A DNA stretch of 64,000 nt from an uncultured Selenomonadales bacterium (GTDB lineage: Bacteria > Bacillota > Negativicutes > Acidaminococcales > Acidaminococcaceae): contig ONAN01000001.1 in assembly GCA_900315805.1 (NCBI GenBank), positions 62,001-126,000 of the forward strand, written 5' to 3'. The position numbers and the translations under genes are program-made. Shown here one piece after another: positions 1 to 64,000 of the stretch. The notes beneath the pieces are model-generated. The model was not told where the DNA came from. It saw only the letters and a program-made list of their open reading frames with translations, and ran no database searches. The stretch's first letter is position 1; each line of letters begins with the position of its first letter.

Positions 1-180
1 CTTAATAGGGAATACCGGTGTGAATCCGGAGCAGTCCCGCTACTGTAACAGGGAGCCTGCCGCAATCTGCCATTGGGAAACCGAGAAGGCGCGGCAAGGC
101 GGTGAACTGAAGCCAGGAGACCTGCCTGAAAGAGGGAACCATCGTACCTACGGGAGATAGGGAAGTGGCTGTTCAGGCAG
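1..180 (+). promoter_or_regulatory. Cobalamin (B12) riboswitch, 5' end cut by the window
   Basis: The first 130 bases carry the conserved cobalamin aptamer blocks: an AATCCGGAGCAGTCCCGCTACTGT-like core (about 24-48) and the B12 box around 109-126 (GAAGCCAGGAGACCTGCC). The 5' strand of the closing helix lies before position 1. Past the aptamer, CTGCCTGAA at 122-130, which overlaps the end of the B12 box, is perfectly complementary to TTCAGGCAG at 172-180, so a helix that competes with the aptamer is possible just ahead of the terminator at 185. The element precedes cobU and should reduce transcription of the cob operon when adenosylcobalamin is plentiful. Confidence 0.93.
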
Positions 181-184
181 ATAC

Positions 185-220
185 GCAGGTTGTCTCTTTG
201 TGAGACGGCCTGCTTTTTTT
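185..220 (+). terminator. Riboswitch-controlled intrinsic terminator before cobU
   Basis: A hairpin with GCAGG and CCTGC outer arms and TGTCTC/GAGAC inner arms is followed by seven Ts. It lies between the cobalamin aptamer and the cobU ribosome binding site, as expected for a transcription-attenuating expression platform. Confidence 0.85.
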
Positions 221-264
221 ACTGCCGGGCTGAAACCGTTCACCCGGGAAAGGAGTCACAACGC

Positions 265-852
265 ATGGGAGCGAAAGCCGAAATCGTATTGGTATTGGGA
301 GGCGCCCGCAGCGGCAAAAGCGAGTTCGCCGAGACCTATGTCCTCCATGCCGGGGCCTGCTGCGGCTATGTCGCCACGGCGGAAATCCTGGACGAGGAGA
401 TGCGCGAACGGGTGCGCCTGCACCGGGAACGGCGCGGCAAACGCTGGCTGACCTTCGAGGCACCGTACCACGCGGAAAAGGTGCTGCCCGAGGCGGGGCA
501 GCGGACCGACGCCATCCTTTTCGATGACATCACGATCTATCTGTCCAACCTGCTGTACGGCAAGGAGGCGCTGCAGGGGACGACGACGGAAAAGGCGGCC
601 GCCGCGGCCCGGCGGATCGGGACCCTGCTCGAGGCGGCGCGCGCCACGGAACGGACGGTCGTCTTCGTCTCCAACGACGTGGGCGCCGGCATCGTGCCGG
701 ACAACGCCATGGCCCGGGAGTACCGGGACATTGCGGGCTGGGTGAACCAGCAGATCGGGGCGGCGGCGGACAAGGTCTTCTATGTCATCGCCGGCCAGGC
801 CGTGGACATCAAGCGCCTGGCGTTCCGTTTCGATGAGACGGCAAAGCCCTGA
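265..852 (+). CDS. cobU: Adenosylcobinamide kinase / adenosylcobinamide-phosphate guanylyltransferase (CobU)
   Basis: CobU phosphorylates adenosylcobinamide and then transfers GMP to it, giving the GDP-cobinamide used by CobS. The 195-residue product has the family P-loop GGARSGKS at residues 12-19. It also has a histidine in the VRLHRERRGKRW stretch, where the family carries its guanylylated His, then the LFDDITIYLSNLL strand-helix and the VSNDVGAGIVP motif. Length is normal for the family. The ATG at 265 was chosen because AAAGGAG lies 7 to 8 bases before it; an in-frame ATG at 190 would fall inside the terminator. It is the first gene after the B12 riboswitch and leads a five-gene nucleotide-loop operon. 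Function is known from the family; regulation is inferred from the upstream riboswitch. Confidence 0.95.
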   Translation: MGAKAEIVLVLGGARSGKSEFAETYVLHAGACCGYVATAEILDEEMRERVRLHRERRGKRWLTFEAPYHAEKVLPEAGQRTDAILFDDITIYLSNLLYGKEALQGTTTEKAAAAARRIGTLLEAARATERTVVFVSNDVGAGIVPDNAMAREYRDIAGWVNQQIGAAADKVFYVIAGQAVDIKRLAFRFDETAKP

Positions 853-902
853 CGGGCCTGCCGCGGATTCACTGGGAAAATCAGATAAGGAAGGAATCAA
901 TC

Positions 903-1919
903 ATGCTGGATGAATTACAGATTGCAAAACCCGATGAGGCCATCCGCCGCCATGTGCTGGCGGAATGGCGGCGGGTCCTGCCGGAAGGCGAGGAGCTGGG
1001 GGACCTGGAAACCATGACGGCCGATTACCTGGCCATGACGGACGGCAAAGGCCTGCGCGGACTGCGGCCGGTCATGCTGCTCATGTGCGGGGACCACGGC
1101 ATCGCCAAATACGGTGTCAGCGCTTTCCCCCAGGAAGTGACCCTGCAGATGATCAACGGCTACGGCCGCGGCACGGCGGGGGCGAACGTCATGGCGCGCC
1201 ACGCCGGGGCGGATGTGGTCGTCGTGGACGCCGGCACCAACTTCGACCTGTCCGCGTACAAGCATGTGCGGCAGTGCAAAGTGGCCTGGGGCACGGACGA
1301 TTTCACGCAGGGACCGGCCATGACGGCGGCGCAGGCGGAACAGGCCCTGCGCGTCGGCATGAAGATTGCCAACGAAGCCATCGACGGTGGCTGCAATATA
1401 TTGGAAACAGGGGAAATGGGCATTGCCAACACGACCTCGACGGCGGCCATCGCCGCCGCCTTCCTCGGCCTGACGCCCGAAGAGACGACGGGCCGCGGCA
1501 GCGGCATCAATGACGAGCGCCTGCGGATCAAGACGGACGTCGTCCGCAAGGGCCTGGCCGTGAACAAACCCGTCCGCGGCGACGGCTTCGACATCCTCTG
1601 CAAAGTCGGCGGCTACGACCACGCGGGCCTGGCGGGCATGATCCTCGCCGGGGCGGCCCGCCACGTACCGACCATGGTGGACGGCGTCAATGCCACGGCG
1701 GCAGCCCTGCTGGCCTACGGCATCAACCCGGCCTGCGCCGGCTACCTGCTCTGTTCCCACCTGTCTTCCGACCTGAGCCACCGGAAGATGCTCGAAGTGC
1801 TGGGCCTCAAACCGATTGTGGACGCCGGTATGCGCCTGGGCGAAGGAACGGGCGCCAATGTGGCCATGAGCATCCTGCGCACGGCCCTCAACACATACCG
1901 GACCCTGACGCAGGCTTGA
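903..1919 (+). CDS. arsA: CobT-family phosphoribosyltransferase, ArsA-like catalytic subunit
   Basis: CobT enzymes transfer phosphoribose from nicotinate mononucleotide to the lower-ligand base of cobamides. The 338-residue protein has GDHG at 63-66, GEMGIANTT at 170-178, GRGSGI at 197-202 and the catalytic glutamate in MRLGEGTGA (Glu314, equivalent to Glu317 of Salmonella CobT). The N-terminal KPPGSLGRLE motif of ordinary CobT is not recognisable: the matching region reads LPEGEELGDLE. A second CobT homologue in the same operon (2863-3744) has the opposite pattern. Paired, complementary CobT homologues in Negativicutes are known as ArsA and ArsB, a heterodimer in Sporomusa ovata that activates phenol and p-cresol. 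The CobT family is certain; the ArsA assignment is inference. A GGAAGGAA site precedes the ATG. Confidence 0.82.
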   Translation: MLDELQIAKPDEAIRRHVLAEWRRVLPEGEELGDLETMTADYLAMTDGKGLRGLRPVMLLMCGDHGIAKYGVSAFPQEVTLQMINGYGRGTAGANVMARHAGADVVVVDAGTNFDLSAYKHVRQCKVAWGTDDFTQGPAMTAAQAEQALRVGMKIANEAIDGGCNILETGEMGIANTTSTAAIAAAFLGLTPEETTGRGSGINDERLRIKTDVVRKGLAVNKPVRGDGFDILCKVGGYDHAGLAGMILAGAARHVPTMVDGVNATAAALLAYGINPACAGYLLCSHLSSDLSHRKMLEVLGLKPIVDAGMRLGEGTGANVAMSILRTALNTYRTLTQA

Positions 1920-1929
1920 AGGTGAACGT

Positions 1930-2820
1930 ATGGAAGACGCAACGAAACAGGAAACCAAACCGGAGGACCTGAAGAAGAAGGGCACGGAAGTGGAAGAGGA
2001 GACAGGCTGGCTCAGCCATCTCTATCTGCACCTGCCGTCCCGGTCCACGGGACCCTTCCGCTATGTGCGGGACTTTTTCACGTGCCTGGAATTTCTGACG
2101 CGCATCCGCGTCACGAAGCGCGATGTCTGGTTCCCCGACGATTTCGCCCGGTCCGTCCCTTTTTTCCCATTGGCCGGCCTGGTCATGGGCCTTCTGATGT
2201 GGGCGGCCCTGGCCGTCGCGACGCGGCTCCGCTTCAGCGGGCTGCTCTTGGGAATCTTCCTGGTGCTGGCCGAACTGTTCTTTATCGGCACCCTGATGTA
2301 CGACGGATTCATGGACACGTGTGACGGCATTTTCAGCGCCCGCACGCGGGCCCGCAAACTGGAAATCATGCAGGACAGCCACGTCGGCGCCAACGCGGTC
2401 ATCGGCGCCATCGTCCTGATCCTGACGAAAGCGGCCCTGTTCAGTGTCCTGCCCCTCTTGGGCAGCGGCCTGACCCTGGTCGTCATGTACGTGTTCACGC
2501 GCACCCTGATGACGGTCTACATACTGGCGTTCCCGAACGCGCGGCCCGGCGGCTTGGGCGAAATGTTCAAGCAGGGCGGCCGGCCCTGGTACATGTGGGC
2601 GGCCATCGTCGCGGCCATCGCCCTCATCACAGGCCTGGCCGGACCGTATCATCTCCTGATCTGCGGCGTGACCGCCATCGTCTGCCTGCTGCTGGCCCTG
2701 TGGGTCCGCTCCGTGCTGGGCGGCCTGACGGGAGATACATTCGGTTTCCTGACGGAACTGGGGGACATCCTCTTTTTACTGATCCTGTTCTGCGTGGTAC
2801 GCGACACGCTGCCGTTCTGA
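1930..2820 (+). CDS. cobS: Adenosylcobinamide-GDP ribazoletransferase (cobalamin synthase, CobS)
   Basis: CobS is an integral membrane enzyme that joins GDP-cobinamide to the alpha-riboside of the lower ligand. The 296-residue protein has the Asp-rich metal/substrate motif DGFMDTCDG at 125-133 followed by the family stretch SART and MQDSHVG, and alternating hydrophobic segments to the C-terminus. Residues 1-40 form a charged, lysine- and glutamate-rich extension that I do not associate with typical CobS. The gene starts 11 bases after the ArsA-like gene ends and sits between the two CobT homologues, so all three are probably co-translated parts of the same pathway. If the CobT pair makes a phenolic riboside, this CobS must accept it as substrate; that is inference. 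Confidence 0.93.
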   Translation: MEDATKQETKPEDLKKKGTEVEEETGWLSHLYLHLPSRSTGPFRYVRDFFTCLEFLTRIRVTKRDVWFPDDFARSVPFFPLAGLVMGLLMWAALAVATRLRFSGLLLGIFLVLAELFFIGTLMYDGFMDTCDGIFSARTRARKLEIMQDSHVGANAVIGAIVLILTKAALFSVLPLLGSGLTLVVMYVFTRTLMTVYILAFPNARPGGLGEMFKQGGRPWYMWAAIVAAIALITGLAGPYHLLICGVTAIVCLLLALWVRSVLGGLTGDTFGFLTELGDILFLLILFCVVRDTLPF

Positions 2821-2862
2821 CGGAACAGGGAACGACTGACGGAAAGAAAAGAAGGTTGAACA

Positions 2863-3744
2863 ATGCATATTGAAGAATTGGCGACACAGATCATCCCGTT
2901 GAGCCGCGAGCTGGAGGCGGCGGCCCAGAAACGGTTCGACAGCCTCATCAAACCCGTGGGCTCCCTGGCCATGCTGGAAGAAATGACCTCGCGCTACGCG
3001 GCCATCCTCGGCTCGTCGGACAAGCAGCTCGTCGTGGTCCCGGAAGTGCGGCTCCTCATGCTGTGGGGCACGGAAGCCCACAAGGACCGGATTGAATCCA
3101 TCATGCTGGGCGAGGCACCCGTCCTGGCCCTGGCCGGCCAGGTGCATGCCAAGGTGCTGCCCCAGTTCCTGACCAGTGACAATACCTACGACCTGGTCGA
3201 GGAAGGGGCCATGCTGACGAGCGAATACGTGAACGAGGAAAAGGCGGGCATCCTCTGCCAGGGAAGCCTTTCCCCGTCGCCGCTGCCGGAACGCTGGCAG
3301 CCGCTGCTGGCCGAAGAGGACGGCCTCAAGTTCCTGGAAAAGGTGAACTGCCCCGAAATCAGCGCCATGTGCGGCTCCATCCTGCAGGCGGCAGGCATGC
3401 GCATCCCCGTCATCCTGGACGGCGTGGCGACCTGCGTGGCCGCCGCGGCCGCGTCGAAATTCAACGCCGCCGTGCTGCAGTACTGCTATGCCGGGGCCCA
3501 GTCGGAAGAGGCAGGGGCAGAGGAAATCCTCCGCTTCCTCGGCCTCAAGGCGCCCCTCAAGCTGCACCTGAAGGACAGCCGCGGCAACGGTGCTCTGACC
3601 GCCCTCAATGTGTTCGATGCCGGCGTCAAGGCGTACCGGGAGATGGAAACGTTCCAGGAAGCAGGCGTCCACGAGGAAGAGGAAGCCTATTCCCTGAAAG
3701 TGCAGGAAGAGAAGAAACAGGAGGCGCATCACCATCATGGCTAA
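2863..3744 (+). CDS. arsB: CobT-family protein lacking the catalytic Glu, ArsB-like subunit
   Basis: This 293-residue protein is a second, diverged CobT homologue. It keeps the N-terminal motif as LIKPVGSLAMLEE (KPVGSL at 30-35), which the partner gene at 903 lacks. At the position of the catalytic LGEGTGA it reads DSRGNGA, so Arg240 replaces the glutamate, and the GDHG motif is replaced by LWGTEAHKD. It therefore looks inactive alone and complementary to the first protein, as in the ArsAB heterodimer. The C-terminus carries about 35 charged residues ending in four histidines, possibly metal binding. It follows cobS by 42 bases and overlaps the next gene by 8. A frameshifted cobT is unlikely, because both homologues are near full length and open. 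Subunit pairing is inferred. Confidence 0.75.
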   Translation: MHIEELATQIIPLSRELEAAAQKRFDSLIKPVGSLAMLEEMTSRYAAILGSSDKQLVVVPEVRLLMLWGTEAHKDRIESIMLGEAPVLALAGQVHAKVLPQFLTSDNTYDLVEEGAMLTSEYVNEEKAGILCQGSLSPSPLPERWQPLLAEEDGLKFLEKVNCPEISAMCGSILQAAGMRIPVILDGVATCVAAAAASKFNAAVLQYCYAGAQSEEAGAEEILRFLGLKAPLKLHLKDSRGNGALTALNVFDAGVKAYREMETFQEAGVHEEEEAYSLKVQEEKKQEAHHHHG

Positions 3745-4366
3745 ACTGTATCTGATCCGCCACGGCGAGACGGATTACAACACGACATACCGTTTTCAGG
3801 GCCAGTCGGACATTCCCCTGAACAAGACCGGCAAAAAGCAGGCCGGCCAGCTGGCGGCCTTTTTCCGCGGCATCCCGCTGGACGCCATCTACTGCAGCAG
3901 CCTGGACCGGGCCCAGGAAACAGCGAAGACCATCGCCAAGGCCAAAGGCCTGAAACCGGTCGCCCTGGACGCCTTCCAGGAACTGAGCTTCGGGGAGTGG
4001 GAAGGCCTGACCGGCGAGGAAATCCAGAAGCAGTACGCGAAGGAATGGAAGGACTTTTTCGCCAATCCCGCCGACACCATGATTCCGGGCGGCGAAAGCA
4101 TGAACGATGTCCAGAAGCGCGCCTATCCGGCCCTGCGCAAGATCCTGGAGAAGCATCCCCAGGGCGATGTGGCCCTCGTGGCCCACGGCGGCATCCTGCG
4201 CGTCCTGATCTGCACCATGCTGGGCATGGACCTGAACCGCACCTGGCACCTGCACGTGGGGAACGCTTCCACGACATGCTTCTACTACTGGGGGAATTCC
4301 TACACGCTGGAATATGCCAACATGACATACTATCTGGACCAGCCGTCCCTGGAACTGGAAATCTGA
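3737..4366 (+). CDS. cobC: Histidine phosphatase family protein, probable alpha-ribazole phosphatase (CobC-like)
   Basis: A 209-residue phosphoglycerate-mutase-superfamily phosphatase. The phosphohistidine motif is LIRHGETDYN with Arg8-His9-Gly10, and the second catalytic histidine lies in VALVAHGGILR near residue 152. Its place as last gene of the cob operon, overlapping the ArsB-like gene by 8 bases, suggests it removes the 5'-phosphate from the lower-ligand ribotide or from the cobamide phosphate. The superfamily is broad and sequence alone does not separate CobC from other small-molecule phosphatases, so the specific role rests on context. Confidence 0.8.
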   Translation: MAKLYLIRHGETDYNTTYRFQGQSDIPLNKTGKKQAGQLAAFFRGIPLDAIYCSSLDRAQETAKTIAKAKGLKPVALDAFQELSFGEWEGLTGEEIQKQYAKEWKDFFANPADTMIPGGESMNDVQKRAYPALRKILEKHPQGDVALVAHGGILRVLICTMLGMDLNRTWHLHVGNASTTCFYYWGNSYTLEYANMTYYLDQPSLELEI

Positions 4367-4411
4367 CCGGCCCTGTGTTAACAGATTGCAGCAGGATGTA
4401 TCATACTATGT

Positions 4412-4477
4412 AACAAATTCCGCAAAATCCCCCTCTTTGGGAAGAGGCAGGAAATGCCGCAAATTTGTTCAATTTTT
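4412..4477 (+). terminator. Candidate terminator of the cob operon
   Basis: AACAAATT at 4412-4419 and AATTTGTT at 4462-4469 form a perfect inverted repeat enclosing a smaller hairpin (CCTCTT-TGGG-AAGAGG), followed by CAATTTTT. The stem is AT-rich with large internal loops, so strength is uncertain. Confidence 0.4.
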
Positions 4478-4537
4478 ACGAAATCACTCAGCTTTCCTTA
4501 AATGTGTATACTTATTTCTAAGGAAGATAAAATTTCG

Positions 4538-4565
4538 TTGACAAAAAGTCTTTTTCTGTTATACT
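4538..4565 (+). promoter_or_regulatory. Promoter of the zinc-ribbon gene
   Basis: TTGACA (4538-4543), a 16-base spacer and TATACT (4560-4565). Transcription would start near 4572 and leave a leader of about 120 bases before the ATG at 4694. Confidence 0.75.
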
Positions 4566-4655
4566 CACTTTAGAGTATCTCTAGGCTGGCTTGATAGTGA
4601 ATCGCCTTTAAACGTAACATCATGTGAAGTACGGAAGCGGTGCATTGAGAGTTTG

Positions 4656-4682
4656 CTCCTATGGGGTAACAAGAAAAAGGAG
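4656..4682 (+). promoter_or_regulatory. Possible anti-Shine-Dalgarno hairpin in the leader
   Basis: CTCCT at 4656-4660 is complementary to the AGGAG ribosome binding site at 4678-4682, with a 17-base loop. Pairing would hide the ribosome binding site of the zinc-ribbon gene. Only five base pairs are seen, so it may be chance. Confidence 0.3.
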
Positions 4683-4693
4683 TGTAGATCAAG

Positions 4694-4990
4694 ATGTATG
4701 AAGACAAGACCCTGAAGTGTGTTGAATGCGGTGATGAATTCGTTTTCTCCGCTTCCGAACAGGAATTTTATGCTGAAAAAGGCTTCACCAACGAGCCGAA
4801 GCGCTGCCCGAAATGCAGAGCCGCCCGCAAAGCCCGCATGAACGGAACCCAGCCCCGCCAGATGTACAAAGCCGTCTGCGCAGACTGCGGCAAGGAAACG
4901 GAAGTACCGTTCCAGCCTTCCGATGACCGTCCCGTTTACTGCTATGACTGCTTCATCAAGCGCAGAAACAAGAGAAGCCACGAAGAATAA
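4694..4990 (+). CDS. Small double zinc-ribbon protein (CxxC...CxxC family)
   Basis: A 98-residue protein with four CxxC pairs: Cys9/12, Cys38/41, Cys62/65 and Cys83/86. These make two probable treble-clef or ribbon zinc sites joined by a basic stretch (residues 42-58), and the C-terminus (IKRRNKRSHEE) is also basic. Proteins with this pattern are widespread in Firmicutes and other bacteria, with no established function that I know; the basic, zinc-bound fold suggests nucleic acid or ribosome contact. The gene is monocistronic: it has its own strong promoter at 4538, an unusually long leader, and a strong terminator 10 bases after the stop. That layout and the good ribosome binding site suggest high expression, which is inference. 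Confidence 0.85.
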   Translation: MYEDKTLKCVECGDEFVFSASEQEFYAEKGFTNEPKRCPKCRAARKARMNGTQPRQMYKAVCADCGKETEVPFQPSDDRPVYCYDCFIKRRNKRSHEE

Positions 4991-4999
4991 GGATTGTAA

Positions 5000-5026
5000 G
5001 ACCGGCTGTCCGACAGCCGGTCTTTT
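5000..5026 (+). terminator. Intrinsic terminator after the zinc-ribbon gene
   Basis: GACCGGCTGT-CCG-ACAGCCGGTC perfect hairpin followed by TTTTT. Confidence 0.95.
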
Positions 5027-5160
5027 TGTTTGCCTGCCGGCGGCCGGAATTTTAGAAATTACACCATGAAACCGTCCCCGGTGTGGTATAATATCGGTAA
5101 GAATGCCCAAATGGCAAGGCGGCCCGGAGCCGCCCGTTTTATCCCCAAGGAGGGATCCTT

Positions 5161-6042
5161 ATTTTACAATTTAAAGATGTGGCCGTGAAAGACCGCGCCC
5201 TTTTTGAAACGTACCTGAACAAGCCGGACCATATGGGGTCCGAATGCGCCTATACGAACCTCTTCATCTGGCGCGACTATTACCATACGTGGTGGACGGA
5301 ACTGTACGGGTTCCTCGTCATCAAGGTCGAGGTGGAAGGCAAGACCTTCTTCCTGCAGCCGTTCGGCGGCAGGGACGAAGACCTGCCGCTCCTTTTGGCT
5401 GCCCTGAAGGACTACGCCGACGGTCCCTTCGAGTTCCACGGCATCTACGACAAGTCCGTGGAGCGCCTGGGCAAGGTCGTGACCGACCCCGTGTTCGAGG
5501 AGGACCGGGACAGCTGGGACTACGTGTACCTGCAGAAGGACCTGGCCACACTGGCGGGACGCCGGTACCACGGCCAGAAGAACCACTACAACGCCTTCAA
5601 GAAGGAAAACCCCGACTATACCTTTGAATTCATCAATCCGGAAAACTACGCCGAATGCCTCAACTTCGGCGAAGAATGGTGCAAGACCCGCATGGACACG
5701 GATCCCAGCATCTATTGGGAATGGCGTGCCCTGCAGGAGGCTTTCGTCAATTTCGAGGCCCTGGGCCTGCGCGGCGGCGCCATCCGCATCGGCGGCCGCA
5801 TCCAGGCTTTCGGGTTCGGCAAGGCCATCAACGACGTCATCTGCGACGAGAACGTGGAGAAGGCCAATCCGGAAATCCGCGGCCTCTACACGGCCATCCA
5901 GAAGGAATGCGCCGAAAAGGTCTGGACGGACATGACCTACATCAACCGCGAAGAAGACATGGGCAGCGAAGGGCTGCGCAAAGCGAAGGAAGCCCTGCAT
6001 CCTGCCTTCATGGTCAAGAAGTACAATCTGCTTGTGCGTTAG
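5161..6042 (+). CDS. DUF2156 (LPG-synthase C-terminal-like) acyltransferase-fold protein, apparent ATT start
   Basis: A protein of about 293 residues matching DUF2156, the GNAT-like fold related to the C-terminal domain of phosphatidylglycerol lysyltransferases. Visible family features are the N-terminal LFETYLNK helix, YTNLFIWRDYY, and the C-terminal GLRKAKEALHPAFMVKKY. Its substrate is unknown. The start is unusual: AAGGAGG at 5147-5153 is followed after 7 bases by ATT at 5161, giving (M)LQFKDVAVKD, which agrees with how such proteins usually begin. The first standard start in frame is GTG at 5179, 25 bases from the ribosome binding site; the ATG at 5177 is out of frame. The next gene begins 28 bases after the stop and is also GNAT-like, so the two may act together. 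Confidence 0.82.
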   Translation: MLQFKDVAVKDRALFETYLNKPDHMGSECAYTNLFIWRDYYHTWWTELYGFLVIKVEVEGKTFFLQPFGGRDEDLPLLLAALKDYADGPFEFHGIYDKSVERLGKVVTDPVFEEDRDSWDYVYLQKDLATLAGRRYHGQKNHYNAFKKENPDYTFEFINPENYAECLNFGEEWCKTRMDTDPSIYWEWRALQEAFVNFEALGLRGGAIRIGGRIQAFGFGKAINDVICDENVEKANPEIRGLYTAIQKECAEKVWTDMTYINREEDMGSEGLRKAKEALHPAFMVKKYNLLVR

Positions 6043-6070
6043 GGAAACCAGAGTGAGGGAAAAGACACCG

Positions 6071-7261
6071 ATGGAATTTCGTATTGCGGGGGCGGAAGAC
6101 CTGCCGCAGATCATGGATTTATGGGACTACTGCTTTGAGAAGAAGGACGATCCCTTCTTCCAGTGGTATTTCCGGGAGTATTGCCTGCAGCATAATATCG
6201 TGCTGGGCGGGTTTGACGGGGCAGGACATCTTTGCAACATGCTGCACCTGAATCCGTACCAGATTCTGCTGCGGGGCCGGGAAGAGACGGCACCCTACGT
6301 GGTGGGCGTCGCCACGGACCCTGCCGCGCGGGGACACCACCTGACGCGGGGCCTGCTGGCTTCGGCTTTTGCGCTGCTGCGGAACCGCGGCATCGATTAT
6401 GCGTTGCTCATGCCCGTTTACGCCGGCATCTACCAGCCCTACGGCTTTGCCTTCTGTTATGAAAAACACGGCTACGACATGCCGCTGGAGGACCTGGCGG
6501 CCCTGCCGGAAGGGGAGGAGGACTTCGCCATCCGGCGCTATGACCGGCTGGACAAGGACTTGTTCGCCGACGTCTACGCCGCCTGTGCCGCCAAATACAA
6601 CGGGCTGGCCATCCGCACGGATTTCCAGTGGGACAAGCTGCTGGCCACGCACAGCCTCGAACACGTGCAGGCGGCCGTCGCCTTTGACGGGGAAGGCCGT
6701 CCGGACGGTTATCTGTTCTACAAGGTGACCGGGGACCGGGTGTTCTTCGTGCAGGAACTGCTGGCCGGCTCGGCCGGGGCGCGGCTCGCCCTGCTGCGCT
6801 TCGCCGGGGCCCATCGTTCCGCCGCGGACCGCTTCCGCTGGCTGGCACCGGCCGACGACGCAACGTACCTGTACCTGCCGGACGCTTCCCGCGCGGGGAC
6901 GGTGCGGCCTGCCATGATGGCCCGCTGCCTGGACGTGGTCCACGTGCTCCAGGAATACGAAGTGCCGGAAACCTGTCCGGACCTGGCCTGCACCCTCGCC
7001 GTGGAAGACGGCCTGGTGGAGGAGAACAACGTCGCCCTGACTCTGGTGGTGGACGGCGGGGAACTCCATGTGCTGCCGGCGGACACGTCCGTGCCCGGCG
7101 CCGTCCTGGACATCGGCACGTTCACGCAGCTCCTGTTCGGTGCCTACAGCGCCGCCCGCCTGCAAGACACGGGCCTGTTGGAAGCCGCTGACGAACGGGT
7201 GGTGCGGGCCCTCGATGCCCTGTTCCCGCCGTGCGTGAACTACATCAACGAAGATTATTGA
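6071..7261 (+). CDS. GNAT family N-acetyltransferase, Eis-like
   Basis: A 396-residue protein with the layout of the Eis/Eis-like family: an N-terminal GNAT domain (MEFRIAGAEDLPQIMDLWDYCF; acetyl-CoA loop near VVGVATDPAARGHHLTRGLL), a second degenerate GNAT domain, and a C-terminal SCP2-like domain after about residue 290. Tyr-Gly-Phe in IYQPYGFAFCYE is typical of the family. Eis proteins acetylate amines, including aminoglycosides in mycobacteria; the natural substrate here is unknown and resistance should not be assumed. The ATG at 6071 was chosen because the upstream ATG at 6032 lies inside the preceding gene. The stop codon overlaps the -35 element of the purL promoter. Confidence 0.85.
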   Translation: MEFRIAGAEDLPQIMDLWDYCFEKKDDPFFQWYFREYCLQHNIVLGGFDGAGHLCNMLHLNPYQILLRGREETAPYVVGVATDPAARGHHLTRGLLASAFALLRNRGIDYALLMPVYAGIYQPYGFAFCYEKHGYDMPLEDLAALPEGEEDFAIRRYDRLDKDLFADVYAACAAKYNGLAIRTDFQWDKLLATHSLEHVQAAVAFDGEGRPDGYLFYKVTGDRVFFVQELLAGSAGARLALLRFAGAHRSAADRFRWLAPADDATYLYLPDASRAGTVRPAMMARCLDVVHVLQEYEVPETCPDLACTLAVEDGLVEENNVALTLVVDGGELHVLPADTSVPGAVLDIGTFTQLLFGAYSAARLQDTGLLEAADERVVRALDALFPPCVNYINEDY

Positions 7262-7286
7262 TTAATGGTAACCATGTATATATAAT
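7258..7286 (+). promoter_or_regulatory. Promoter of purL with a palindrome in the spacer
   Basis: TTGATT (7258-7263), 17-base spacer, TATAAT (7281-7286). The spacer contains the perfect palindrome ATGGTAACCAT (7265-7275), which could be an operator. The -35 overlaps the stop codon of the upstream gene. Confidence 0.7.
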
Positions 7287-7339
7287 AGTCATGTATTGCA
7301 ATGTGCAGTGAACCAAAATTGGTAAATGGAGGCCGACAC

Positions 7340-10300
7340 ATGGGAGACATCAAACGTATTTTTGTGGAAAAGAAGGAAGCCTTTGCCGTCGAAGCAAAAG
7401 GTCTGCTGGCAGACCTGCGCGACAACCTGCGCCTGGGCGGGCTGAAAAATGTCCGTATCCTGGCACGGTACGATGTCATGGGTTTATCGGACCGGGAATT
7501 CGCGGAAGCCAGGAAACTGGTCCTTTCCGAACCCCCCGTGGACACGGTGACGGAAGAACTTGTGACGGCACCGGATGAGCAGGCCTTCGCCATCGAGCTG
7601 CTGCCCGGTCAGTACGACCAGCGCGAAGATTTCGCGGAGCAGTGCATCCAGCTGATTTCCCAGAACAAGAAGCCCGTCGTGGCGGCTGCCAAAGTCTTTG
7701 TCCTCAAGGGTGCCCTGACGGATGCGGAATTCGCCGCCGTCAAAAAGTACCTGATCAACCCCATTGAGGCCCGGGAAGCGGCCATGGAAAAGCCGGAAAC
7801 CCTGGAAGACACGTGGGCGGAACCGGCCGACGTGGCCCGCATGGACGGGTTCCTCGACCTGGACAAGGACGCTGTGGCCGCCCTCCAGCAGGAACTGGGC
7901 CTGGCCATGAGCGTCGAGGACCTGCTCTGGATCCAGAAATACTTTAAAGAAGAAGAAAAACGCGTGCCGACCATTACGGAAATCCGGGTGCTGGATACGT
8001 ACTGGTCCGACCATTGCCGCCATACGACGTTCATGACCAACCTGGACGACATCACCATTGAGCCGGGTGTCTACGCCAAACCGGTGGAAGACGCGTTCCG
8101 CGCCTACCTGGCGGCCCGCGACGAAGTATACGGCAAAGACACGAAGCGGCCCATCACGCTGATGGATATGGCCTGCATCGCGACGAAGAAACTGAAGAAG
8201 GAAGGCAAGTTCCCCGACAACGACGATTCCGAGGAAATCAATGCCTGCTCCATCGTCGTGCCCATCGAGGTGGACGGCAAAAAAGAGGAATGGCTCGTCA
8301 TGTTCAAGAACGAGACCCATAACCATCCGACGGAAATCGAACCGTTCGGCGGCGCGGCCACGTGCCTCGGCGGCGCCATCCGCGATCCCCTGTCGGGCCG
8401 TGCCTATGTGTACCAGGCCATGCGCGTCACCGGTGCCGGCGACCCCCGCATGCCGATTGAAAAGACCCTGCCCGGCAAGCTGCCGCAGCGCAAGCTGACC
8501 ATCGGTGCCGCCGCGGGCTACAGCTCTTACGGCAACCAGATCGGCCTGGCGACCGGCCAGGTGCAGGAATACTATAACGACCGTTTCGTGGCAAAACGCA
8601 TGGAAATCGGCGCCGTCATGGGTGCCGCGCCGAGAAACGCCGTCATCCGCAAACGTCCGGAACCGGGCGACCTGATCGTCCTGCTGGGCGGCCGTACGGG
8701 CCGTGACGGCATCGGCGGCGCCACCGGTTCTTCGAAGGAACACACGGTGAACTCCCTGGCGGAATGCGGTTCCGAAGTGCAGAAAGGCAATCCGCCGACG
8801 GAACGCAAGATCCAGCGCCTCTTCCGGAATCCCGACGTGGCCCGGCTGATCAAGCGCTGCAACGACTTCGGTGCCGGCGGCGTGTCCGTCGCCATCGGCG
8901 AACTGGCGGACGGCCTGAACATCAACCTCGACAAAGTAACGAAAAAGTACGCCGGCCTGGACGGCACGGAACTGGCCATTTCCGAATCGCAGGAACGCAT
9001 GGCCGTCTGCATCGCCCCCGGCGACTGGGACAAGTTCTCCGCGTTCGCGGACAAGGAAAACCTCGAAGCGACGGTCGTCGCGACCGTCACGGAAGAACCG
9101 CGTCTTGTCATGTACTGGCGCGGCGACAAGATCGTCGACATTTCCCGCAAATTCCTCGACACGAACGGCGTGGCACAGCATGCCAAGGCCGTCGTGGAGG
9201 CAGTGACGGGGGATTCCGTGTTCGACAAGGTGCCGGACGCCGTCACGGCGGCACCGGACCTGCATGCGGCCTGGCTGGCCAACCTGGGCCGCCTGAACGT
9301 GTGCAGCGAAAAAGGCCTGTCGGAACGGTTCGACAGCACGATCGGCCGGGCGACGGTCCAGATGCCTTTCGGCGGCCGGATGCAGCTGACGCCGGCCCAG
9401 GGCATGGTGGCCCAGATCCCCGTGCTGCACGGCCATACGGACGCGGCGTCCCTCATGGCCCACGGCTACAATCCCGACGTGGCCTGCTGGAGCCCCTTCC
9501 ACGGCGCCATGTACGCCGTTACGCAATCCCTGGTCAAGGCGGTCGCCCTGGGTGCCGACCCGGACACGCTGCGCCTGACCTTACAGGAATATTTCCAGAG
9601 CATGAAGGCTCCTTCCGACTGGGGCCTGCCGGTGGCAGCCCTGCTGGGCGCCAACCTGGTGCTCGAAAAGATGGAAGTCCCCGCCGTGGGCGGCAAGGAC
9701 TCCATGTCCGGTACCTTCAACGACGAACTCAACGTACCGCCCACGCTCGTCTCCTTCGCTGTCAATGTCATTGACGGCCGGAAGACCGTGACTTCGGAAT
9801 TCAAACAGGCCGGGGACAAGGTCGTATTCCTGAGCACGCCGCTTTTGGAAGGCGCCATCCTCGACTTCGACGCCCTGCGCCGCAACCTGCGCACGGTCCA
9901 CCAGCTCATGCTGGAAGGCCGCATCCGCGCGGCGGCCGCGGTGGAAGAGGGCGGTATCGCGGCGGACCTCACGAAGATGACCCTGGGCAACGGCCTGGGC
10001 TTCTCCTTCATCAAACCGTTCCCGCACACGGAAAGCCTCTTCAGCCTCCAGCCCGGCGGCATGCTGCTCGAAGTGGCGGCCGATGCCGACACGGATGCCA
10101 TGTTCGACGGCCTGGACCACCTGGTGCTGGGCTATGTGACGGACAAACCGGAAATCCGCCTGAATGACACGGCCTGGACGAACGCCGAGCTGACGGAAGC
10201 CTGGACGAAACCGCTGGACAAGGTGTTCCCGGCCAAAGCGCCTGTCGTGGACACGCCGGCCGACCTGCAGGATATGCCTCTGTACCATCAGGAACTGCCG

Positions 10301-11122
10301 CTGACGGCACCCTTCTCCCTGGCGGTACCGAAGGTCTTCATTCCGGTCTTCCCGGGCCAGAACTGCGAATACGATTCGGCACGTGCCTTTGAAAAGGCCG
10401 GTGCCGCAACGGATACCTTCGTCGTGCGCAACCTGACGCCGGCGGCCATCGAAGAGACGGTCGAAGCCATGGTGAAAGGCATCCGGGACGCCCAGATCAT
10501 CATGCTGCCCGGCGGCTTCAGTGCCGGCGACGAACCGGACGGCAGCGGCAAGTTCATTGCCACCATGTTCCGCAATCCGCGCATCGCCGATGCGGTCAAC
10601 GATCTGCTGCAGAACCGCGACGGCCTCATGCTGGGCATCTGCAACGGCTTCCAGGCCCTCATCAAGCTGGGCCTCGTCCCGTACGGCGAAATCCGTCCGC
10701 TCGAAGCCGATTCCCCGACGCTGACCTTCAACACCATCGGCCGCCATCTGTCGCAGATGGTTTATACGCGCATCGTTTCCAACAAGTCGCCGTGGCTCAA
10801 CCTGGTCGAACCCGGTGATATCCACGCCATTGCCATATCCCACGGCGAGGGCCGTTTCTACGCGCCGGCCGACACGATCCGCGAACTGTTCCGCAACGGC
10901 CAGGTGGCCACGCAGTACGTGGACCTGGACGGCAAACCGACCATGGCCAGCCCCTTCAACCCGAACGGCTCCCTGTACGCCATCGAAGGCATCACGAGCC
11001 CCGACGGCCGTGTCCTCGGCAAGATGGGCCACAGCGAACGCTACATTCCCGGCCTGATGCAGAACATTTACGGCGAAAAAGACCAGCACATCTTCGAAGC
11101 CGGCGTGCAGTACTTCAAGTAA
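7340..11122 (+). CDS. purL: Phosphoribosylformylglycinamidine synthase, single-chain clostridial type
   Basis: This enzyme converts FGAR to FGAM with glutamine and ATP in purine synthesis. The 1260-residue chain fuses the synthetase (DTYWSDHCRHTTF near residue 220; FKNETHNHPTEIEPFGGAATC; a second half with GGKDSMSGTF) to a C-terminal class I glutamine amidotransferase. The latter has nucleophile Cys1101 in LGICNGFQ and His1168/Glu1170 in HGEGRF. The chain is close to the length of the clostridial single-polypeptide form. The start ATG at 7340 has GGAGG 7 bases upstream; an earlier in-frame ATG at 7301 lacks a site. It is monocistronic between its own promoter and a strong terminator; no other pur gene is in the window. 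Confidence 0.97.
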   Translation: MGDIKRIFVEKKEAFAVEAKGLLADLRDNLRLGGLKNVRILARYDVMGLSDREFAEARKLVLSEPPVDTVTEELVTAPDEQAFAIELLPGQYDQREDFAEQCIQLISQNKKPVVAAAKVFVLKGALTDAEFAAVKKYLINPIEAREAAMEKPETLEDTWAEPADVARMDGFLDLDKDAVAALQQELGLAMSVEDLLWIQKYFKEEEKRVPTITEIRVLDTYWSDHCRHTTFMTNLDDITIEPGVYAKPVEDAFRAYLAARDEVYGKDTKRPITLMDMACIATKKLKKEGKFPDNDDSEEINACSIVVPIEVDGKKEEWLVMFKNETHNHPTEIEPFGGAATCLGGAIRDPLSGRAYVYQAMRVTGAGDPRMPIEKTLPGKLPQRKLTIGAAAGYSSYGNQIGLATGQVQEYYNDRFVAKRMEIGAVMGAAPRNAVIRKRPEPGDLIVLLGGRTGRDGIGGATGSSKEHTVNSLAECGSEVQKGNPPTERKIQRLFRNPDVARLIKRCNDFGAGGVSVAIGELADGLNINLDKVTKKYAGLDGTELAISESQERMAVCIAPGDWDKFSAFADKENLEATVVATVTEEPRLVMYWRGDKIVDISRKFLDTNGVAQHAKAVVEAVTGDSVFDKVPDAVTAAPDLHAAWLANLGRLNVCSEKGLSERFDSTIGRATVQMPFGGRMQLTPAQGMVAQIPVLHGHTDAASLMAHGYNPDVACWSPFHGAMYAVTQSLVKAVALGADPDTLRLTLQEYFQSMKAPSDWGLPVAALLGANLVLEKMEVPAVGGKDSMSGTFNDELNVPPTLVSFAVNVIDGRKTVTSEFKQAGDKVVFLSTPLLEGAILDFDALRRNLRTVHQLMLEGRIRAAAAVEEGGIAADLTKMTLGNGLGFSFIKPFPHTESLFSLQPGGMLLEVAADADTDAMFDGLDHLVLGYVTDKPEIRLNDTAWTNAELTEAWTKPLDKVFPAKAPVVDTPADLQDMPLYHQELPLTAPFSLAVPKVFIPVFPGQNCEYDSARAFEKAGAATDTFVVRNLTPAAIEETVEAMVKGIRDAQIIMLPGGFSAGDEPDGSGKFIATMFRNPRIADAVNDLLQNRDGLMLGICNGFQALIKLGLVPYGEIRPLEADSPTLTFNTIGRHLSQMVYTRIVSNKSPWLNLVEPGDIHAIAISHGEGRFYAPADTIRELFRNGQVATQYVDLDGKPTMASPFNPNGSLYAIEGITSPDGRVLGKMGHSERYIPGLMQNIYGEKDQHIFEAGVQYFK

Positions 11123-11165
11123 GCGGCAGCACGTGACGAAAAACTAAAAAGAACATAAAAAACAA

Positions 11166-11205
11166 CCTCCAGGCAAGCTGTCTATGGCTTACCTGGAGGT
11201 TTTTC
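11166..11205. terminator. Intrinsic terminator between purL and the RHH gene
   Basis: CCTCCAGGCAAGC and GCTTACCTGGAGG form a 13-bp stem with one wobble, followed by TTTTT on the plus strand and flanked by an A-rich run that gives Us on the minus strand. It can serve both convergent genes. Confidence 0.9.
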
Positions 11206-11221
11206 CTTCCGCAGGGTTCCG

Positions 11222-11497
11222 TTATTTGTTGAACTTGAACAAGACGCCGCTCGTGGGGCGGGAGTTCTGTTTTCTGGCCAGATCCTTCGCGGTCTGCGTG
11301 TCCCTGTATTCCGAGGCACTTTCTTCCTCAATATGGATGCGGCCCCGTTTGCTTTCGAAATCGTCGATGACCCATTTCAGGATCTGTTCGATTTCCTTGT
11401 TGACGGAGCGGCCGTTCATTTCCGCGATATATTTCATCTTCGCCATGATGAGGGGATGGATGCGGAGCGTAAAGCGGGATTGTTCCATGGCACACAT
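11222..11497 (-). CDS. Arc-type ribbon-helix-helix DNA-binding protein
   Basis: A 91-residue protein. The N-terminal MEQSRFTLRIHPLIMAKMKYIAEMNGRSVNKEIEQIL segment has the strand-helix-helix pattern of Arc/MetJ-like repressors: a polar beta strand (SRFTLRI), helix A, the G-R-S-V-N turn and helix B. The rest is charged and probably disordered. GAAGGAGG lies 7 bases before the ATG at 11497; a second ATG three codons in is possible. It stands alone, divergent from the M16C protease gene and convergent with purL, with a near-consensus promoter at 11549-11577. TGAC/GTCA half-sites between that promoter and the gene suggest autoregulation, which is inference. No toxin partner is adjacent, so an antitoxin role is not supported. 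Confidence 0.8.
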   Translation of the reverse strand: MCAMEQSRFTLRIHPLIMAKMKYIAEMNGRSVNKEIEQILKWVIDDFESKRGRIHIEEESASEYRDTQTAKDLARKQNSRPTSGVLFKFNK

Positions 11498-11513
11498 GAT
11501 AAAGCCTCCTTCA

Positions 11514-11540
11514 GAATGACGTCATTTCAGTGTCATGTTT
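11514..11540 (-). promoter_or_regulatory. Possible operator for the RHH repressor
   Basis: The palindrome ATGACGTCAT and a nearby second half-site (minus strand: ATGAC-n7-ATGACGTCAT) lie between the promoter and the ribosome binding site of the RHH gene. Ribbon-helix-helix repressors bind such short repeated half-sites. Confidence 0.4.
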
Positions 11541-11548
11541 CTGCTTTC

Positions 11549-11577
11549 ATTATAGTGAGTTTGGGACAAAATGACAA
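11549..11577 (-). promoter_or_regulatory. Promoter of the RHH gene
   Basis: Read on the minus strand: TTGTCA (11577-11572), 17-base spacer, perfect TATAAT (11554-11549). The start would fall just before the TGAC repeats. Confidence 0.85.
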
Positions 11578-11671
11578 GACGCGGGGAAAGGAACCTGTCG
11601 TCCCCGGCCGAATTATGATAAAATAAAAATGTGTGTGTGAAAAGGCAATTACCGAAAAAGGAGTCATACCA

Positions 11672-14611
11672 TTGCAGAATCTGAATTTGGAAGCAGCAAA
11701 ACAGGCCGCGGCCAAAGGCGGCTTTGAAATTGTAAAGGCACGGTTCGTGCCCGAAGTGAATTCCCGCGTGTATCTGATGAGCCACAAGGTCAGCGGGGCC
11801 CGTCTGTTGTTCCTCGCCAATGACGACGACAACAAAGTCTTCGATATCGGGTTCCGGACGCCGCCGTCCGATGACACGGGCGTGGCGCACATCATGGAAC
11901 ATTCCACCCTGTGCGGGTCGCGCAAGTACCATGTCAAGGAGCCGTTCGTCGAACTGGTCAAGGGGTCGCTGAACACGTTCCTCAACGCCATGACCTATCC
12001 CGACAAGACGGTCTATCCCGTGGCGAGCCGCAACGCGAAGGACTTCCGCAACCTGATGGATGTCTATCTGGATGCCGTGTTCTATCCGCTGCTGCGGGAA
12101 AACAAGTACGCCCTGAAACAGGAAGGGTGGCACTACGAAATGAAGCAGCCGTCGGACCCCCTGGTCTGGAACGGCGTCGTCTACAATGAAATGAAGGGCG
12201 TCTATTCCGCACCGGATGCCCTGCTCGAATACTACGGCAAAAAGATGCTCTTCCCCGATTCGCCGTACCGCTTTGAATCGGGCGGCCTGCCGGAAGAGAT
12301 TCACAACCTGACGCAGGAAGCCTTCGTGAACTTCCACAGCACCTATTACAGCCCGGAAAATTCCTACATTTATCTGTACGGCGATATGGATATGGCGGAC
12401 ACGCTGGCGTTCCTCGATACGTATCTGAAGGATTTCCCCAGGACGGGGAAGGTCCATTCGGAAATCCCCTTGCAGAAACCCTTCGACAAGACCGTGGAGT
12501 ACGAGGGTACCTATTCCGTACCGGCCGGCGAAGCGACGGAAGGGAAGACCTTCCACGAAGTGCAGATCGTCGCTTCGGACATGCGGGATTTGAAGACGAC
12601 CTTCGCCATGAAGATGCTCGAGTCGGTCCTGCTGGAATCGGAATCGTCGCCCCTGCGCCGGGCCCTGCTCGACGCCGGTGTGGCCGCCGATATCACGGGC
12701 GGCTTCAGCGGCAGCATGCTCCAGCCGGTCTTCAGCGTACGCGCATCGGGCAGTGACAAGCAGAACAAGGAGCCCTTCATCAAGGCCCTGTACCACAACC
12801 TGCAGAAGATCAGCCGCGAAGGCATCGACAAGGAACTGCTGGAATCGGCCCTCAACGCGACGGAATTCAAGCTGCGCGAAGCCGATTTCGGGCCCTATCC
12901 GAAGGGACTCATCTTCGGCCTCGACATCATGGACAGCTGGATTTACGACATCGACCCCTTCGAGGCCATGAGTTACGAAAAGATTCTGAAGGAACTGCGG
13001 GACGCCATTCCGACCCGCTATTACGAATCCCTGATTGAGACGAACCTGCTGGACAACACGCACCGCGTCATCCTGACCCTGGCGCCGGAGCCGGGCAAGG
13101 AGGAACGGGAACAGGCGGCCCAGGCCGCCAAACTGGCGGAATACCGCAAGACCCTGAGCGAAGCGGAACTGGAAGGGTTCTGCGCGGAATGCGCCGAACT
13201 GCACCGCCGGCAGGGCGCGCCCGATGCACCGGAAGATTTGGAATCCATTCCGCTGCTGAAGCGCGAAGATATCCGCCGGAAGACGGAATGCCTCCAGGTG
13301 GAGGAAGAGCAGGCCGGCGGCGGTACGCTGCTGTACCAGGACCTGCCGACGAACAAGATCACCTATCTGAACTGGTATTTCGACGTGTCCGGCCTGGATC
13401 CGGCCCTGCTGCCGTACTGCAGCCTCTTGAGCGATGTGCTGGGCAAGTTCAACACGCAGGAATACAGCTATGCGGACCTGGCCAAATACACGGCCATGTA
13501 CACGGGCGGCATCGACCTGAACTTCGTGTCCATGGGGGAGACGGGGGACTGTAGCAAGTATTCCCTGTACTTCGTCATGAAGGCGAAGTGCCTGACGGCC
13601 AAACTGCCTGAACTGTTCAAAATCATCCGCGCCTTCAGCATGCACACCCTGTTCGAAGACAAGGACCGCCTGAAGGAACTCATCGGCCAGATCAAGACCG
13701 ACTGGGACAACAACTTCTTCGAGCGCGGCCAGTCCGTCGCCCTGACGCGGCTGGGATCCTATTTCTCCGCCTGCACGCGCGTGACGGAGCAGGATTACTT
13801 TTCCTACTATGAATTCCTGAAACACCTGACGGAAAATCTGGACGCGGAACTGGACCATGTCTTCGCCGTCCTGAAACGCCTCATGGGGTATTTCTTCAAT
13901 AAGACCCGGTATGTACTGTCCTACAGCTGCGATGCCTGCGACCGGGAGAAGGTGCGCGCGGCGGCCCTGGCCTATGCGGCCGGCCTGCCGGACAGCGGGA
14001 TTGCCGGCAAACCGGTCGTGCCCTTCGCGGCACCGGGCCACAACGAAGCCATCGCGACGGCGGGCAAGGTGCAGTACGTGACGGCCGGCGGCGACTTCAT
14101 CCGCCACGGCTTCCGCTACACCGGCGCCATGCTGGTCCTGGCCACCATGCTGCGCTACGACTACCTGTGGACGAAGATCCGTGTCCAGGGCGGCGCCTAC
14201 GGTGCCAACGCCACCTTCGAACGCAACGGCGCCATGGTGCTCTCCACGTACCGCGACCCCCAGCTGGAAAACAGCCTCCGCACTTTTGCGGAACTGCCGG
14301 CGTGGCTGCGGAACGTACAGCTTTCGCCGCGTGAGATGACGAAATACGTCATCGGTACCATGAGCGGTGTCGACGTGCCCCTGACGAATTCGATTAAAGT
14401 TTCCCAGGCCGCCATCCGCCGCTTCTGGAAGGTGACGGACGCCATGCGGCAGCAGACGCGCGACGAAATCCTCGATGTGACGCCCGACGACATCCGCGCC
14501 CTGGCCGACGTGGCCGAAGCCGTCCTGCAGGACCGCCATATCTGCGTCGTCGGGGGACAGGCCGCCATCGACGGGGCCCGGGACGAGTTTGAGTCCGTTT
14601 TGAAGGCGTGA
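11672..14611 (+). CDS. M16C family zinc metalloprotease (presequence protease-like insulinase)
   Basis: A protein of about 979 residues with the inverted zinc motif HIMEH at 73-77 (His73, Glu76, His77), followed by STLCGSRKY, and the downstream glutamate region VVYNEMKGVYS. Size and the two-half architecture fit subfamily M16C (human PreP, bacterial homologues), which degrades unstructured peptides inside a closed chamber. No signal peptide is seen, so it is probably cytoplasmic. I chose the TTG at 11672 because AAAAAGGAG ends 7 bases upstream and the product then starts MQNLNLEAAK; the first in-frame start at 11633 has no site. It lies 157 bases before pnp, which has its own promoter. Confidence 0.92.
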   Translation: MQNLNLEAAKQAAAKGGFEIVKARFVPEVNSRVYLMSHKVSGARLLFLANDDDNKVFDIGFRTPPSDDTGVAHIMEHSTLCGSRKYHVKEPFVELVKGSLNTFLNAMTYPDKTVYPVASRNAKDFRNLMDVYLDAVFYPLLRENKYALKQEGWHYEMKQPSDPLVWNGVVYNEMKGVYSAPDALLEYYGKKMLFPDSPYRFESGGLPEEIHNLTQEAFVNFHSTYYSPENSYIYLYGDMDMADTLAFLDTYLKDFPRTGKVHSEIPLQKPFDKTVEYEGTYSVPAGEATEGKTFHEVQIVASDMRDLKTTFAMKMLESVLLESESSPLRRALLDAGVAADITGGFSGSMLQPVFSVRASGSDKQNKEPFIKALYHNLQKISREGIDKELLESALNATEFKLREADFGPYPKGLIFGLDIMDSWIYDIDPFEAMSYEKILKELRDAIPTRYYESLIETNLLDNTHRVILTLAPEPGKEEREQAAQAAKLAEYRKTLSEAELEGFCAECAELHRRQGAPDAPEDLESIPLLKREDIRRKTECLQVEEEQAGGGTLLYQDLPTNKITYLNWYFDVSGLDPALLPYCSLLSDVLGKFNTQEYSYADLAKYTAMYTGGIDLNFVSMGETGDCSKYSLYFVMKAKCLTAKLPELFKIIRAFSMHTLFEDKDRLKELIGQIKTDWDNNFFERGQSVALTRLGSYFSACTRVTEQDYFSYYEFLKHLTENLDAELDHVFAVLKRLMGYFFNKTRYVLSYSCDACDREKVRAAALAYAAGLPDSGIAGKPVVPFAAPGHNEAIATAGKVQYVTAGGDFIRHGFRYTGAMLVLATMLRYDYLWTKIRVQGGAYGANATFERNGAMVLSTYRDPQLENSLRTFAELPAWLRNVQLSPREMTKYVIGTMSGVDVPLTNSIKVSQAAIRRFWKVTDAMRQQTRDEILDVTPDDIRALADVAEAVLQDRHICVVGGQAAIDGARDEFESVLKA

Positions 14612-14645
14612 GGGCGGAAACCGTCCATATTCTGACAAATCCCAG

Positions 14646-14674
14646 TTGACCGAAACTGTTACAAACTTTATAAT
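14646..14674 (+). promoter_or_regulatory. Promoter of pnp
   Basis: TTGACC (14646-14651), 17-base spacer, perfect TATAAT (14669-14674), 94 bases before the pnp start. No rpsO gene lies upstream, unlike in many bacteria. Confidence 0.85.
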
Positions 14675-14768
14675 ATATGTGTTATGTTACTTTTTTAGTT
14701 AGTTTCCCATTTTTTAATAGTTGTGCTCTGCACAAAGTTTGTAAAGAAGTAGTGATAGGAGGAAAAAG

Positions 14769-16847
14769 ATGAACAGTTACACAATGGACCTGGGAGGCAG
14801 ACCGCTTACCCTCGAATTCGGTGAAGTCTGCAAACAGGCGAACGGCGGCCTGCTCGTACGCTATGGCGATACGGTGGTGGTAGTGGCCGCAACGGGTACC
14901 AAGACCCCGCGGGAAGGCGTGGATTTCTTCCCCCTGACCGTCGACTTTGAAGAAAAGATGTACGCCGTAGGCAAGATCCCCGGCGGTTTCATTAAACGCG
15001 AAGGACGTCCGAGCACGCACGCCATCCTGACGAGCCGCCTCATTGACCGTCCCATCCGCCCCATGTTCCCGGAAGGCTATCATAACGACGTGCAGATTGT
15101 CTGCACGGCCGTTTCCGTAGACCCCGACAATGCCCCGGACATCCCCGGCATGATCGGTGCTTCCGCCGCCCTGTGCGTATCCGACATCCCCTTCCTGGGA
15201 CCCATCGCCGGCGTACGCGTCGGCCTGGTGGACGGCAAATTCATCGTCAACCCGACGGTGGAACAGTTCAAGGTCAGCCGCCTGAACCTGGCCGTTGCCG
15301 GCACGAAGGACGCCATCCTGATGGTCGAAGCCGGCGCCAAGGAAATTTCCGAACAGGAAATGCTGGACGCCATCTTCTTCGCCCATGAAAACATTAAGAA
15401 GATCTGCGACTTCATCAGCAAAATCCAGGCTGAAATCGGCAAACCGAAGATGGAATTCACGCCGGTACAGCCCCGCGAAGAACTGGTGAAGGAAATCGAG
15501 GAATACGGTTCCGCCAAGCTGAAGGACGCCCTCATGGACGCCAACAAGCTGGAACGCGAAGAAAACGTCGACAAGGTCAAGAAGGAAATTGCCGAAGTAT
15601 TCCTGGAAAAATATCCTGACGAAGGCGCCGATGTCGCTTACGTCATCCAGAAACTGGTCAAGAAGATCGTCCGCCACACCATCGCCGTGGAAAAGGTACG
15701 TCCCGACGGCCGTGCCCTGGACGAAGTCCGCAAAGTTACGTGCCGCGTCGGCGTGCTGCCCCGTGTCCATGGTTCCGCCCTGTTCACCCGCGGCCAGACC
15801 CAGATCCTGAACGCCTGCACCCTGGCTCCGCTGCGCGAAGCACAGGTCATCGAAGGCCTGGGACCGGAAGAAACCCAGCGCTACATTCACCAATACAACT
15901 TCCCGCCTTATTCCGTAGGCGAAACGAAACCGCTGCGCAGCCCGGGCCGCCGCGAAATCGGCCATGGCGCTCTGGCAGAACGCGCCCTGCTGCCTGTCAT
16001 TCCTTCGGAAGATGAATTCCCGTACACCCTGCGTCTGGTGTCCGAAGTCCTGGAATCCAACGGTTCTTCCTCCATGGGTTCCGTCTGCGCCAGCACCCTG
16101 TCCTTGATGGATGCCGGCGTGCCCATCAAGGCTCCTGTAGCCGGTGTTGCCATGGGCCTCGTCAAAGACGGGGACTTCTTCACGATTCTGACCGATATCC
16201 AGGGCCTGGAAGACGCCCTGGGCGATATGGACTTCAAAGTTGCCGGCACGGCCCAGGGTATCACGGCCATGCAGATGGATATGAAGGTACACGGCATCAA
16301 CCGTGAAATCTTCGAACAGGCGCTGGCCCAGGCCAAACGGGGCCGCGAATTCATCATGGGCAAAATGATGGAATGCATCAGCGCGCCGCGCAAGGAACTG
16401 TCCAAGTGGGCTCCGAAGATCACGTCCATCATGGTGGATCCGGACAAGATCGCCAAGATCATCGGACCTGGCGGCAAGACCATCAAGAAGATCTGCGAAA
16501 CCACCGGTGCCAAGATCGATATCGAGGAAACGGGCAAAGTCTACATCGCTTCTCCCGACACGGATGCCGTGGAAAAGGCCATCAAGGCCATCGACGGCCT
16601 GACTGCCGAAGCCGAGGTAGGCAAGATCTACACGGGCAAAGTCACCCGCATCATGAATTTCGGCGCCTTCGTCGAAATCCTGCCGGGTAAGGAAGGCCTG
16701 GTCCACATTTCCCAGCTGTCCACGGAACACGTCGACAAGGTGGAAGATGTCGTGTCCGTCGGTGACGAAATCGCCGTCAAGTGCGTCGAAATCGACAACA
16801 AGGGCCGCATCAACCTGTCCCGCAAGGCTGTTCTGCAGGGCCGGTAA
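14769..16847 (+). CDS. pnp: Polyribonucleotide nucleotidyltransferase (PNPase)
   Basis: PNPase is a trimeric phosphorolytic 3'-5' exoribonuclease that also adds tails. The 692-residue protein has two RNase PH domains joined by a helical linker, a KH domain with [12 protein letters not shown] (about residue 562) and a C-terminal S1 domain ([22 protein letters not shown]). Length is normal. AGGAGG stands 6 to 8 bases before the ATG. A roughly 95-base leader follows the promoter; in other bacteria PNPase acts on its own leader, but no particular structure is claimed here. A strong terminator follows the gene. Confidence 0.98.
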
Positions 16848-16860
16848 TACGTAAAACCAG

Positions 16861-16899
16861 ACAGCACAGGAGGGTCTGTCCCTTCTGTGCTGTTTTTTT
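16861..16899 (+). terminator. Intrinsic terminator after pnp
   Basis: ACAGCACAG and CTGTGCTGT arms with an AGGG...CCCT inner extension, followed by seven Ts. Confidence 0.95.
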
Positions 16900-16969
16900 A
16901 TATCGCCGTTCGGCCCGCGTTTATGGTACAATGAGGGCAGGAAAGCATTTTCAGGCAGGAGGTGGAACC

Positions 16970-17230
16970 ATGAACCTGTACATTTGGCGGCACAACAAGA
17001 CTTATCATTCCCACAGCATGATTGACGAACCGTGCGTCCTCAACGAGTTTTATCTGGACGCCCTGGCCATCGTGGCGGCCCCGTCCGTGGACGAGGCGCT
17101 GCAGATGCTGGCGGCCCGGAACGAGGGCTGGCGGGTGGAAGATTTGCGCAAGCTCGAGCCCCAGGTCATTCCCCTGGACAAGGGCGGCGTCGTGTTCACC
17201 CAGGTCCGCGGTTCCATCGACCACCTGTGA
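16970..17230 (+). CDS. Small conserved-looking protein of unknown function (86 aa)
   Basis: An 86-residue acidic protein with a good AGGAGG site 6 bases before its ATG. The sequence starts MNLYIWRHNKTYHSHSM, has a helix rich in small residues with DEALQMLAARNEGW, and ends GGVVFTQVRGSIDHL. No cysteine motif, signal peptide or membrane segment is visible. I do not recognise the family. It stands 29 bases upstream of dut and reads in the same direction, so it is probably the first gene of a dut-glycosylase operon. The only hint of function is that neighbourhood. Confidence 0.75.
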   Translation: MNLYIWRHNKTYHSHSMIDEPCVLNEFYLDALAIVAAPSVDEALQMLAARNEGWRVEDLRKLEPQVIPLDKGGVVFTQVRGSIDHL

Positions 17231-17259
17231 CAACCATCACTAAAGGAGCATCAGTTGGT

Positions 17260-17715
17260 ATGAAGTTACGTGGATTTGAAAAGATCAGCGCCTATAAGGA
17301 CGCGGACATCGTCCTGCCCGTGCGCAAGACGGAGACATCGGCCGGCTACGACATCTGCCTGGCCGAAGCGGTGGAACTGGCCCCGGGCCAGTCGGTCATG
17401 GCGGCGACGGGCCTCAAGGCCTATATGCAGCCCGACGAATTCCTGAGCATCCATATCCGTTCCAGCATGGGCATCAAGAAACATCTGCGCTTGCTGAACA
17501 GCGTGGGCATCGTCGATGCCGATTATTACAACAACCCGGACAACGAGGGCCATATTATGATCGCCCTGGAAAACATGGGGACAGAGACGGTGCGCATCGC
17601 CAAGGGGGAACGCGTGGCCCAGGGCATCTTCACGCGCTACCTGACGACCGACGACGATGCGGACACGGTCAAGGAAAAACGCAGCGGCGGCTTCGGCAGC
17701 ACGGGCCGGAAATAA
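17260..17715 (+). CDS. dut: dUTP diphosphatase (trimeric dUTPase)
   Basis: dUTPase hydrolyses dUTP to dUMP, keeping uracil out of DNA and feeding dTMP synthesis. The 151-residue protein shows the five trimeric-dUTPase motifs: SAGYDICLAE (I), IRSSMGIKK (II), NSVGIVDADYYNNP (III), KGERVAQGIF (IV) and the C-terminal RSGGFGSTG (V), which closes over the active site. Length is typical. AAAGGAG precedes the ATG. The next gene starts 13 bases after the stop and encodes a base-excision glycosylase, so the pair makes sense as a DNA-precursor and repair unit. Confidence 0.97.
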   Translation: MKLRGFEKISAYKDADIVLPVRKTETSAGYDICLAEAVELAPGQSVMAATGLKAYMQPDEFLSIHIRSSMGIKKHLRLLNSVGIVDADYYNNPDNEGHIMIALENMGTETVRIAKGERVAQGIFTRYLTTDDDADTVKEKRSGGFGSTGRK

Positions 17716-17728
17716 GAAGGTGAACGGC

Positions 17729-18373
17729 ATGGACAAGATTCCGGAGGCCGCCTTCTACCTGGGTGACACGGTGGAAATCGCCCGGCACCTGCTGGGCAAG
17801 CTCCTGGTCCACGAAACGCCGGAGGGCACGGCGGGCGGCATGATCGTCGAGACGGAAGCCTACGTGGGGGCCGTGGACAAGGCCTGCCACGCCTGGCACA
17901 ACCGCAGTGCCCGGACGGAAGTCATGTTCCATGCCGGCGGCGTGGCGTACGTGTACCTGATTTACGGTATGCACCACTGCTTCAACGTCGTCACGGGACC
18001 GGAAGGGGAGGGCAACGCCGTCCTCATCCGCGCCCTGGAGCCGGTTTTGGGCACGGACCTGATGAAGCGGCGCCGCGGCACGGCGTCGGAACGGAATCTG
18101 TGCAACGGGCCGGGCAAATTGTGCCGGGCCCTGGCCATCACGAGGGAAGATTACGGCGCTGACCTGCGGCACGGCAGCCTGCGGATCCTGGACTTTAGGA
18201 CCATTCCGGCAGCGGAAATCGCCGTATCGGAACGGGTGAATGTGGACTATGCCGAAGAAGCGGCCCGTTTTCCCTGGCGTTTTACCGTGCGGGACAATCC
18301 GTTCGTGTCAAAAGTCCCCGGCCACGCTTCCAAAAGTAGCGAAAAAAAGAAAAAATTGCATCAAAACGGTTGA
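17729..18373 (+). CDS. 3-methyladenine DNA glycosylase (AAG/MPG family)
   Basis: A 214-residue monofunctional glycosylase that removes alkylated purines. Family marks include LARHLLGK-like ARHLLGKLLV near residue 17, the catalytic glutamate in IVETEAYVG, AYVYLIYGMHHCFNVVT, RALEP, and NGPGKLCRALAI, as in human AAG and Bacillus YxlJ. The last roughly 20 residues are lysine- and serine-rich and look like a loose tail. AAGAAGG precedes the ATG at 17729. Translationally close to dut, and followed by the promoter of the lysine operon, which starts 17 bases after the stop. Confidence 0.93.
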   Translation: MDKIPEAAFYLGDTVEIARHLLGKLLVHETPEGTAGGMIVETEAYVGAVDKACHAWHNRSARTEVMFHAGGVAYVYLIYGMHHCFNVVTGPEGEGNAVLIRALEPVLGTDLMKRRRGTASERNLCNGPGKLCRALAITREDYGADLRHGSLRILDFRTIPAAEIAVSERVNVDYAEEAARFPWRFTVRDNPFVSKVPGHASKSSEKKKKLHQNG

Positions 18374-18389
18374 TTTTGTTAATTTCGGT

Positions 18390-18418
18390 TTGACATCCGG
18401 CAGGCGTGGCTTTATAAT
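18390..18418 (+). promoter_or_regulatory. Consensus promoter of the lysine operon
   Basis: Perfect TTGACA (18390-18395), 17-base spacer, perfect TATAAT (18413-18418). The predicted transcript starts about 10 bases before the lysine aptamer. Confidence 0.95.
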
Positions 18419-18433
18419 GATGATAAGTCTTTT

Positions 18434-18594
18434 GATAGAGGCGCGGTGTTTATGAGTATCCCGTGGAGAGGCATCTGGGAAGCGGGCCAAAGGAAACATC
18501 GCCGAAGGGGCCGGACCGGCGGGTTCAGTCAGCTGGGCCTGCAGTGAAGAATTGCAGGACTGTCGCCGTCAGGGCATGACGGCGGAGAGCTATC
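18434..18594 (+). promoter_or_regulatory. Lysine riboswitch (L box) aptamer
   Basis: The closing helix is GATAG (18434) with CTATC (ending 18594). Inside are the L-box conserved blocks AGAGGCGCGG, GAGTAT, the AGGAAACATCGCCGAAGG core, GGACTGTCGCCGTCA and GGAGAGCTATC. It stands between a consensus promoter and a terminator and directly precedes dapB-asd-lysC-dapA, so lysine should reduce transcription of the pathway. Confidence 0.93.
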
Positions 18595-18611
18595 TCAAAC
18601 TGCGGAACCGT

Positions 18612-18648
18612 AAGCCGTTGAGAGGAGCTCTCAACGGCTTTTGTTTTT
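18612..18648 (+). terminator. Lysine-riboswitch terminator
   Basis: AAGCCGTTGAGAG-GAG-CTCTCAACGGCTT, a perfect 13-bp hairpin followed by TTGTTTTT, placed between the L-box aptamer and dapB. Confidence 0.95.
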
Positions 18649-18700
18649 CTCTTCAGACAGTAAGGCCTCCTGCAGGGGGCAAGAAAAGGAGTGCGGAAAG

Positions 18701-19486
18701 ATGATCAAAGTATTGGTGAATGGTGCCCTGGGCCGTATGGGCAGTGAAGTCGTGAAGGCCGTGTTCCGGGCGGAGGGCCTGGAACTGGCCGGCGGGGTGG
18801 ATCCCTGCGGTGCCGGCAAAAAGCTGGTCCTGCCTGACGGAACGGAAGGCGCCCTGTATACGGACCTGACGCAGGCCCTGGACCAGGCCAGGCCCGATGT
18901 CGTCGTCGACTTTACCCGTCCGGCCGTGGTCATGGATTCCCTGCGCATCATCCTGGGCAAAGGCATCCATGCCGTCGTCGGCACGACGGGCTTTACGGAC
19001 GAACGCCTGGCGGAAGTGAAGAAACTGGCGGAGGCGAACCACACGGCGGCCCTCATTGCGCCGAACTTCGCCTTGGGCGCCGTCGTCATGGTGAAACTGG
19101 CGGCGGAAGCGGCCAAGTACTTCCGCGATGTGGAAATCATCGAAAAGCATCATGACCAGAAACTGGACGCGCCGAGCGGCACGGCCATCCTGACCGCCCA
19201 GAAGATTGCCGAAGTGCGCGAAGCGCATAAACAGGGACATCCGGATGAAAAGGAGACCCTGGCGGGCAGCCGCGGCGGCGATTTCCAGGGCATCCGCATC
19301 CACAGCATCCGCCTGCCGGGCTACGTGGCTTCGCAGGAAGTCGTGTTTGGCAGCCAGGGCGAAACGCTGAAGATCATCGATGACCCGGTCAACCGCGAAT
19401 GCTATATGCCCGGCGTCATCCTGGGCTGCCGTAAGATTCTGGAACGGCAGGGACTGGTCTACGGACTGGACCAGATCCTGGATTGA
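18701..19486 (+). CDS. dapB: 4-hydroxy-tetrahydrodipicolinate reductase
   Basis: DapB reduces the DapA product with NAD(P)H in diaminopimelate and lysine synthesis. The 261-residue protein has the nucleotide-binding GALGRMGSEV at the N-terminus, VVGTTGFT, NFALGAVVM, and the substrate-binding EKHHDQKLDAPSGTA. AAAAGGAG lies about 11 bases before the ATG. It is the first gene after the lysine riboswitch; asd follows after 23 bases. The gene order dapB-asd-lysC-dapA places the whole route from aspartate to tetrahydrodipicolinate under one lysine-sensing leader. Confidence 0.97.
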   Translation: MIKVLVNGALGRMGSEVVKAVFRAEGLELAGGVDPCGAGKKLVLPDGTEGALYTDLTQALDQARPDVVVDFTRPAVVMDSLRIILGKGIHAVVGTTGFTDERLAEVKKLAEANHTAALIAPNFALGAVVMVKLAAEAAKYFRDVEIIEKHHDQKLDAPSGTAILTAQKIAEVREAHKQGHPDEKETLAGSRGGDFQGIRIHSIRLPGYVASQEVVFGSQGETLKIIDDPVNRECYMPGVILGCRKILERQGLVYGLDQILD

Positions 19487-19509
19487 GCAGAGAACAGGGG
19501 GGAACCATC

Positions 19510-20544
<1,035 letters not shown>

Positions 20545-20545
20545 C

Positions 20546-21760
20546 ATGAAGATTCTGGTACAGAAATTCGGCGGCACGTCCGTACGGACCCCGGAAGCCC
20601 GGGCAGCCGCCGTCAGCAAAGTGAAGAAGGCCGTCGCGGACGGGTTTACGGTGGCCGTCGTGGTTTCGGCCATGGGCCGCGAGGGCGAACCTTATGCCAC
20701 GGATACGCTGATCCGCACCCTGAAGGACTGCAACCCCGGCGTGGCGGGCCACGAACTGGACCTGCTCATGTGCTGCGGCGAAATCATTTCCGCCTGCGTG
20801 TTTGCGGCGGAACTCCAGAAGGAAGGGTTCAAGGCCTGCGCCCTGACGGGCGGCCAGGCCGGCATCGAAACCGACGGGACCTACGGTTCCGCCCATATCC
20901 TGAATGTGGACCCGCGGCCCCTCATGAAGATCATGGCCCAAGGCATCATCCCCGTTGTCTGCGGGTTCCAGGGCCTGAGCCGGGAGGAACACCAGATGAC
21001 TACGCTGGGACGCGGCGGCAGCGACACGTCGGCGGCGGCACTGGGCGTGGGACTCAAGGCATCGGCCATTGAGATTTACACGGACGTGGACGGCATCATG
21101 ACGGCTGACCCCCGCATGGTCGACAACGCGCGCATCATGTCGTGCATTTCCTACGGCGCCTGTTGCGAACTGGCGGAGCAGGGAGCCCGGGTCATCCACC
21201 AGCGGGCCGTGGAAATCGCCCAGAACGGCAACATTCCCCTTTATGTGAAATGCACCTTCGACGACGAACCGGGCACGCTCATTACGAACGCCGGCACGCT
21301 GGCCGAGCGCACGGGGCTGGAATCGCAGAGCTTCGTGAACGGCATCACGTATATCAAGGGCCTCACGCAGTACCGCGTCACCCTGGACGGCGCCCGGGAA
21401 GGGCAGGAGCTGTTCCAGACCCTGGCCGACGCCGGTATCAGCGTCAGCTGCCTGAACCTGTCCCTGACGGAGTCCATGTTCTCCGTGTACAGCGACAAGG
21501 CTGATGCCTGCGCCGCCGTACTGGAGCGGCACGGGTTCAACTATAAGCAGAACGACCACTGCGCGAAAGTGTCCGTGGTCGGCATCTCGGTGCGGGGCAT
21601 GCCGGGCTTGATGGCCTCGTTCGTCAATGCCCTGAACGAGAAGGGAATCGCGATTTTGCAGACCGTCGATTCCAATACATCCATTTCGGCAATCATCAAA
21701 GAAACATCCCTCAAGGATGCCGTGGTTTCCCTGCATGAGGCATACAAGCTGAACCGCTGA
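20546..21760 (+). CDS. lysC: Aspartate kinase
   Basis: LysC phosphorylates aspartate, the first committed step. The 404-residue monofunctional kinase starts with KFGGTSV, has SAMGREG, GRGGSDTSAAALG and EIYTDVDGIMTADPR in the kinase domain, and tandem ACT domains from about residue 265 (VNGITYIKGLTQYRVTL and VSVVGISVRGMPGLMA), the usual site of amino-acid feedback inhibition. Whether lysine, threonine or both inhibit cannot be read from sequence. Its location behind a lysine riboswitch suggests control by lysine at two levels. Confidence 0.96.
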   Translation: MKILVQKFGGTSVRTPEARAAAVSKVKKAVADGFTVAVVVSAMGREGEPYATDTLIRTLKDCNPGVAGHELDLLMCCGEIISACVFAAELQKEGFKACALTGGQAGIETDGTYGSAHILNVDPRPLMKIMAQGIIPVVCGFQGLSREEHQMTTLGRGGSDTSAAALGVGLKASAIEIYTDVDGIMTADPRMVDNARIMSCISYGACCELAEQGARVIHQRAVEIAQNGNIPLYVKCTFDDEPGTLITNAGTLAERTGLESQSFVNGITYIKGLTQYRVTLDGAREGQELFQTLADAGISVSCLNLSLTESMFSVYSDKADACAAVLERHGFNYKQNDHCAKVSVVGISVRGMPGLMASFVNALNEKGIAILQTVDSNTSISAIIKETSLKDAVVSLHEAYKLNR

Positions 21761-21823
21761 GGCACGGGAACCGGTCAGAAAAAGCACGGCCGCAAGGGCC
21801 GCAGGAAGAAGGAGAGAACGATT

Positions 21824-22717
21824 ATGAAGAATCCGTATTTTGGCAGACTGCTGACAGCGATGGTGACTCCCTTTGACGCAACGGGCGTCAATGTGGAAGC
21901 CGTGAAGAAACTGGTGGAATTCTGGCTGGCCCACGGGTCCGACGGCCTCGTCGTGACGGGGTCCACGGGCGAAGCCGCCACCATGACGACGGAAGAGAAG
22001 AAGCTGCTCTGGACGACGGTCGTCCAGCAGGTGAACGGCCGCGTACCCGTTGTGGCGGGCACGGGCAGCAACAACACGGCGAACTCCATCGAGATGACGA
22101 AGCTTGCCGAATCCTGCGGCGTGGACGGCGTCCTGATCGTCGGGCCGTATTACAACAAACCGACCCAGGAAGGCTATTACCGCCATTTCAAGGCCATTGC
22201 CGACAGCACGTCGTGCAAGGTCATCCTCTATAACGTGCCGGGCCGTACGGCCGCCAACATCGCGCCGGCGACGGTGGCCCGCGTGGCCAAGGACTGCCCG
22301 AACGTGGTGGCCATCAAGGAAGCGGCGGGCAATGTCGCCCAGGTGGCGGAACTGTACCGCATCCTGCCGGCTGACTTTACGATTTACAGCGGCGATGACG
22401 GCCTCATCCTGCCGTTCATGTCCGTCGGCGCCACGGGCCTTATTTCCGTGCTGAGCAACATCGACGGCGACATTCTGCAGCAGCTCATGCAGGCGTACGA
22501 AGACGGCAAGGTGAAGGAAGCCGCCGACCTGAACAAGAAGATGGTTCCCCTGGCCAATGCCATGTTCCTCGAAACGAACCCCATTCCGGTCAAGGCGGCC
22601 GTTTCCCTCGTCACGGGCATAGACTGCGGCGAACCGCGCCTGCCCCTGACGCCTATGAGTGAAGGCGCCCTGGAGAAGATGAAGGGCATTCTGAAAGAAT
22701 ACGGCCTGATTCACTGA
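21824..22717 (+). CDS. dapA: 4-hydroxy-tetrahydrodipicolinate synthase
   Basis: DapA condenses pyruvate with aspartate semialdehyde by a Schiff base. The 297-residue TIM barrel shows GSTGEAATMT (phosphate and substrate loop), VGPYYNKPTQEGYYRHF with the catalytic tyrosine, YNVPGRTA, and the Schiff-base lysine in VAIKEAAGN (about residue 165). Length is typical. AAGGAGAG precedes the ATG. Last gene of the lysine operon, with 63 bases after lysC. A separate promoter-terminator unit follows it. Confidence 0.97.
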   Translation: MKNPYFGRLLTAMVTPFDATGVNVEAVKKLVEFWLAHGSDGLVVTGSTGEAATMTTEEKKLLWTTVVQQVNGRVPVVAGTGSNNTANSIEMTKLAESCGVDGVLIVGPYYNKPTQEGYYRHFKAIADSTSCKVILYNVPGRTAANIAPATVARVAKDCPNVVAIKEAAGNVAQVAELYRILPADFTIYSGDDGLILPFMSVGATGLISVLSNIDGDILQQLMQAYEDGKVKEAADLNKKMVPLANAMFLETNPIPVKAAVSLVTGIDCGEPRLPLTPMSEGALEKMKGILKEYGLIH

Positions 22718-22723
22718 AACAAT

Positions 22724-22752
22724 TTGCAATTTGCGGCAAAATAGCTTATAAT
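22724..22752 (+). promoter_or_regulatory. Promoter downstream of dapA
   Basis: TTGCAA (22724-22729), 17-base spacer, perfect TATAAT (22747-22752). The predicted transcript starts near 22759 and meets a strong terminator at 22838. Confidence 0.65.
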
Positions 22753-22758
22753 TTGTTC

Positions 22759-22877
22759 ACGTGCTGAAACAGACATCTGCTTATCCTGTTTTGGGAGAAC
22801 TCGGGATGGGCAGGTGCCCGTATCAGATACTTTTAAGCGTATTCTCTAACCGTCGGTTATTGAATACGTTTTTTTTT
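22759..22877 (+). ncRNA. Candidate short structured transcript or attenuated leader (about 115 nt)
   Basis: This stretch lies between a good promoter and an intrinsic terminator and contains local helices: AAACAG with CTGTTT, ATCTG with CAGAT, and GGGC-AGGT-GCCC. I could not match it to a riboswitch class I know. A reading frame starting GTG at 22761 stays open through it into the next gene, but it would cross the terminator. It may be a small RNA or a leader attenuating the NlpC/P60 gene. Confidence 0.4.
22838..22877 (+). terminator. Intrinsic terminator before the NlpC/P60 gene
   Basis: CGTATTC/GAATACG outer stem (22838-22844 with 22862-22868) and TAACC-GTC-GGTTA inner stem, followed by nine or more Ts. 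Confidence 0.85.
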
Positions 22878-22889
22878 ATGTGTTATAAT
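22860..22889 (+). promoter_or_regulatory. Promoter of the NlpC/P60 gene
   Basis: TTGAAT (22860-22865), 18-base spacer, perfect TATAAT (22884-22889). The -35 lies within the 3' arm of the upstream terminator. Confidence 0.6.
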
Positions 22890-22903
22890 TTTTATATATG
22901 TGC

Positions 22904-22927
22904 GATGTTCGGATGTTCGGATGGTCG
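22904..22927. repeat. Three tandem 8-base repeats
   Basis: GATGTTCG, GATGTTCG, GATGGTCG head to tail in the leader of the NlpC/P60 gene, with a fourth degenerate unit (GACGGCAA) following. Confidence 0.8.
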
Positions 22928-22958
22928 GACGGCAAGAGGCGCGGAAGGAGGGATTGTG

Positions 22959-24380
22959 TTGCAGGGATTCAGGAATATGGGGCGCCTGGCTGCCTTGCTC
23001 TGCCTGGCCGTATCCTTCGCCGCGCCTTTCCGCGTTTCTGCCGCGGCAGAGACGGTGCCGCAGGCGGTGGCGGGCCGGGCCGTACGGCCGGAAGAGACGG
23101 CGGCCTGGTGGTGCAGCCGCTATGGGGCGGCAGATAAAGTCGTCCTGGACGCGGCGGGCATTGCGGCCCTCAACGAACGGATCGCGAAGTCTTCCGACAT
23201 CTGGAGCGGGGCGGTCACGGCGGAACAGCTCGCTTCTTTTGCCAACGTGGACGGGGCGGCGCTGCGGCGCCAGCTGGCCGACCCGTGGCCCCTGCGCCGG
23301 GAGGAATACCTGGAAGGACGCCGCATGACAGAAGACGATGCCGCAACGTTCCGGGCCAATCTGAACCTGGATGCGGTTCCTGCCAACGTGACGGGGCGGT
23401 TTGCGGTCACGACGGCCCATACATCGCTCCGGGTCCTGCCGACGGACCGGGGCCTGTATGATTCGGCCGACGCGGACGCACGCTATTACGACAACGTGCA
23501 GGATTCCGTGCTCGACGCGGGGGAACCGGTCGTGGTCTGGCACACGTCGCGGGACGGGCGGTACGTGTTCGTGCGCTGCCGCACCCTGTCGGCCTGGGTG
23601 GCGCGGGACGACGTGGCGTACTGCGCGCGGGACGATTGGAACCGCTATGCCGCGCCGCAGCAGTTCCTGACCGTCCTGGCCAGGGATGTGTACCCGGCGG
23701 AGGCGGGCGGCACGTGGCACGGGAAGGGACCGCGCCCCGGTTACGATTACGGGGCGGATCCGGCGTCGTTCAAGGGCATGCTGCTCCAGGGTTCGAACCT
23801 TTTGTACACGCGGCGCGTGCCGGCGGCGGACGGAGAACGCTGGGAAGTGCTCCTGCCGCAGCGCGACGCGCAGGGAGCCCTTACGGAAAAGAAGGTACTG
23901 CTGCCGGCCGGACCGGCACTGCGGGAAGGGTATGCGCCGTATACGGCGCGCCAGGTCCTGGAAAACGCCATGCAGTTCCTGGACAGTGTGTACGGCTGGG
24001 GCGGTAACTACGGCAGCGTCGACTGCTCGTCCTTTGCATGGGCGGTCTACCGCGCCGAGGGCATCTGCCTGCCCCGCAATTCCGGCCAGATCCGCAGGGC
24101 GCCGCTGCACACGGTTTCCCTGGCGGGACTGGGAACGGCGGAACGGCTGGCCGTGCTGGCCCAGCTGCCGCCCGGGGCCCTGCTGCACCTGCCGGGCCAT
24201 GTGATGATTTATCTGGGCCTGAAGGACGGCGTGCCTTACGCCATCCATTCCTTCAGCAGCCATTATGTGAATGGAAAGAAGGTCTATGAACGGCGCGTCG
24301 AAGTGACGGACCTGCTGCTGTGCCGTTCGACGGGCCGCACCTTCCTGGACGAGCTGACCTGCTGCCAGGAAGTACGATGA
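22959..24380 (+). CDS. Secreted SH3 and NlpC/P60 domain peptidoglycan hydrolase
   Basis: A protein of about 473 residues. The N-terminus is a signal peptide (MGRLAALLCLAVSFAAPFRVSAAAE). Next comes an N-terminal stabilising region, then SH3-like modules (residues about 150-330, with TSLRVLPTDRGLY and VWHTSRDGRYVFVRC), and a C-terminal NlpC/P60 cysteine peptidase. The catalytic triad candidates are Cys356 in VDCSSF, His414 in GHVMIYLG and His430 in IHSF. Such enzymes cut gamma-D-Glu-diaminopimelate bonds in stem peptides; a periplasmic location fits. The start is uncertain: AAGGAGG ends 6 bases before TTG 22959 and 3 before GTG 22956. pepA follows after 13 bases, so cell-wall peptide release and peptide breakdown may be linked. 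Confidence 0.88.
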   Translation: MQGFRNMGRLAALLCLAVSFAAPFRVSAAAETVPQAVAGRAVRPEETAAWWCSRYGAADKVVLDAAGIAALNERIAKSSDIWSGAVTAEQLASFANVDGAALRRQLADPWPLRREEYLEGRRMTEDDAATFRANLNLDAVPANVTGRFAVTTAHTSLRVLPTDRGLYDSADADARYYDNVQDSVLDAGEPVVVWHTSRDGRYVFVRCRTLSAWVARDDVAYCARDDWNRYAAPQQFLTVLARDVYPAEAGGTWHGKGPRPGYDYGADPASFKGMLLQGSNLLYTRRVPAADGERWEVLLPQRDAQGALTEKKVLLPAGPALREGYAPYTARQVLENAMQFLDSVYGWGGNYGSVDCSSFAWAVYRAEGICLPRNSGQIRRAPLHTVSLAGLGTAERLAVLAQLPPGALLHLPGHVMIYLGLKDGVPYAIHSFSSHYVNGKKVYERRVEVTDLLLCRSTGRTFLDELTCCQEVR

Positions 24381-24393
24381 AAGGAGAAATCAA

Positions 24394-25884
24394 ATGGAAT
24401 CGTTCCTCACGCTGAAAAACGCCGCGCCCGCGGCGTCCGTGTATGCACAGGCGGAAGCCGTCGTGCTGCTGCTGTGCAGGGAGTGCCTGCCGGCGCTGGA
24501 TGCCATTGAGCTGCCGCAGGACCTGCAGGAAGCCGTGCGTTACGCCGTGGCCAAAGATCCGGAAGTGACCGCCAAGGGACATGTGACGGAACTGGTCCTG
24601 CCCCGGGAAGGCGGTTTCACGCGCCTGATCCTCGCCGGTTCCGGCGCGGGACGGGAGTGCACGCCCATCCATATGCGCCAGGCCGCCGGGAATGCCGTGC
24701 GCGCCCTGGTGAAGGGCAAGGCGGCCGAGGCCGTCGTGGCCGGGCCGGTCCTGCTGAAGGCCACGCGGGCCCATTATCTGAAGGCTGTGGCCGAAGGGCT
24801 GCTGCTCGGCAGCTACCGGTTCGATAAATACAAATCGGAGAAAAAGACTCCGGCGCCTTTGTCCATCCGCATCGTGAACGGCGTGGACGGGGCCGGTGCC
24901 GTGCTGCAGGAGGCGGAAACCGTTGCTGCCGCCGTCTGCCACGCCCGGGACCTGGTCAATGAGCCGGGCAACATCGTGACCCCGGAACTGCTGGTGGAAG
25001 ACGCCGAAGAGACGGCCTCCCGCTGCGGGATGGAGGTCGAGGTCCTGACGGAGACGGAGATGCGGCAGAAGGGCATGCACGCCCTTCTGGCCGTCGGCGC
25101 GGGCAGCATCCATCCGCCCCGCCTGGTCACGCTGCGGTACCGCGGGGCCGGCGACGCGCCGTTCCTGGCGTTCGTGGGCAAGGGTATCACCTTTGACAGC
25201 GGCGGCATTTCCCTGAAGCCCGACGCGGGCATGGGCGAGATGAAGGACGACATGACCGGTGCCGCTGCCGTCCTGGGCGCCATGCAGGCCATTGCGGCCC
25301 TGCACCTGAAGGTCAACGTGCTGGGCATCCTGGCCTGCGCCGAAAACATGCCGTCCGGTTCCGCCCAGCGGCCGGGGGACATCATCCAGGCGGCGAACGG
25401 GAAAACGATCGAGGTCGTTTCCACTGATGCCGAGGGACGCATGGTCCTGGCCGACGGCGTCTGGTACGCCGGGGAGAAAGGCGCGTCCGAAGTGGTGGAC
25501 ATCGCCACGCTGACGGGGGCCGTCATCATCGCCCTGGGCGAAGAGGTTTCGGGCATCGTGGCCAATGACGACAAACTGGCTGCCGCAATTCAGGCGGCAG
25601 GGCACCGCGCGGGCGAAGCCTGGTGGCAGCTGCCCCTGTTCGAAGGGGCGGACGAAATGATTGAAAGCACCTGTGCCGACGTGAAGAACAGCGCGGGCCG
25701 TCCGGCTGGCACTATTACGGGCGGAGCCTTCATCGGCGCCTTTGTGAAGCCGGGCCTGCCCTGGGCCCATCTGGACATCGGCGGCACGTCGACGGCCAAA
25801 AAGACGAAGGGCTTTATCGTGGAAGGCGGTACGGCCTTCGGCACGGCCACGCTCATTGAATATGCAAAAAGCCGCCAGGCCTGA
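24394..25884 (+). CDS. pepA: Leucyl aminopeptidase, M17 family
   Basis: A 496-residue two-metal aminopeptidase. The catalytic domain has GKGITFDSGGISLKP (metal ligands and Lys), MKDDMTGAAAVLGAM, and STDAEGRMVLAD carrying the Asp and Glu ligands and the catalytic Arg. The variable N-terminal domain occupies the first 170 residues or so. M17 enzymes form cytoplasmic hexamers that remove N-terminal residues from peptides. Some family members also bind DNA, for which nothing is visible here. Starts 13 bases after the NlpC/P60 gene with AAAGGAG upstream; the PHP gene follows after 51 bases. Confidence 0.95.
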   Translation: MESFLTLKNAAPAASVYAQAEAVVLLLCRECLPALDAIELPQDLQEAVRYAVAKDPEVTAKGHVTELVLPREGGFTRLILAGSGAGRECTPIHMRQAAGNAVRALVKGKAAEAVVAGPVLLKATRAHYLKAVAEGLLLGSYRFDKYKSEKKTPAPLSIRIVNGVDGAGAVLQEAETVAAAVCHARDLVNEPGNIVTPELLVEDAEETASRCGMEVEVLTETEMRQKGMHALLAVGAGSIHPPRLVTLRYRGAGDAPFLAFVGKGITFDSGGISLKPDAGMGEMKDDMTGAAAVLGAMQAIAALHLKVNVLGILACAENMPSGSAQRPGDIIQAANGKTIEVVSTDAEGRMVLADGVWYAGEKGASEVVDIATLTGAVIIALGEEVSGIVANDDKLAAAIQAAGHRAGEAWWQLPLFEGADEMIESTCADVKNSAGRPAGTITGGAFIGAFVKPGLPWAHLDIGGTSTAKKTKGFIVEGGTAFGTATLIEYAKSRQA

Positions 25885-25935
25885 GGCAGGGCGGCTCACG
25901 GGGAACGGAACGTTCCGGAAAGGGAAGGAAGCACG

Positions 25936-26802
25936 ATGACGGATTTAGTGGAAAGGGCAGGCAGGCCGGGTGAGGCCTTGACGGGCCTGGCGGACCTGCA
26001 CATGCACAGCACCTATTCCGACGGCATCTACACGCCGGAAGAACTGGCCGCCGCCGCTGCCGCCGCGGGCATCCGGGTCCTCTCCGTGACGGACCACGAT
26101 ACCCTCAAGAGCATTCCCTATGCGGCCCGGGCGGCTGCCGCCCAAGGCCTGCGCTATATTCCCGGCGTGGAACTGAGCACCCGCCAAGAAGGGCGTCAGG
26201 TGCATATCCTGGGCTACGGGATCCGGCCGGACTGTGCCTTTATGGAAAAGCGGCTGGCGGAAGTCCGCAACGCGCGCCTCATCCGCCTGCAGGAAATCCT
26301 GGACAAACTGCATAAACTGGGCATCGACCTCACGGTGCCGCCGCCCAAGGACGGGGAACGCGCCGTGGGACGACCCCACGTGGCCCGGGCCATGGTGGCC
26401 GCCGGGTACGTGTCCGATGTGGAAGAAGCCTTTGCCAAATACATCAGCGAAGGAAAGCCTGCCTATGTGCCGCAGCCGAAGATGACGCCTGCCGAGGGAG
26501 TGGAACTGATCCACAGGGCCGGCGGCATCGCCGTGCAGGCCCATCCGGAAGAAGTGGGCAGCCGGGACCTGGTACGGGGCCTTTTGGACGAGCTGCCCTA
26601 CGACGGCATCGAGGTCTGGCATCCGTCCGCTTCGCCGGAGTGGCAGGACTTTTGGAAGAAGGAAGCGGAAAAGCGGCACCTGCTGGTTACGGGAGGCAGC
26701 GATCTGCACGGAAATGCCGGCCGTTTTCCGGAACATCTGGGGGAATGGAAAGTCCCTTTGCAAAATATTACAGCATTTTTAGCCTATTTCGGGATTCCAT
26801 AA
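25936..26802 (+). CDS. PHP-domain phosphoesterase (YciV/RNase AM-like)
   Basis: A 288-residue PHP-fold metal-dependent phosphoesterase. Metal ligands are seen in DLHMHSTYSDG (residues 21-31), VTDHDTL (about 55) and GVELST, in QAHPEE (about 200), and in the C-terminal GGSDLHGN. The same arrangement is found in E. coli YciV, shown to act on 3',5'-nucleoside bisphosphates and as a 5'-3' RNase, and in related 5'-nucleotidases; which activity applies here is unknown. AAGGGAAGG precedes the ATG. It ends a run of plus-strand genes; the P-loop gene follows after about 100 bases. Confidence 0.88.
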   Translation: MTDLVERAGRPGEALTGLADLHMHSTYSDGIYTPEELAAAAAAAGIRVLSVTDHDTLKSIPYAARAAAAQGLRYIPGVELSTRQEGRQVHILGYGIRPDCAFMEKRLAEVRNARLIRLQEILDKLHKLGIDLTVPPPKDGERAVGRPHVARAMVAAGYVSDVEEAFAKYISEGKPAYVPQPKMTPAEGVELIHRAGGIAVQAHPEEVGSRDLVRGLLDELPYDGIEVWHPSASPEWQDFWKKEAEKRHLLVTGGSDLHGNAGRFPEHLGEWKVPLQNITAFLAYFGIP

Positions 26803-26906
26803 CGGAAATTCGGGCTGAATTTTCGACCAATCAGCAGATTCCGGTTAAGTTATGGCGCCAAGTATGTTATGATTAGGACAAGAAAGAAGAGTACAGGTGG
26901 ATCCAT

Positions 26907-27755
26907 ATGGAAGTCATTGCCTTTGTAGGTCCCAGCGGTTCCGGCAAAAGCCACCGTGCCATCGGTGTGGCCCATCAGTATCAGTGCCAGGGCATCATCG
27001 ATGACGGCCTTTTGATCGAAGGGGCGAAGATTCTGGCCGGGACGTCGGCCAAAAGCGAACAGAACAGGGTACAGGCCGTGAAGCGGGCCATCTTCTACGA
27101 TGACGCCCACGCTTCCGAAGTGCGCCAGGCCCTGGCCCGTTCCGGTATCCGGCGCCTCCTGATCCTGGCTACGTCGGACAAGATGATCAACAAGATCACG
27201 GAACGCCTCAGCCTGCCGAAGCCTTTGAAGACCGTCTACATCACGGACATCGCCACGCGGCAGGAAATCAAGAAGGCCCACGAGGCGCGGCTCCGTTACG
27301 GCAAGCATATCGTGCCGGTGCCGACGGTGGAACTGAAGCAGCATTTCGGCGGCTTTTTCGCCAACCTGCCGTACAACCTTTTTTCGAAGAACCGGAACAA
27401 GAGGGAAGACCGCCGGTCCATTGTCCGTCCGGCTTTCAGCTATTACGGACTCATCCTCATTTCCGACTATGTGATAGAGGACATCATCAACCTGATCGTG
27501 GAACGCATGGTCGGCGTGGCACGGGTCAACTACATCCATGTACGCCGCCGTTCCGACAGCCGCGGGCTGTTCGTCCACGTGGAGCTGGTCCTCTACTATG
27601 GCGTCCGCGTGTTCGAAGTGAGCCGCATCCTCCAGAGCAAGATCAAGCGCAAGGTGGAGCGCATGACGGGCATGCAGGTACAGAAAGTGAATATCTCCAT
27701 CCGGAGCCTCGAAGTGCGCAGCAGCGCCGATGGCGGTCCCGCCCTGGCCAAGTGA
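26907..27755 (+). CDS. P-loop NTPase fused to an Asp23/Gls24-like domain
   Basis: A 282-residue protein. Residues 1-170 form a small NTPase-like domain with Walker A GPSGSGKS at 8-15 and IFYDD at about 70, possibly Walker B. Residues about 180-275 resemble the Asp23/Gls24 (DUF322) fold: SYYGLILISDYVIEDIINLIV, then GVARVNYIHVRR, a VHVELVLYYG strand, and helices with LQSKIKRKVERMTGMQVQKVNISI. Asp23-family proteins are linked to envelope stress and membrane-associated complexes in Gram-positive bacteria. The NTPase link suggests an energy-dependent partner or regulator; no reaction is known to me. It is probably monocistronic, with a TATGAT -10-like box near 26870, and precedes sucC by 74 bases. 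Confidence 0.75.
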   Translation: MEVIAFVGPSGSGKSHRAIGVAHQYQCQGIIDDGLLIEGAKILAGTSAKSEQNRVQAVKRAIFYDDAHASEVRQALARSGIRRLLILATSDKMINKITERLSLPKPLKTVYITDIATRQEIKKAHEARLRYGKHIVPVPTVELKQHFGGFFANLPYNLFSKNRNKREDRRSIVRPAFSYYGLILISDYVIEDIINLIVERMVGVARVNYIHVRRRSDSRGLFVHVELVLYYGVRVFEVSRILQSKIKRKVERMTGMQVQKVNISIRSLEVRSSADGGPALAK

Positions 27756-27829
27756 CGGGCGCCGGGTTTATGACGAGTTCCCTGTGGTGATTCCCATAAT
27801 CTAAGATAAATTGAAGGAGGGAATGTATT

Positions 27830-29029
27830 TTGAAGATTCACGAGTATCAGGCAAAGGACATCATGAAATGGTACGGCATCGACGTCCCGAACGGACGTGC
27901 CGCATTCAGCCCTGAAGAAGCCGCGCGGATTGCCAAAGACCTGGGCTCTCCCGTCGCTGTCGTCAAGGCGCAGATCTATGCCGGCGGCCGCGGCAAGGCC
28001 GGCGGTGTCAAGATCGCCCACAACATCGACGAAGTGAAGTATTTCGCTTCCCAGCTGCTGGGCAACAAGCTGGTGACGAAACAGACCGGCCCCGAAGGCA
28101 AAGTCGTCAACCGCCTGTTGATTGAAGAAGGCATCAACATCGAAAAAGAATACTACCTGGGCATGACCATCGACCGCGATTCCGCACAGATCGTCATGAT
28201 GGGAAGCGCCGACGGCGGTATGGAAATTGAAAACGTGGCCAAGGAACATCCGGACCACATCTTCTACGAGTACGTGGATCCGGCCGTAGGCCTGGAACCG
28301 TTCCAGGCAAGACGCCTGGCGTACCGCATGCGGTTCCCGGAAAACGTCATCAACAAGGTCGCCAAGACCATGGAAAACATGTACCAGCTGTTCGTGGAAA
28401 AGGACTGCTCCCTGGCAGAAACGAACCCGCTGGTGCTGACGACGGACAACCGCATCGTGGCGGCTGACGCCAAACTGAACTTCGATGACAGCGCCATTTA
28501 CCGTCATCCGGAAATCTACGCGCTGCGCGATGAAAACGAAGAAGATCCGAAGGAACGCGATGCCGCGAAGGCGTCCCTGTCCTATGTCAACCTGGGCGGC
28601 GATGTGGCCTGCATGGTGAACGGCGCCGGCCTGGCCATGGCGACGGTCGACCTGATCAAGTTCTACGGCGGCGAACCGGCCAACTTCCTCGATGTCGGCG
28701 GCGACTCCACGGTCGAAAAGATTGCCGAAGCGTTCCGCATCATGCAGTCCGATGACCAGGTGCACAGCATCTTCGTCAACATCTTCGGCGGCATCAACAA
28801 GTGCGATGTCATTGCCGGCGGTATTGTCGAAGCAGCGAAGGTCGTGGGCCTGAAGGTTCCCGTCATCGCCCGTCTGGACGGCACGAATGTGGCCGAAGGC
28901 CGCAAGATCCTTGCAGAAGCCAACCTCCCGATGGTCCATTCCATCCCCAAGATGGAGGAAGGGGCTGAACTGGCAGTGAAACTGGCTGCCGAAACGAAAG
29001 AGAAACTGGCTGCCGGGAAGGAGGCTTAA
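27830..29029 (+). CDS. sucC: Succinate-CoA ligase, beta subunit
   Basis: SucC carries the ATP-grasp domain and succinate site of succinyl-CoA synthetase. The 399-residue protein begins [16 protein letters not shown], has [15 protein letters not shown] (nucleotide site), ETNPLVLT with the metal ligand, and the C-terminal [19 protein letters not shown] and [12 protein letters not shown] of the CoA-ligase domain. The TTG start at 27830 has GAAGGAGGG 8 bases upstream. sucD follows after two bases. In an amino-acid-fermenting anaerobe the enzyme could make ATP from succinyl-CoA or activate succinate; direction cannot be told here. Confidence 0.97.
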
Positions 29030-29031
29030 TC

Positions 29032-29934
29032 ATGTCTGTATTTGTCAATAAAGATACGAAGGTCGTGGTCCAGGGTATTACGGGCCATCAGGCCAAATTC
29101 CATACGAAAATCGCCCTTGATTACGGCACGAACATCGTGGCCGGCGTGACGCCGGGCCACGGCGGGGAAATCGTCATGGGCATCCCCGTGTTCAACACGG
29201 TTTCCGATGCCGTTGAAGCAACGGGAGCCAATGCATCCATCATCTACGTACCGGCCCGTTTCGCGGCGGACTCCATCATCGAAGCCATTGACGCGGGACT
29301 GGATTTCGTCTGCTGCATCACGGAACATATCCCCGTTCTGGATATGATCAAGGTGCGCGCTTACCTGAAGGGCAAGAAGACGGTCTTCCTGGGCCCGAAC
29401 TGCCCGGGCATCCTGACGGTGGATGAATGCCGTCTGGGCCTGCTGCCGACCTATATCCACAAGAAGGGCCACGTCGGCGTCATCAGCCGCTCCGGCACCC
29501 TGACGTACGAAGCGACGTACCAGCTGACCATGGCCGGCATCGGCCAGACCACCTGCGTCGGCCTGGGCGGCGACCCCGTCAAGGGCATCGACTTCATCGA
29601 CGCGCTGGACGCCTTCAACAAGGATGACGATACGTACGCCGTGGTCATGATCGGCGAAATCGGCGGCGACGCGGAAGAAAAAGCAGCCGAATGGATCACG
29701 AAGAACATGAAGAAACCGGTCATCGCCTTCATCAGCGGCCGTCAGGCACCTCCGGGCAAACGCATGGGTCATGCGGGCGCCATCATCAGCGGCGGCAAAG
29801 GCACGGCGGCGGATAAGATCAAGGCCCTCAACGAAGCCGGCATCGAAGTTGCCGACACGGTGGCCCAGATTGGCGAAACGGCGGTGCGCGTCCTGAAGAA
29901 GGCCGGCATCTACGAGAAGTGCCATACGTGCTGA
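29032..29934 (+). CDS. sucD: Succinate-CoA ligase, alpha subunit
   Basis: SucD binds CoA and carries the histidine that is phosphorylated during catalysis. The 300-residue protein shows the N-terminal CoA-binding Rossmann domain ([28 protein letters not shown]), GPNCPGIL, and the active-site histidine in [16 protein letters not shown] (about residue 245). Length is normal. It starts two bases after sucC and is followed by a terminator, so sucCD is a two-gene operon. Confidence 0.97.
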
Positions 29935-29999
29935 GTGAGGACGGACCCGTGCCCGGAATCACCAAGTTGTAAATAATTTAACAATCCCATCGGACAATG

Positions 30000-30040
30000 C
30001 TCCCCGGTGCGCCCAAATCCGGGCGGAATCGGGGAGTTTT
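30000..30040 (+). terminator. Intrinsic terminator after sucD
   Basis: CTCCCCG (30000-30006) pairs with CGGGGAG (30030-30036), with an inner GCCC/GGGC pair, followed by TTTT. Confidence 0.7.
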
Positions 30041-30041
30041 G

Positions 30042-30070
30042 TTGACGGGGACGGCATTCTGCCTTACAAT
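30042..30070 (+). promoter_or_regulatory. Promoter-like sequence before a hairpin element
   Basis: TTGACG (30042-30047), 17-base spacer, TACAAT (30065-30070). No plus-strand gene follows; the hairpin element at 30080 begins about 10 bases downstream. Confidence 0.45.
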
Positions 30071-30079
30071 AAAAAAAGA

Positions 30080-30143
30080 AGGGATATCCTCTGAACTGCA
30101 AATTCAAAGGCGAACTGCAGTTAAGCGGGTATCCCTATGTTTT
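30080..30143. ncRNA. Long two-part hairpin: candidate small RNA or terminator of the minus-strand gene
   Basis: AGGGATATCC (30080-30089) pairs fully with GGGTATCCCT (30127-30136), one G-U pair included. Inside, AACTGCA (30094-30100) pairs with TGCAGTT (30116-30122) around a 15-base loop. On the plus strand it starts at a predicted transcription start and is followed by ATGTTTTT. On the minus strand it is followed by TTCTTTTTTT, so it may simply terminate the gene at 30187-30558. Sequence alone does not decide. Confidence 0.45.
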
Positions 30144-30186
30144 TACGGGAAGCGGCGGGCAAAGCCTGCCGGGGCAGGCTTCTTCC

Positions 30187-30558
30187 TTACTTTCCGGCCT
30201 GCGGGGCTTCCGGTTCCTCGTCTTCCTGGTTGAAGTAGAAGGCGGGAGAAGGATAATAAAATTCGCAATGTTCGAAATTCATCGTTTCCGTAGTAAATTT
30301 GTCCAGCACGGCACGGGAAACGCCTTCCTCGAAGTCCACGACGGTGTTCTTGTTGATGTTGGCGTCTTCCACGATGATGAGCAGGTACGGTTTGGCTTCC
30401 GGTGCATCGGGCGGAACCTGGCTGCGGTCCAGGGGCAGGCCCGGGACGATCAGGATCTGGCCGGCATCTTCGCCATTGGCATCGGTCAGGCGCGCACGGT
30501 AGAAGTTGTTATATAAGGTGCGGGCGAGACGAAGATTATAAACGGAATAACTGTTCAT
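30187..30558 (-). CDS. Protein of unknown function (123 aa)
   Basis: A 123-residue acidic protein with no cysteine-pair motif, signal peptide or membrane segment. It begins MNSYSVYNLRLARTLYNN, contains a beta-rich middle (GQILIVPGLPLDR, PYLLIIVEDANI), and ends with an acidic, proline-rich tail. AAAGGAAG lies 11 bases before the ATG. I do not recognise the family. It is the only minus-strand gene between 11.5 and 50.7 kb and sits alone between sucCD and the TRAP operon, facing away from the latter. A GC-rich hairpin (30155-30180) and the element at 30080-30143 follow it. Confidence 0.75.
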   Translation of the reverse strand: MNSYSVYNLRLARTLYNNFYRARLTDANGEDAGQILIVPGLPLDRSQVPPDAPEAKPYLLIIVEDANINKNTVVDFEEGVSRAVLDKFTTETMNFEHCEFYYPSPAFYFNQEDEEPEAPQAGK

Positions 30559-30730
30559 TTTGTTACACTTCCTTTAAAGTTTTTATACATCTTTATCTTA
30601 ACACAAAACAGGCCCAGTGAAAAGGGGAGACCCTGCATTTTGTATACATCATACTTTTCTAAATTTGTATTTTTTTGCAGGAGTTTAAAGCCCGACGGCG
30701 AAAGTCTAAAATAGTACTAGTAGAATCTGT

Positions 30731-30759
30731 TTCAGACGGAGCCGGGAATTTGTTATAAA
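30731..30759 (+). promoter_or_regulatory. Candidate promoter of the TAXI-TRAP operon
   Basis: TTCAGA (30731-30736), 17-base spacer, TATAAA (30754-30759). The -35 is a weak match. The -10 lies inside the left arm of the inverted repeat at 30754-30783. Confidence 0.45.
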
Positions 30760-30783
30760 ATGCATGTTTTTTCGCATTTTATA
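30754..30783. repeat. Perfect 10-bp inverted repeat upstream of the TAXI gene
   Basis: TATAAAATGC (30754-30763) and GCATTTTATA (30774-30783) with a 10-base loop. It may be an operator covering the -10 box, or a 5' hairpin of the mRNA if the true promoter is further upstream. The remainder of 30559-30828 is AT-rich with no gene that I can support. Confidence 0.7.
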
Positions 30784-30828
30784 TAAAAATTACGGCACAC
30801 AAAGTTATGTGGCAAGGAGGGGTTATTT

Positions 30829-31806
30829 ATGAAGAAGTTGTTAGCGTTCCTTTTGGCGTTCTGCGTCATCGGGTCTGTATTGGCAGGCTGCGGCGGCGGT
30901 GGAGACAAGAAGGATGCCGGTAAGGCAGATGGCGGCAAGAAGTTCATCAACATCGCCACCGGCGGTACGGCAGGCACCTACTATCCGCTGGGCGGCGCAC
31001 TGGCCGACATCCTGAACAAGAACATCAAGGGCGCGAATGCATCGGCACAGTCTACGGGTGCATCTGTAGCAAACGTCAACCTGCTGAAGGATGGCAAAGT
31101 GGATATCGCCTTCATCCAGAACGATATCGCCTATTATGCCGTCAACGGCGTGGAAATGTTCAAGGATAAGAAGGTACCCAGCCTGAAAGGCCTGGCAACC
31201 TTGTATCCGGAAACCATTCAGATCGTAACCACCAAGAAGACCGGCGTCAAGACGCTGGCTGACATCAAGGGCAAACGCGTGGCCGTAGGCGCTGCCGGTT
31301 CCGGCACCGAAGCCAACGCCCGCCAGATCCTGAACATGGCCGGCATCACCTATAAAGACATCAAAGTACAGTACCTGTCCTTCGGCGAAGCTGCTTCCGC
31401 TTTGAAAGACGGCAACGTCGACGTGGCTTTCGTAACGGCCGGTCATCCGACTGCCGCTATCCAGGACCTGTCCACGCAGCATGAAGTCGTGCTGATCCCG
31501 GTTGACGCAGCCATGGCTGACAAGCTGATTGCCAAGTATCCGTATTACACCAAGCTGGTCATTCCTGCCAACACCTACAACAAAGTCGCTGCCGATACGC
31601 CGGCTGTCGCAGTACGCTGCATGCTGGCCGTTACCGACAAGATGGACGCCGACACCGGTTATGCGGTCGTCAAGGCCCTGTATGGCAACCTGGACCGCAT
31701 GAAGGCAGCCCACAACGTTGGCAAGAACATCACCAAGGCTTCTGCCCAGGACGGCATGTCCATTCCTCTGAACGCCGGCGCGGAAAAATTCTTCAAAGAA
31801 AAATAA
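30829..31806 (+). CDS. TAXI family TRAP transporter substrate-binding lipoprotein
   Basis: A 325-residue solute receptor of the TAXI group. The N-terminus is a lipoprotein signal with lipobox LAGC (Cys21), followed by a flexible Gly/Lys stretch. The mature part has INIATGGTAGTYYPLGGALADIL, AQSTGASVANVNLL, DIAFIQNDIAYYAV, and GKRVAVGAAGSGTEANAR, all typical of TAXI receptors. Known TAXI ligands include glutamate and other carboxylates; the ligand here is not known. AAGGAGGGG precedes the ATG. It leads a three-gene operon with a DUF1850 gene and a fused permease. Codon use in this gene looks highly optimised, suggesting strong expression (impression, not measured). Confidence 0.95.
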   Translation: MKKLLAFLLAFCVIGSVLAGCGGGGDKKDAGKADGGKKFINIATGGTAGTYYPLGGALADILNKNIKGANASAQSTGASVANVNLLKDGKVDIAFIQNDIAYYAVNGVEMFKDKKVPSLKGLATLYPETIQIVTTKKTGVKTLADIKGKRVAVGAAGSGTEANARQILNMAGITYKDIKVQYLSFGEAASALKDGNVDVAFVTAGHPTAAIQDLSTQHEVVLIPVDAAMADKLIAKYPYYTKLVIPANTYNKVAADTPAVAVRCMLAVTDKMDADTGYAVVKALYGNLDRMKAAHNVGKNITKASAQDGMSIPLNAGAEKFFKEK

Positions 31807-31843
31807 CGCCTGCTGAACAGGGAATTTAAGGCAGAAAGTTCAA

Positions 31844-32383
31844 ATGTTCATGTTTAACCCAGACCGGACCCCGGTGTCCACCGGGACCCGGTCTTTTTTA
31901 AAAAGACCGGTTTCTGCGATTTTGGTAGTGCTTTTTGTTTTATTAGTGCTGCTCGGATGGTATGGGAACCAGCTGATCATCGCAATCATACCGGAAAACG
32001 GACTCCCGGCCCGGACGTTTTACGTAGGGAAGGGCGGGGAATGGAGCTATCATTATACCCATTCGGTGCAGCTGACACCGTGCGACGAGTTTTTCCGTGT
32101 CAACGGACCGGACGACATGGTGATGACCCGCACCGTGTACCAGTCTTTCGGCGTCGGCCTTCCGTATGACCCGAAGGACGGAAAGTTTACCGCCCTGGAC
32201 AAAGAGGGCAAGTTCGAAATGGAGATGAACCGGCCGTACCGGTCGCTCCGCTTCCGGACCGCCGTGCAGGCGCGGCCCAAGATTTTCCACGGCACGCAGG
32301 TATATGACCTCTGTGATCTGTATGGACAGGGGACCCTGGTGGAAGTCAGGGCCTTGAAACGATATCAGTTCTGGCTGCTGTAG
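31844..32383 (+). CDS. DUF1850 membrane-anchored protein of TAXI-TRAP systems
   Basis: A 179-residue protein with one N-terminal transmembrane segment (about residues 23-50, AILVVLFVLLVLLGW) and an extracytoplasmic domain containing YHYTHSVQLTPCDEFF, as in DUF1850 proteins, which are regularly encoded between a TAXI receptor and the fused TRAP permease. Its role is not established; an accessory or assembly function for the transporter is the usual guess. Lies 37 bases after the receptor and 34 before the permease. Confidence 0.85.
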   Translation: MFMFNPDRTPVSTGTRSFLKRPVSAILVVLFVLLVLLGWYGNQLIIAIIPENGLPARTFYVGKGGEWSYHYTHSVQLTPCDEFFRVNGPDDMVMTRTVYQSFGVGLPYDPKDGKFTALDKEGKFEMEMNRPYRSLRFRTAVQARPKIFHGTQVYDLCDLYGQGTLVEVRALKRYQFWLL

Positions 32384-32417
32384 TATCTTTTGGAGATGGG
32401 AAAGGATGTGAGGACAG

Positions 32418-34376
32418 ATGGCTGATGAAACAAAAAAGACTACGGCGCCGGCAGAAATGTCGGCGGAAGAAGTGTTGAAGAAGTACGATAAGGAATCCAA
32501 CACCCGCAACCCCGACGGTTTTTGGGGATATGTGATTTCCGCTATCTGTATTTTATTCGCCGTGTTCCAACTGTACACGGCCATATTCGGTGTCTTGGAT
32601 GCGCATCTGCAGCGCACCATCCACCTGGCTTTCGGTTTGAGCCTGATCTTCCTGCTGTATCCGGCAAGGAAGTCCTGGTCCCGCAAAAAGATGAATCCCC
32701 TGGATGTCATCCTGGCGATCCTCAGTGTCTGCGCGACCATGTACCTGGTGGTTGATTATGACGAGCTGGTCCTGCGGTCCGGCATGAACACGCAGCAGGA
32801 TGTCATCATCGGCCTCGTCGGTACGGTCCTGATTTTCGAGGCGGCCCGCCGCACCGTCGGCTGGCCTATGATCACCGTCGCCCTGATCTTCGTGGCGTAC
32901 GCCTTCCTCGGCCCCTATATGCCGGGCATCATGGCGCACCGCGGCGTCGGGTTCGACGAACTGATCAGCCACCTCTATTACACGACGGAAGGTATCTTCG
33001 GCGTCCCCATGGGCGTATCGTCGACCTTCATCTATCTGTTCATCCTCTTCGGCGCCTACCTGGAAGCGACGGGCCTGGGCAAGTTCTTCATTGACCTGGC
33101 CAACGCGCTCGCCGGCTGGGCAGTCGGCGGTCCCGCGAAGGTCGCCGTCCTGTCGTCCGGCCTGATGGGCACCGTTTCCGGTTCCTCCGTGGCGAACGTT
33201 GCCGGCACCGGTTCCTTCACCATCCCCATGATGAAGAAGCTGGGCTACCGTCCGTCCTTTGCCGGCGCCGTCGAAGCAGCCGCCTCCACGGGCGGTCAGC
33301 TGATGCCGCCTGTCATGGGCGCCGCCGCCTTCCTGATGGCGGAATTCGTCGGCACGCCGTACATCAACATCGTCAAGGCCGCCGTCATTCCGGCCATCCT
33401 GTATTACACGGGCATCTGGATCGGCGTCCATTACGAAGCCAAAAAGTACGGCCTGAAAGGCACGCCGCGCGAAGAGCTGCCGAAGTTCGGCGCATTGCTG
33501 AAAGAGAAGGGCCATCTGGCCATTCCCCTGATCGTCATCGTCTACCTGCTGGTCACGGGCTATACGCCGATGCGTGCCGCCCTGTACGCCATCGGCCTGA
33601 CCATCGTCTGCGCCTGCCTGCGTAAGAACACGCGCATCACCTTCAAGGATTTCGTCAACGGCCTGATCAACGGCTCGAAAGGCGTCCTCGGCGTCCTTAT
33701 CGCCTGCGCCACGGCCGGCATCATCATCGGTGTCGTGACGAAGACCGGCGTCGGCCTGAAGCTGGCGACGGCCCTGTTGGATCTGGCCGGCGGCAAACTG
33801 ATTCCGGCCATGTTCTTCACCATGATCACGTCCCTGATCCTGGGCATGGGCGTGCCCACGACGGCGAACTACGTCATCACGTCGACAATTGCGGCGCCGG
33901 CCCTGGTACAGATGAACGTACCAGTCCTGGCGGCCCACATGTTCGCCTTCTACTTCGGCATCGTCGCCGACGTAACGCCGCCTGTCGCCCTGGCAGCTTA
34001 TGCAGGGTCCGGCATTGCCGGCGCCAACCCCATGAAGACCGGTGTCAACGCGGCCAAGCTGGCCATTGCCGCGTTTATCGTCCCGTACATCTTCGTACTG
34101 GCTCCGGAACTGCTGATGATCAACGCCACGTTCCTGACGGTGCTGCTGTCCACGATTACGGCCATCCTCGGCATGTGGGGCCTGTCCCTCGCCATGATCG
34201 GCTTCTGCCAGCACGTGCTGACGATTCCGCAGCGCATCGTGTTCTTCCTCGGCGGTATCTGCCTGATCATTCCGGGCACCTACACCGACCTGGCCGGCCT
34301 GGTCATCCTGGTGCTGTGCTTCCTGTGGCAGAAACGCAATACCGGCGGTCCGTTGCAGAACCGTTCGGAAGATTAA
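32418..34376 (+). CDS. TRAP transporter permease, fused small and large membrane subunits
   Basis: A 652-residue integral membrane protein joining the DctQ-like part (first four hydrophobic segments, about residues 35-175) to the DctM-like part. The latter shows GSSVANVAGTGSFTIPMMKKLGY, STGGQLMPPVMGAAAFLMAEF, LGMGVPTTANYVI and GIVADVTPPVALAAYA, which are signature stretches of the TAXI-associated fused permeases. It takes up its substrate by sodium- or proton-driven secondary transport with the lipoprotein encoded at 30829. Residues 1-30 are charged and cytoplasmic. A strong terminator follows. Confidence 0.96.
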   Translation: MADETKKTTAPAEMSAEEVLKKYDKESNTRNPDGFWGYVISAICILFAVFQLYTAIFGVLDAHLQRTIHLAFGLSLIFLLYPARKSWSRKKMNPLDVILAILSVCATMYLVVDYDELVLRSGMNTQQDVIIGLVGTVLIFEAARRTVGWPMITVALIFVAYAFLGPYMPGIMAHRGVGFDELISHLYYTTEGIFGVPMGVSSTFIYLFILFGAYLEATGLGKFFIDLANALAGWAVGGPAKVAVLSSGLMGTVSGSSVANVAGTGSFTIPMMKKLGYRPSFAGAVEAAASTGGQLMPPVMGAAAFLMAEFVGTPYINIVKAAVIPAILYYTGIWIGVHYEAKKYGLKGTPREELPKFGALLKEKGHLAIPLIVIVYLLVTGYTPMRAALYAIGLTIVCACLRKNTRITFKDFVNGLINGSKGVLGVLIACATAGIIIGVVTKTGVGLKLATALLDLAGGKLIPAMFFTMITSLILGMGVPTTANYVITSTIAAPALVQMNVPVLAAHMFAFYFGIVADVTPPVALAAYAGSGIAGANPMKTGVNAAKLAIAAFIVPYIFVLAPELLMINATFLTVLLSTITAILGMWGLSLAMIGFCQHVLTIPQRIVFFLGGICLIIPGTYTDLAGLVILVLCFLWQKRNTGGPLQNRSED

Positions 34377-34395
34377 GCATCTGTTGTCCTAACGT

Positions 34396-34436
34396 ATCCC
34401 GGAAAGGTCCGTCCTTTCCGGGATTTTTGTTTTTTG
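34396..34436 (+). terminator. Intrinsic terminator after the TRAP operon
   Basis: ATCCCGGAAAGG-TCCGT-CCTTTCCGGGAT, 12-bp perfect hairpin, followed by TTTTGTTTTTT. Confidence 0.95.
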
Positions 34437-34520
34437 GCGGAAAAAGGGAAAATTTGCGTACGAAAAACCGTCTATTTCACATTTTTTTCACATTTGGACA
34501 CGGAGCAGGGGAACAAACAA

Positions 34521-34549
34521 TTGTTTTTGCGAAATGTTTGCGGTATAAT
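34521..34549 (+). promoter_or_regulatory. Promoter of the RNase J gene
   Basis: TTGTTT (34521-34526), 17-base spacer, perfect TATAAT (34544-34549), about 80 bases before the start codon. Confidence 0.7.
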
Positions 34550-34629
34550 ATCGTCAGAGTTAAGGAACGGCTGCGATACCTATTTAATAGAAAGATTTGC
34601 ATCGGAAATACACATTTGGAGGTATAGTT

Positions 34630-36294
34630 TTGGAGAAAAATCAGAAAAAAGTTAACATCATTCCTTTAGGCGGTCTGGGCGAAATCGGCAAGAACATGAC
34701 CGTATTCCGTTATGGCAACGACATGATCCTGCTCGATGCGGGCCTCATGTTCCCGGAAGACGATATGCTGGGCATCGACCTGGTCATCCCGGACATCACC
34801 TACCTGGTGGAGAACCAGGACAAACTGAGGGGCATCTTCCTGACCCACGGTCACGAAGACCATATCGGCGCCCTTCCGTATATTTTGAAACAGCTGGATG
34901 TGCCTGTCTACGGTACCGCATTAACTCTCGGTATCCTGGAAGGCAGACTGGAAGAAGCCGGCGTTTCCACGGCCAACCTGAATGTCATCAAGTCGGGCGA
35001 CCGCATCCGTGCGGGTGCCTTCAAACTGGAATTCATGCGGGTCAACCACAGCATTCCCGACGCCATCGGCATCGCCATCCACACGCCGATCGGCCTGATC
35101 ATCCATACGGGTGACTTCAAGATCGACCAGACGCCGGTGGACGGGCAGGTCATGGAACTGAACCGCTTTGCCGAATACGGCGACCGCGGCGTGCTCCTGC
35201 TCATGGCGGACAGCACCAACGCGGAACGGCCCGGTTATACGCCGAGTGAAAAGATGGTGGGCGAGACCTTCGACAACGAATTCCGTCATGCGGAAAACCG
35301 CATCATCATCGCCACCTTCTCGTCCAACGTGCACCGTATCCAGCAGATCTGCGACACGGCGGTGCGCTATAAACGCAAAGTGGCCGTCATCGGCCGCAGC
35401 ATGCAGAACGTTGTGCGCATCTCCCTGGAACTGGGTTACCTGAAGGTGCCCGAAGGGACCATCATCGATATCGATGAAACGCGCAACTACACGAACGACA
35501 AGATCGTCATCATCTGCACGGGCAGCCAGGGTGAACCTATGTCCGCCCTGACGCGCATGTCCATGGGCGAAAACCGCAAAGTACAGATTGTGCCCGGCGA
35601 CACGGTCATCATTTCCGCATCCCCCATTCCCGGCAACGAAAAGATGGTTTCCAACACCATCAACCATCTGTACATGCTCGGTGCCGAAGTGGTCTATGAA
35701 AAGGCCAACGGCGTCCATGTTTCCGGCCATGCGAGCCAGGAAGAACTGAAAATCATGCAGAACCTCGTGCGTCCGAAGTTCTTCATGCCGGTGCACGGCG
35801 AATACCGTCACCTCATCAAGCATGCCGGTCTGGCGGTGGCCCGCGGCATGGACAAGAAGCATATCGTCATTGCCGAAAACGGCTCCGTCGTGGAACTGAC
35901 GCGCGACAAGATCAGCATCAACGGCAAAGTGCAGGCCGGCAAGGTGCTCATTGACGGGCTGGGCGTCGGCGATGTAGGCAATATCGTGCTCCGCGACCGC
36001 CGGCAGCTGTCCCAGGACGGCATCATGATCGTCGTCGTGGGCATCGACAAGGCCACGAACCACGTCACCAGCGGGCCGGACATCGTGTCCCGCGGGTTCG
36101 TCTACGTCCGCGAGGCCGAAGACCTCATGGACCAGGCGAAGGCGAAGGTGCAGGACGCCCTCGACAAGTGCGAGGACAACAAGGTGACGGAATGGTCCGC
36201 CATCAAGGGTGCCATCCGTGACAGCCTCGGCCGTTTCCTCTTCGACAAGACGAGAAGACGCCCGATGATTTTACCGATCATTATGGAAGTTTAA
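34630..36294 (+). CDS. rnj: Ribonuclease J
   Basis: RNase J is an endoribonuclease and 5'-3' exoribonuclease of the metallo-beta-lactamase/beta-CASP superfamily, central to mRNA decay and rRNA maturation in Firmicutes. The 554-residue protein has FLTHGHEDHIGALPY (zinc ligands), MADSTNAERPG, the beta-CASP stretches FSSNVHRIQQICD and CTGSQGEPMSALTRM, and VSGHASQEELK. The TTG at 34630 was chosen because TGGAGGT stands 7 bases before it and the protein then starts MEKNQKKVNIIPLGGLGEIGKN; an ATG at 34597 lies upstream of the ribosome binding site. Only one rnj gene is seen here. ftsK follows after 67 bases. Confidence 0.96.
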   Translation: MEKNQKKVNIIPLGGLGEIGKNMTVFRYGNDMILLDAGLMFPEDDMLGIDLVIPDITYLVENQDKLRGIFLTHGHEDHIGALPYILKQLDVPVYGTALTLGILEGRLEEAGVSTANLNVIKSGDRIRAGAFKLEFMRVNHSIPDAIGIAIHTPIGLIIHTGDFKIDQTPVDGQVMELNRFAEYGDRGVLLLMADSTNAERPGYTPSEKMVGETFDNEFRHAENRIIIATFSSNVHRIQQICDTAVRYKRKVAVIGRSMQNVVRISLELGYLKVPEGTIIDIDETRNYTNDKIVIICTGSQGEPMSALTRMSMGENRKVQIVPGDTVIISASPIPGNEKMVSNTINHLYMLGAEVVYEKANGVHVSGHASQEELKIMQNLVRPKFFMPVHGEYRHLIKHAGLAVARGMDKKHIVIAENGSVVELTRDKISINGKVQAGKVLIDGLGVGDVGNIVLRDRRQLSQDGIMIVVVGIDKATNHVTSGPDIVSRGFVYVREAEDLMDQAKAKVQDALDKCEDNKVTEWSAIKGAIRDSLGRFLFDKTRRRPMILPIIMEV

Positions 36295-36361
36295 TATAGT
36301 TCAGCAGGGGACGGGTCTCTTTCCAGGCTCGTCCCTAACATGTCATTTAAAGGGGCATGCC

Positions 36362-39166
36362 GTGAGTAACAGAAAACGCATTCCAAAGGACAACAAAAAA
36401 CAGGAAACGCGCCTTGTGGACGCGGAAGAAGTCCGCAAGGGACAGGAACGGCGCAGAAGCATCAAGGGCCTTGTATTGCTGCTCGCGGGGCTGCTGTGCC
36501 TGCTTTCCTATGCCGGCGTCATCAAGGGCTCCTTCGGCAGCCTGACGGATGAATTCCTGCGGTACGGCTTCGGCATGGGTGCCATCGTGGTGCCGCTGGT
36601 GATCCTCATCCTCGGCTTCGGGTTCCTGGTGCGCCGCCGCAACTGGCTGGCCACGAAAGGGTTCTGGCTGGCCGCCGCGGCGTATCTGTGCCTGCTCGGC
36701 CTGTTCCAGCACTTCTTCGTGCCAGCGGACGACCTGTTCACGCCCCATCTGCTGCCGGAAGGCGGCGGCCTGGCCGGCGCCCTGCTGCTGTCGGCCCTGC
36801 GCAAGGTCTTCGGCGTGACGGGCGGTGTCATCGTGGTCATCCTGGGCCTTTTGGCCTGTCTGTTCGCCGAAGCGTACCACCTGGGCCTGTTCCGCCGCGA
36901 AGCGGACGGGGACGACGGGGAACTGGAAGATGTCTCCCGACGCCGTACGCCCCGGCCGGAAAGGACGCGCCGCCGCGTCAGCCGCCAAGGGGACCGGGAA
37001 GAAGACGCCAAACCGGCCGGTTCCCTGTTCGGACGCTTCCATGAGGAAGACCGGGAACGGGAACATTCGGCCCTCGACGTCTACCACGACGAAGAATTTT
37101 CCGAATTCAACGCCGATATACGGAAAAAGGGTCCCTTCGAACGCATCCTGGATTTTGGCAGGAACGTGGGCCGGCAGAACGAACCGGAATCCGGGGAATC
37201 CTTCGAGGACAATCCCTTCCTGAACGGGGAGGAGCGCCGTGACGGCGTTCATAACAACATCATCACCAACGAAGAGGCCGACGAAAGCTACGGCACGGAA
37301 ACCCGGGGCCACGGCAAACCGCACGAAGGTTCGGAACCCCGTGCTCCCCTGAGCCCGATTTATCCGGAGGAACAGCAGAAAGTCGTGCTGCGGCCCAGCG
37401 CCGGCAGCTGGACGGGAGCTGCTCCGGCCGCCCCGGCCGGGGAAGGAGAGGACGGATTCCTCACATTCCCCGAAGCGGAACAGGGACCCGCCGAACCGGA
37501 AATGCCGGCATCGCCGGAACCGGCTCCCGCCGCGGATTCAGCACCGGAAACCGCCGTTCCGGAGACACCTGCCGGAAGCACTGCAACGGTTGCGGCAGCG
37601 GCCGTTTCCGCCGCCACGGCAGCCACGGCAGCGGCCGCTGGTTCCGTAACGGACGGGAAAGAGGACGGCCAGCCGGAAGAAGCCGGCCGGAGCCGCTATA
37701 TCTTCCCGCCGCTGAGCCTCCTGAATGACGCGGTCAAGACGGATCCGCGCAATTACCAGTCCGAAATTGCGGAAAAGGTCCGTATCCTGGAACAGACGCT
37801 GGCCGATTTCAAGGTCAACGCGAAAGTCATCAACGCGACCCGCGGCCCTGCCGTGACGCGGTTTGAACTGAAACCGGCGCCGGGTGTCAAGGTCAGTTCC
37901 GTCGTGAACCTGGCCGACGACATCGCCCTGCGCCTGGCCGCGCCGGGCGTGCGCGTGGAAGCGCCCATTCCGGGCAAGGCGGCCATCGGCATCGAGGCGC
38001 CGAACGCCAAGAACGACCCGGTCAACTTCAAGGAAGTCGTTGACAACGACGCCGTCCGGAAGGATCCGTCCAAGCTCTGCGTGGGCCTGGGACGCGACAT
38101 CAGCGGCAACATCATCACCATCGACCTGGCCAAGATGCCGCACCTGCTCATCGCCGGTTCGACGGGCAGCGGCAAGTCCGTCTGCGTCAACACGCTGATC
38201 GCGGGCATCCTCTACAAGGCGCGCCCCGACGAAGTGAAGCTGATCCTGGTCGACCCGAAAGTGGTCGAACTGACGAACTACAACGGCATTCCGCATCTGC
38301 TGACGCCCGTCGTGACGGATGCGAAAAAGGCCGCTTCGGCCCTGCACTGGGCCGTGGCCGAAATGGAACGCCGTTATCAGTCATTTGCGGACAATCATGT
38401 CCGTGACATCAACGCATATAATGAACAGGCCAAAGAGAAGATGCCCTTCATCGTCATCGTCATCGACGAAATGAGCGACCTTATGATGGTCGCCCGGGCC
38501 GATGTGGAAGATGCCATCCTGCGGCTGGCCCAGAAGGCCCGCGCCTGCGGCATCCACCTGGTGCTGGCGACCCAGCGCCCGTCCGTCGATGTCATTACGG
38601 GTATCGTCAAGGCCAACATCCCGTCGCGTATCGCTTTTGCCGTCGCGTCCCTGACGGACTCGCGCACCATCCTCGACATGGGCGGTGCCGAAAAACTGCT
38701 GGGCAAAGGCGACATGCTCTTTTCACCGATCGGCACGAACAAGCCGCTGCGTGTGCAGGGTGCCTTCGTGAGCGACGCGGAACTGAACCGCGTGACGGAT
38801 TTCATCAAGAACCAGGCCATCCCCGTCGAATACAGCGACGAGGTCACGTCCGTGGAACTGCCCAGCGACAGTCATAACGAGGGCAAGGGACCGGACGGCG
38901 GGGAAGCGGGTGCGGAAAACCAGCAGGACGAACTGCTGGAAGACGCAATCCGCCTGGTCCTCGACCTGGGACAGGCATCGGCCTCCATGCTGCAGCGCCG
39001 CTTCCACGTGGGCTACAGCCGGGCGGGACGCCTGGTCGACACAATGGAAAGTATGGGGATTGTAGGACCTGCCGTGGGCAGCAAGCCCAGGGAACTGAAG
39101 ATGTCCCGGCAGGAAGTGGAAGAACGGTATTTGAAGGGCGGTGATGGTCATGACAACGGAAAATGA
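36362..39166 (+). CDS. ftsK: DNA translocase FtsK/SpoIIIE
   Basis: FtsK is a hexameric, septum-anchored motor that clears DNA from the division site. The 934-residue protein has four N-terminal transmembrane segments (about residues 35-190), a long acidic and Ala/Pro-rich linker (about 190-445, including a run of Ala/Val/Thr repeats near 395-425), and the alpha-beta motor domain with Walker A GSTGSGKS at 599-606 and IVIDEMSDLM as Walker B. A C-terminal gamma winged-helix domain (ASMLQRRFHVGYSRAGRLVD) reads DNA polarity. GTG start at 36362 after an AAAGGGG site. Next to rnj and rodZ, as in many Firmicutes. Confidence 0.97.
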   Translation: MSNRKRIPKDNKKQETRLVDAEEVRKGQERRRSIKGLVLLLAGLLCLLSYAGVIKGSFGSLTDEFLRYGFGMGAIVVPLVILILGFGFLVRRRNWLATKGFWLAAAAYLCLLGLFQHFFVPADDLFTPHLLPEGGGLAGALLLSALRKVFGVTGGVIVVILGLLACLFAEAYHLGLFRREADGDDGELEDVSRRRTPRPERTRRRVSRQGDREEDAKPAGSLFGRFHEEDREREHSALDVYHDEEFSEFNADIRKKGPFERILDFGRNVGRQNEPESGESFEDNPFLNGEERRDGVHNNIITNEEADESYGTETRGHGKPHEGSEPRAPLSPIYPEEQQKVVLRPSAGSWTGAAPAAPAGEGEDGFLTFPEAEQGPAEPEMPASPEPAPAADSAPETAVPETPAGSTATVAAAAVSAATAATAAAAGSVTDGKEDGQPEEAGRSRYIFPPLSLLNDAVKTDPRNYQSEIAEKVRILEQTLADFKVNAKVINATRGPAVTRFELKPAPGVKVSSVVNLADDIALRLAAPGVRVEAPIPGKAAIGIEAPNAKNDPVNFKEVVDNDAVRKDPSKLCVGLGRDISGNIITIDLAKMPHLLIAGSTGSGKSVCVNTLIAGILYKARPDEVKLILVDPKVVELTNYNGIPHLLTPVVTDAKKAASALHWAVAEMERRYQSFADNHVRDINAYNEQAKEKMPFIVIVIDEMSDLMMVARADVEDAILRLAQKARACGIHLVLATQRPSVDVITGIVKANIPSRIAFAVASLTDSRTILDMGGAEKLLGKGDMLFSPIGTNKPLRVQGAFVSDAELNRVTDFIKNQAIPVEYSDEVTSVELPSDSHNEGKGPDGGEAGAENQQDELLEDAIRLVLDLGQASASMLQRRFHVGYSRAGRLVDTMESMGIVGPAVGSKPRELKMSRQEVEERYLKGGDGHDNGK

Positions 39167-40049
39167 AAATTCCGTGCAGGGCGGCAAGGAGACTGCCGGC
39201 AGTGCGGGGAATGTCGGCGCCATCCTGCGGGAAGAACGGGAAAAGAAGGGCCTGACGCTGGAAGATGTGTCGCTCCGTACCAATGTGCCGAAGCATTATC
39301 TGGCAGCGCTGGAAAACGAGGAGTTTGACAAGATTCCCGGCGATGTCTTCGTGCGGGGTATCATCCAGCGGTACGGAAGCTTCCTCGGCATGGACGGCTT
39401 CAAGCTCGTGGCACGCTACCGCGCGGCCCGCGAAGGGGAGGACAGCGTGCAGCGGCACGCCGTTCCGGTCCGCGAGTCGAAGAATGTGCGCATCCGGCCT
39501 TCCTTCAAGGTGGACCGCGATGCCGGTGCCGGCCTGGGAACGGATCACAGCCACCGGGCGCTCTGGATTATCGCCGCGGTGATCGTCCTCGTGCTGGCGG
39601 CCCTGGCGGCGTACCATTTCTTCGGCGGCCCGTCTAAGCAGGCAGCCCCTGCGGCGCCGGCCAAATCCCTGACCCAGACCCTCGGGTCCTTCCTGCCGGG
39701 CAGCGGGAACAAGTCCGGGGAACAGGACAAGACCGCGGCCCCGGCTCAGCCTGACCAGGCGAAAGCGGCTGCTGCCGCCATCCCCGGCCGGGTGAAACTG
39801 GAAATCCGGGCCGCCCGGGGCGACTGCTGGCTGCGGGTTTCCGAGGCCGGCGGAAAGGAACTGTATCAAGGAACCCTGCGGGAAGGCGAAGCCCGTGCAT
39901 TCGAAGCTGCCCGGGACCTGACCGTCCGCATGGGCCGTCCTTCGAGCCTGGAAATCGTCTACAATGGCGCCGCGCAGGCGAAGATCGATTCCGAAGTTCC
40001 GGTGGAACGGATCTACAAGCCCGCGGGCGCGCAGCGACAGAATCCCTGA
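39144..40049 (+). CDS. rodZ: RodZ-like helix-turn-helix membrane protein
   Basis: A protein of about 301 residues: a cytoplasmic helix-turn-helix domain (GAILREEREKKGLTLEDVSLRTNVPKHYLAALENEEF, about residues 28-75), a basic juxtamembrane region, one transmembrane helix (ALWIIAAVIVLVLAALAAYHFF, about 135-157), an Ala/Pro linker and a C-terminal DUF4115 beta domain (VKLEIRAARGDCWLRVSEAGG). RodZ links MreB filaments to the elongation machinery. The exact start is uncertain: GTG 39141, ATG 39144 and ATG 39150 are all in frame; it overlaps the end of ftsK by over 20 bases in another frame. Confidence 0.9.
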   Translation: MVMTTENENSVQGGKETAGSAGNVGAILREEREKKGLTLEDVSLRTNVPKHYLAALENEEFDKIPGDVFVRGIIQRYGSFLGMDGFKLVARYRAAREGEDSVQRHAVPVRESKNVRIRPSFKVDRDAGAGLGTDHSHRALWIIAAVIVLVLAALAAYHFFGGPSKQAAPAAPAKSLTQTLGSFLPGSGNKSGEQDKTAAPAQPDQAKAAAAAIPGRVKLEIRAARGDCWLRVSEAGGKELYQGTLREGEARAFEAARDLTVRMGRPSSLEIVYNGAAQAKIDSEVPVERIYKPAGAQRQNP

Positions 40050-40100
40050 TGTATTGAAAAAGACAGAAACGCAAGGAATTGCAGGAAGAAAGAGGTCCAT

Positions 40101-41951
40101 ATGACGCAGAGATTTCTCCCCGTTTGCCGGGAAGACATGGAGGAGCGCGGCTGGGAACAGGCGGATTTCCTGTTCGTCAGCGGCGACGCCTACGTCGATC
40201 ATCCGTCTTTCGCACCGGCCGTCATCGGCCGCGTGCTGGAAGCTGCCGGTTACAAGGTGGCCATGCTGCCCCAGCCGGACTGGCACGATCCGTCCGCCTG
40301 GACGGCCCTGGGCAAACCCCGCCTGGGCGTGCTCGTCTGCGGCGGCAATCTCGATTCCATGCTCTGCCACTATACGGCGGCCCGCAAACCGCGTACCGTC
40401 GATAAATATTCCCCCGGCGGCGCCATGGGCTGCCGCCCCGACCATGCCACGGCCGTCTACGCCCGCATGGCCAAACGCATCTGGCCGGACCTGCCCGTCA
40501 TCATCGGCGGCATCGAGGCCAGCCTGCGCCGGTTCGCCCACTATGATTACTGGGAAGACAAGCTGCTGCCTTCCATCCTGGCCGACAGCGGGGCCGACCT
40601 GCTCGTCTGCGGCATGGGGGAGACAGCCATCCGCGAAATCGCGGACTACCTGGCCGGCGGGGCTTCCGGCGAAGATCTGCACTACATCCGCGGCACGGCC
40701 TTCCTCACGGATTCCCTGGAAAACGTGGAGGATTACGTGACCCTGCCTTCGCTGGACGAAATCCGGCGGGACAAGACGATGCTGGCCCGGGCGTACCACG
40801 TGCAGAACGAGAATTTCGATCCCCATTACGGCAAAACCCTGGTCCAGGAAAACGGGAAGGGACGGTATGTGGTCCAGAATCCCGCAGTCCTGCCCCTGAC
40901 GGAAGCCGAAATGGATGCCATTTACGACCTGCCGTACACGCGGCAGTGGCATCCCATGTACGACAAGGACGGCGGCATCGCCGCTCTGGCCGAAGTCAAA
41001 TTCAGTATCGTGAGCAGCCGCGGCTGTTTCGGCAGCTGCTCCTTCTGCGCCATCCACGCGCATCAGGGCCGCATCATCCAGGCCCGCAGCCACGCTTCCA
41101 TTTTGCGGGAGGCCAGGCTGATGACGCAGATGCCGGACTTCAAAGGCTACATCAACGATGTGGGCGGCCCGACGGCGAATTTCCGCCATCCGGCCTGCAA
41201 AAAGCAGCTGACCCAGGGAGCCTGCAGCTTCCATCAGTGCCTTTTCCCGGCGCCGTGCCCGAACCTGGACGCGGACCACAGCGATTACGTGGCCCTGCTG
41301 CGGGAACTGCGGGCTCTGCCGGGCGTGAAGAAAGTCTTCATCCGCTCCGGAATCCGCTACGATTACCTGCTGGCGGACCACCGGCGCGACTTTTTGGACG
41401 AACTCTGCCGGTACCATGTCAGCGGCCAGCTGAAAGTGGCGCCGGAACACATTTCCCCGCCTGTCCTGCAGCGCATGGGCAAGCCCGGGAAAGATGTCTA
41501 TCTGCGTTTCGTCCGCGAATTCAACCGAAAGAACCGTGAAATCGGCAAGGAACAGTATCTGGTGCCGTATTTCATTTCCAGCCATCCGGGCTGTACGCTC
41601 CGCAACGCCGTCGAACTGGCGGAATTCCTGCGGGATACGGGCCGGCGCCCCGAACAGGTGCAGGATTTCATTCCCACGCCGGGCAGCGCCTCCACGGCCA
41701 TGTATTATTCCGGCATCGACCCCTATACCATGGAGCCGGTGTTCGTCACCCGCAATCCCCATGAAAAGGCGATGCAGCGTGCCCTGATGCAATACACGAA
41801 CCCCCGTAACCAGGCCCTGGTGCTCGAAGCGCTCCGCAAGGCCGGCCGGGAAGACCTGATCGGTACAGGTCCCCGCTGCCTCGTCGCGCCGGAAAAGGGA
41901 CGGATGGGCAAGGGCAGGCCGGAAAACCGGCGGCCCCGGGGAAAACGATGA
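40101..41951 (+). CDS. YgiQ family radical SAM protein
   Basis: A 616-residue radical SAM protein of the YgiQ family (UPF0313). The cluster motif is CFGSCSFC with Cys309, Cys313 and Cys316. It is preceded by an N-terminal domain with GGIEASLRRFAHYDYWEDKLLPS and followed by GGPTANFRHPACKKQ and KVAPEHISPPVLQRMGKPG, all conserved in the family. The last 25 residues are basic. The reaction catalysed is unknown. It is encoded between rodZ and a lipoprotein gene with short gaps, in a cluster that also holds the radical SAM methylthiotransferase rimO. Confidence 0.93.
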   Translation: MTQRFLPVCREDMEERGWEQADFLFVSGDAYVDHPSFAPAVIGRVLEAAGYKVAMLPQPDWHDPSAWTALGKPRLGVLVCGGNLDSMLCHYTAARKPRTVDKYSPGGAMGCRPDHATAVYARMAKRIWPDLPVIIGGIEASLRRFAHYDYWEDKLLPSILADSGADLLVCGMGETAIREIADYLAGGASGEDLHYIRGTAFLTDSLENVEDYVTLPSLDEIRRDKTMLARAYHVQNENFDPHYGKTLVQENGKGRYVVQNPAVLPLTEAEMDAIYDLPYTRQWHPMYDKDGGIAALAEVKFSIVSSRGCFGSCSFCAIHAHQGRIIQARSHASILREARLMTQMPDFKGYINDVGGPTANFRHPACKKQLTQGACSFHQCLFPAPCPNLDADHSDYVALLRELRALPGVKKVFIRSGIRYDYLLADHRRDFLDELCRYHVSGQLKVAPEHISPPVLQRMGKPGKDVYLRFVREFNRKNREIGKEQYLVPYFISSHPGCTLRNAVELAEFLRDTGRRPEQVQDFIPTPGSASTAMYYSGIDPYTMEPVFVTRNPHEKAMQRALMQYTNPRNQALVLEALRKAGREDLIGTGPRCLVAPEKGRMGKGRPENRRPRGKR

Positions 41952-41968
41952 TCAGCAAGGAGTTTTGC

Positions 41969-42964
41969 ATGAAGAAGATTTTTCAGCTCGCCGTCGTCCT
42001 GCTGTGCCTGGCAGGACTGGCCGGCGGCTGCGGGCAGGGCACCGGCGGGGCCGACACGGTCACGCTCTATTCCGACCTGGATGAAAAGTTCGTCCAGGCC
42101 ATGGCCGACAAGTACAATGCCCGCCGGAACGACAAGGAAAAAGTGAAGGTCGCCGTGGCGAAAAAGGACAGCGACCCCCAGGCCGCCGACGTGGTCCTGG
42201 GCAGCACGGACCTGCTGCGCCGGCTGGCGGACCAGGACGCGCTGCAGCCGGTCCCTTCGGAATACGCCGACCTGCTGCCGGAAACGCTGAAGGACAAAAA
42301 GGACCGTTGGCTCGGCGTCTTCTATGACCCGGCGGTCATCCTGGTGAACCAGGCCTATTCCCGCCAGGTGGGCCAGGAAAACATCGAACACTGGCTGGAC
42401 CTGACCACCCTGCCGTCGGCCCGCATTTCCATGGAGAACCTGACGAACACGGAGTCGACGAAGAACTTCCTCGCTGCCGCTTCGTCCCATATGGGGCAGG
42501 ATGCCTGCCTGGACTTTCTCCGCAAACTGCGGAACCAGACCCGTTTCGCCAAATATGCCATCAGCCCGGTACGCATGACCGCGACGGGCGATGCGGATAT
42601 CGCCATCACGCGCCGCAGCCAGGTCTTCAAATACCTGCAGAACGATTTCCCGGCCTACGCCTTCATTCCCGAAGAAGGTTCGCCCATCGAACTGTTCGGC
42701 GCCGGCCTCGTGAAAGCGGGCCGGAAAGGGAAGAAGGCCGTCTCCTTCGTCAACTGGCTGCTCCAGGATTCGGAAGCGCGCACGGTGCTGACGACGGAAC
42801 GGTGCGGCTTCCTGCCGGTACTGCCCCAGGGACGCAAAGGACCGGTCATCGATACGGGCGTCCTGTGGACGAACACGTTCTACAAGGATGCGGAGGCCGT
42901 GCAGAAACTGGCCAACATCTGGATGAAGGAAATACGCATTGATGCGGCGGAGGTAGAGAATTGA
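41969..42964 (+). CDS. Orphan periplasmic-binding-protein-like lipoprotein
   Basis: A 331-residue protein with a lipoprotein signal (lipobox ending at Cys21, LAGGC) and a fold that looks like a type 2 periplasmic binding protein of the iron(III)/polyamine group: TVTLYSDLDEKFVQAMADKYN, ADVVLGSTDLLRRLADQDALQPV, WLGVFYDPAVILVN and GDADIAITRRSQVFKYL. No permease or ATPase gene is next to it. It starts 17 bases after the YgiQ gene and its stop overlaps the TTG start of rimO, so it is transcribed with rimO and cinA. Ligand and partner are unknown; it could serve a distant ABC transporter or be a sensor. Confidence 0.82.
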   Translation: MKKIFQLAVVLLCLAGLAGGCGQGTGGADTVTLYSDLDEKFVQAMADKYNARRNDKEKVKVAVAKKDSDPQAADVVLGSTDLLRRLADQDALQPVPSEYADLLPETLKDKKDRWLGVFYDPAVILVNQAYSRQVGQENIEHWLDLTTLPSARISMENLTNTESTKNFLAAASSHMGQDACLDFLRKLRNQTRFAKYAISPVRMTATGDADIAITRRSQVFKYLQNDFPAYAFIPEEGSPIELFGAGLVKAGRKGKKAVSFVNWLLQDSEARTVLTTERCGFLPVLPQGRKGPVIDTGVLWTNTFYKDAEAVQKLANIWMKEIRIDAAEVEN

Positions 42965-44343
42965 AATTAGGATTAGTGAGCCTGGGATGCCCCAAGAATC
43001 TCGTCGATTCCGAAGTCATGCTGGGTGTCATCGAACAATACGGCCTTGAAATCACCAACGACCCGGCGCAGGCCGACATCTTGCTTGTCAACACCTGTGC
43101 CTTTATCGAATCGGCCAAACAGGAGTCCATCGACAACATCCTGGCCATGGCGGAATACAAAAAGACCGGTTCCTGCAAGTATCTGATTGTGACGGGCTGC
43201 CTGGCCCAGCGCTATGCCGCGGAAGTGTTCCAGGAAATGCCCGAAGTGGACGCCCTGGTGGGTACCAATGTGTTTAAGGATATCGGAAAAGTGATCGGCC
43301 TCGTCCTGGAAGGGCGCCGCGTGCTCCATATGAAGGACGGCGACCTGCCGGAAGCGGCGAAAAAGGATGGCGGCCTGCGGCCGGCCGTCACGGCGGCTGC
43401 GGAACCCTTCGCACCGGATCCGCGCAAACTGACGGGCGAACCGTACAGCGCCTACCTGAAGATTGCCGAAGGCTGCAACAACCGCTGCTCCTACTGCGCC
43501 ATTCCGCTCATCCGCGGACCCTATGTCAGCAAACCTTATGAACAGGTCCTGGCAGAAGCGCGGGATTTGGCCGCGCGGGGCGTGAAGGAACTCATCGTGG
43601 TGGCCCAGGACACGACCGTCTACGGCGCGGACCTGTACGGGAAACTGCGGCTGGCGGAACTGCTGAAGGATCTGAATGACATCGACGGCATCCGCTGGAT
43701 CCGCGTCATGTACATGTACCCGAACACCTTTACGGATGAACTGATCGAAGCCTTCGCCACCCTGCCCAAGCTGTGCCATTACGTGGACCTGCCGCTGCAG
43801 CACGCCAGCCAGCGCCTGCTGCGCGCCATGAACCGCCACGACAGCATGGCCCATACGAGGGAACTGCTGGCGAAACTGCGCAAACGCATTCCGGACATCG
43901 TCATCCGCACGACCTTCATCGTCGGCTTCCCCGGGGAAACGGACGAGGATTTCGAGGAACTGAAACGGTTCGTCGAGGAAGAACGCTTTGAAAACGCCGG
44001 CGTCTTCACCTATTCCCGTGAAGAAGGAACGGCGGCGGCCGAAATGCCTGGCCAGATTCCGGACGCTGTCAAGGAAGACCGCTACAACGAACTGATGGCC
44101 ATCCAGGCCGGCATTTCCGAAGAGCTCCATAAAGCGGAAGAAGGGAAGGAACTGGAAGTCGTCGTCGAAGGCTACAACGAAGACGGCGAAAACCTGGCGG
44201 AAGCCCGTTCGTACCGCGAAGCGCCGGACATCGACGGCATGATTTATGTGGAAAACGCGCCGGGACTGAAACCGGGCGACTTCATCCGCGTCCGGGTGGA
44301 TCAGGGGTTCGACTACGATGTCGTGGCCCTGCGCGTGGATTAA
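42961..44343 (+). CDS. rimO: Ribosomal protein uS12 methylthiotransferase RimO
   Basis: RimO adds a methylthio group to a conserved aspartate of ribosomal protein S12, using two 4Fe-4S clusters and SAM. The 460-residue protein has the N-terminal MTTase domain with cysteines at GCPKNLVDSE, NTCAF and TGCLAQRY, the radical SAM motif CNNRCSYC in EGCNNRCSYCAIP, and a C-terminal TRAM domain. LVDSE rather than a MiaB-type sequence points to RimO. The TTG start overlaps the stop of the preceding gene by four bases. In many Firmicutes pgsA lies between rimO and cinA; here cinA follows directly after 21 bases. Confidence 0.95.
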   Translation: MKLGLVSLGCPKNLVDSEVMLGVIEQYGLEITNDPAQADILLVNTCAFIESAKQESIDNILAMAEYKKTGSCKYLIVTGCLAQRYAAEVFQEMPEVDALVGTNVFKDIGKVIGLVLEGRRVLHMKDGDLPEAAKKDGGLRPAVTAAAEPFAPDPRKLTGEPYSAYLKIAEGCNNRCSYCAIPLIRGPYVSKPYEQVLAEARDLAARGVKELIVVAQDTTVYGADLYGKLRLAELLKDLNDIDGIRWIRVMYMYPNTFTDELIEAFATLPKLCHYVDLPLQHASQRLLRAMNRHDSMAHTRELLAKLRKRIPDIVIRTTFIVGFPGETDEDFEELKRFVEEERFENAGVFTYSREEGTAAAEMPGQIPDAVKEDRYNELMAIQAGISEELHKAEEGKELEVVVEGYNEDGENLAEARSYREAPDIDGMIYVENAPGLKPGDFIRVRVDQGFDYDVVALRVD

Positions 44344-44364
44344 GGAAAGATAAGGTGGAACGCG

Positions 44365-45729
44365 ATGCGCGTGGAAGTTATTACGACGGGCACGGAGCTG
44401 CTCCTGGGCGAAATCGTGAACGAGAATTTCGTCTATCTGGCCCGCGAATTGAACCAGCGCGGCTTTGACGTGCTGTATCAGACGACGGTGGGCGACAACC
44501 CCGGACGCATCAAGGAGGCCCTGCGGCTGGCGGCGTCCCGGGCGGACATCGTCATCACGTCGGGCGGCCTGGGGCCGACCCGGGGCGACATCACGAAGGA
44601 AGAGGTGGCCGAGTACTGCGGTGCACCGCTCTATATGAACCTGGAGGTGTGGAACCACATCCAGGAACTGTTGTCGCGCCGGAATGCCTGCATCACCAGC
44701 AACAATGACAAACAGGCCTATGTGCCGAGCGGCGCCATCGTCCTGCGGAACGAGGTAGGGACGGCGCCGGGGCTGGTCCTGAAACATCCCGAAGACAAGA
44801 CGGTCTTCATCATGCTGCCGGGACCGCCGTACGAACTCCGGTATGTCTGCGAGCACGAGTTGTTCCCTTATCTGGAGAAGGAATACGCCCATCTGGGCAT
44901 CATCAAGTCCCATACCCTGAAAGTGCGCGGCCTGGGCGAATCGCGCGTGGCGGCCATGCTGGACAATCTCATCGTGCGGCAGACCAATCCCACCATCGCC
45001 CTCTACGCGCGGCACGGGGATATTTTGGTGCGCCTGACGGCCAAAGCGCCGTCGGCACCGGAAGCAGACGCCCTTATCGCGCGTATGCAATATAAGATTG
45101 AAGCCATCATCGGCCGCTATGTCTACGGCTACGACGAAGACAGCCTGCCCGAAGTGCTGGGCCGGGAACTGCTGAAAAAGCAGCAATGGATCGCCTTCGC
45201 CGAATCCTGTACGGGCGGCCTGGTCACGAGCCTCATGACGGATGTCCCGGGCAGTTCCGCCTACGTGAAGGGTTCCGTCGTCTCCTATACGGAGGCCGTC
45301 AAGAACAGTGTTCTGGGCGTGAGCAAAACGGACTTGTCCCGGAAAGGGGCCGTCAGCCCGGAAGTAGCCCGGGAGATGGCCGAAGGCGTCCGGGAAACGC
45401 TGGGGACGGACCTGGGCGTCAGCGTTACGGGCCTGGCAGGGCCCGGCGGCGGTACGAAAAAGAAACCCGTCGGCCTCGTCTATATGGCGGTGGCCGATGC
45501 GGACGGCACGGTCTGCCGCGAATTCCATTTCAGCGGCAGCCGGACGCAGATTAAGCTGCGCGCCGCCATGGCGGCCATCGGCCTGGCCTACGACCGGACC
45601 CAGGGCCTGTTGGAACCGACCGAGGAAGATGAAAAGGCGACGCGCCAGTCCCGTGAGAAGAAAGCACGGAAGGCCGAGCGGGAAGCAAAAAGACAGAAAC
45701 GGCTGCAAGCCGGTGGAGGAGAAAAATGA
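44365..45729 (+). CDS. cinA: CinA: competence/damage-inducible protein, NMN deamidase
   Basis: A 454-residue two-domain protein. The N-terminal molybdopterin-binding-like (COG1058) domain, EVITTGTELLLGEIVNENFVYLARELN and SGGLGPTRGDITKEE, has ADP-ribose pyrophosphatase activity in studied homologues. The C-terminal PncC domain (AESCTGGLVTSLMTDVPGSS, VSVTGLAGPGGGT) deamidates nicotinamide mononucleotide, recycling pyridine nucleotides. The last 35 residues are Lys/Arg/Glu-rich. The stop overlaps the DEAD-box helicase start as ATGA. recA, which often follows cinA, is not here. Confidence 0.95.
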   Translation: MRVEVITTGTELLLGEIVNENFVYLARELNQRGFDVLYQTTVGDNPGRIKEALRLAASRADIVITSGGLGPTRGDITKEEVAEYCGAPLYMNLEVWNHIQELLSRRNACITSNNDKQAYVPSGAIVLRNEVGTAPGLVLKHPEDKTVFIMLPGPPYELRYVCEHELFPYLEKEYAHLGIIKSHTLKVRGLGESRVAAMLDNLIVRQTNPTIALYARHGDILVRLTAKAPSAPEADALIARMQYKIEAIIGRYVYGYDEDSLPEVLGRELLKKQQWIAFAESCTGGLVTSLMTDVPGSSAYVKGSVVSYTEAVKNSVLGVSKTDLSRKGAVSPEVAREMAEGVRETLGTDLGVSVTGLAGPGGGTKKKPVGLVYMAVADADGTVCREFHFSGSRTQIKLRAAMAAIGLAYDRTQGLLEPTEEDEKATRQSREKKARKAEREAKRQKRLQAGGGEK

Positions 45730-47315
45730 CGACACAAACGGAAAATTTCGGTGAACTGGTATTGGAAAAACGCGTTGTGACAGCCCTGAAGGACATGGGC
45801 TTTGAAGAACCGTCGCCAATCCAGCTGCAGGCCGTTCCTTTGCTGCTGGAAGGCAAGGACATCATCGGCCAGGCACAGACCGGCACCGGCAAGACGGCTG
45901 CTTTCGGCATCCCCATCGTGCAGGGGATTGAAGACCACCGCCACATCCAGGCCCTGATCCTGAGCCCCACGCGCGAACTGGCCATCCAGGTGGCGGAAGA
46001 AATCGGCAACATCGGCCGCACGAAGCATATCCGTGCCGTGCCTGTCTACGGCGGACAGCCTATCGAACGGCAGATCCGCGCCCTCAAGAGCGGCGTCCAG
46101 ATCGTCATCGGCACGCCGGGCCGCCTGCTGGACCATATCCACCGCGGCACGATCAAACTGGACCACGTCCGTTACCTGGTTCTGGACGAAGCCGATGAAA
46201 TGCTCGACATGGGCTTCATCGACGACATCGAGGAAATCCTGGGCCATATCCCGACGGAACGGCAGACCATGCTCTTCTCGGCCACCATGCCGCGTCCTAT
46301 CCTGAGCCTGACGAAGCGCTACATGCGGGCTCCCCAGATGGTCACGGTCAGCAAGGAGGAAATCACCGTTCCCCTGATTGAGCAGTATTATTTCGAAACC
46401 CGCGACAAGGTCGAAGGCATTTCCCGCCTGCTGGACGCCGGCATCGACGGCAAAATGATCATCTTCTGCCGCACGAAACGCGGCGTCGACGACCTGGTTG
46501 CCGCCCTGGGCAGCCGCGGCTACATTGCCGAAGGCCTGCACGGCGACCTGACCCAGACCCAGCGGGACCGTGTCATGAAAAAGTTCCGCGAAGGCCGCCT
46601 GGACATCCTCATCGCGACGGATGTAGCCGCTCGCGGCCTTGATATCGATAATGTGCAGTATGTCATCAACTACGACATCCCGCAGGATCCGGAGAGCTAT
46701 GTGCACCGCATCGGCCGCACGGGCCGTGCCGGCAATACGGGCGTCGCCCTGACCTTCATCCTGCCGCGGGAATTCCGTCAACTGAAACTGATCGAGCGGG
46801 TGGCGCGGACGCGGATCCGCCGCCGCGAACTGCCGACGACGACGGATGTCCTCGAACACCAGCGCGAACAGATCATCTCCAAGATGCAGTCCTTGCTGGA
46901 AATTGATGATTACGCCGACTATATGCCGATTGTGACGGCCCTGAGCAAGGAATACGAAGTGGAAGAAATCGCCGCCGCCGCCCTGAAACTGATGCAGGAA
47001 GGCAACAAGGCCCTGGAAATCCACGAAGAGAAGAACACCATCAGCGACCTGACCAATACGGGCGGCCGCCCCGGTATGGTGCGCTTCTTCCTGAATATCG
47101 GCCGGAACCAGAAGGTGACCGTGCCGGACCTGGTACGGGCCATCTCCAAAGAAGCGGAAATCCCGGCCCGCAGTATCGGGTTAGTCAATATCTTCGACAA
47201 GTTCTCCTTTGTGGAAGTGCCGGAGCAGTTCGCGGAACGCGTACTGGCTGTGATGCACAAGAACAGCATCCGCGGCTACAGGGTGAACATCGAGCCGGCC
47301 CGCGCCAGACAGTGA
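45726..47315 (+). CDS. DEAD-box ATP-dependent RNA helicase (CshA/DeaD type)
   Basis: A 529-residue helicase. Motifs in order: Q motif (FEEPSPIQLQAVP), Walker A AQTGTGKT, PTRELAIQ, TPGRLLDH, DEAD as LDEADEML, SAT as FSATMP, and the second RecA domain with IATDVAARGLDI and HRIGRTGRAG. A C-terminal region (about residue 455 to 529, GMVRFFLNIGRNQKVTVPDLV and VEVPEQFAERVLAVM) fits the DbpA-type RNA-binding domain, with a dimerisation-like segment before it. Such proteins unwind mRNA and rRNA in degradosomes and ribosome assembly. Translationally coupled to cinA by the ATGA overlap. Confidence 0.95.
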   Translation: MTTQTENFGELVLEKRVVTALKDMGFEEPSPIQLQAVPLLLEGKDIIGQAQTGTGKTAAFGIPIVQGIEDHRHIQALILSPTRELAIQVAEEIGNIGRTKHIRAVPVYGGQPIERQIRALKSGVQIVIGTPGRLLDHIHRGTIKLDHVRYLVLDEADEMLDMGFIDDIEEILGHIPTERQTMLFSATMPRPILSLTKRYMRAPQMVTVSKEEITVPLIEQYYFETRDKVEGISRLLDAGIDGKMIIFCRTKRGVDDLVAALGSRGYIAEGLHGDLTQTQRDRVMKKFREGRLDILIATDVAARGLDIDNVQYVINYDIPQDPESYVHRIGRTGRAGNTGVALTFILPREFRQLKLIERVARTRIRRRELPTTTDVLEHQREQIISKMQSLLEIDDYADYMPIVTALSKEYEVEEIAAAALKLMQEGNKALEIHEEKNTISDLTNTGGRPGMVRFFLNIGRNQKVTVPDLVRAISKEAEIPARSIGLVNIFDKFSFVEVPEQFAERVLAVMHKNSIRGYRVNIEPARARQ

Positions 47316-47365
47316 CGCGGACGGCAGGGAAGGGTGCCTGAGGGCACCGGGGAGGAACCCTCATC

Positions 47366-49195
47366 ATGCGTGAAATCCTTGGTAAGGTGGACGGACTGAA
47401 AAATTCCGTCCTGAACGCACTGGAACAACTGTATGACCTGGAAATTCCCGACTGGCAGGTCCTGACGGCGGAGGCCCTGGAAAAGATGGCCTCCATTACG
47501 GCCGCCATCAACCGGGAAGTGAACATTTATGTGGACCGTCACGGCAAGGTGGTCAGCGTGGCCGTGGGGGACAGCAGCACCGTGACGCTGCCCGATGTCG
47601 ACCTGCGGCGCGGCCGCAACCGGCTGAGCGGGGTCCGCTGCATCCATACCCATCCCGGCGGGGACGAACGCTTGAGCGGTATCGACCTGTCGGCGCTGCG
47701 CAACAACCGGTACGACCTGATGGCCGCCATCGGCGTGGACGAGGAGAACCCGGCCGCGTCGAAGCTGGACTTCGCCATCATCACGGGGCGTGATGACAAC
47801 GACCAGCTCGAGGTACAGGAATACGGGCCGGTGACGGCCAGGGACCTGGAGGTCCTGTTCCTGCCGAACCTGATCACGACGTCGGAAAAACTGCTGGCCT
47901 CGGAAGACAAGACGGAAAACAATAAGGACGAGCGGCCCGAACGGGCCATCCTGGTCGGCATGGAATACGGTAAACCGGGACGGACCTTGTGGACGGCGGA
48001 AGATTCCCTGCAGGAACTGAAGCAGCTGGCGGAAACGGCCGGGGCGGACGTCGTGGCCCTGTTCAACCAGAAGCGGCCCAAACCGGATCCGGGATTCTTC
48101 ATCGGCCGCGGCAAGGTCCGGGAGCTGGCGCTGTTCGCCCAGCAGGAAGATATCGACCTGGCCGTCTTCGACGAGGAATTGTCCCCGGCCCAGGAACGGA
48201 ACCTGGAACGGGCCCTCGGCATCAAGGTGCTCGACCGTACGGCCTTAATCCTGGACATTTTCGCCCAGCGGGCCCGCACCAACGAAGGCAAGCTGCAGGT
48301 GGAACTGGCCCAGCTGCAGTATTCCCTGCCGCGCATCATGGGGCAGGGCCTCACGCTTTCCCGTCTGGGCGGCGGTATCGGTACGCGCGGACCCGGCGAA
48401 ACGAAACTCGAAACGGACCGCCGTGTCATCCGGGACCGCATCGCCTATATCAAGGGCTGCATCGACAAGGTTGCCAACGTGCGGCAGCTGCATCGTACCA
48501 ACCGGTCGCGCAACCGCGTGCCGACCATCAGCCTGGTCGGGTATACGAACGCCGGCAAGTCGACGCTGCTGAACACGCTGACCCAGGCCGACGTCTATGC
48601 CCGCGACCAGTTGTTCGCCACCCTGGATCCGACGACACGGCAGCTGGAACTGCCGGATAAACGGGAAGCCATCCTGACGGACACGGTCGGATTCATCCAG
48701 CGCCTGCCGCACCAGCTGGTGGCGGCCTTCAAGTCGACGCTGGAAGAAACGGTGGAGGCCGACCTGCTGCTCCATGTGGTGGATGTGAGCCATCCCCTCT
48801 ACAAGGAACAGAGCAGTGCCGTCTACCAGGTACTGGAAGAGGTAGGGGTGAAGGACAAACCCATCCTCACGGTGTTCAATAAAATCGATAAACTGCCGCC
48901 GGACAGCGGTTTGCTGGAACAGCTGCGCGCCATTCCGGAAAGCGTCTGCATTTCCGCCAAACAGGGCACAGGCCTGGATGACCTGATGGAACTGATTACG
49001 GAACATCTGCAGATGAAGTCCGTCGAACTGGAGCTGCTGATTCCGTACAGCGAATCGGGCAAGGCGGCCAAACTCCATACGGCAGGGACCATCCTGAAGG
49101 AGGAATACCTGGCGGAAGGCACGAAGGTGACCGTCCGGCTGGATATTTCCGAGGCGGATGCCTGGCAGCCCTACGTAGTGGAACCGAAAGCCTGA
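47366..49195 (+). CDS. hflX: GTPase HflX, long clostridial form
   Basis: HflX is a ribosome-binding GTPase that splits stalled 70S ribosomes. The 609-residue protein has an extra N-terminal region of about 190 residues, common in clostridial and Negativicutes forms. Then follow the HflX subdomain 1 (FFIGRGKVRELALFAQQEDIDLAVFDEELSPAQ), the Gly-rich GGGIGTRGPGETKLETDRR helix region, and the G domain: GYTNAGKST (G1), DTVGFI (G3), NKID (G4) and SAK (G5). A short C-terminal domain ends the chain. AGGAAC precedes the ATG; 50 bases after the helicase. Confidence 0.95.
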   Translation: MREILGKVDGLKNSVLNALEQLYDLEIPDWQVLTAEALEKMASITAAINREVNIYVDRHGKVVSVAVGDSSTVTLPDVDLRRGRNRLSGVRCIHTHPGGDERLSGIDLSALRNNRYDLMAAIGVDEENPAASKLDFAIITGRDDNDQLEVQEYGPVTARDLEVLFLPNLITTSEKLLASEDKTENNKDERPERAILVGMEYGKPGRTLWTAEDSLQELKQLAETAGADVVALFNQKRPKPDPGFFIGRGKVRELALFAQQEDIDLAVFDEELSPAQERNLERALGIKVLDRTALILDIFAQRARTNEGKLQVELAQLQYSLPRIMGQGLTLSRLGGGIGTRGPGETKLETDRRVIRDRIAYIKGCIDKVANVRQLHRTNRSRNRVPTISLVGYTNAGKSTLLNTLTQADVYARDQLFATLDPTTRQLELPDKREAILTDTVGFIQRLPHQLVAAFKSTLEETVEADLLLHVVDVSHPLYKEQSSAVYQVLEEVGVKDKPILTVFNKIDKLPPDSGLLEQLRAIPESVCISAKQGTGLDDLMELITEHLQMKSVELELLIPYSESGKAAKLHTAGTILKEEYLAEGTKVTVRLDISEADAWQPYVVEPKA

Positions 49196-49271
49196 CGGGT
49201 ACCAGCCGTCACGGCAAAAGCGAACAAAGAAACAAACAAAAATATAGAAAGCAAAAGGTGAAGAAAAGGCA

Positions 49272-50543
49272 ATGGAAATCTCCCAGCAGCAATGTTCGGT
49301 AAAGTTTACCGATCTCGAAAAATACGCTATGGACCTCGTAGCGAAACAGACCCACTATTACGATGAAATCTCTTTCTACAACACACACAAGGTCGTACAG
49401 GCCTTCCGCGACAACATGGTTTCCGATTATTACATGAAACCGACGACGGGGTACGCCTACGACGATGTGGGACGTACGAAGCTGGATGAGATTTATGCCG
49501 ACATCTTCAATACGGAAGCGGCCCTGGTCCGCTCCCAGTTCGTGTCCGGCACGCACGCGCTGGCCGTGGCCATGCTGGGCAACCTGAAACCGGGCGACGA
49601 AGTCATTGCGGCTACGGGCGCCCCCTACGACACGATGCAGACCATCATCGGCTATCCCGATCCCGTACCGGGTTCCCTGGTCGACATGGGCGTGCAGTAC
49701 AAGGAAATCAAGATGCGCGGCAACAAGATCAATGTCCGCGCTGTCCGTGAAGCCCTGACGGACAAGACGAAGATGATCCATATCCAGCGTTCCTGCGGCT
49801 ACAGCAATGAGCGCGAAACCCTGGACGTGGCTTCCATCGGCGCCCTCATCAAATCCATCAAGCGGGTGCGCCCCGATGTCATCTGCTTCGTCGACAACTG
49901 CTACGGCGAATTCACGGAAAAGCTGGAACCGACCGATGTCGGCGCCGACCTGATGGCCGGTTCCCTCATCAAGAACCTCGGCGGGGGACTGGCCCCGACG
50001 GGCGGCTATATCGTCGGCCGCAAGGATCTGGTCTACAACGCGGCCTGCCGCCTGACCGTTCCCGGCCTGGCCGGTGAAATGGGGGCGACCCTGGGGGATA
50101 CGGCCCGTGAATTTTACGAAGGCCTGTTCCTGGCCCCGCACGTCGTCATGCAGGCCGTCAAAACGGCCGTCTTTGCCGCAGCCGTCTTCGAGAAGCTGGG
50201 CTACGAAGTGAAACCGGGCCCGGAAATCCTGCGCCACGACATCATCCAGTGCATCACGCTCCATACGCCGTACCGCCTGGAGAAGTTCTGTGAAGCCATT
50301 CAGGCAAATTCCCCCGTGGACGCCCACGTCATTCCTGTACCGGGTGACCTGCCCGGTTACGCGGACCCCATCATCATGGCAGCCGGCACGTTTGTACAGG
50401 GCGCGTCCATTGAACTGAGCTGCGACGGACCCATGCGCGAGCCCTACAATGTTTTCCTGCAGGGCGGCCTGACCTATGAACATGGACTTTTGGCCATCAT
50501 GGAAGCGGCCAAACAGATCGGCAGGGCAGACCAGGAAGAGTGA
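49272..50543 (+). CDS. Methionine gamma-lyase-like PLP enzyme (aluminium-resistance family)
   Basis: A 423-residue fold-type I PLP protein of the Met_gamma_lyase/aluminium-resistance family. Visible marks: RSQFVSGTHALAVAMLGNL (cofactor phosphate), CFVDNCYGEF with the pyridine-binding Asp, and the Schiff-base lysine in GSLIKNLGGGLAPTGGYIVG (about residue 235). Family members are often encoded beside hflX in Firmicutes, as here. A carbon-sulfur lyase activity is predicted by homology, but I know of no firm substrate for this branch. It is the last plus-strand gene before lexA, with a shared terminator. Confidence 0.9.
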   Translation: MEISQQQCSVKFTDLEKYAMDLVAKQTHYYDEISFYNTHKVVQAFRDNMVSDYYMKPTTGYAYDDVGRTKLDEIYADIFNTEAALVRSQFVSGTHALAVAMLGNLKPGDEVIAATGAPYDTMQTIIGYPDPVPGSLVDMGVQYKEIKMRGNKINVRAVREALTDKTKMIHIQRSCGYSNERETLDVASIGALIKSIKRVRPDVICFVDNCYGEFTEKLEPTDVGADLMAGSLIKNLGGGLAPTGGYIVGRKDLVYNAACRLTVPGLAGEMGATLGDTAREFYEGLFLAPHVVMQAVKTAVFAAAVFEKLGYEVKPGPEILRHDIIQCITLHTPYRLEKFCEAIQANSPVDAHVIPVPGDLPGYADPIIMAAGTFVQGASIELSCDGPMREPYNVFLQGGLTYEHGLLAIMEAAKQIGRADQEE

Positions 50544-50650
50544 CTGAAAGCAGAAGGACATTGTAATGATATCAATATGACATCACAACGATGATGGAAT
50601 GACAGCAGTTACAGTTTCCGTCCTGACAAAACACCATAGGGAAATAACAA

Positions 50651-50695
50651 AAAACGAGGCAGAACCCGGTTCAGGGTCCTGCCTCGTATCTTTTT
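50651..50695. terminator. Bidirectional terminator between the PLP gene and lexA
   Basis: ACGAGGCAG-AACCC-GGTTCA-GGGTC-CTGCCTCGT hairpin with TTTTT on the plus strand and AAAAAA upstream, which gives six Us on the minus strand. Confidence 0.9.
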
Positions 50696-50742
50696 AGGCA
50701 ATGGGACGGTTTACAATATGGTACGTATTAATGAATCCAACA

Positions 50743-51420
50743 TCAGAGCATCCGGAAGACGGCAATGACTTTTCCTATGACGTGGATGTTGTCACCGCCT
50801 ATGATTGGTTCGTACTTATCGTTTTCCGGCTGCAGACGGATATTCCGCAAATCCTTGAAATAGCGCTTGACCGTCGTGCGGGGACCGTCGATTTCGCCAT
50901 CGATGAGGGCCACGACGATATCGCCGTTGTTCGCGTATTCCTGCTTGCGGACGACGATGTAGTCATGATCCAGGATGCCGGCGTTGATCATACTGTCGCC
51001 GGTCACGGCGAGCATGAACACATTTTCGCGCGTACCGATCAGATCCAGCGGAATGGGGTAGGTTTCTTCAATGTTTTCCACGGCAAGGATTGGTTTACCG
51101 GCCGTCACGTTGCCGACCAGTGGCACGGGAATGACGGTCTTGTTGCGCCAGGAAGCGTCCTGGGTCAGCTCGATGGCACGCGGCTTGGCGGAATCGCGCT
51201 GGATGAAGCCCATTTCCTGCAGCTTATGCAGGTGGTTATGGACGCTGGCCGTGGACGACAGGCCGACGGCCTTGCAGATTTCCCGGACGGAAGGCGGATA
51301 TCCTTTTTCCATCGTGAAATTGCGTATATAATGAAGAACCTGACGCTGCCGTTCGGTCAGCATATCTTCGGTATAAACGCCGTCAAAGTCCTTGGGAATC
51401 ATGCTTTTATGCCTTGCCAT
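50743..51420 (-). CDS. lexA: LexA repressor
   Basis: LexA represses SOS genes and cleaves itself when RecA filaments form. The 225-residue protein has the winged helix (LTERQRQVLHYIRNF, PPSVREICKAVGLSSTASVHNHLHKL), the Ala107-Gly108 cleavage site in VTAGKP, the catalytic Ser143 in GDSMINAG and Lys185 in TTVKRYF. An N-terminal extension of about 20 residues (MARHKSMIPKDFDGVYTEDM) precedes the DNA-binding domain. The ATG at 51420 was chosen because GGAGG lies 8 bases upstream; the longer frame runs back into the promoter. A consensus promoter overlapped by an SOS box indicates autoregulation. Confidence 0.97.
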   Translation of the reverse strand: MARHKSMIPKDFDGVYTEDMLTERQRQVLHYIRNFTMEKGYPPSVREICKAVGLSSTASVHNHLHKLQEMGFIQRDSAKPRAIELTQDASWRNKTVIPVPLVGNVTAGKPILAVENIEETYPIPLDLIGTRENVFMLAVTGDSMINAGILDHDYIVVRKQEYANNGDIVVALIDGEIDGPRTTVKRYFKDLRNIRLQPENDKYEPIIGGDNIHVIGKVIAVFRML

Positions 51421-51490
51421 AATGTAAAACCTCCGGAAATGATAATGAATCTGCAGAACATTCATTTGATAGACAGTTTTTAACAACTTT

Positions 51491-51519
51491 ATTATAGCAA
51501 ATGGAACAGACAGTGTCAA
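51491..51519 (-). promoter_or_regulatory. Consensus promoter of lexA
   Basis: Minus strand: perfect TTGACA (51519-51514), 17-base spacer, perfect TATAAT (51496-51491). Confidence 0.95.
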
Positions 51520-51529
51520 ACACTTGTTC
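51518..51529 (-). promoter_or_regulatory. SOS box (LexA operator)
   Basis: Minus strand GAACAAGTGTTT matches GAACNNNNGTTC in seven of eight fixed positions and overlaps the first two bases of the -35 element of the lexA promoter. Confidence 0.8.
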
Positions 51530-51833
51530 AAAACTGTTTGCCAAAATGCCTGCCGGAAGAGGAGGTAAAAACAGGGCCGGTTTTCCAGGTGATTTTCCGG
51601 ACCGTTTTTGGAAAGGGCCGTCCTGATTTACTTTGTTATTTTACGTCCGATAATATATATTATGTTAAATCTAAATCAAAAAAGAGGCCCCGATCCGTGC
51701 CTCAGCCATGGCCTTTGGACCACTGCCCCGGAAAATCAGTCTGTCCGCATTCATTTCAAAGCCATAACGCGTTTAAATCGTCTTTGAACGTTTTTAAACA
51801 ATTTTACGAGTAACTTATCGTCTGCAAAAGGAA
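51530..51833. other. Non-coding AT-rich gap of about 300 bases
   Basis: No gene can be supported here. A weak plus-strand promoter-like pair, TTGTTA (51633-51638) and TATATT (51656-51661) with a 17-base spacer, is followed by possible helices (GAGGC with GCCTC; GTTTAAA with TTTAAAC) and ends at the hairpin at 51835. An untranslated RNA is possible but unproven. A 91-codon frame at 51538-51813 lacks coding character. Confidence 0.4.
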
Positions 51834-51834
51834 A

Positions 51835-51886
51835 AGCTTCTCAAAAACGATTTTACGAGGTCGTTTTGAGAAGCTCTTACTTTTTT
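51835..51886. terminator. Terminator of the minus-strand operon, possibly bidirectional
   Basis: AGCTTCTCAAAAACGA (51835-51850) pairs with TCGTTTTGAGAAGCT (51861-51875). It is followed by TCTTACTTTTTT on the plus strand and by TTTTCCTTTT on the minus strand. Confidence 0.75.
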
Positions 51887-51897
51887 CGGATTCCCGT

Positions 51898-53496
51898 TTA
51901 TTCTTTTGGGGTACACGGACCGGTTCTGGTCTCGTCGGGTTCCTCTCCGGGCATTCCCAGTACCGGTATCCATTCCGGCTGCAGGTCGTCCGTATTTTTC
52001 CGGATCAGGAACATCGCACCTGCCTTATCCTTATAAAGGGAAATGCGTCCGTTGAACAGCAGCGGATAATCGGGTTTTTCCCTGCCGACGCCTTCGCCTT
52101 TCAGATAGATGGTCATTTCCTGGTCCGACGGAATCCTGCGCGTCTTGAAATTCAGCACATCCAGGTACTGGCGCAGCGTCGGACTTTTGACGCCCATGTG
52201 CAGCGCCGCTTCGACGGCCAGGCCCATGAAGCGCAGGTCGTTATGGAGCGTCCGGCTGATATGCTTTTTCTGGTCTGCCGTGTACGGCCCGCTGTAACTG
52301 AACAGGATGCTCGGCAGTTCCTTGTAGTGCCGTTCCAGATTCAGCGCCGTTTCAATGCTGGCGGGGTCTTTGTAGTTTTTCTCGCGCAGCGCCTGGCCGA
52401 ACAGGTCGTAAATGCGCGGCATGGTCAGGCCCCGCAGGCCCAGCGTCAGCGTGCCCAGTTCCGCCGCCTGGGCCGGAACGTCCACCAGTTTGTCCAGCCG
52501 GGTCTGGCAGTAGATCCAGTCATCCGGCAGCCGGACGAACTGCTGCAGCACGGGGTCCCGGTATCCGTAGGGTTCCGCGGCCTTCTGCGGCGCAAAGAAC
52601 GTGATGTTCTTCAGAAAATCCTCGCGGATGTTCTTCTTGGCATTCAGGTCCTCCGTATTTGCCGCCGTCAGTTCCCGGGACTTCTTCGTCCGCTTCAGCG
52701 GCGTGTATTCCTTTTTCAGGGCGTCCTTCTGGTTGTTCAGGTTCGGCAGCTCGAAATTTGTAGTGATAATGTAGAGGATATCGTTGGCACTGGTCAGGGC
52801 CAGCTGCATGTCATGACGCGCAAAATTCTTCCCGCCGTCTTCTTTAAACGATGTATCTTTTTCTTCATCAGGCAATTTTTCCACCAGATGGATGAAGACG
52901 TAAGGGGTTTTGCCCCGTTTCCCCGTGGACAGGCTGATGTCGGCATGGTCCAGCAGGGATGACGGAATCACGGCCAGGTGCGACGACCCGTCCTTGGCTT
53001 CAGCGGTGGTGCCTGCTTCGTCCCCTGCCGCAGGAACGGTGGGCTCTTCTACCAACACGTCGTCTTCCGGCGTGCGGTAATGATCCAGGTTATAGAGGAA
53101 ATAGTCGGCCTTGTTGGGGTCGATGCCATTGCGTTCCATCACGGCCAGGTCTTCGTAATTTTTGATGAAGTCCTTCGTGGTGAACTTTTTTCCCGTGGCG
53201 GCTTCCACCTGGGCGGCCGGTACGGCGTAGACCAGGCAGGTCGTCGACGTGTCTTCCGTAATGGTGATTTCCGGCTCGTCGTCCGCCGCCTGGGACGGTT
53301 CCTTATGCTCCGGCGGCGTCTGCAGCACGTAGGCGTAAAAGTCCTTCCCGACGAACTGTACGGCCGGATCGGGGGTCTTCACGCGGAAGCCCGAATCCGC
53401 ATCGGTGTACAGCGTTCGGCTGCCCAGGACCGGGGCGGCGGTTCCCAGGGCCAGGGCCAGCGTGAGGGCCGCCGCCGTGATACTTTTCTTTAACAT
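51898..53496 (-). CDS. Secreted protein of unknown function (532 aa)
   Basis: A 532-residue protein with a clear Sec signal peptide (MLKKSITAAALTLALALGTAAPVLG, cut near residue 25) and no later membrane segment. The N-terminal part begins SRTLYTDADSGFRVKTPDPA, then a low-complexity acidic stretch (about 70-85 and 150-170), a beta-rich middle with NFARHDMQLALTSANDILYIITTNFELP, and a C-terminal region with a YLKGEG and PDYPLLFNGRISLYKDKAGAMFLIRK strand pattern. I do not recognise the family. In a diderm organism it would be periplasmic or surface exposed. It follows nfnB by 37 bases on the same strand, so it may be the last gene of that operon; its products seem unrelated. Confidence 0.8.
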   Translation of the reverse strand: MLKKSITAAALTLALALGTAAPVLGSRTLYTDADSGFRVKTPDPAVQFVGKDFYAYVLQTPPEHKEPSQAADDEPEITITEDTSTTCLVYAVPAAQVEAATGKKFTTKDFIKNYEDLAVMERNGIDPNKADYFLYNLDHYRTPEDDVLVEEPTVPAAGDEAGTTAEAKDGSSHLAVIPSSLLDHADISLSTGKRGKTPYVFIHLVEKLPDEEKDTSFKEDGGKNFARHDMQLALTSANDILYIITTNFELPNLNNQKDALKKEYTPLKRTKKSRELTAANTEDLNAKKNIREDFLKNITFFAPQKAAEPYGYRDPVLQQFVRLPDDWIYCQTRLDKLVDVPAQAAELGTLTLGLRGLTMPRIYDLFGQALREKNYKDPASIETALNLERHYKELPSILFSYSGPYTADQKKHISRTLHNDLRFMGLAVEAALHMGVKSPTLRQYLDVLNFKTRRIPSDQEMTIYLKGEGVGREKPDYPLLFNGRISLYKDKAGAMFLIRKNTDDLQPEWIPVLGMPGEEPDETRTGPCTPKE

Positions 53497-53533
53497 CCTA
53501 AAACCTCGCTATCGGATGGACGTCCCGGCGGCC

Positions 53534-54931
53534 TCAGCGGCCGGTCAGGTAGGCGTCGATTGCTTCTGCGGCGCGTTTGCCGGCGCCCATGGCGGAAATG
53601 ACCGTGGCGGCGCCGGTTACGATGTCGCCGCCGGCAAAGACGCCGGGCATGCTCGTGGCGCCGTTTTCATCGGCCACGATGTTGCCGCGCTTGTTGATTT
53701 CCAGTTCCGGCGTCGTATCCGAAATAAGCGGATTGGCACCTTGGCCGATGGCCATGACGACTTCGTCCACCGGCAGGACATGGTTCGAACCTTCCACCGG
53801 TTTCGGCGACCGTCTGCCGCTGGCATCGGGTTCGCCCAGTTCCATTTTGACGCATTCCAGGCCGGTGACCCAGCCGTCTTCGCTGCCCAGTACCCGCACA
53901 GGGTTGTTGAGCAGATAGAACTGCACGCCTTCGGCTTTCGCGTGGGCCACTTCTTCCTTACGGGCCGGCAGTTCGTCCTCGCCGCGGCGATAGACGATGT
54001 AGACCGTTTCGGAACCCAGGCGCAGGGCCGTGCGGGCCGCGTCCATGGCGACGTTGCCGCCGCCCACGACGGCGACCTTCTTGCCGGCGTAGACCGGCGT
54101 GGCCGCTTTCGGGAACGTATAGGCCTTCATCAGGTTGACACGGGTCAGGAATTCGTTGGCGGCATACACGCCGTTCAGGTCTTCCCCATCGATATGCATG
54201 AAGTGGGGCAGGCCGGCGCCCGTGCCGATATAGACGGCGTCGTAGCCTTCTTCCTTCATCAGTTCGTCAATGGTGAAGGTGCGGCCGATGACCATGTTGG
54301 TCTTGATTTCCACGCCCATCTTCTTCAGGCCGTCGATTTCATGCTGGACGATCTCTTTGGGCAGACGGAACTGCGGGATGCCGTACATGAGCACGCCGCC
54401 TGCCACATGGAAGGCTTCGAAGATCGTGACATCGTAGCCCTTCTGGGCCAGGGAGCCGGCGCAGGCCAGGCCTGTCGGGCCGGAGCCGATGATGGCGACT
54501 TTCTTGCCCTTCTTCTCCACTTTCGGGGCCTCCACGGCGTCCAGGCCGTGTTCCCGTGCGTAGTCGGCGACAAAGCGTTCCAGGCGGCCGATGGCTACCG
54601 GTTCCCCTTTGATGCCGAGGACGCAGCGGCCCTCGCACTGTTTTTCCTGCGGGCAGACACGGCCGCAGACAGCGGGCAGGCTGCTCTTTTCCTTGATGAT
54701 GCGGATGGCGGACGCAAAATCCCGTTCCGCCACGGCATGAATGAATTTCGGGATATAGATGTTGACCGGGCAGCCTGTGACGCACCGGGGCTTGGGGCAG
54801 TTCAGGCAGCGCTGTGCCTCTTCCACCGCCGTGTCTTCGTCATAGCCCAGGGCGACTTCCTCGAAATTATGTCTCCGGACATCTGCCGGCTGTTCCGGCA
54901 TCGCGTGACGGTTTACTTTAAGCATTTGCAT
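53534..54931 (-). CDS. nfnB: NADPH-dependent oxidoreductase NfnB (glutamate synthase small-subunit family)
   Basis: A 465-residue flavoprotein. The N-terminal ferredoxin-like region has CLNCPKPRCVTGCPV and CGRVCPQEKQCEGRC for 4Fe-4S clusters. FAD binding is at GSGPTGLACAGSLAQKG, NADP binding at VVGGGNVAMDAARTALRLG, and the C-terminal FAD-closing segment has PGVFAGGDIVTGAATVISAMGAGKRAAEAI. Alone it resembles the glutamate synthase small subunit. Directly coupled to an NfnA-like gene (19-base overlap), it most likely forms the electron-bifurcating NADH-dependent ferredoxin:NADP+ oxidoreductase, which makes NADPH in anaerobes. No gltB large subunit is in the window. Confidence 0.88.
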   Translation of the reverse strand: MQMLKVNRHAMPEQPADVRRHNFEEVALGYDEDTAVEEAQRCLNCPKPRCVTGCPVNIYIPKFIHAVAERDFASAIRIIKEKSSLPAVCGRVCPQEKQCEGRCVLGIKGEPVAIGRLERFVADYAREHGLDAVEAPKVEKKGKKVAIIGSGPTGLACAGSLAQKGYDVTIFEAFHVAGGVLMYGIPQFRLPKEIVQHEIDGLKKMGVEIKTNMVIGRTFTIDELMKEEGYDAVYIGTGAGLPHFMHIDGEDLNGVYAANEFLTRVNLMKAYTFPKAATPVYAGKKVAVVGGGNVAMDAARTALRLGSETVYIVYRRGEDELPARKEEVAHAKAEGVQFYLLNNPVRVLGSEDGWVTGLECVKMELGEPDASGRRSPKPVEGSNHVLPVDEVVMAIGQGANPLISDTTPELEINKRGNIVADENGATSMPGVFAGGDIVTGAATVISAMGAGKRAAEAIDAYLTGR

Positions 54932-55752
54932 TCACCTCCGCAGCTCCATTCCTCGGCTTCCTGGGTCTTGTACATCCTCTGCCGCTGCATGAGGTTGGCA
55001 AAATCCACTTTGTGGGCGTCGAACTCCGGTCCGTCGACGCAGGCGAACTTGTTCTCGCCGCCGACGAGGACGCGGCAGCCGCCGCACATGCCCGTGCCGT
55101 CGACCATGATGGTGTTCAGGCTGGCAGCCGTATAAACATGGAACGGTTCCGTCGTGCGGGCCACATTGCGCATCATGACGACGGGGCCGATGGTGATGAC
55201 GTAGTCGACCTTCTCTCCTTTTTCCAGCATTTCCTGCAGGGGCTGGGTCACGAAGCCTTTGCGGCCGTAGCTGCCGTCGTCGGTGCAGACGATCAGCTCA
55301 TCGCTGACGGCGCGCATCTTGTCTTCCCACAGGACGAGTTCCTTCGTGCGGCCGCCGATGATGGAGATGACCCTGTTGCCCAGTGCCTTGTAGGCCCGGG
55401 CAATCGGGTAGACCGGGGCGACGCCGATGCCGCCGCCGACGCAGACGACGGTGCCGAACTTCTTCATTTCCGAAGGACGGCCCAGGGGTCCGACGATGTT
55501 CTGCAGCTCGTCGCCGACGCCGAAATCTTCGCAGATATGCTGCGTCGTGGCGCCGACTTCCTGGATGATCATGGTGATATGGCCTTTTTCACGGTCAAAA
55601 TCGGCAATCGTGAAAGGCACGCGTTCGCTTTCCGGGTCGGACAGTACGATGACGAACTGTCCCGGCTGGCATTTCCGGGCAATCAGCGGGGCTTCCACGA
55701 CCAGTTCGTAGACAGCGGGGGAAACTTTGATTTTACTTAAGATTTTCGCCAT
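54913..55752 (-). CDS. nfnA: NfnA subunit (FAD/NAD-binding, dihydroorotate dehydrogenase electron-transfer-like)
   Basis: A 279-residue protein with an FAD-binding beta barrel (ARKCQPGQFVIVLSD, ERVPFTIADFD), an NAD-binding domain (VCVGGGIGVAPVYPIARAYKALGNRVISIIGGRTKEL), and a C-terminal 2Fe-2S site in GTGMCGGCRVLV plus FACVDGPEFDAH. A further cysteine-rich tail (SCGGECKCLK) ends the protein. NfnA oxidises NADH in the NfnAB complex. Homologues in other settings serve sulfide dehydrogenase or PyrD; the adjacent nfnB makes Nfn the best call. Starts 54 bases after the mtaD stop. Confidence 0.88.
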   Translation of the reverse strand: MAKILSKIKVSPAVYELVVEAPLIARKCQPGQFVIVLSDPESERVPFTIADFDREKGHITMIIQEVGATTQHICEDFGVGDELQNIVGPLGRPSEMKKFGTVVCVGGGIGVAPVYPIARAYKALGNRVISIIGGRTKELVLWEDKMRAVSDELIVCTDDGSYGRKGFVTQPLQEMLEKGEKVDYVITIGPVVMMRNVARTTEPFHVYTAASLNTIMVDGTGMCGGCRVLVGGENKFACVDGPEFDAHKVDFANLMQRQRMYKTQEAEEWSCGGECKCLK

Positions 55753-55806
55753 GTTGTTCGCTCTCCTTGTTTCTCTATTCCTGCTCCCCTGTGGGGAGCG
55801 CCGGGT

Positions 55807-57093
55807 TCAGTGGTGCGTGAGCCGCGCGGCGATCTGCCCTGCTTCCGCGTAGATCTTTTCCGCGTCCAGGGTCTTGACTTCGCCCTTCTCCATGATCACC
55901 CTGCCATTGACGATGACCGTATCGGCATCGTTGGCGCTGGCAGCGTACACGAGCAGGCTCATGCGGTCGTGACGGGGATACCAGTACGGTTTGTCCATAT
56001 CATAGAGCACGATGTCGGCCAGATAGCCTTCTTCCAGTTTGCCCAGGTCCTTGTACCCGATGCATCTGGCACCCTGGTACGTGGCCATGTCCCAGGCCTG
56101 CGCGGCCGGAATGCACAGCGGGTCGTACGTGACGCCCTTGTGCAGCATGGCGGCCAGGCGCGTTTCCTCGAGCATGTCGAGGTTGTTGTTCGACGTGGCG
56201 CCGTCCGTGCCGAGGCCGACGGTGATCCCTTTGGCCATCATCTTCTCCACGGGCGCGATGCCGCTGGCGAGCTTCAGGTTGCTCTGCGGATTGTGGGCCA
56301 CGCGGGCGTGCTTTTTCGCCATCAGGTCGATTTCTTCGTCCGTTGCCCACACGGCGTGGGCGATCAGGCAGCCCCGGTCCAGAATCCCCAGGCTGTCGGC
56401 ATAGGCGATAGGCGTCTTGCCGTGCTGGGCGACGCAGTCCTTGACTTCCTGCTGCGTTTCCGAAAGGTGCATGTGCATTTCACTGCCCAGTTCCCCCGCC
56501 GCTTCGACGAGCAGCTTCAGGTACTCTTCCGTGCAGGTGTAGGGCGCATGGGGCCCCAGCATGACGGTCAGGCGGCCGTCCGCCTTGCCGTTCCAGTCTT
56601 TGTAGAGGCGTACGTTTTCCGCCAGGCGCTGGTCTTCCTTGTCGTATTTGTCACCGGTCAGGCCGCGGGCGAGGCAGGCACGGATGCCCGATTCCTCGAC
56701 GGCTTTGGCCGTTTCGTCTTCAAAAAAGTACATGTCGGCGAACGAGGTGGTACCGCCTTTGAGCATTTCCAGGATGCCCAGCTGGGTGCCCCAGTAGCAG
56801 TCGCCGTCCTTCAGGCCCGCCTCGGCAGGCCAGACCTTGTTCTGCAGCCAGTCCATGAGCGCCATGTCGTCGCCGTAGCTGCGCAGCAGGCACATGGCGA
56901 TGTGCGTGTGGGCGTTGACCATGCCGGCCGCCGCCAGTTTGCCCGTGGCATCGATGACTTGCGCGTCGTCGTAGCCTTCGGGTTTGTCTTTGCCGATATA
57001 GGTGATTTTGCGGTCCGTGATGCCGATGTACTTCTTCGGGTAATCCGGACCGTCCGTTACGATTTCTGCATTCTTGATCAGGATTTTGGACAT
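55807..57093 (-). CDS. mtaD: 5-methylthioadenosine/S-adenosylhomocysteine deaminase (MtaD-like amidohydrolase)
   Basis: A 428-residue amidohydrolase. Metal-binding motifs are NAHTHIAM (about 67-74), HMHLSETQQE (about 215), IAHAVW and LGTDGATSNN. It also has the N-terminal DGPDYPKKYIGITDRKITYIG barrel-flank and the C-terminal ARCIGYKDLGKLEEGYLADIVLYD. Studied homologues deaminate methylthioadenosine, S-adenosylhomocysteine and often adenosine or 5'-deoxyadenosine to their inosine forms. Encoded with ahcY, mtnA and mtnP, this supports a role in clearing SAM by-products; substrate range is inferred. The gene starts 15 bases after the aldolase stop. Confidence 0.9.
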   Translation of the reverse strand: MSKILIKNAEIVTDGPDYPKKYIGITDRKITYIGKDKPEGYDDAQVIDATGKLAAAGMVNAHTHIAMCLLRSYGDDMALMDWLQNKVWPAEAGLKDGDCYWGTQLGILEMLKGGTTSFADMYFFEDETAKAVEESGIRACLARGLTGDKYDKEDQRLAENVRLYKDWNGKADGRLTVMLGPHAPYTCTEEYLKLLVEAAGELGSEMHMHLSETQQEVKDCVAQHGKTPIAYADSLGILDRGCLIAHAVWATDEEIDLMAKKHARVAHNPQSNLKLASGIAPVEKMMAKGITVGLGTDGATSNNNLDMLEETRLAAMLHKGVTYDPLCIPAAQAWDMATYQGARCIGYKDLGKLEEGYLADIVLYDMDKPYWYPRHDRMSLLVYAASANDADTVIVNGRVIMEKGEVKTLDAEKIYAEAGQIAARLTHH

Positions 57094-57107
57094 GTTTTCA
57101 CTCCAGT

Positions 57108-57779
57108 CTATTCCAGTCCCTGCTGGCGTTTCGAATAATGTTCCTCATAAAAACCGTTGATGTAACGGCACTGTGCGTCCGTCAAGGGCACGACGCTGCC
57201 GCCGGCCGCCAGAAAGATGCGGCAGGCTTTTTCCAACAGTTCGGCGCAGGTCAGGGCCTCTTTGAGCGACGTGCCCCAGCAGACGGCGCCGTGGTTGGCC
57301 AGAAAGGCGGCCCGGTGTCCGTCCAGGGCCTGTACGACGCTGGCGCCCAGCTCCGGTGTGCCCGGCAGGGCGTAGGCAGCGCAGCGGACCGCACCGCCCG
57401 TCAGCTGGACCAGGTCCTCCACCAGCGGAGGCAGGTCCCGGTGCGAGACGGCCAGGGCGCTGGCGTAAATGCTGTGCGTGTGGACGATGGCCCGTGCCTT
57501 GGGGATGGCTTTGTAGATGGCCAGGTGCAGCGGCAGTTCCGACGACGGCAGCAGGCTGCCGGCCTGTACGGTTCCGTCCAGGTCCGTCACGACGATGTCC
57601 TCGTCCCGGAGAGCATCATAACTGCGGCCCGACGGCGTGATGGCGATCAGGCCTTCCCCCGCCCGGCGGCTCAGGTTGCCCCAGCTGCCCACGGTGAGGC
57701 TTGACGCCAGCAGGCGGCGTCCGGTTTCGACGACTTCGTGCCGTGCCGCGGCAACGTCCGTATGGATTGCATCGGTCAT
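57108..57779 (-). CDS. Class II aldolase/adducin family protein (candidate methylthioribulose-1-phosphate aldolase)
   Basis: A 223-residue zinc-dependent protein of the class II aldolase family. SSLTVGSWGNLSRR and ITPSGRSYD form the phosphate site, SSELPLHLAIY carries the candidate catalytic glutamate, HTHSIYASAL gives two zinc histidines, and FLANHGAVCWG the third. The sequence looks like fuculose-phosphate aldolase-type members. In the mtn cluster it could be an aldolase cutting 5-methylthioribulose-1-phosphate (or 5-deoxyribulose-1-phosphate) to dihydroxyacetone phosphate and an aldehyde, or MtnB dehydratase of the same family. The absence of mtnC and mtnD here favours the aldolase. The ATG at 57779 has GGGAGGG upstream; an earlier start would overlap ahcY. 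Confidence 0.8.
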   Translation of the reverse strand: MTDAIHTDVAAARHEVVETGRRLLASSLTVGSWGNLSRRAGEGLIAITPSGRSYDALRDEDIVVTDLDGTVQAGSLLPSSELPLHLAIYKAIPKARAIVHTHSIYASALAVSHRDLPPLVEDLVQLTGGAVRCAAYALPGTPELGASVVQALDGHRAAFLANHGAVCWGTSLKEALTCAELLEKACRIFLAAGGSVVPLTDAQCRYINGFYEEHYSKRQQGLE

Positions 57780-57819
57780 ATGGTTCCCTCCCCTGTCCTT
57801 CCGCGTGCGGAAAGCCGCA

Positions 57820-59051
<1,232 letters not shown>

Positions 59052-59064
<13 letters not shown>

Positions 59065-60149
59065 GAATCCAATTCCTCCTTTAAAACTTTCGCCTGTAAG
59101 GCTTGTATCGCTTCGGGATACGGCGGCCGCAGCACACCGTATTCCGTGATGATGCCCGTGATGAGGGATGCCGGCGTCACGTCGAACGCCGGGTTGAAGA
59201 CGTCCGCGTCAGGCGGCGCGGAGTAAGTGCCGCAGAAGCGGCGGACTTCGTCGGGATTCCGCTGTTCGATGGGAATCTGCGACCCTTCGGCCAGTTCGAA
59301 GTCAAAGGTGTTGGCCGGGGCGGCCACATAGAAGGGGATGCCGTGGGCTTTGGCCAGCAGGGCCACGCCGTAGGTACCGATCTTGTTGGCCGTGTCGCCG
59401 TTGCGGACGATGCGGTCCGCGCCGGTGATGACCATGTTCACGCCTTTCGTCTTCATGACCCAGGCGGCCATGTTGTCCGTGATGGCCGTGACGGGAATCT
59501 TGTCCTGCATCAGTTCCCACACGGTCAGGCGGGCGCCTTGCAGCAGCGGCCGGGTTTCGTCGGAATAGACCCGTTCCACCCTGCCCTGCTCCCAGGCCGT
59601 GCGGATCACGCCCAGGGCCGTGCCCCAGCCGCAGGTGGCCAGCGCGCCGGCGTTGCAGTGGGTCAGGATGACGGCTTTGTCCGGCACGCAGGCCGCGCCG
59701 TATTCACCCATCTTCCTGTTGACGGCGATGTCCTTGTCATAGACATGCCGGGCCAGCTGCTCCAGGCGGGCGTCCAGGTCCGCGCAGCTGCAGTGGTCCG
59801 CCGTCCCCTTTTCCGCCGCCCTGTACATGAGGTTTGTCGCCCAGGCCAGGTTGACGGCTGTCGGACGGGCCGCGTCCAGTTCTTCCTTTACGGAATGGTA
59901 GCGTTCCAACAGGGCAGCGGGGGCGGCAGCCTTCCCTGCCTCTTCCACGCACTGCCGCCAGCCGAGCACCATGGCGTAGGCCGCGGCGGCGCCGATGGCC
60001 GGCGCGCCCCGGACTTCCATGTCCCGGATGGCCCGGATGACCCGGTGGTAATCGGAACAGGCAACCCATTCCACGTGCAGGGGCAGCTTCGTCTGGTCCA
60101 GCAGGACCAGGGTCCCCTGCTTCCATTCCATTGTCAGGACCATGTTCAA
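59052..60149 (-). CDS. mtnA: S-methyl-5-thioribose-1-phosphate isomerase
   Basis: MtnA converts 5-methylthioribose-1-phosphate to 5-methylthioribulose-1-phosphate. The roughly 365-residue protein has RGAPAIGAAAAYA, the catalytic cysteine in CNAGALATCGWGTALGVI (about residue 165), the catalytic Asp in TDNMAAWVM, and GADRIVRNGDTANKIGTYG. The start is uncertain: TTG 60149 has AAGGA 7 bases upstream, while ATG 60143 and ATG 60131 are also in frame; MEWKQGTLVLLD would begin at 60131. It lies 18 bases after mtnP. Related isomerases act on 5-deoxyribose-1-phosphate, so the two roles may overlap. Confidence 0.94.
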
Positions 60150-60167
60150 TCAGACTTCCTTCGTTGC

Positions 60168-60980
60168 TTATTCTTTTTCAGGATACAGCTGGAACCCGCC
60201 GAACTCCTTCATGGCGTGTTTGCACAGGCAGATGTCCTGGACGGGTTTGTTGTAGTTGATGAAGCCCGTGATGACCTTTTCCATGTTGCGGATGGACTGG
60301 GCCATGGCTTCCTGCACTTCGGCATGGGACAGGGGCGTCTTGGAGATGCCGGCGCCCATGTTGGTGACGATGGCCACGTTGGTGTAGCACATTTCCGCTT
60401 CCCGGGCCAGGACGGCTTCCTGGGCGTTCGTCATGCCGACCACGTCGCCGCCGAGGATGGCATAGGCCTTGATTTCCGCGGCCGTTTCAAAGCGGGGACC
60501 TTCGGTGCAGACATAGCAGCCCGTCTTGTGGAAGGGGATGTCCGTCCGGGAAAGGATGTCGATGACTTTCGTGCGCAGCGTTTCGCAATAGGGATGGGTG
60601 AAATCCACATGGCCCACGCCGCGGACCGGATTGTCGTAGAACGTGTTGATGCGGCTCTTCGTGAAGTCGAGGAGCTGGTCGCAGACGACGAAGTGGCCCG
60701 CCGTCATTTCGGGGTTCAGGGAGCCCGTCGCCGACGTGGCGAAGATTTCTTCCGTGCCCAGGCTCTTGAGGGCCCAGATGTTGGCCCGGTAGTTGATCAT
60801 GTGGGGAGCCACCGTATGGCCTGCGCCGTGGCGCGTGATGAAGGCGACCTGGTTGCCCGCCATCGTGCCGAGGCTGCATAATGCCTTCCCGTAGGGAGTT
60901 TCAATGACTTTCGTTTCAAAATCCTTCATGGCTTCGGGGCTGTAGATGCCCGTGCCGCCGATGATGCCTATTTTACGCAT
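60168..60980 (-). CDS. mtnP: S-methyl-5'-thioadenosine phosphorylase
   Basis: MtnP phosphorolyses methylthioadenosine to adenine and methylthioribose-1-phosphate. The 270-residue protein begins with the PNP-fold KIGIIGGTGIYSPEA, has ITRHGAGHTVAPHMINYRANI (phosphate site), CTEGPRFETAAEI and GMTNAQEAVLAREAEM (purine and ribose sites). The ATG at 60980 has AAAGGTGG 9 bases upstream. Some relatives prefer methylthioinosine, which matters here because a deaminase is in the same operon. 18 bases after the HAD gene in transcription order. Confidence 0.93.
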   Translation of the reverse strand: MRKIGIIGGTGIYSPEAMKDFETKVIETPYGKALCSLGTMAGNQVAFITRHGAGHTVAPHMINYRANIWALKSLGTEEIFATSATGSLNPEMTAGHFVVCDQLLDFTKSRINTFYDNPVRGVGHVDFTHPYCETLRTKVIDILSRTDIPFHKTGCYVCTEGPRFETAAEIKAYAILGGDVVGMTNAQEAVLAREAEMCYTNVAIVTNMGAGISKTPLSHAEVQEAMAQSIRNMEKVITGFINYNKPVQDICLCKHAMKEFGGFQLYPEKE

Positions 60981-60998
60981 AGCCAAATACCACCTTTC

Positions 60999-61700
60999 TT
61001 ATTTATCGGTTTTTTCCATAGTTGGTTCCGGCCGTCCGTCCAGACGGTCGATGAGCTGCAGCAGTTCCGGCATGGATCCGATCCAGTGGTCCGGGTGTGT
61101 CGCAGCGAGGGTGTTCCGGTCGACGAGGGTGTATTCCACGGCGACGGTCTCACAGCCCGCTCCCCTGCCGCACAGCATGTCGAAGGGGGAATCGCCGACC
61201 ATGAGCACTGTCCCGGGGGCCGCCTTTTTGTCCCGTCCGGCAAGGCCGAGGGCCTCCAGGGCGCGCAGGGCGCCGTCCGGATCGGGTTTGGGCCTGGACA
61301 CCAGGTCGGAGGAAATGACACAGTCGAAGAACTCTTCCAGTCCGACACAGCGCAGGCCGCGCCGGCAGGTCTTGTTCAGTTTGCTCGTCACGACGGCGAC
61401 GGGGAGATGGCGTGCCCGCAGGGCTTCCAGGGTCTCCCGCACGCCCGGAAAGGGTTGGATGAGCCGGTCGTGGACCACGTCCTGCCGTGCCCGGTACACG
61501 TCGCAGATGGTATTGCCCTTCTCCGCGCCGAAGAGGCGTACCAGGGACGGGCGCAGCGGCTGCCCGAACGTTTCCAGGTAAGGCTGCAGCGGGGCCTTGT
61601 GGCCGAGCACCTTTTCCGTCGCGTACGCGTAACAGTCGAAAATGACCGGCGATGTGTCGGCCAGGGTTCCGTCAAAATCAAAGAGGATTCCTTGTATCAT
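60999..61700 (-). CDS. HAD family phosphatase (PpaX/Gph-like)
   Basis: A 233-residue HAD hydrolase with the nucleophile motif LFDFDGTLADT (Asp8, Asp10), a helical cap, VVTSKLNK (motif II), KPDP with the motif III lysine, and MVGDSPFDM (motif IV). It resembles pyrophosphatase PpaX and phosphoglycolate phosphatase. Its substrate is unknown. It is the first gene of the methylthioadenosine operon, so it could dephosphorylate a pathway intermediate; MtnC and MtnX are also HAD proteins but this sequence does not look like either. AAAGGAAAAGG stands before the ATG, and a promoter-like sequence lies about 45 bases upstream. Confidence 0.85.
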   Translation of the reverse strand: MIQGILFDFDGTLADTSPVIFDCYAYATEKVLGHKAPLQPYLETFGQPLRPSLVRLFGAEKGNTICDVYRARQDVVHDRLIQPFPGVRETLEALRARHLPVAVVTSKLNKTCRRGLRCVGLEEFFDCVISSDLVSRPKPDPDGALRALEALGLAGRDKKAAPGTVLMVGDSPFDMLCGRGAGCETVAVEYTLVDRNTLAATHPDHWIGSMPELLQLIDRLDGRPEPTMEKTDK

Positions 61701-61743
61701 GTGCCTTTTCCTTTACTGTTTTTAACAACAACATCACTACTAT

Positions 61744-61772
61744 ATCATACCACATTTTGTAGTTCCGTTCCA
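61744..61772 (-). promoter_or_regulatory. Candidate promoter of the methylthioadenosine operon
   Basis: Minus strand: extended -10 TGGTATGAT with TATGAT at 61749-61744; the -35 (TGGAAC, 17 bases upstream) is poor. It lies about 45 bases before the HAD gene start. Confidence 0.5.
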
Positions 61773-61819
61773 TAAGAAACACCAGCCGGCAAGGGCGTCA
61801 ACAGCAAAAAGGGCATAAA

Positions 61820-61849
61820 AAAACGTCTGCCCTTCCGGACAGACGTTGG
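61820..61849 (-). terminator. Intrinsic terminator after the glycosyltransferase gene
   Basis: Minus strand AACGTCTG-TCCGGAAGGG-CAGACGTT followed by a run of Ts, five bases past the stop of the glycosyltransferase gene. Confidence 0.92.
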
Positions 61850-61853
61850 TGTT

Positions 61854-63137
61854 TCATTTTTTGCGGAACGCGACCTGCTTCGGACCGATTTCCACGACGT
61901 TGTCGGGAATCACCACATCATTGAAGCTGATGCTGCGCGTATGCAGCGTGTGGTTCCAGACATGGTCCTTGCGGTGGATCCAGCCGAGGGCCGTGATGGG
62001 GATCCAGCTGTAGATGAAGACCGGATAAACCAGCAGGTACAGCCAGGATTTGAAGGAAGCGCGGATCTTCCACATGACCGCCACGGGGAACACATACTGG
62101 CCAATGCCGATCAACTGCCAGACCTGCATGGGCAATACATCGTACAGAACGTTGGTATAGAACGGTACGAAGTTGTAGATGTAGGTGCAGATGACGAAGA
62201 ACGTCGAGAGCAGCAGGAAATACGGCTGAATCAGGTTGATCATGGCGTCGAGGACGACGATGTTGTGTTCCAGGATGCCTTTCTTCAGCATTTTCGGGAT
62301 GTAGCGGCCGGCTACGTCGAAAATGCCCTGTGCCCAGCGTTTGCGCTGGTTCCAGGCAGCCATGAAGGTCAGGGGCTTTTCGTCGTAAATGACGGCATCG
62401 TGGGCCCAGGTCGTGGGAATGTCTTCCATGAGGGCCTTCATGGTGAATTCCATGTCCTCCGCCAGGCAGGTGGCGCCCCAGCCGTACCGTTTCAGGACGG
62501 CCGTGTCAATGCACATGCCCGTGCCGCCGAGGACGCAGGACAGACCGATGTTGTATTTGGCCAGGTGCCAGACGTGGTTGACCATCCAGAAGGAGATGGC
62601 GAACATGCCGGACACCCAGGTGTCGTTCGGGTTCTTGGAGTCCAGGTAGCCCTGGATGACCTGCTCGCCGCTGCACAGATGGTCGTTCATCACTTTCAGG
62701 AACTGGGGATGGACGAGGTTGTCGGCGTCGAAGACGCAGACGGCATCGTACTGGCGGTCCAGGCTGAAGAGGCGCTGGAACATCCAGTCCATGGCGAAGC
62801 CTTTGCCCTTGCCCGTTTCGCTGAACCGTTCGTACACGATGGCGCCGGCCTCGCGGGCGACCTGTGCCGTATTGTCGGAGCAGTTGTCGGCCACGACGAA
62901 GATGTCGTACAGTTTATGGGAATAGTTCAGTTTGCGCAGGTTTTCGACGAGCTGCGCGATGACCGCGTGCTCGTTGTGGGCGCAGACAATCAGGGCGAAT
63001 GTCTTTTGCTCGGGGTATTCCTTGACCTGCTTCATTTTACCGAACAGGCCGAACCACGAAATGACGAAGTAGTAGATCGTAAAGAAGACGATGATCAGCT
63101 GCAACGGTATCATGACGACATCGAAAACAGAGCTCAT
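61854..63137 (-). CDS. Membrane family 2 glycosyltransferase
   Basis: A 427-residue processive-type GT2. One transmembrane helix at residues 8-32 is followed by the catalytic domain: ALIVCAHNEHAVI, the DAD metal motif in VCVFDADNLVH, the acceptor-base region LAEDMEFTMKAL and QRKRW (QxxRW), then three or four C-terminal membrane helices (about 285-395). This layout is that of cellulose/hyaluronan-synthase-like enzymes and of glycosyltransferases that act on lipids. The product is unknown. It lies 9 bases after pssA, so an envelope glycolipid or a polysaccharide built with phospholipid synthesis is a reasonable inference. Confidence 0.88.
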   Translation of the reverse strand: MSSVFDVVMIPLQLIIVFFTIYYFVISWFGLFGKMKQVKEYPEQKTFALIVCAHNEHAVIAQLVENLRKLNYSHKLYDIFVVADNCSDNTAQVAREAGAIVYERFSETGKGKGFAMDWMFQRLFSLDRQYDAVCVFDADNLVHPQFLKVMNDHLCSGEQVIQGYLDSKNPNDTWVSGMFAISFWMVNHVWHLAKYNIGLSCVLGGTGMCIDTAVLKRYGWGATCLAEDMEFTMKALMEDIPTTWAHDAVIYDEKPLTFMAAWNQRKRWAQGIFDVAGRYIPKMLKKGILEHNIVVLDAMINLIQPYFLLLSTFFVICTYIYNFVPFYTNVLYDVLPMQVWQLIGIGQYVFPVAVMWKIRASFKSWLYLLVYPVFIYSWIPITALGWIHRKDHVWNHTLHTRSISFNDVVIPDNVVEIGPKQVAFRKK

Positions 63138-63146
63138 TCAAACACC

Positions 63147-63833
63147 TCAGCCTTTCTGCTGTTTGTGGAACAGCATGACATAAACCGCATTCAGGACGCC
63201 TGCGATGAAATACGTGAACATGCAGACGAACGGCCAGCCTGTAGGACGCTGCCAGAGCAGGTACAGGCCGATGACGATTGCCAGGATGACGGGATAACGG
63301 AACATGGGGTTGCCGTGCCCCTTGAAATCGGGAAACTTCACATTACTGTAGAGGATGATGGCGATGGCCAGCGTCATGACGGCCGTCGGAACGGGCGGGA
63401 AATTGAATCCCGAGAGCACGTAGGTCGCGATGCAGCAGGCACCTGCCGGAATGGGCATCCCCTGGAAATAGCCACGCACGGTGGCGGTATTTACATTGAA
63501 GCGCGCTAAACGCATAGCGCCGAAGAACGTATATAATCCGGCGATTATTTTACCCCACCAGCCCAGGTCTGTCAAGCCGAACTGATAGATGAGGATGGCC
63601 GGTGCCACGCCGAAGGCTCCCAGATCACAGAGGGAGTCCATTTCGACACCGAAAGGGCCGGAAACACCGAGGGCCCTGGCCGCCCTTCCGTCGAGGGAAT
63701 CGGCTACGACGGACAGGATGATGCAGATGGCCGCCCGGAAAAAGTCATTTTCAATCGTAAAGAAGATGGAAACTACACCGAGTATGAGACTGATGCCGCT
63801 GATGGAATTGGGCACAATCCGCTTGTAGTTCAT
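63147..63833 (-). CDS. pssA: CDP-diacylglycerol-serine O-phosphatidyltransferase
   Basis: PssA makes phosphatidylserine from CDP-diacylglycerol and serine. The 228-residue membrane protein carries the CDP-alcohol phosphotransferase motif DSLDGRAARALGVSGPFGVEMDSLCD (near residues 45-70, in which the Asp residues bind metal) and six to seven hydrophobic segments. It is the type II (Bacillus-like) enzyme. Its start overlaps the psd stop as ATGA, so the two steps to phosphatidylethanolamine are translationally coupled. Confidence 0.95.
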   Translation of the reverse strand: MNYKRIVPNSISGISLILGVVSIFFTIENDFFRAAICIILSVVADSLDGRAARALGVSGPFGVEMDSLCDLGAFGVAPAILIYQFGLTDLGWWGKIIAGLYTFFGAMRLARFNVNTATVRGYFQGMPIPAGACCIATYVLSGFNFPPVPTAVMTLAIAIILYSNVKFPDFKGHGNPMFRYPVILAIVIGLYLLWQRPTGWPFVCMFTYFIAGVLNAVYVMLFHKQQKG

Positions 63834-64000
63834 TGCTTAAGCCTCCCCATGACGGTGATTCCCGCCTTGACCTTGTCCCCTTTTTTGGAGAAGATTTCGA
63901 CGTCCTTGGGAACCACCAGTTCCGTGCAGGAACCGAATTTGATCATGCCGTAGATTTCGCCCTGTTCCAGCTCGCTGCCCAGGTTGACCCAGTTGTCGAT
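63830..64000 (-). CDS. psd: Phosphatidylserine decarboxylase, C-terminal part (runs off the window)
   Basis: The last 56 residues of a pyruvoyl-dependent decarboxylase are visible. GEIYGMIKFGSCTELVVP contains the processing motif FGS, whose serine becomes the pyruvoyl group, and the short C-terminus ends MGRLKQ, as in the small proenzyme type. The residue after the serine is cysteine, where short-form homologues more often have Arg. The 5' part lies beyond position 64000. The stop overlaps the pssA start. Confidence 0.92.
   Translation of the reverse strand: MDNWVNLGSELEQGEIYGMIKFGSCTELVVPKDVEIFSKKGDKVKAGITVMGRLKQ

Follow-up and report, generated by a model that had tools for sequence, protein, structure and literature searches.

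Two CobT homologues of unequal length, A and B, are encoded in one cobalamin-riboswitch operon of a rumen bacterium related to Succiniclasticum, and we conclude, with a probability of roughly 80%, that they constitute an obligate heterodimeric NaMN:base phosphoribosyltransferase in which only A is catalytic, and which forms a lineage of its own beside ArsA. The pair is real and conserved, is probably functional as a pair, and probably works like ArsAB. The operon, with gene order cobU - A - cobS - B - cobC, opens the window (the whole 64-kb stretch of DNA that was analysed) and comprises the following features.

1..143, plus strand: 3' part of a cobalamin riboswitch (Rfam RF00174, 98.6 bits), starting about 40 bases upstream of the window
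265..852, plus strand: cobU, adenosylcobinamide kinase/guanylyltransferase (NCBIfam NF004469, 179.8 bits, above cut-off)
903..1919, plus strand: subunit A, catalytic CobT-family protein, ArsA-like, 338 aa (TIGR03160, 4hdk_A, tree, model)
1413..1415, plus strand: codon for E171 of A, in GEMGIANTT, equivalent to Salmonella CobT E174 (sequence, alignment)
1842..1844, plus strand: codon for E314 of A, equivalent to the general base E317 of Salmonella CobT (sequence, alignment)
1930..2820, plus strand: cobS, adenosylcobinamide-GDP ribazoletransferase, between A and B (TIGR00317)
2863..3744, plus strand: subunit B, shortened CobT-family protein, putatively non-catalytic, 293 aa (PF02277, model)
2950..2967, plus strand: KPVGSL motif of B, residues 30-35 (alignment)
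3580..3582, plus strand: codon for R240 of B, at the catalytic-Glu position (sequence, alignment)
3737..4366, plus strand: cobC, alpha-ribazole phosphatase (TIGR03162, 170 bits, above cut-off)

These coordinates and the Rfam match agree with an initial sequence-only reading of this DNA, which had placed both CobT-like genes in a single B12-riboswitch operon with cobS between them. The full riboswitch aptamer is contained in the flanking contig (L033 11961-12143, 114.4 bits). CobS scores 108.6 bits against TIGR00317 (E=4.3e-31), slightly below the cut-off of 110, and B and cobC share 8 bases at their junction. B terminates in a histidine-rich stretch (HHHHG, window 3727-3741), a similar one being present only in its closest relative among the aligned B proteins. 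Elsewhere in the window lies a lysine riboswitch (18428-18600, plus strand; Rfam RF00168, 94.5 bits).

A and B score 360 and 113.6 bits, respectively, with PF02277; with TIGR03160, whose equivalog cut-off is 319.3, A lies above it at 343.5 bits and B far below at 122.8, so that B passes only the Pfam family cut-off. The PF02277 scores, together with the recurrence of a long and a short protein in genomes of the family, argue that this likeness to CobT is not due to chance. As the sequence-only reading had described, and as the alignment confirms, A keeps CGDHG (D64, H65), GEMGIANTT (E171) and E314 within RLGEGTG in the absence of KPPGSLGRLE, while B keeps KPVGSL, carries R240 at the aligned Glu position and lacks GDHG. 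The C-terminal tail is also gone from A, and both it and the KPxGSL motif are retained by B.

This reciprocal pattern extends beyond the window. We aligned 18 A and 18 B proteins of Acidaminococcaceae with 17 CobT proteins, expressing conservation as the fraction of the majority residue. The CobT proteins conserve the KPxGSL block and the tail as well as the DHG and GE.G.ANTT loops and the catalytic Glu. For the KPxGSL region, conservation is 0.50 in A versus 0.84 in B, and for the tail 0.15 (65% gaps) versus 0.79; conversely, it is 0.90 in A versus 0.21 in B for the DHG region, and 0.89 versus 0.36 for GE.G.ANTT. The catalytic Glu is present in 18/18 A proteins and is not conserved in B, from which nearly all of CobT residues 187-228 has also been deleted. 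Across the family, the K, P, G, S and L of the B motif are invariant. Loss of KPxGSL is only partial in the A proteins of many relatives, and was evidently gradual, since some (L059, L062) still have KPxxSLG. Purifying selection acts on each of the two genes, with NG86 dN/dS values of about 0.10-0.11 in A and 0.13-0.22 in B.

Each protein is predicted with high confidence to fold like CobT. The model of A (pLDDT 94.2) aligns with ArsA and bacterial CobT chains at TM-scores of about 0.9, and that of B (pLDDT 93.3, pTM 0.89) with ArsAB and bacterial CobT chains at 0.73-0.79. Among solved structures, the best match of A is Sporomusa ovata ArsA (4hdk_A, E=9.7e-77; Thermus thermophilus CobT, 1.1e-59). 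For B, the matches to CobT and ArsB are of similar strength and fall mainly in the C-terminal half and the N-terminal motif; structure searching, in which the TM-scores were nearly equal, likewise did not discriminate between ArsB and CobT.

In the Salmonella CobT homodimer, the base pocket is completed by the partner chain through its small domain, made up of N- and C-terminal parts. Formation of that pocket by both chains (PMC9561151), taken with the complementary losses in A and B, makes it the economical reading that B has been kept as the pocket-completing partner of A. By this scheme NaMN would be bound by A, and transfer would occur at the Rossmann-domain site of A via Glu171 and Glu314. 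B, catalytically dead, would bring its N-terminal KPxGSL segment and C-terminal tail to the base pocket of A, a role modelled on the Salmonella enzyme, in which each subunit contributes to its partner's pocket; the proposed contacts between A and B are argued from the same analogy. The product would be the alpha-ribotide of a lower-ligand base, destined for de novo cobamide synthesis. A supporting precedent is provided by natural single-chain A-B fusions within the related ArsAB lineage.

The source genome (2.0 Mb, 98% complete) was searched with PF02277 for an additional cobT, and yielded no CobT-family gene beyond A and B; the earlier observation of no ordinary CobT in the operon thus extends to the genome. 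The genome also contains cbiH, on the same contig as the operon, which points to probable de novo synthesis of the corrin ring. CobT-family matches occur in 41 of 51 family genomes, nearly all as a long A and a short B, the genomes without a PF02277 match being nine of genus g2 and one other. The order cobU-A-cobS-B-cobC is found in all family loci read, apart from an extra ArsAB-type pair in genome G037, and a scan of 10 family operons matched a cobalamin riboswitch in 8. Succiniclasticum ruminis DSM 9236 and Phascolarctobacterium faecium DSM 14760 are among the named carriers of the pair. The B closest to that of the window (93%) comes from an uncultured RUG-series genome, and no mobile or viral copies of B were found in viral contigs. 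Three MAGs titled Acholeplasmataceae (L186, L187, L189) carry an operon of the Acidaminococcaceae type, and are probably mislabelled.

Methylmalonyl-CoA mutase is present in 40/51 family genomes and is missing, like the pair, from all nine g2 genomes, a co-occurrence that would fit the use of cobamides in succinate-to-propionate metabolism. Outside the window, one mutase copy is in three pieces (G000 C12:169575-170989), reflecting frameshifts or assembly errors, and another (G000 C2 3049-4572) is an open frame. Succiniclasticum and Phascolarctobacterium live on succinate, and with these as the named relatives the amino-acid fermenter initially envisaged is not supported.

The phylogenetic position of A separates resemblance to ArsAB from membership in it. 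A tree of A-type and CobT proteins contains two sister clades: clade I (100/100) includes ArsA of S. ovata and Veillonella, the ArsA halves of A-B fusions and the second pair of G037, and clade II (100/98) includes the window A, its family and families f2 and f6, its deepest member being a complete CobT-like protein of family f22 (L142). The sequence-only reading had proposed a heterodimer of the ArsAB type. Its functional part stands, in that the losses are complementary, a heterodimer with A as catalytic subunit is probable, and the closest solved structure to A is ArsA; its genealogical part is not supported, as A groups in the sister clade outside ArsA, while B fits CobT profiles above the ArsB profile and is left unplaced by trees. 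The proposal is thus partly supported: the pair would act like ArsAB, with a catalytic subunit from outside the ArsA clade. An AU test rejected the grouping of degenerate A proteins as a single clade without the complete f22 protein (p=0.0067), which, with the position of that protein at the base of clade II, implies that decay of A was probably independent in the two clades. In the heterodimer that we favor, the degeneration of A would be separate from that of ArsA, within a sister lineage. Since the A lineages are sisters, a single ancestral heterodimer is nonetheless possible, provided that the ends of the complete f22 protein were lost and later recovered.

Within clade I, single-chain fusions of ArsA with a shortened ArsB form open frames of 626-773 aa (L091, L092, L093, L094, L145, L146) in three families of the class (f17, f9 and f10), and numerous further open frames span about 570-840 aa. 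Genome G037 possesses both a pair of the window type (L065) and a Sporomusa-type ArsAB pair (L066), each with its own cobalamin riboswitch, which suggests non-redundant roles.

As to the base that is transferred, phenol or p-cresol is possible, although we would place it slightly below an even chance; adenine or scavenged benzimidazole are the alternatives. A p-cresol-bound Salmonella CobT variant carries S80Y/Q88M/L175M (per PDB entry titles). In E. coli numbering, nearly every member of each group has M88 and M176, ordinary Firmicutes CobT included. Position 80 is Y in 26/26 clade I proteins; clade II has either F, as in the window A, or Y there, and so do most CobT; position 84 is T in 24/26 of clade I, and V in clade II and CobT. 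Reading the substrate from positions 80, 88 and 176 was accordingly abandoned, as they do not discriminate the groups. With phenol-linked residues largely common to ordinary Firmicutes CobT, sequence does not settle the base.

Single-family searches of the genome for base-synthesis genes revealed no BluB above cut-off, no Bza (the only ThiC scores above the cut-off for thiamin ThiC, not above that of BzaB) and no ThiH- or HydG-level matches; the genome thus shows no known internal source of p-cresol or benzimidazole. Self-synthesis of p-cresol, a product of tyrosine fermentation, is not supported by these searches. Adenine has an internal source, and environmental p-cresol could be scavenged. 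In the portions of the literature available, nothing relevant to the cobamides of Succiniclasticum or Phascolarctobacterium was found. The mutase of Veillonella parvula binds diverse cobamides and that of S. meliloti binds phenolyl cobamides well in vitro (PMC6759758), so that a mutase-using organism could use either kind.

Among competing explanations, the one that survives best regards the pair as a heterodimeric CobT acting on adenine or benzimidazoles, in which B descends from the canonical CobT found after cobS in relatives and A from a second CobT copy; we regard it as a serious contender that falls somewhat short of even odds. It draws on the f22 operon (L142, genome G202, 2553-5433), where cobS follows the gene of a complete CobT-like protein of clade II and precedes a canonical CobT, cobC lying farther along; this matches the layout in the window. 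The canonical CobT occupies the slot after cobS in which B stands, and this operon is likely a picture of the state preceding decay in the window pair. B also fits CobT profiles best (for 20/20 B proteins, one or more CobT profiles outscore the ArsB profile), its union with Negativicutes CobT is not rejected in the AU test (p=0.445, with long B branches; union with clade II, p=0.17, likewise), and adenine is always available, in a genome with no BluB above cut-off and no Bza, ThiH- or HydG-level match. Against this, trees from full and trimmed columns are compatible with all three placements of B, whose branches are long; two CobT-type genes in one f22 operon suggest that the A lineage already had a distinct substrate; and the absence of synthesis genes carries little weight, given that a cell may scavenge free bases. 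A broader evolutionary proposal follows similar lines: in Negativicutes, CobT may have given rise to obligate heterodimeric base-activating enzymes on at least two occasions, each time through complementary decay of the same kind. One would be ArsAB and another the cobS-split pair, with B derived from the operon's canonical CobT and base specificity possibly differing from that of ArsAB. We hold this tentatively, at a little under one half.

Unlikely, by comparison, is that the pair is a true ArsAB orthologue, in which a single ancestral duplication gave A and B and which makes phenolyl or p-cresolyl cobamides. The sister relationship of A to the ArsA clade, its best solved match to ArsA and its ArsA-like residues Y92 and N267 are consistent with such descent, and AU tests do not reject a single clade of B and ArsB (p=0.636 and 0.436, with long B branches); ecologically, phenolyl cobamides are reported to make up 20-34% of rumen (bovine) and 16% of human faecal cobamides, with only S. 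ovata and V. parvula confirmed as producers (PMC8123684). However, A does not fall in the ArsA clade, and its own clade has a complete CobT-like protein as deepest member, a point on which the AU rejection bears directly; V84, V101 and G319 of A are CobT-like; B lacks the DGPGA tail of ArsB and prefers CobT profiles, whereas degenerate ArsB relatives score far higher with the ArsB profile; and G037 maintains both kinds of pair under separate riboswitches. Finally, it is highly improbable that B is a mere remnant without function, leaving A to act alone as a homodimer: B has indeed lost the catalytic core and CobT stretch 187-228, but an open B gene is present in essentially every family genome having A, with dN/dS of 0.13-0.22, an invariant KPxGSL, a strongly conserved tail and a confident predicted fold.

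If the heterodimer of A and B uses phenolics, Succiniclasticum and Phascolarctobacterium become candidate phenolyl cobamide producers; if not, the pair would show that phenol chemistry does not necessarily follow from a split CobT. Two parallel decays would also constitute a natural test of how a shared-site homodimer becomes an obligate heterodimer. ArsAB has been predicted in 27 species, almost all Negativicutes, by a rule calling for adjacent cobT genes and discarding products of <300 or >800 aa (PMC6461909). The window pair escapes this rule, as cobS intervenes and B has 293 aa; because the rule misses both this type and single-chain fusions, predictions of cobamide structure may be wrong for gut bacteria that are common.

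Of the systems known, ArsAB of S. ovata (PDB 4HDK-4HDS), a NaMN:phenol/p-cresol phosphoribosyltransferase, is the obvious counterpart. It likewise consists of two CobT homologues that have decayed unequally, A without the KPxGSL signature and tail and B keeping them fully or partly, and the window pair shares its defining trait of complementary losses with a complete catalytic site only in A. The two A proteins are 41-43% identical over the fold. The window B, in contrast, has 293 aa to the 350 of ArsB, lacks part of the mid-fold and the DGPGA tail, and has Arg where ArsB keeps Glu at the catalytic position; the window A falls in a separate sister clade, and cobS separates the genes. V. parvula also belongs to the Negativicutes and has a heterodimer-type pair with its ArsA in the ArsA clade, but additionally has CobT and makes p-cresolyl cobamide (PMC9600662, PMC8123684), whereas the window genome has only the pair. 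Canonical CobT (TIGR03160; the Salmonella/E. coli homodimer) resembles the window pair in fold, in the catalytic residues of A, in its cobU and cobS neighbours and, by analogy, in a base pocket formed by two chains. It unites both halves of the site, core and small-domain motifs alike, in a single homodimeric protein; neither A nor B does so, and in the window these halves are split over two genes.
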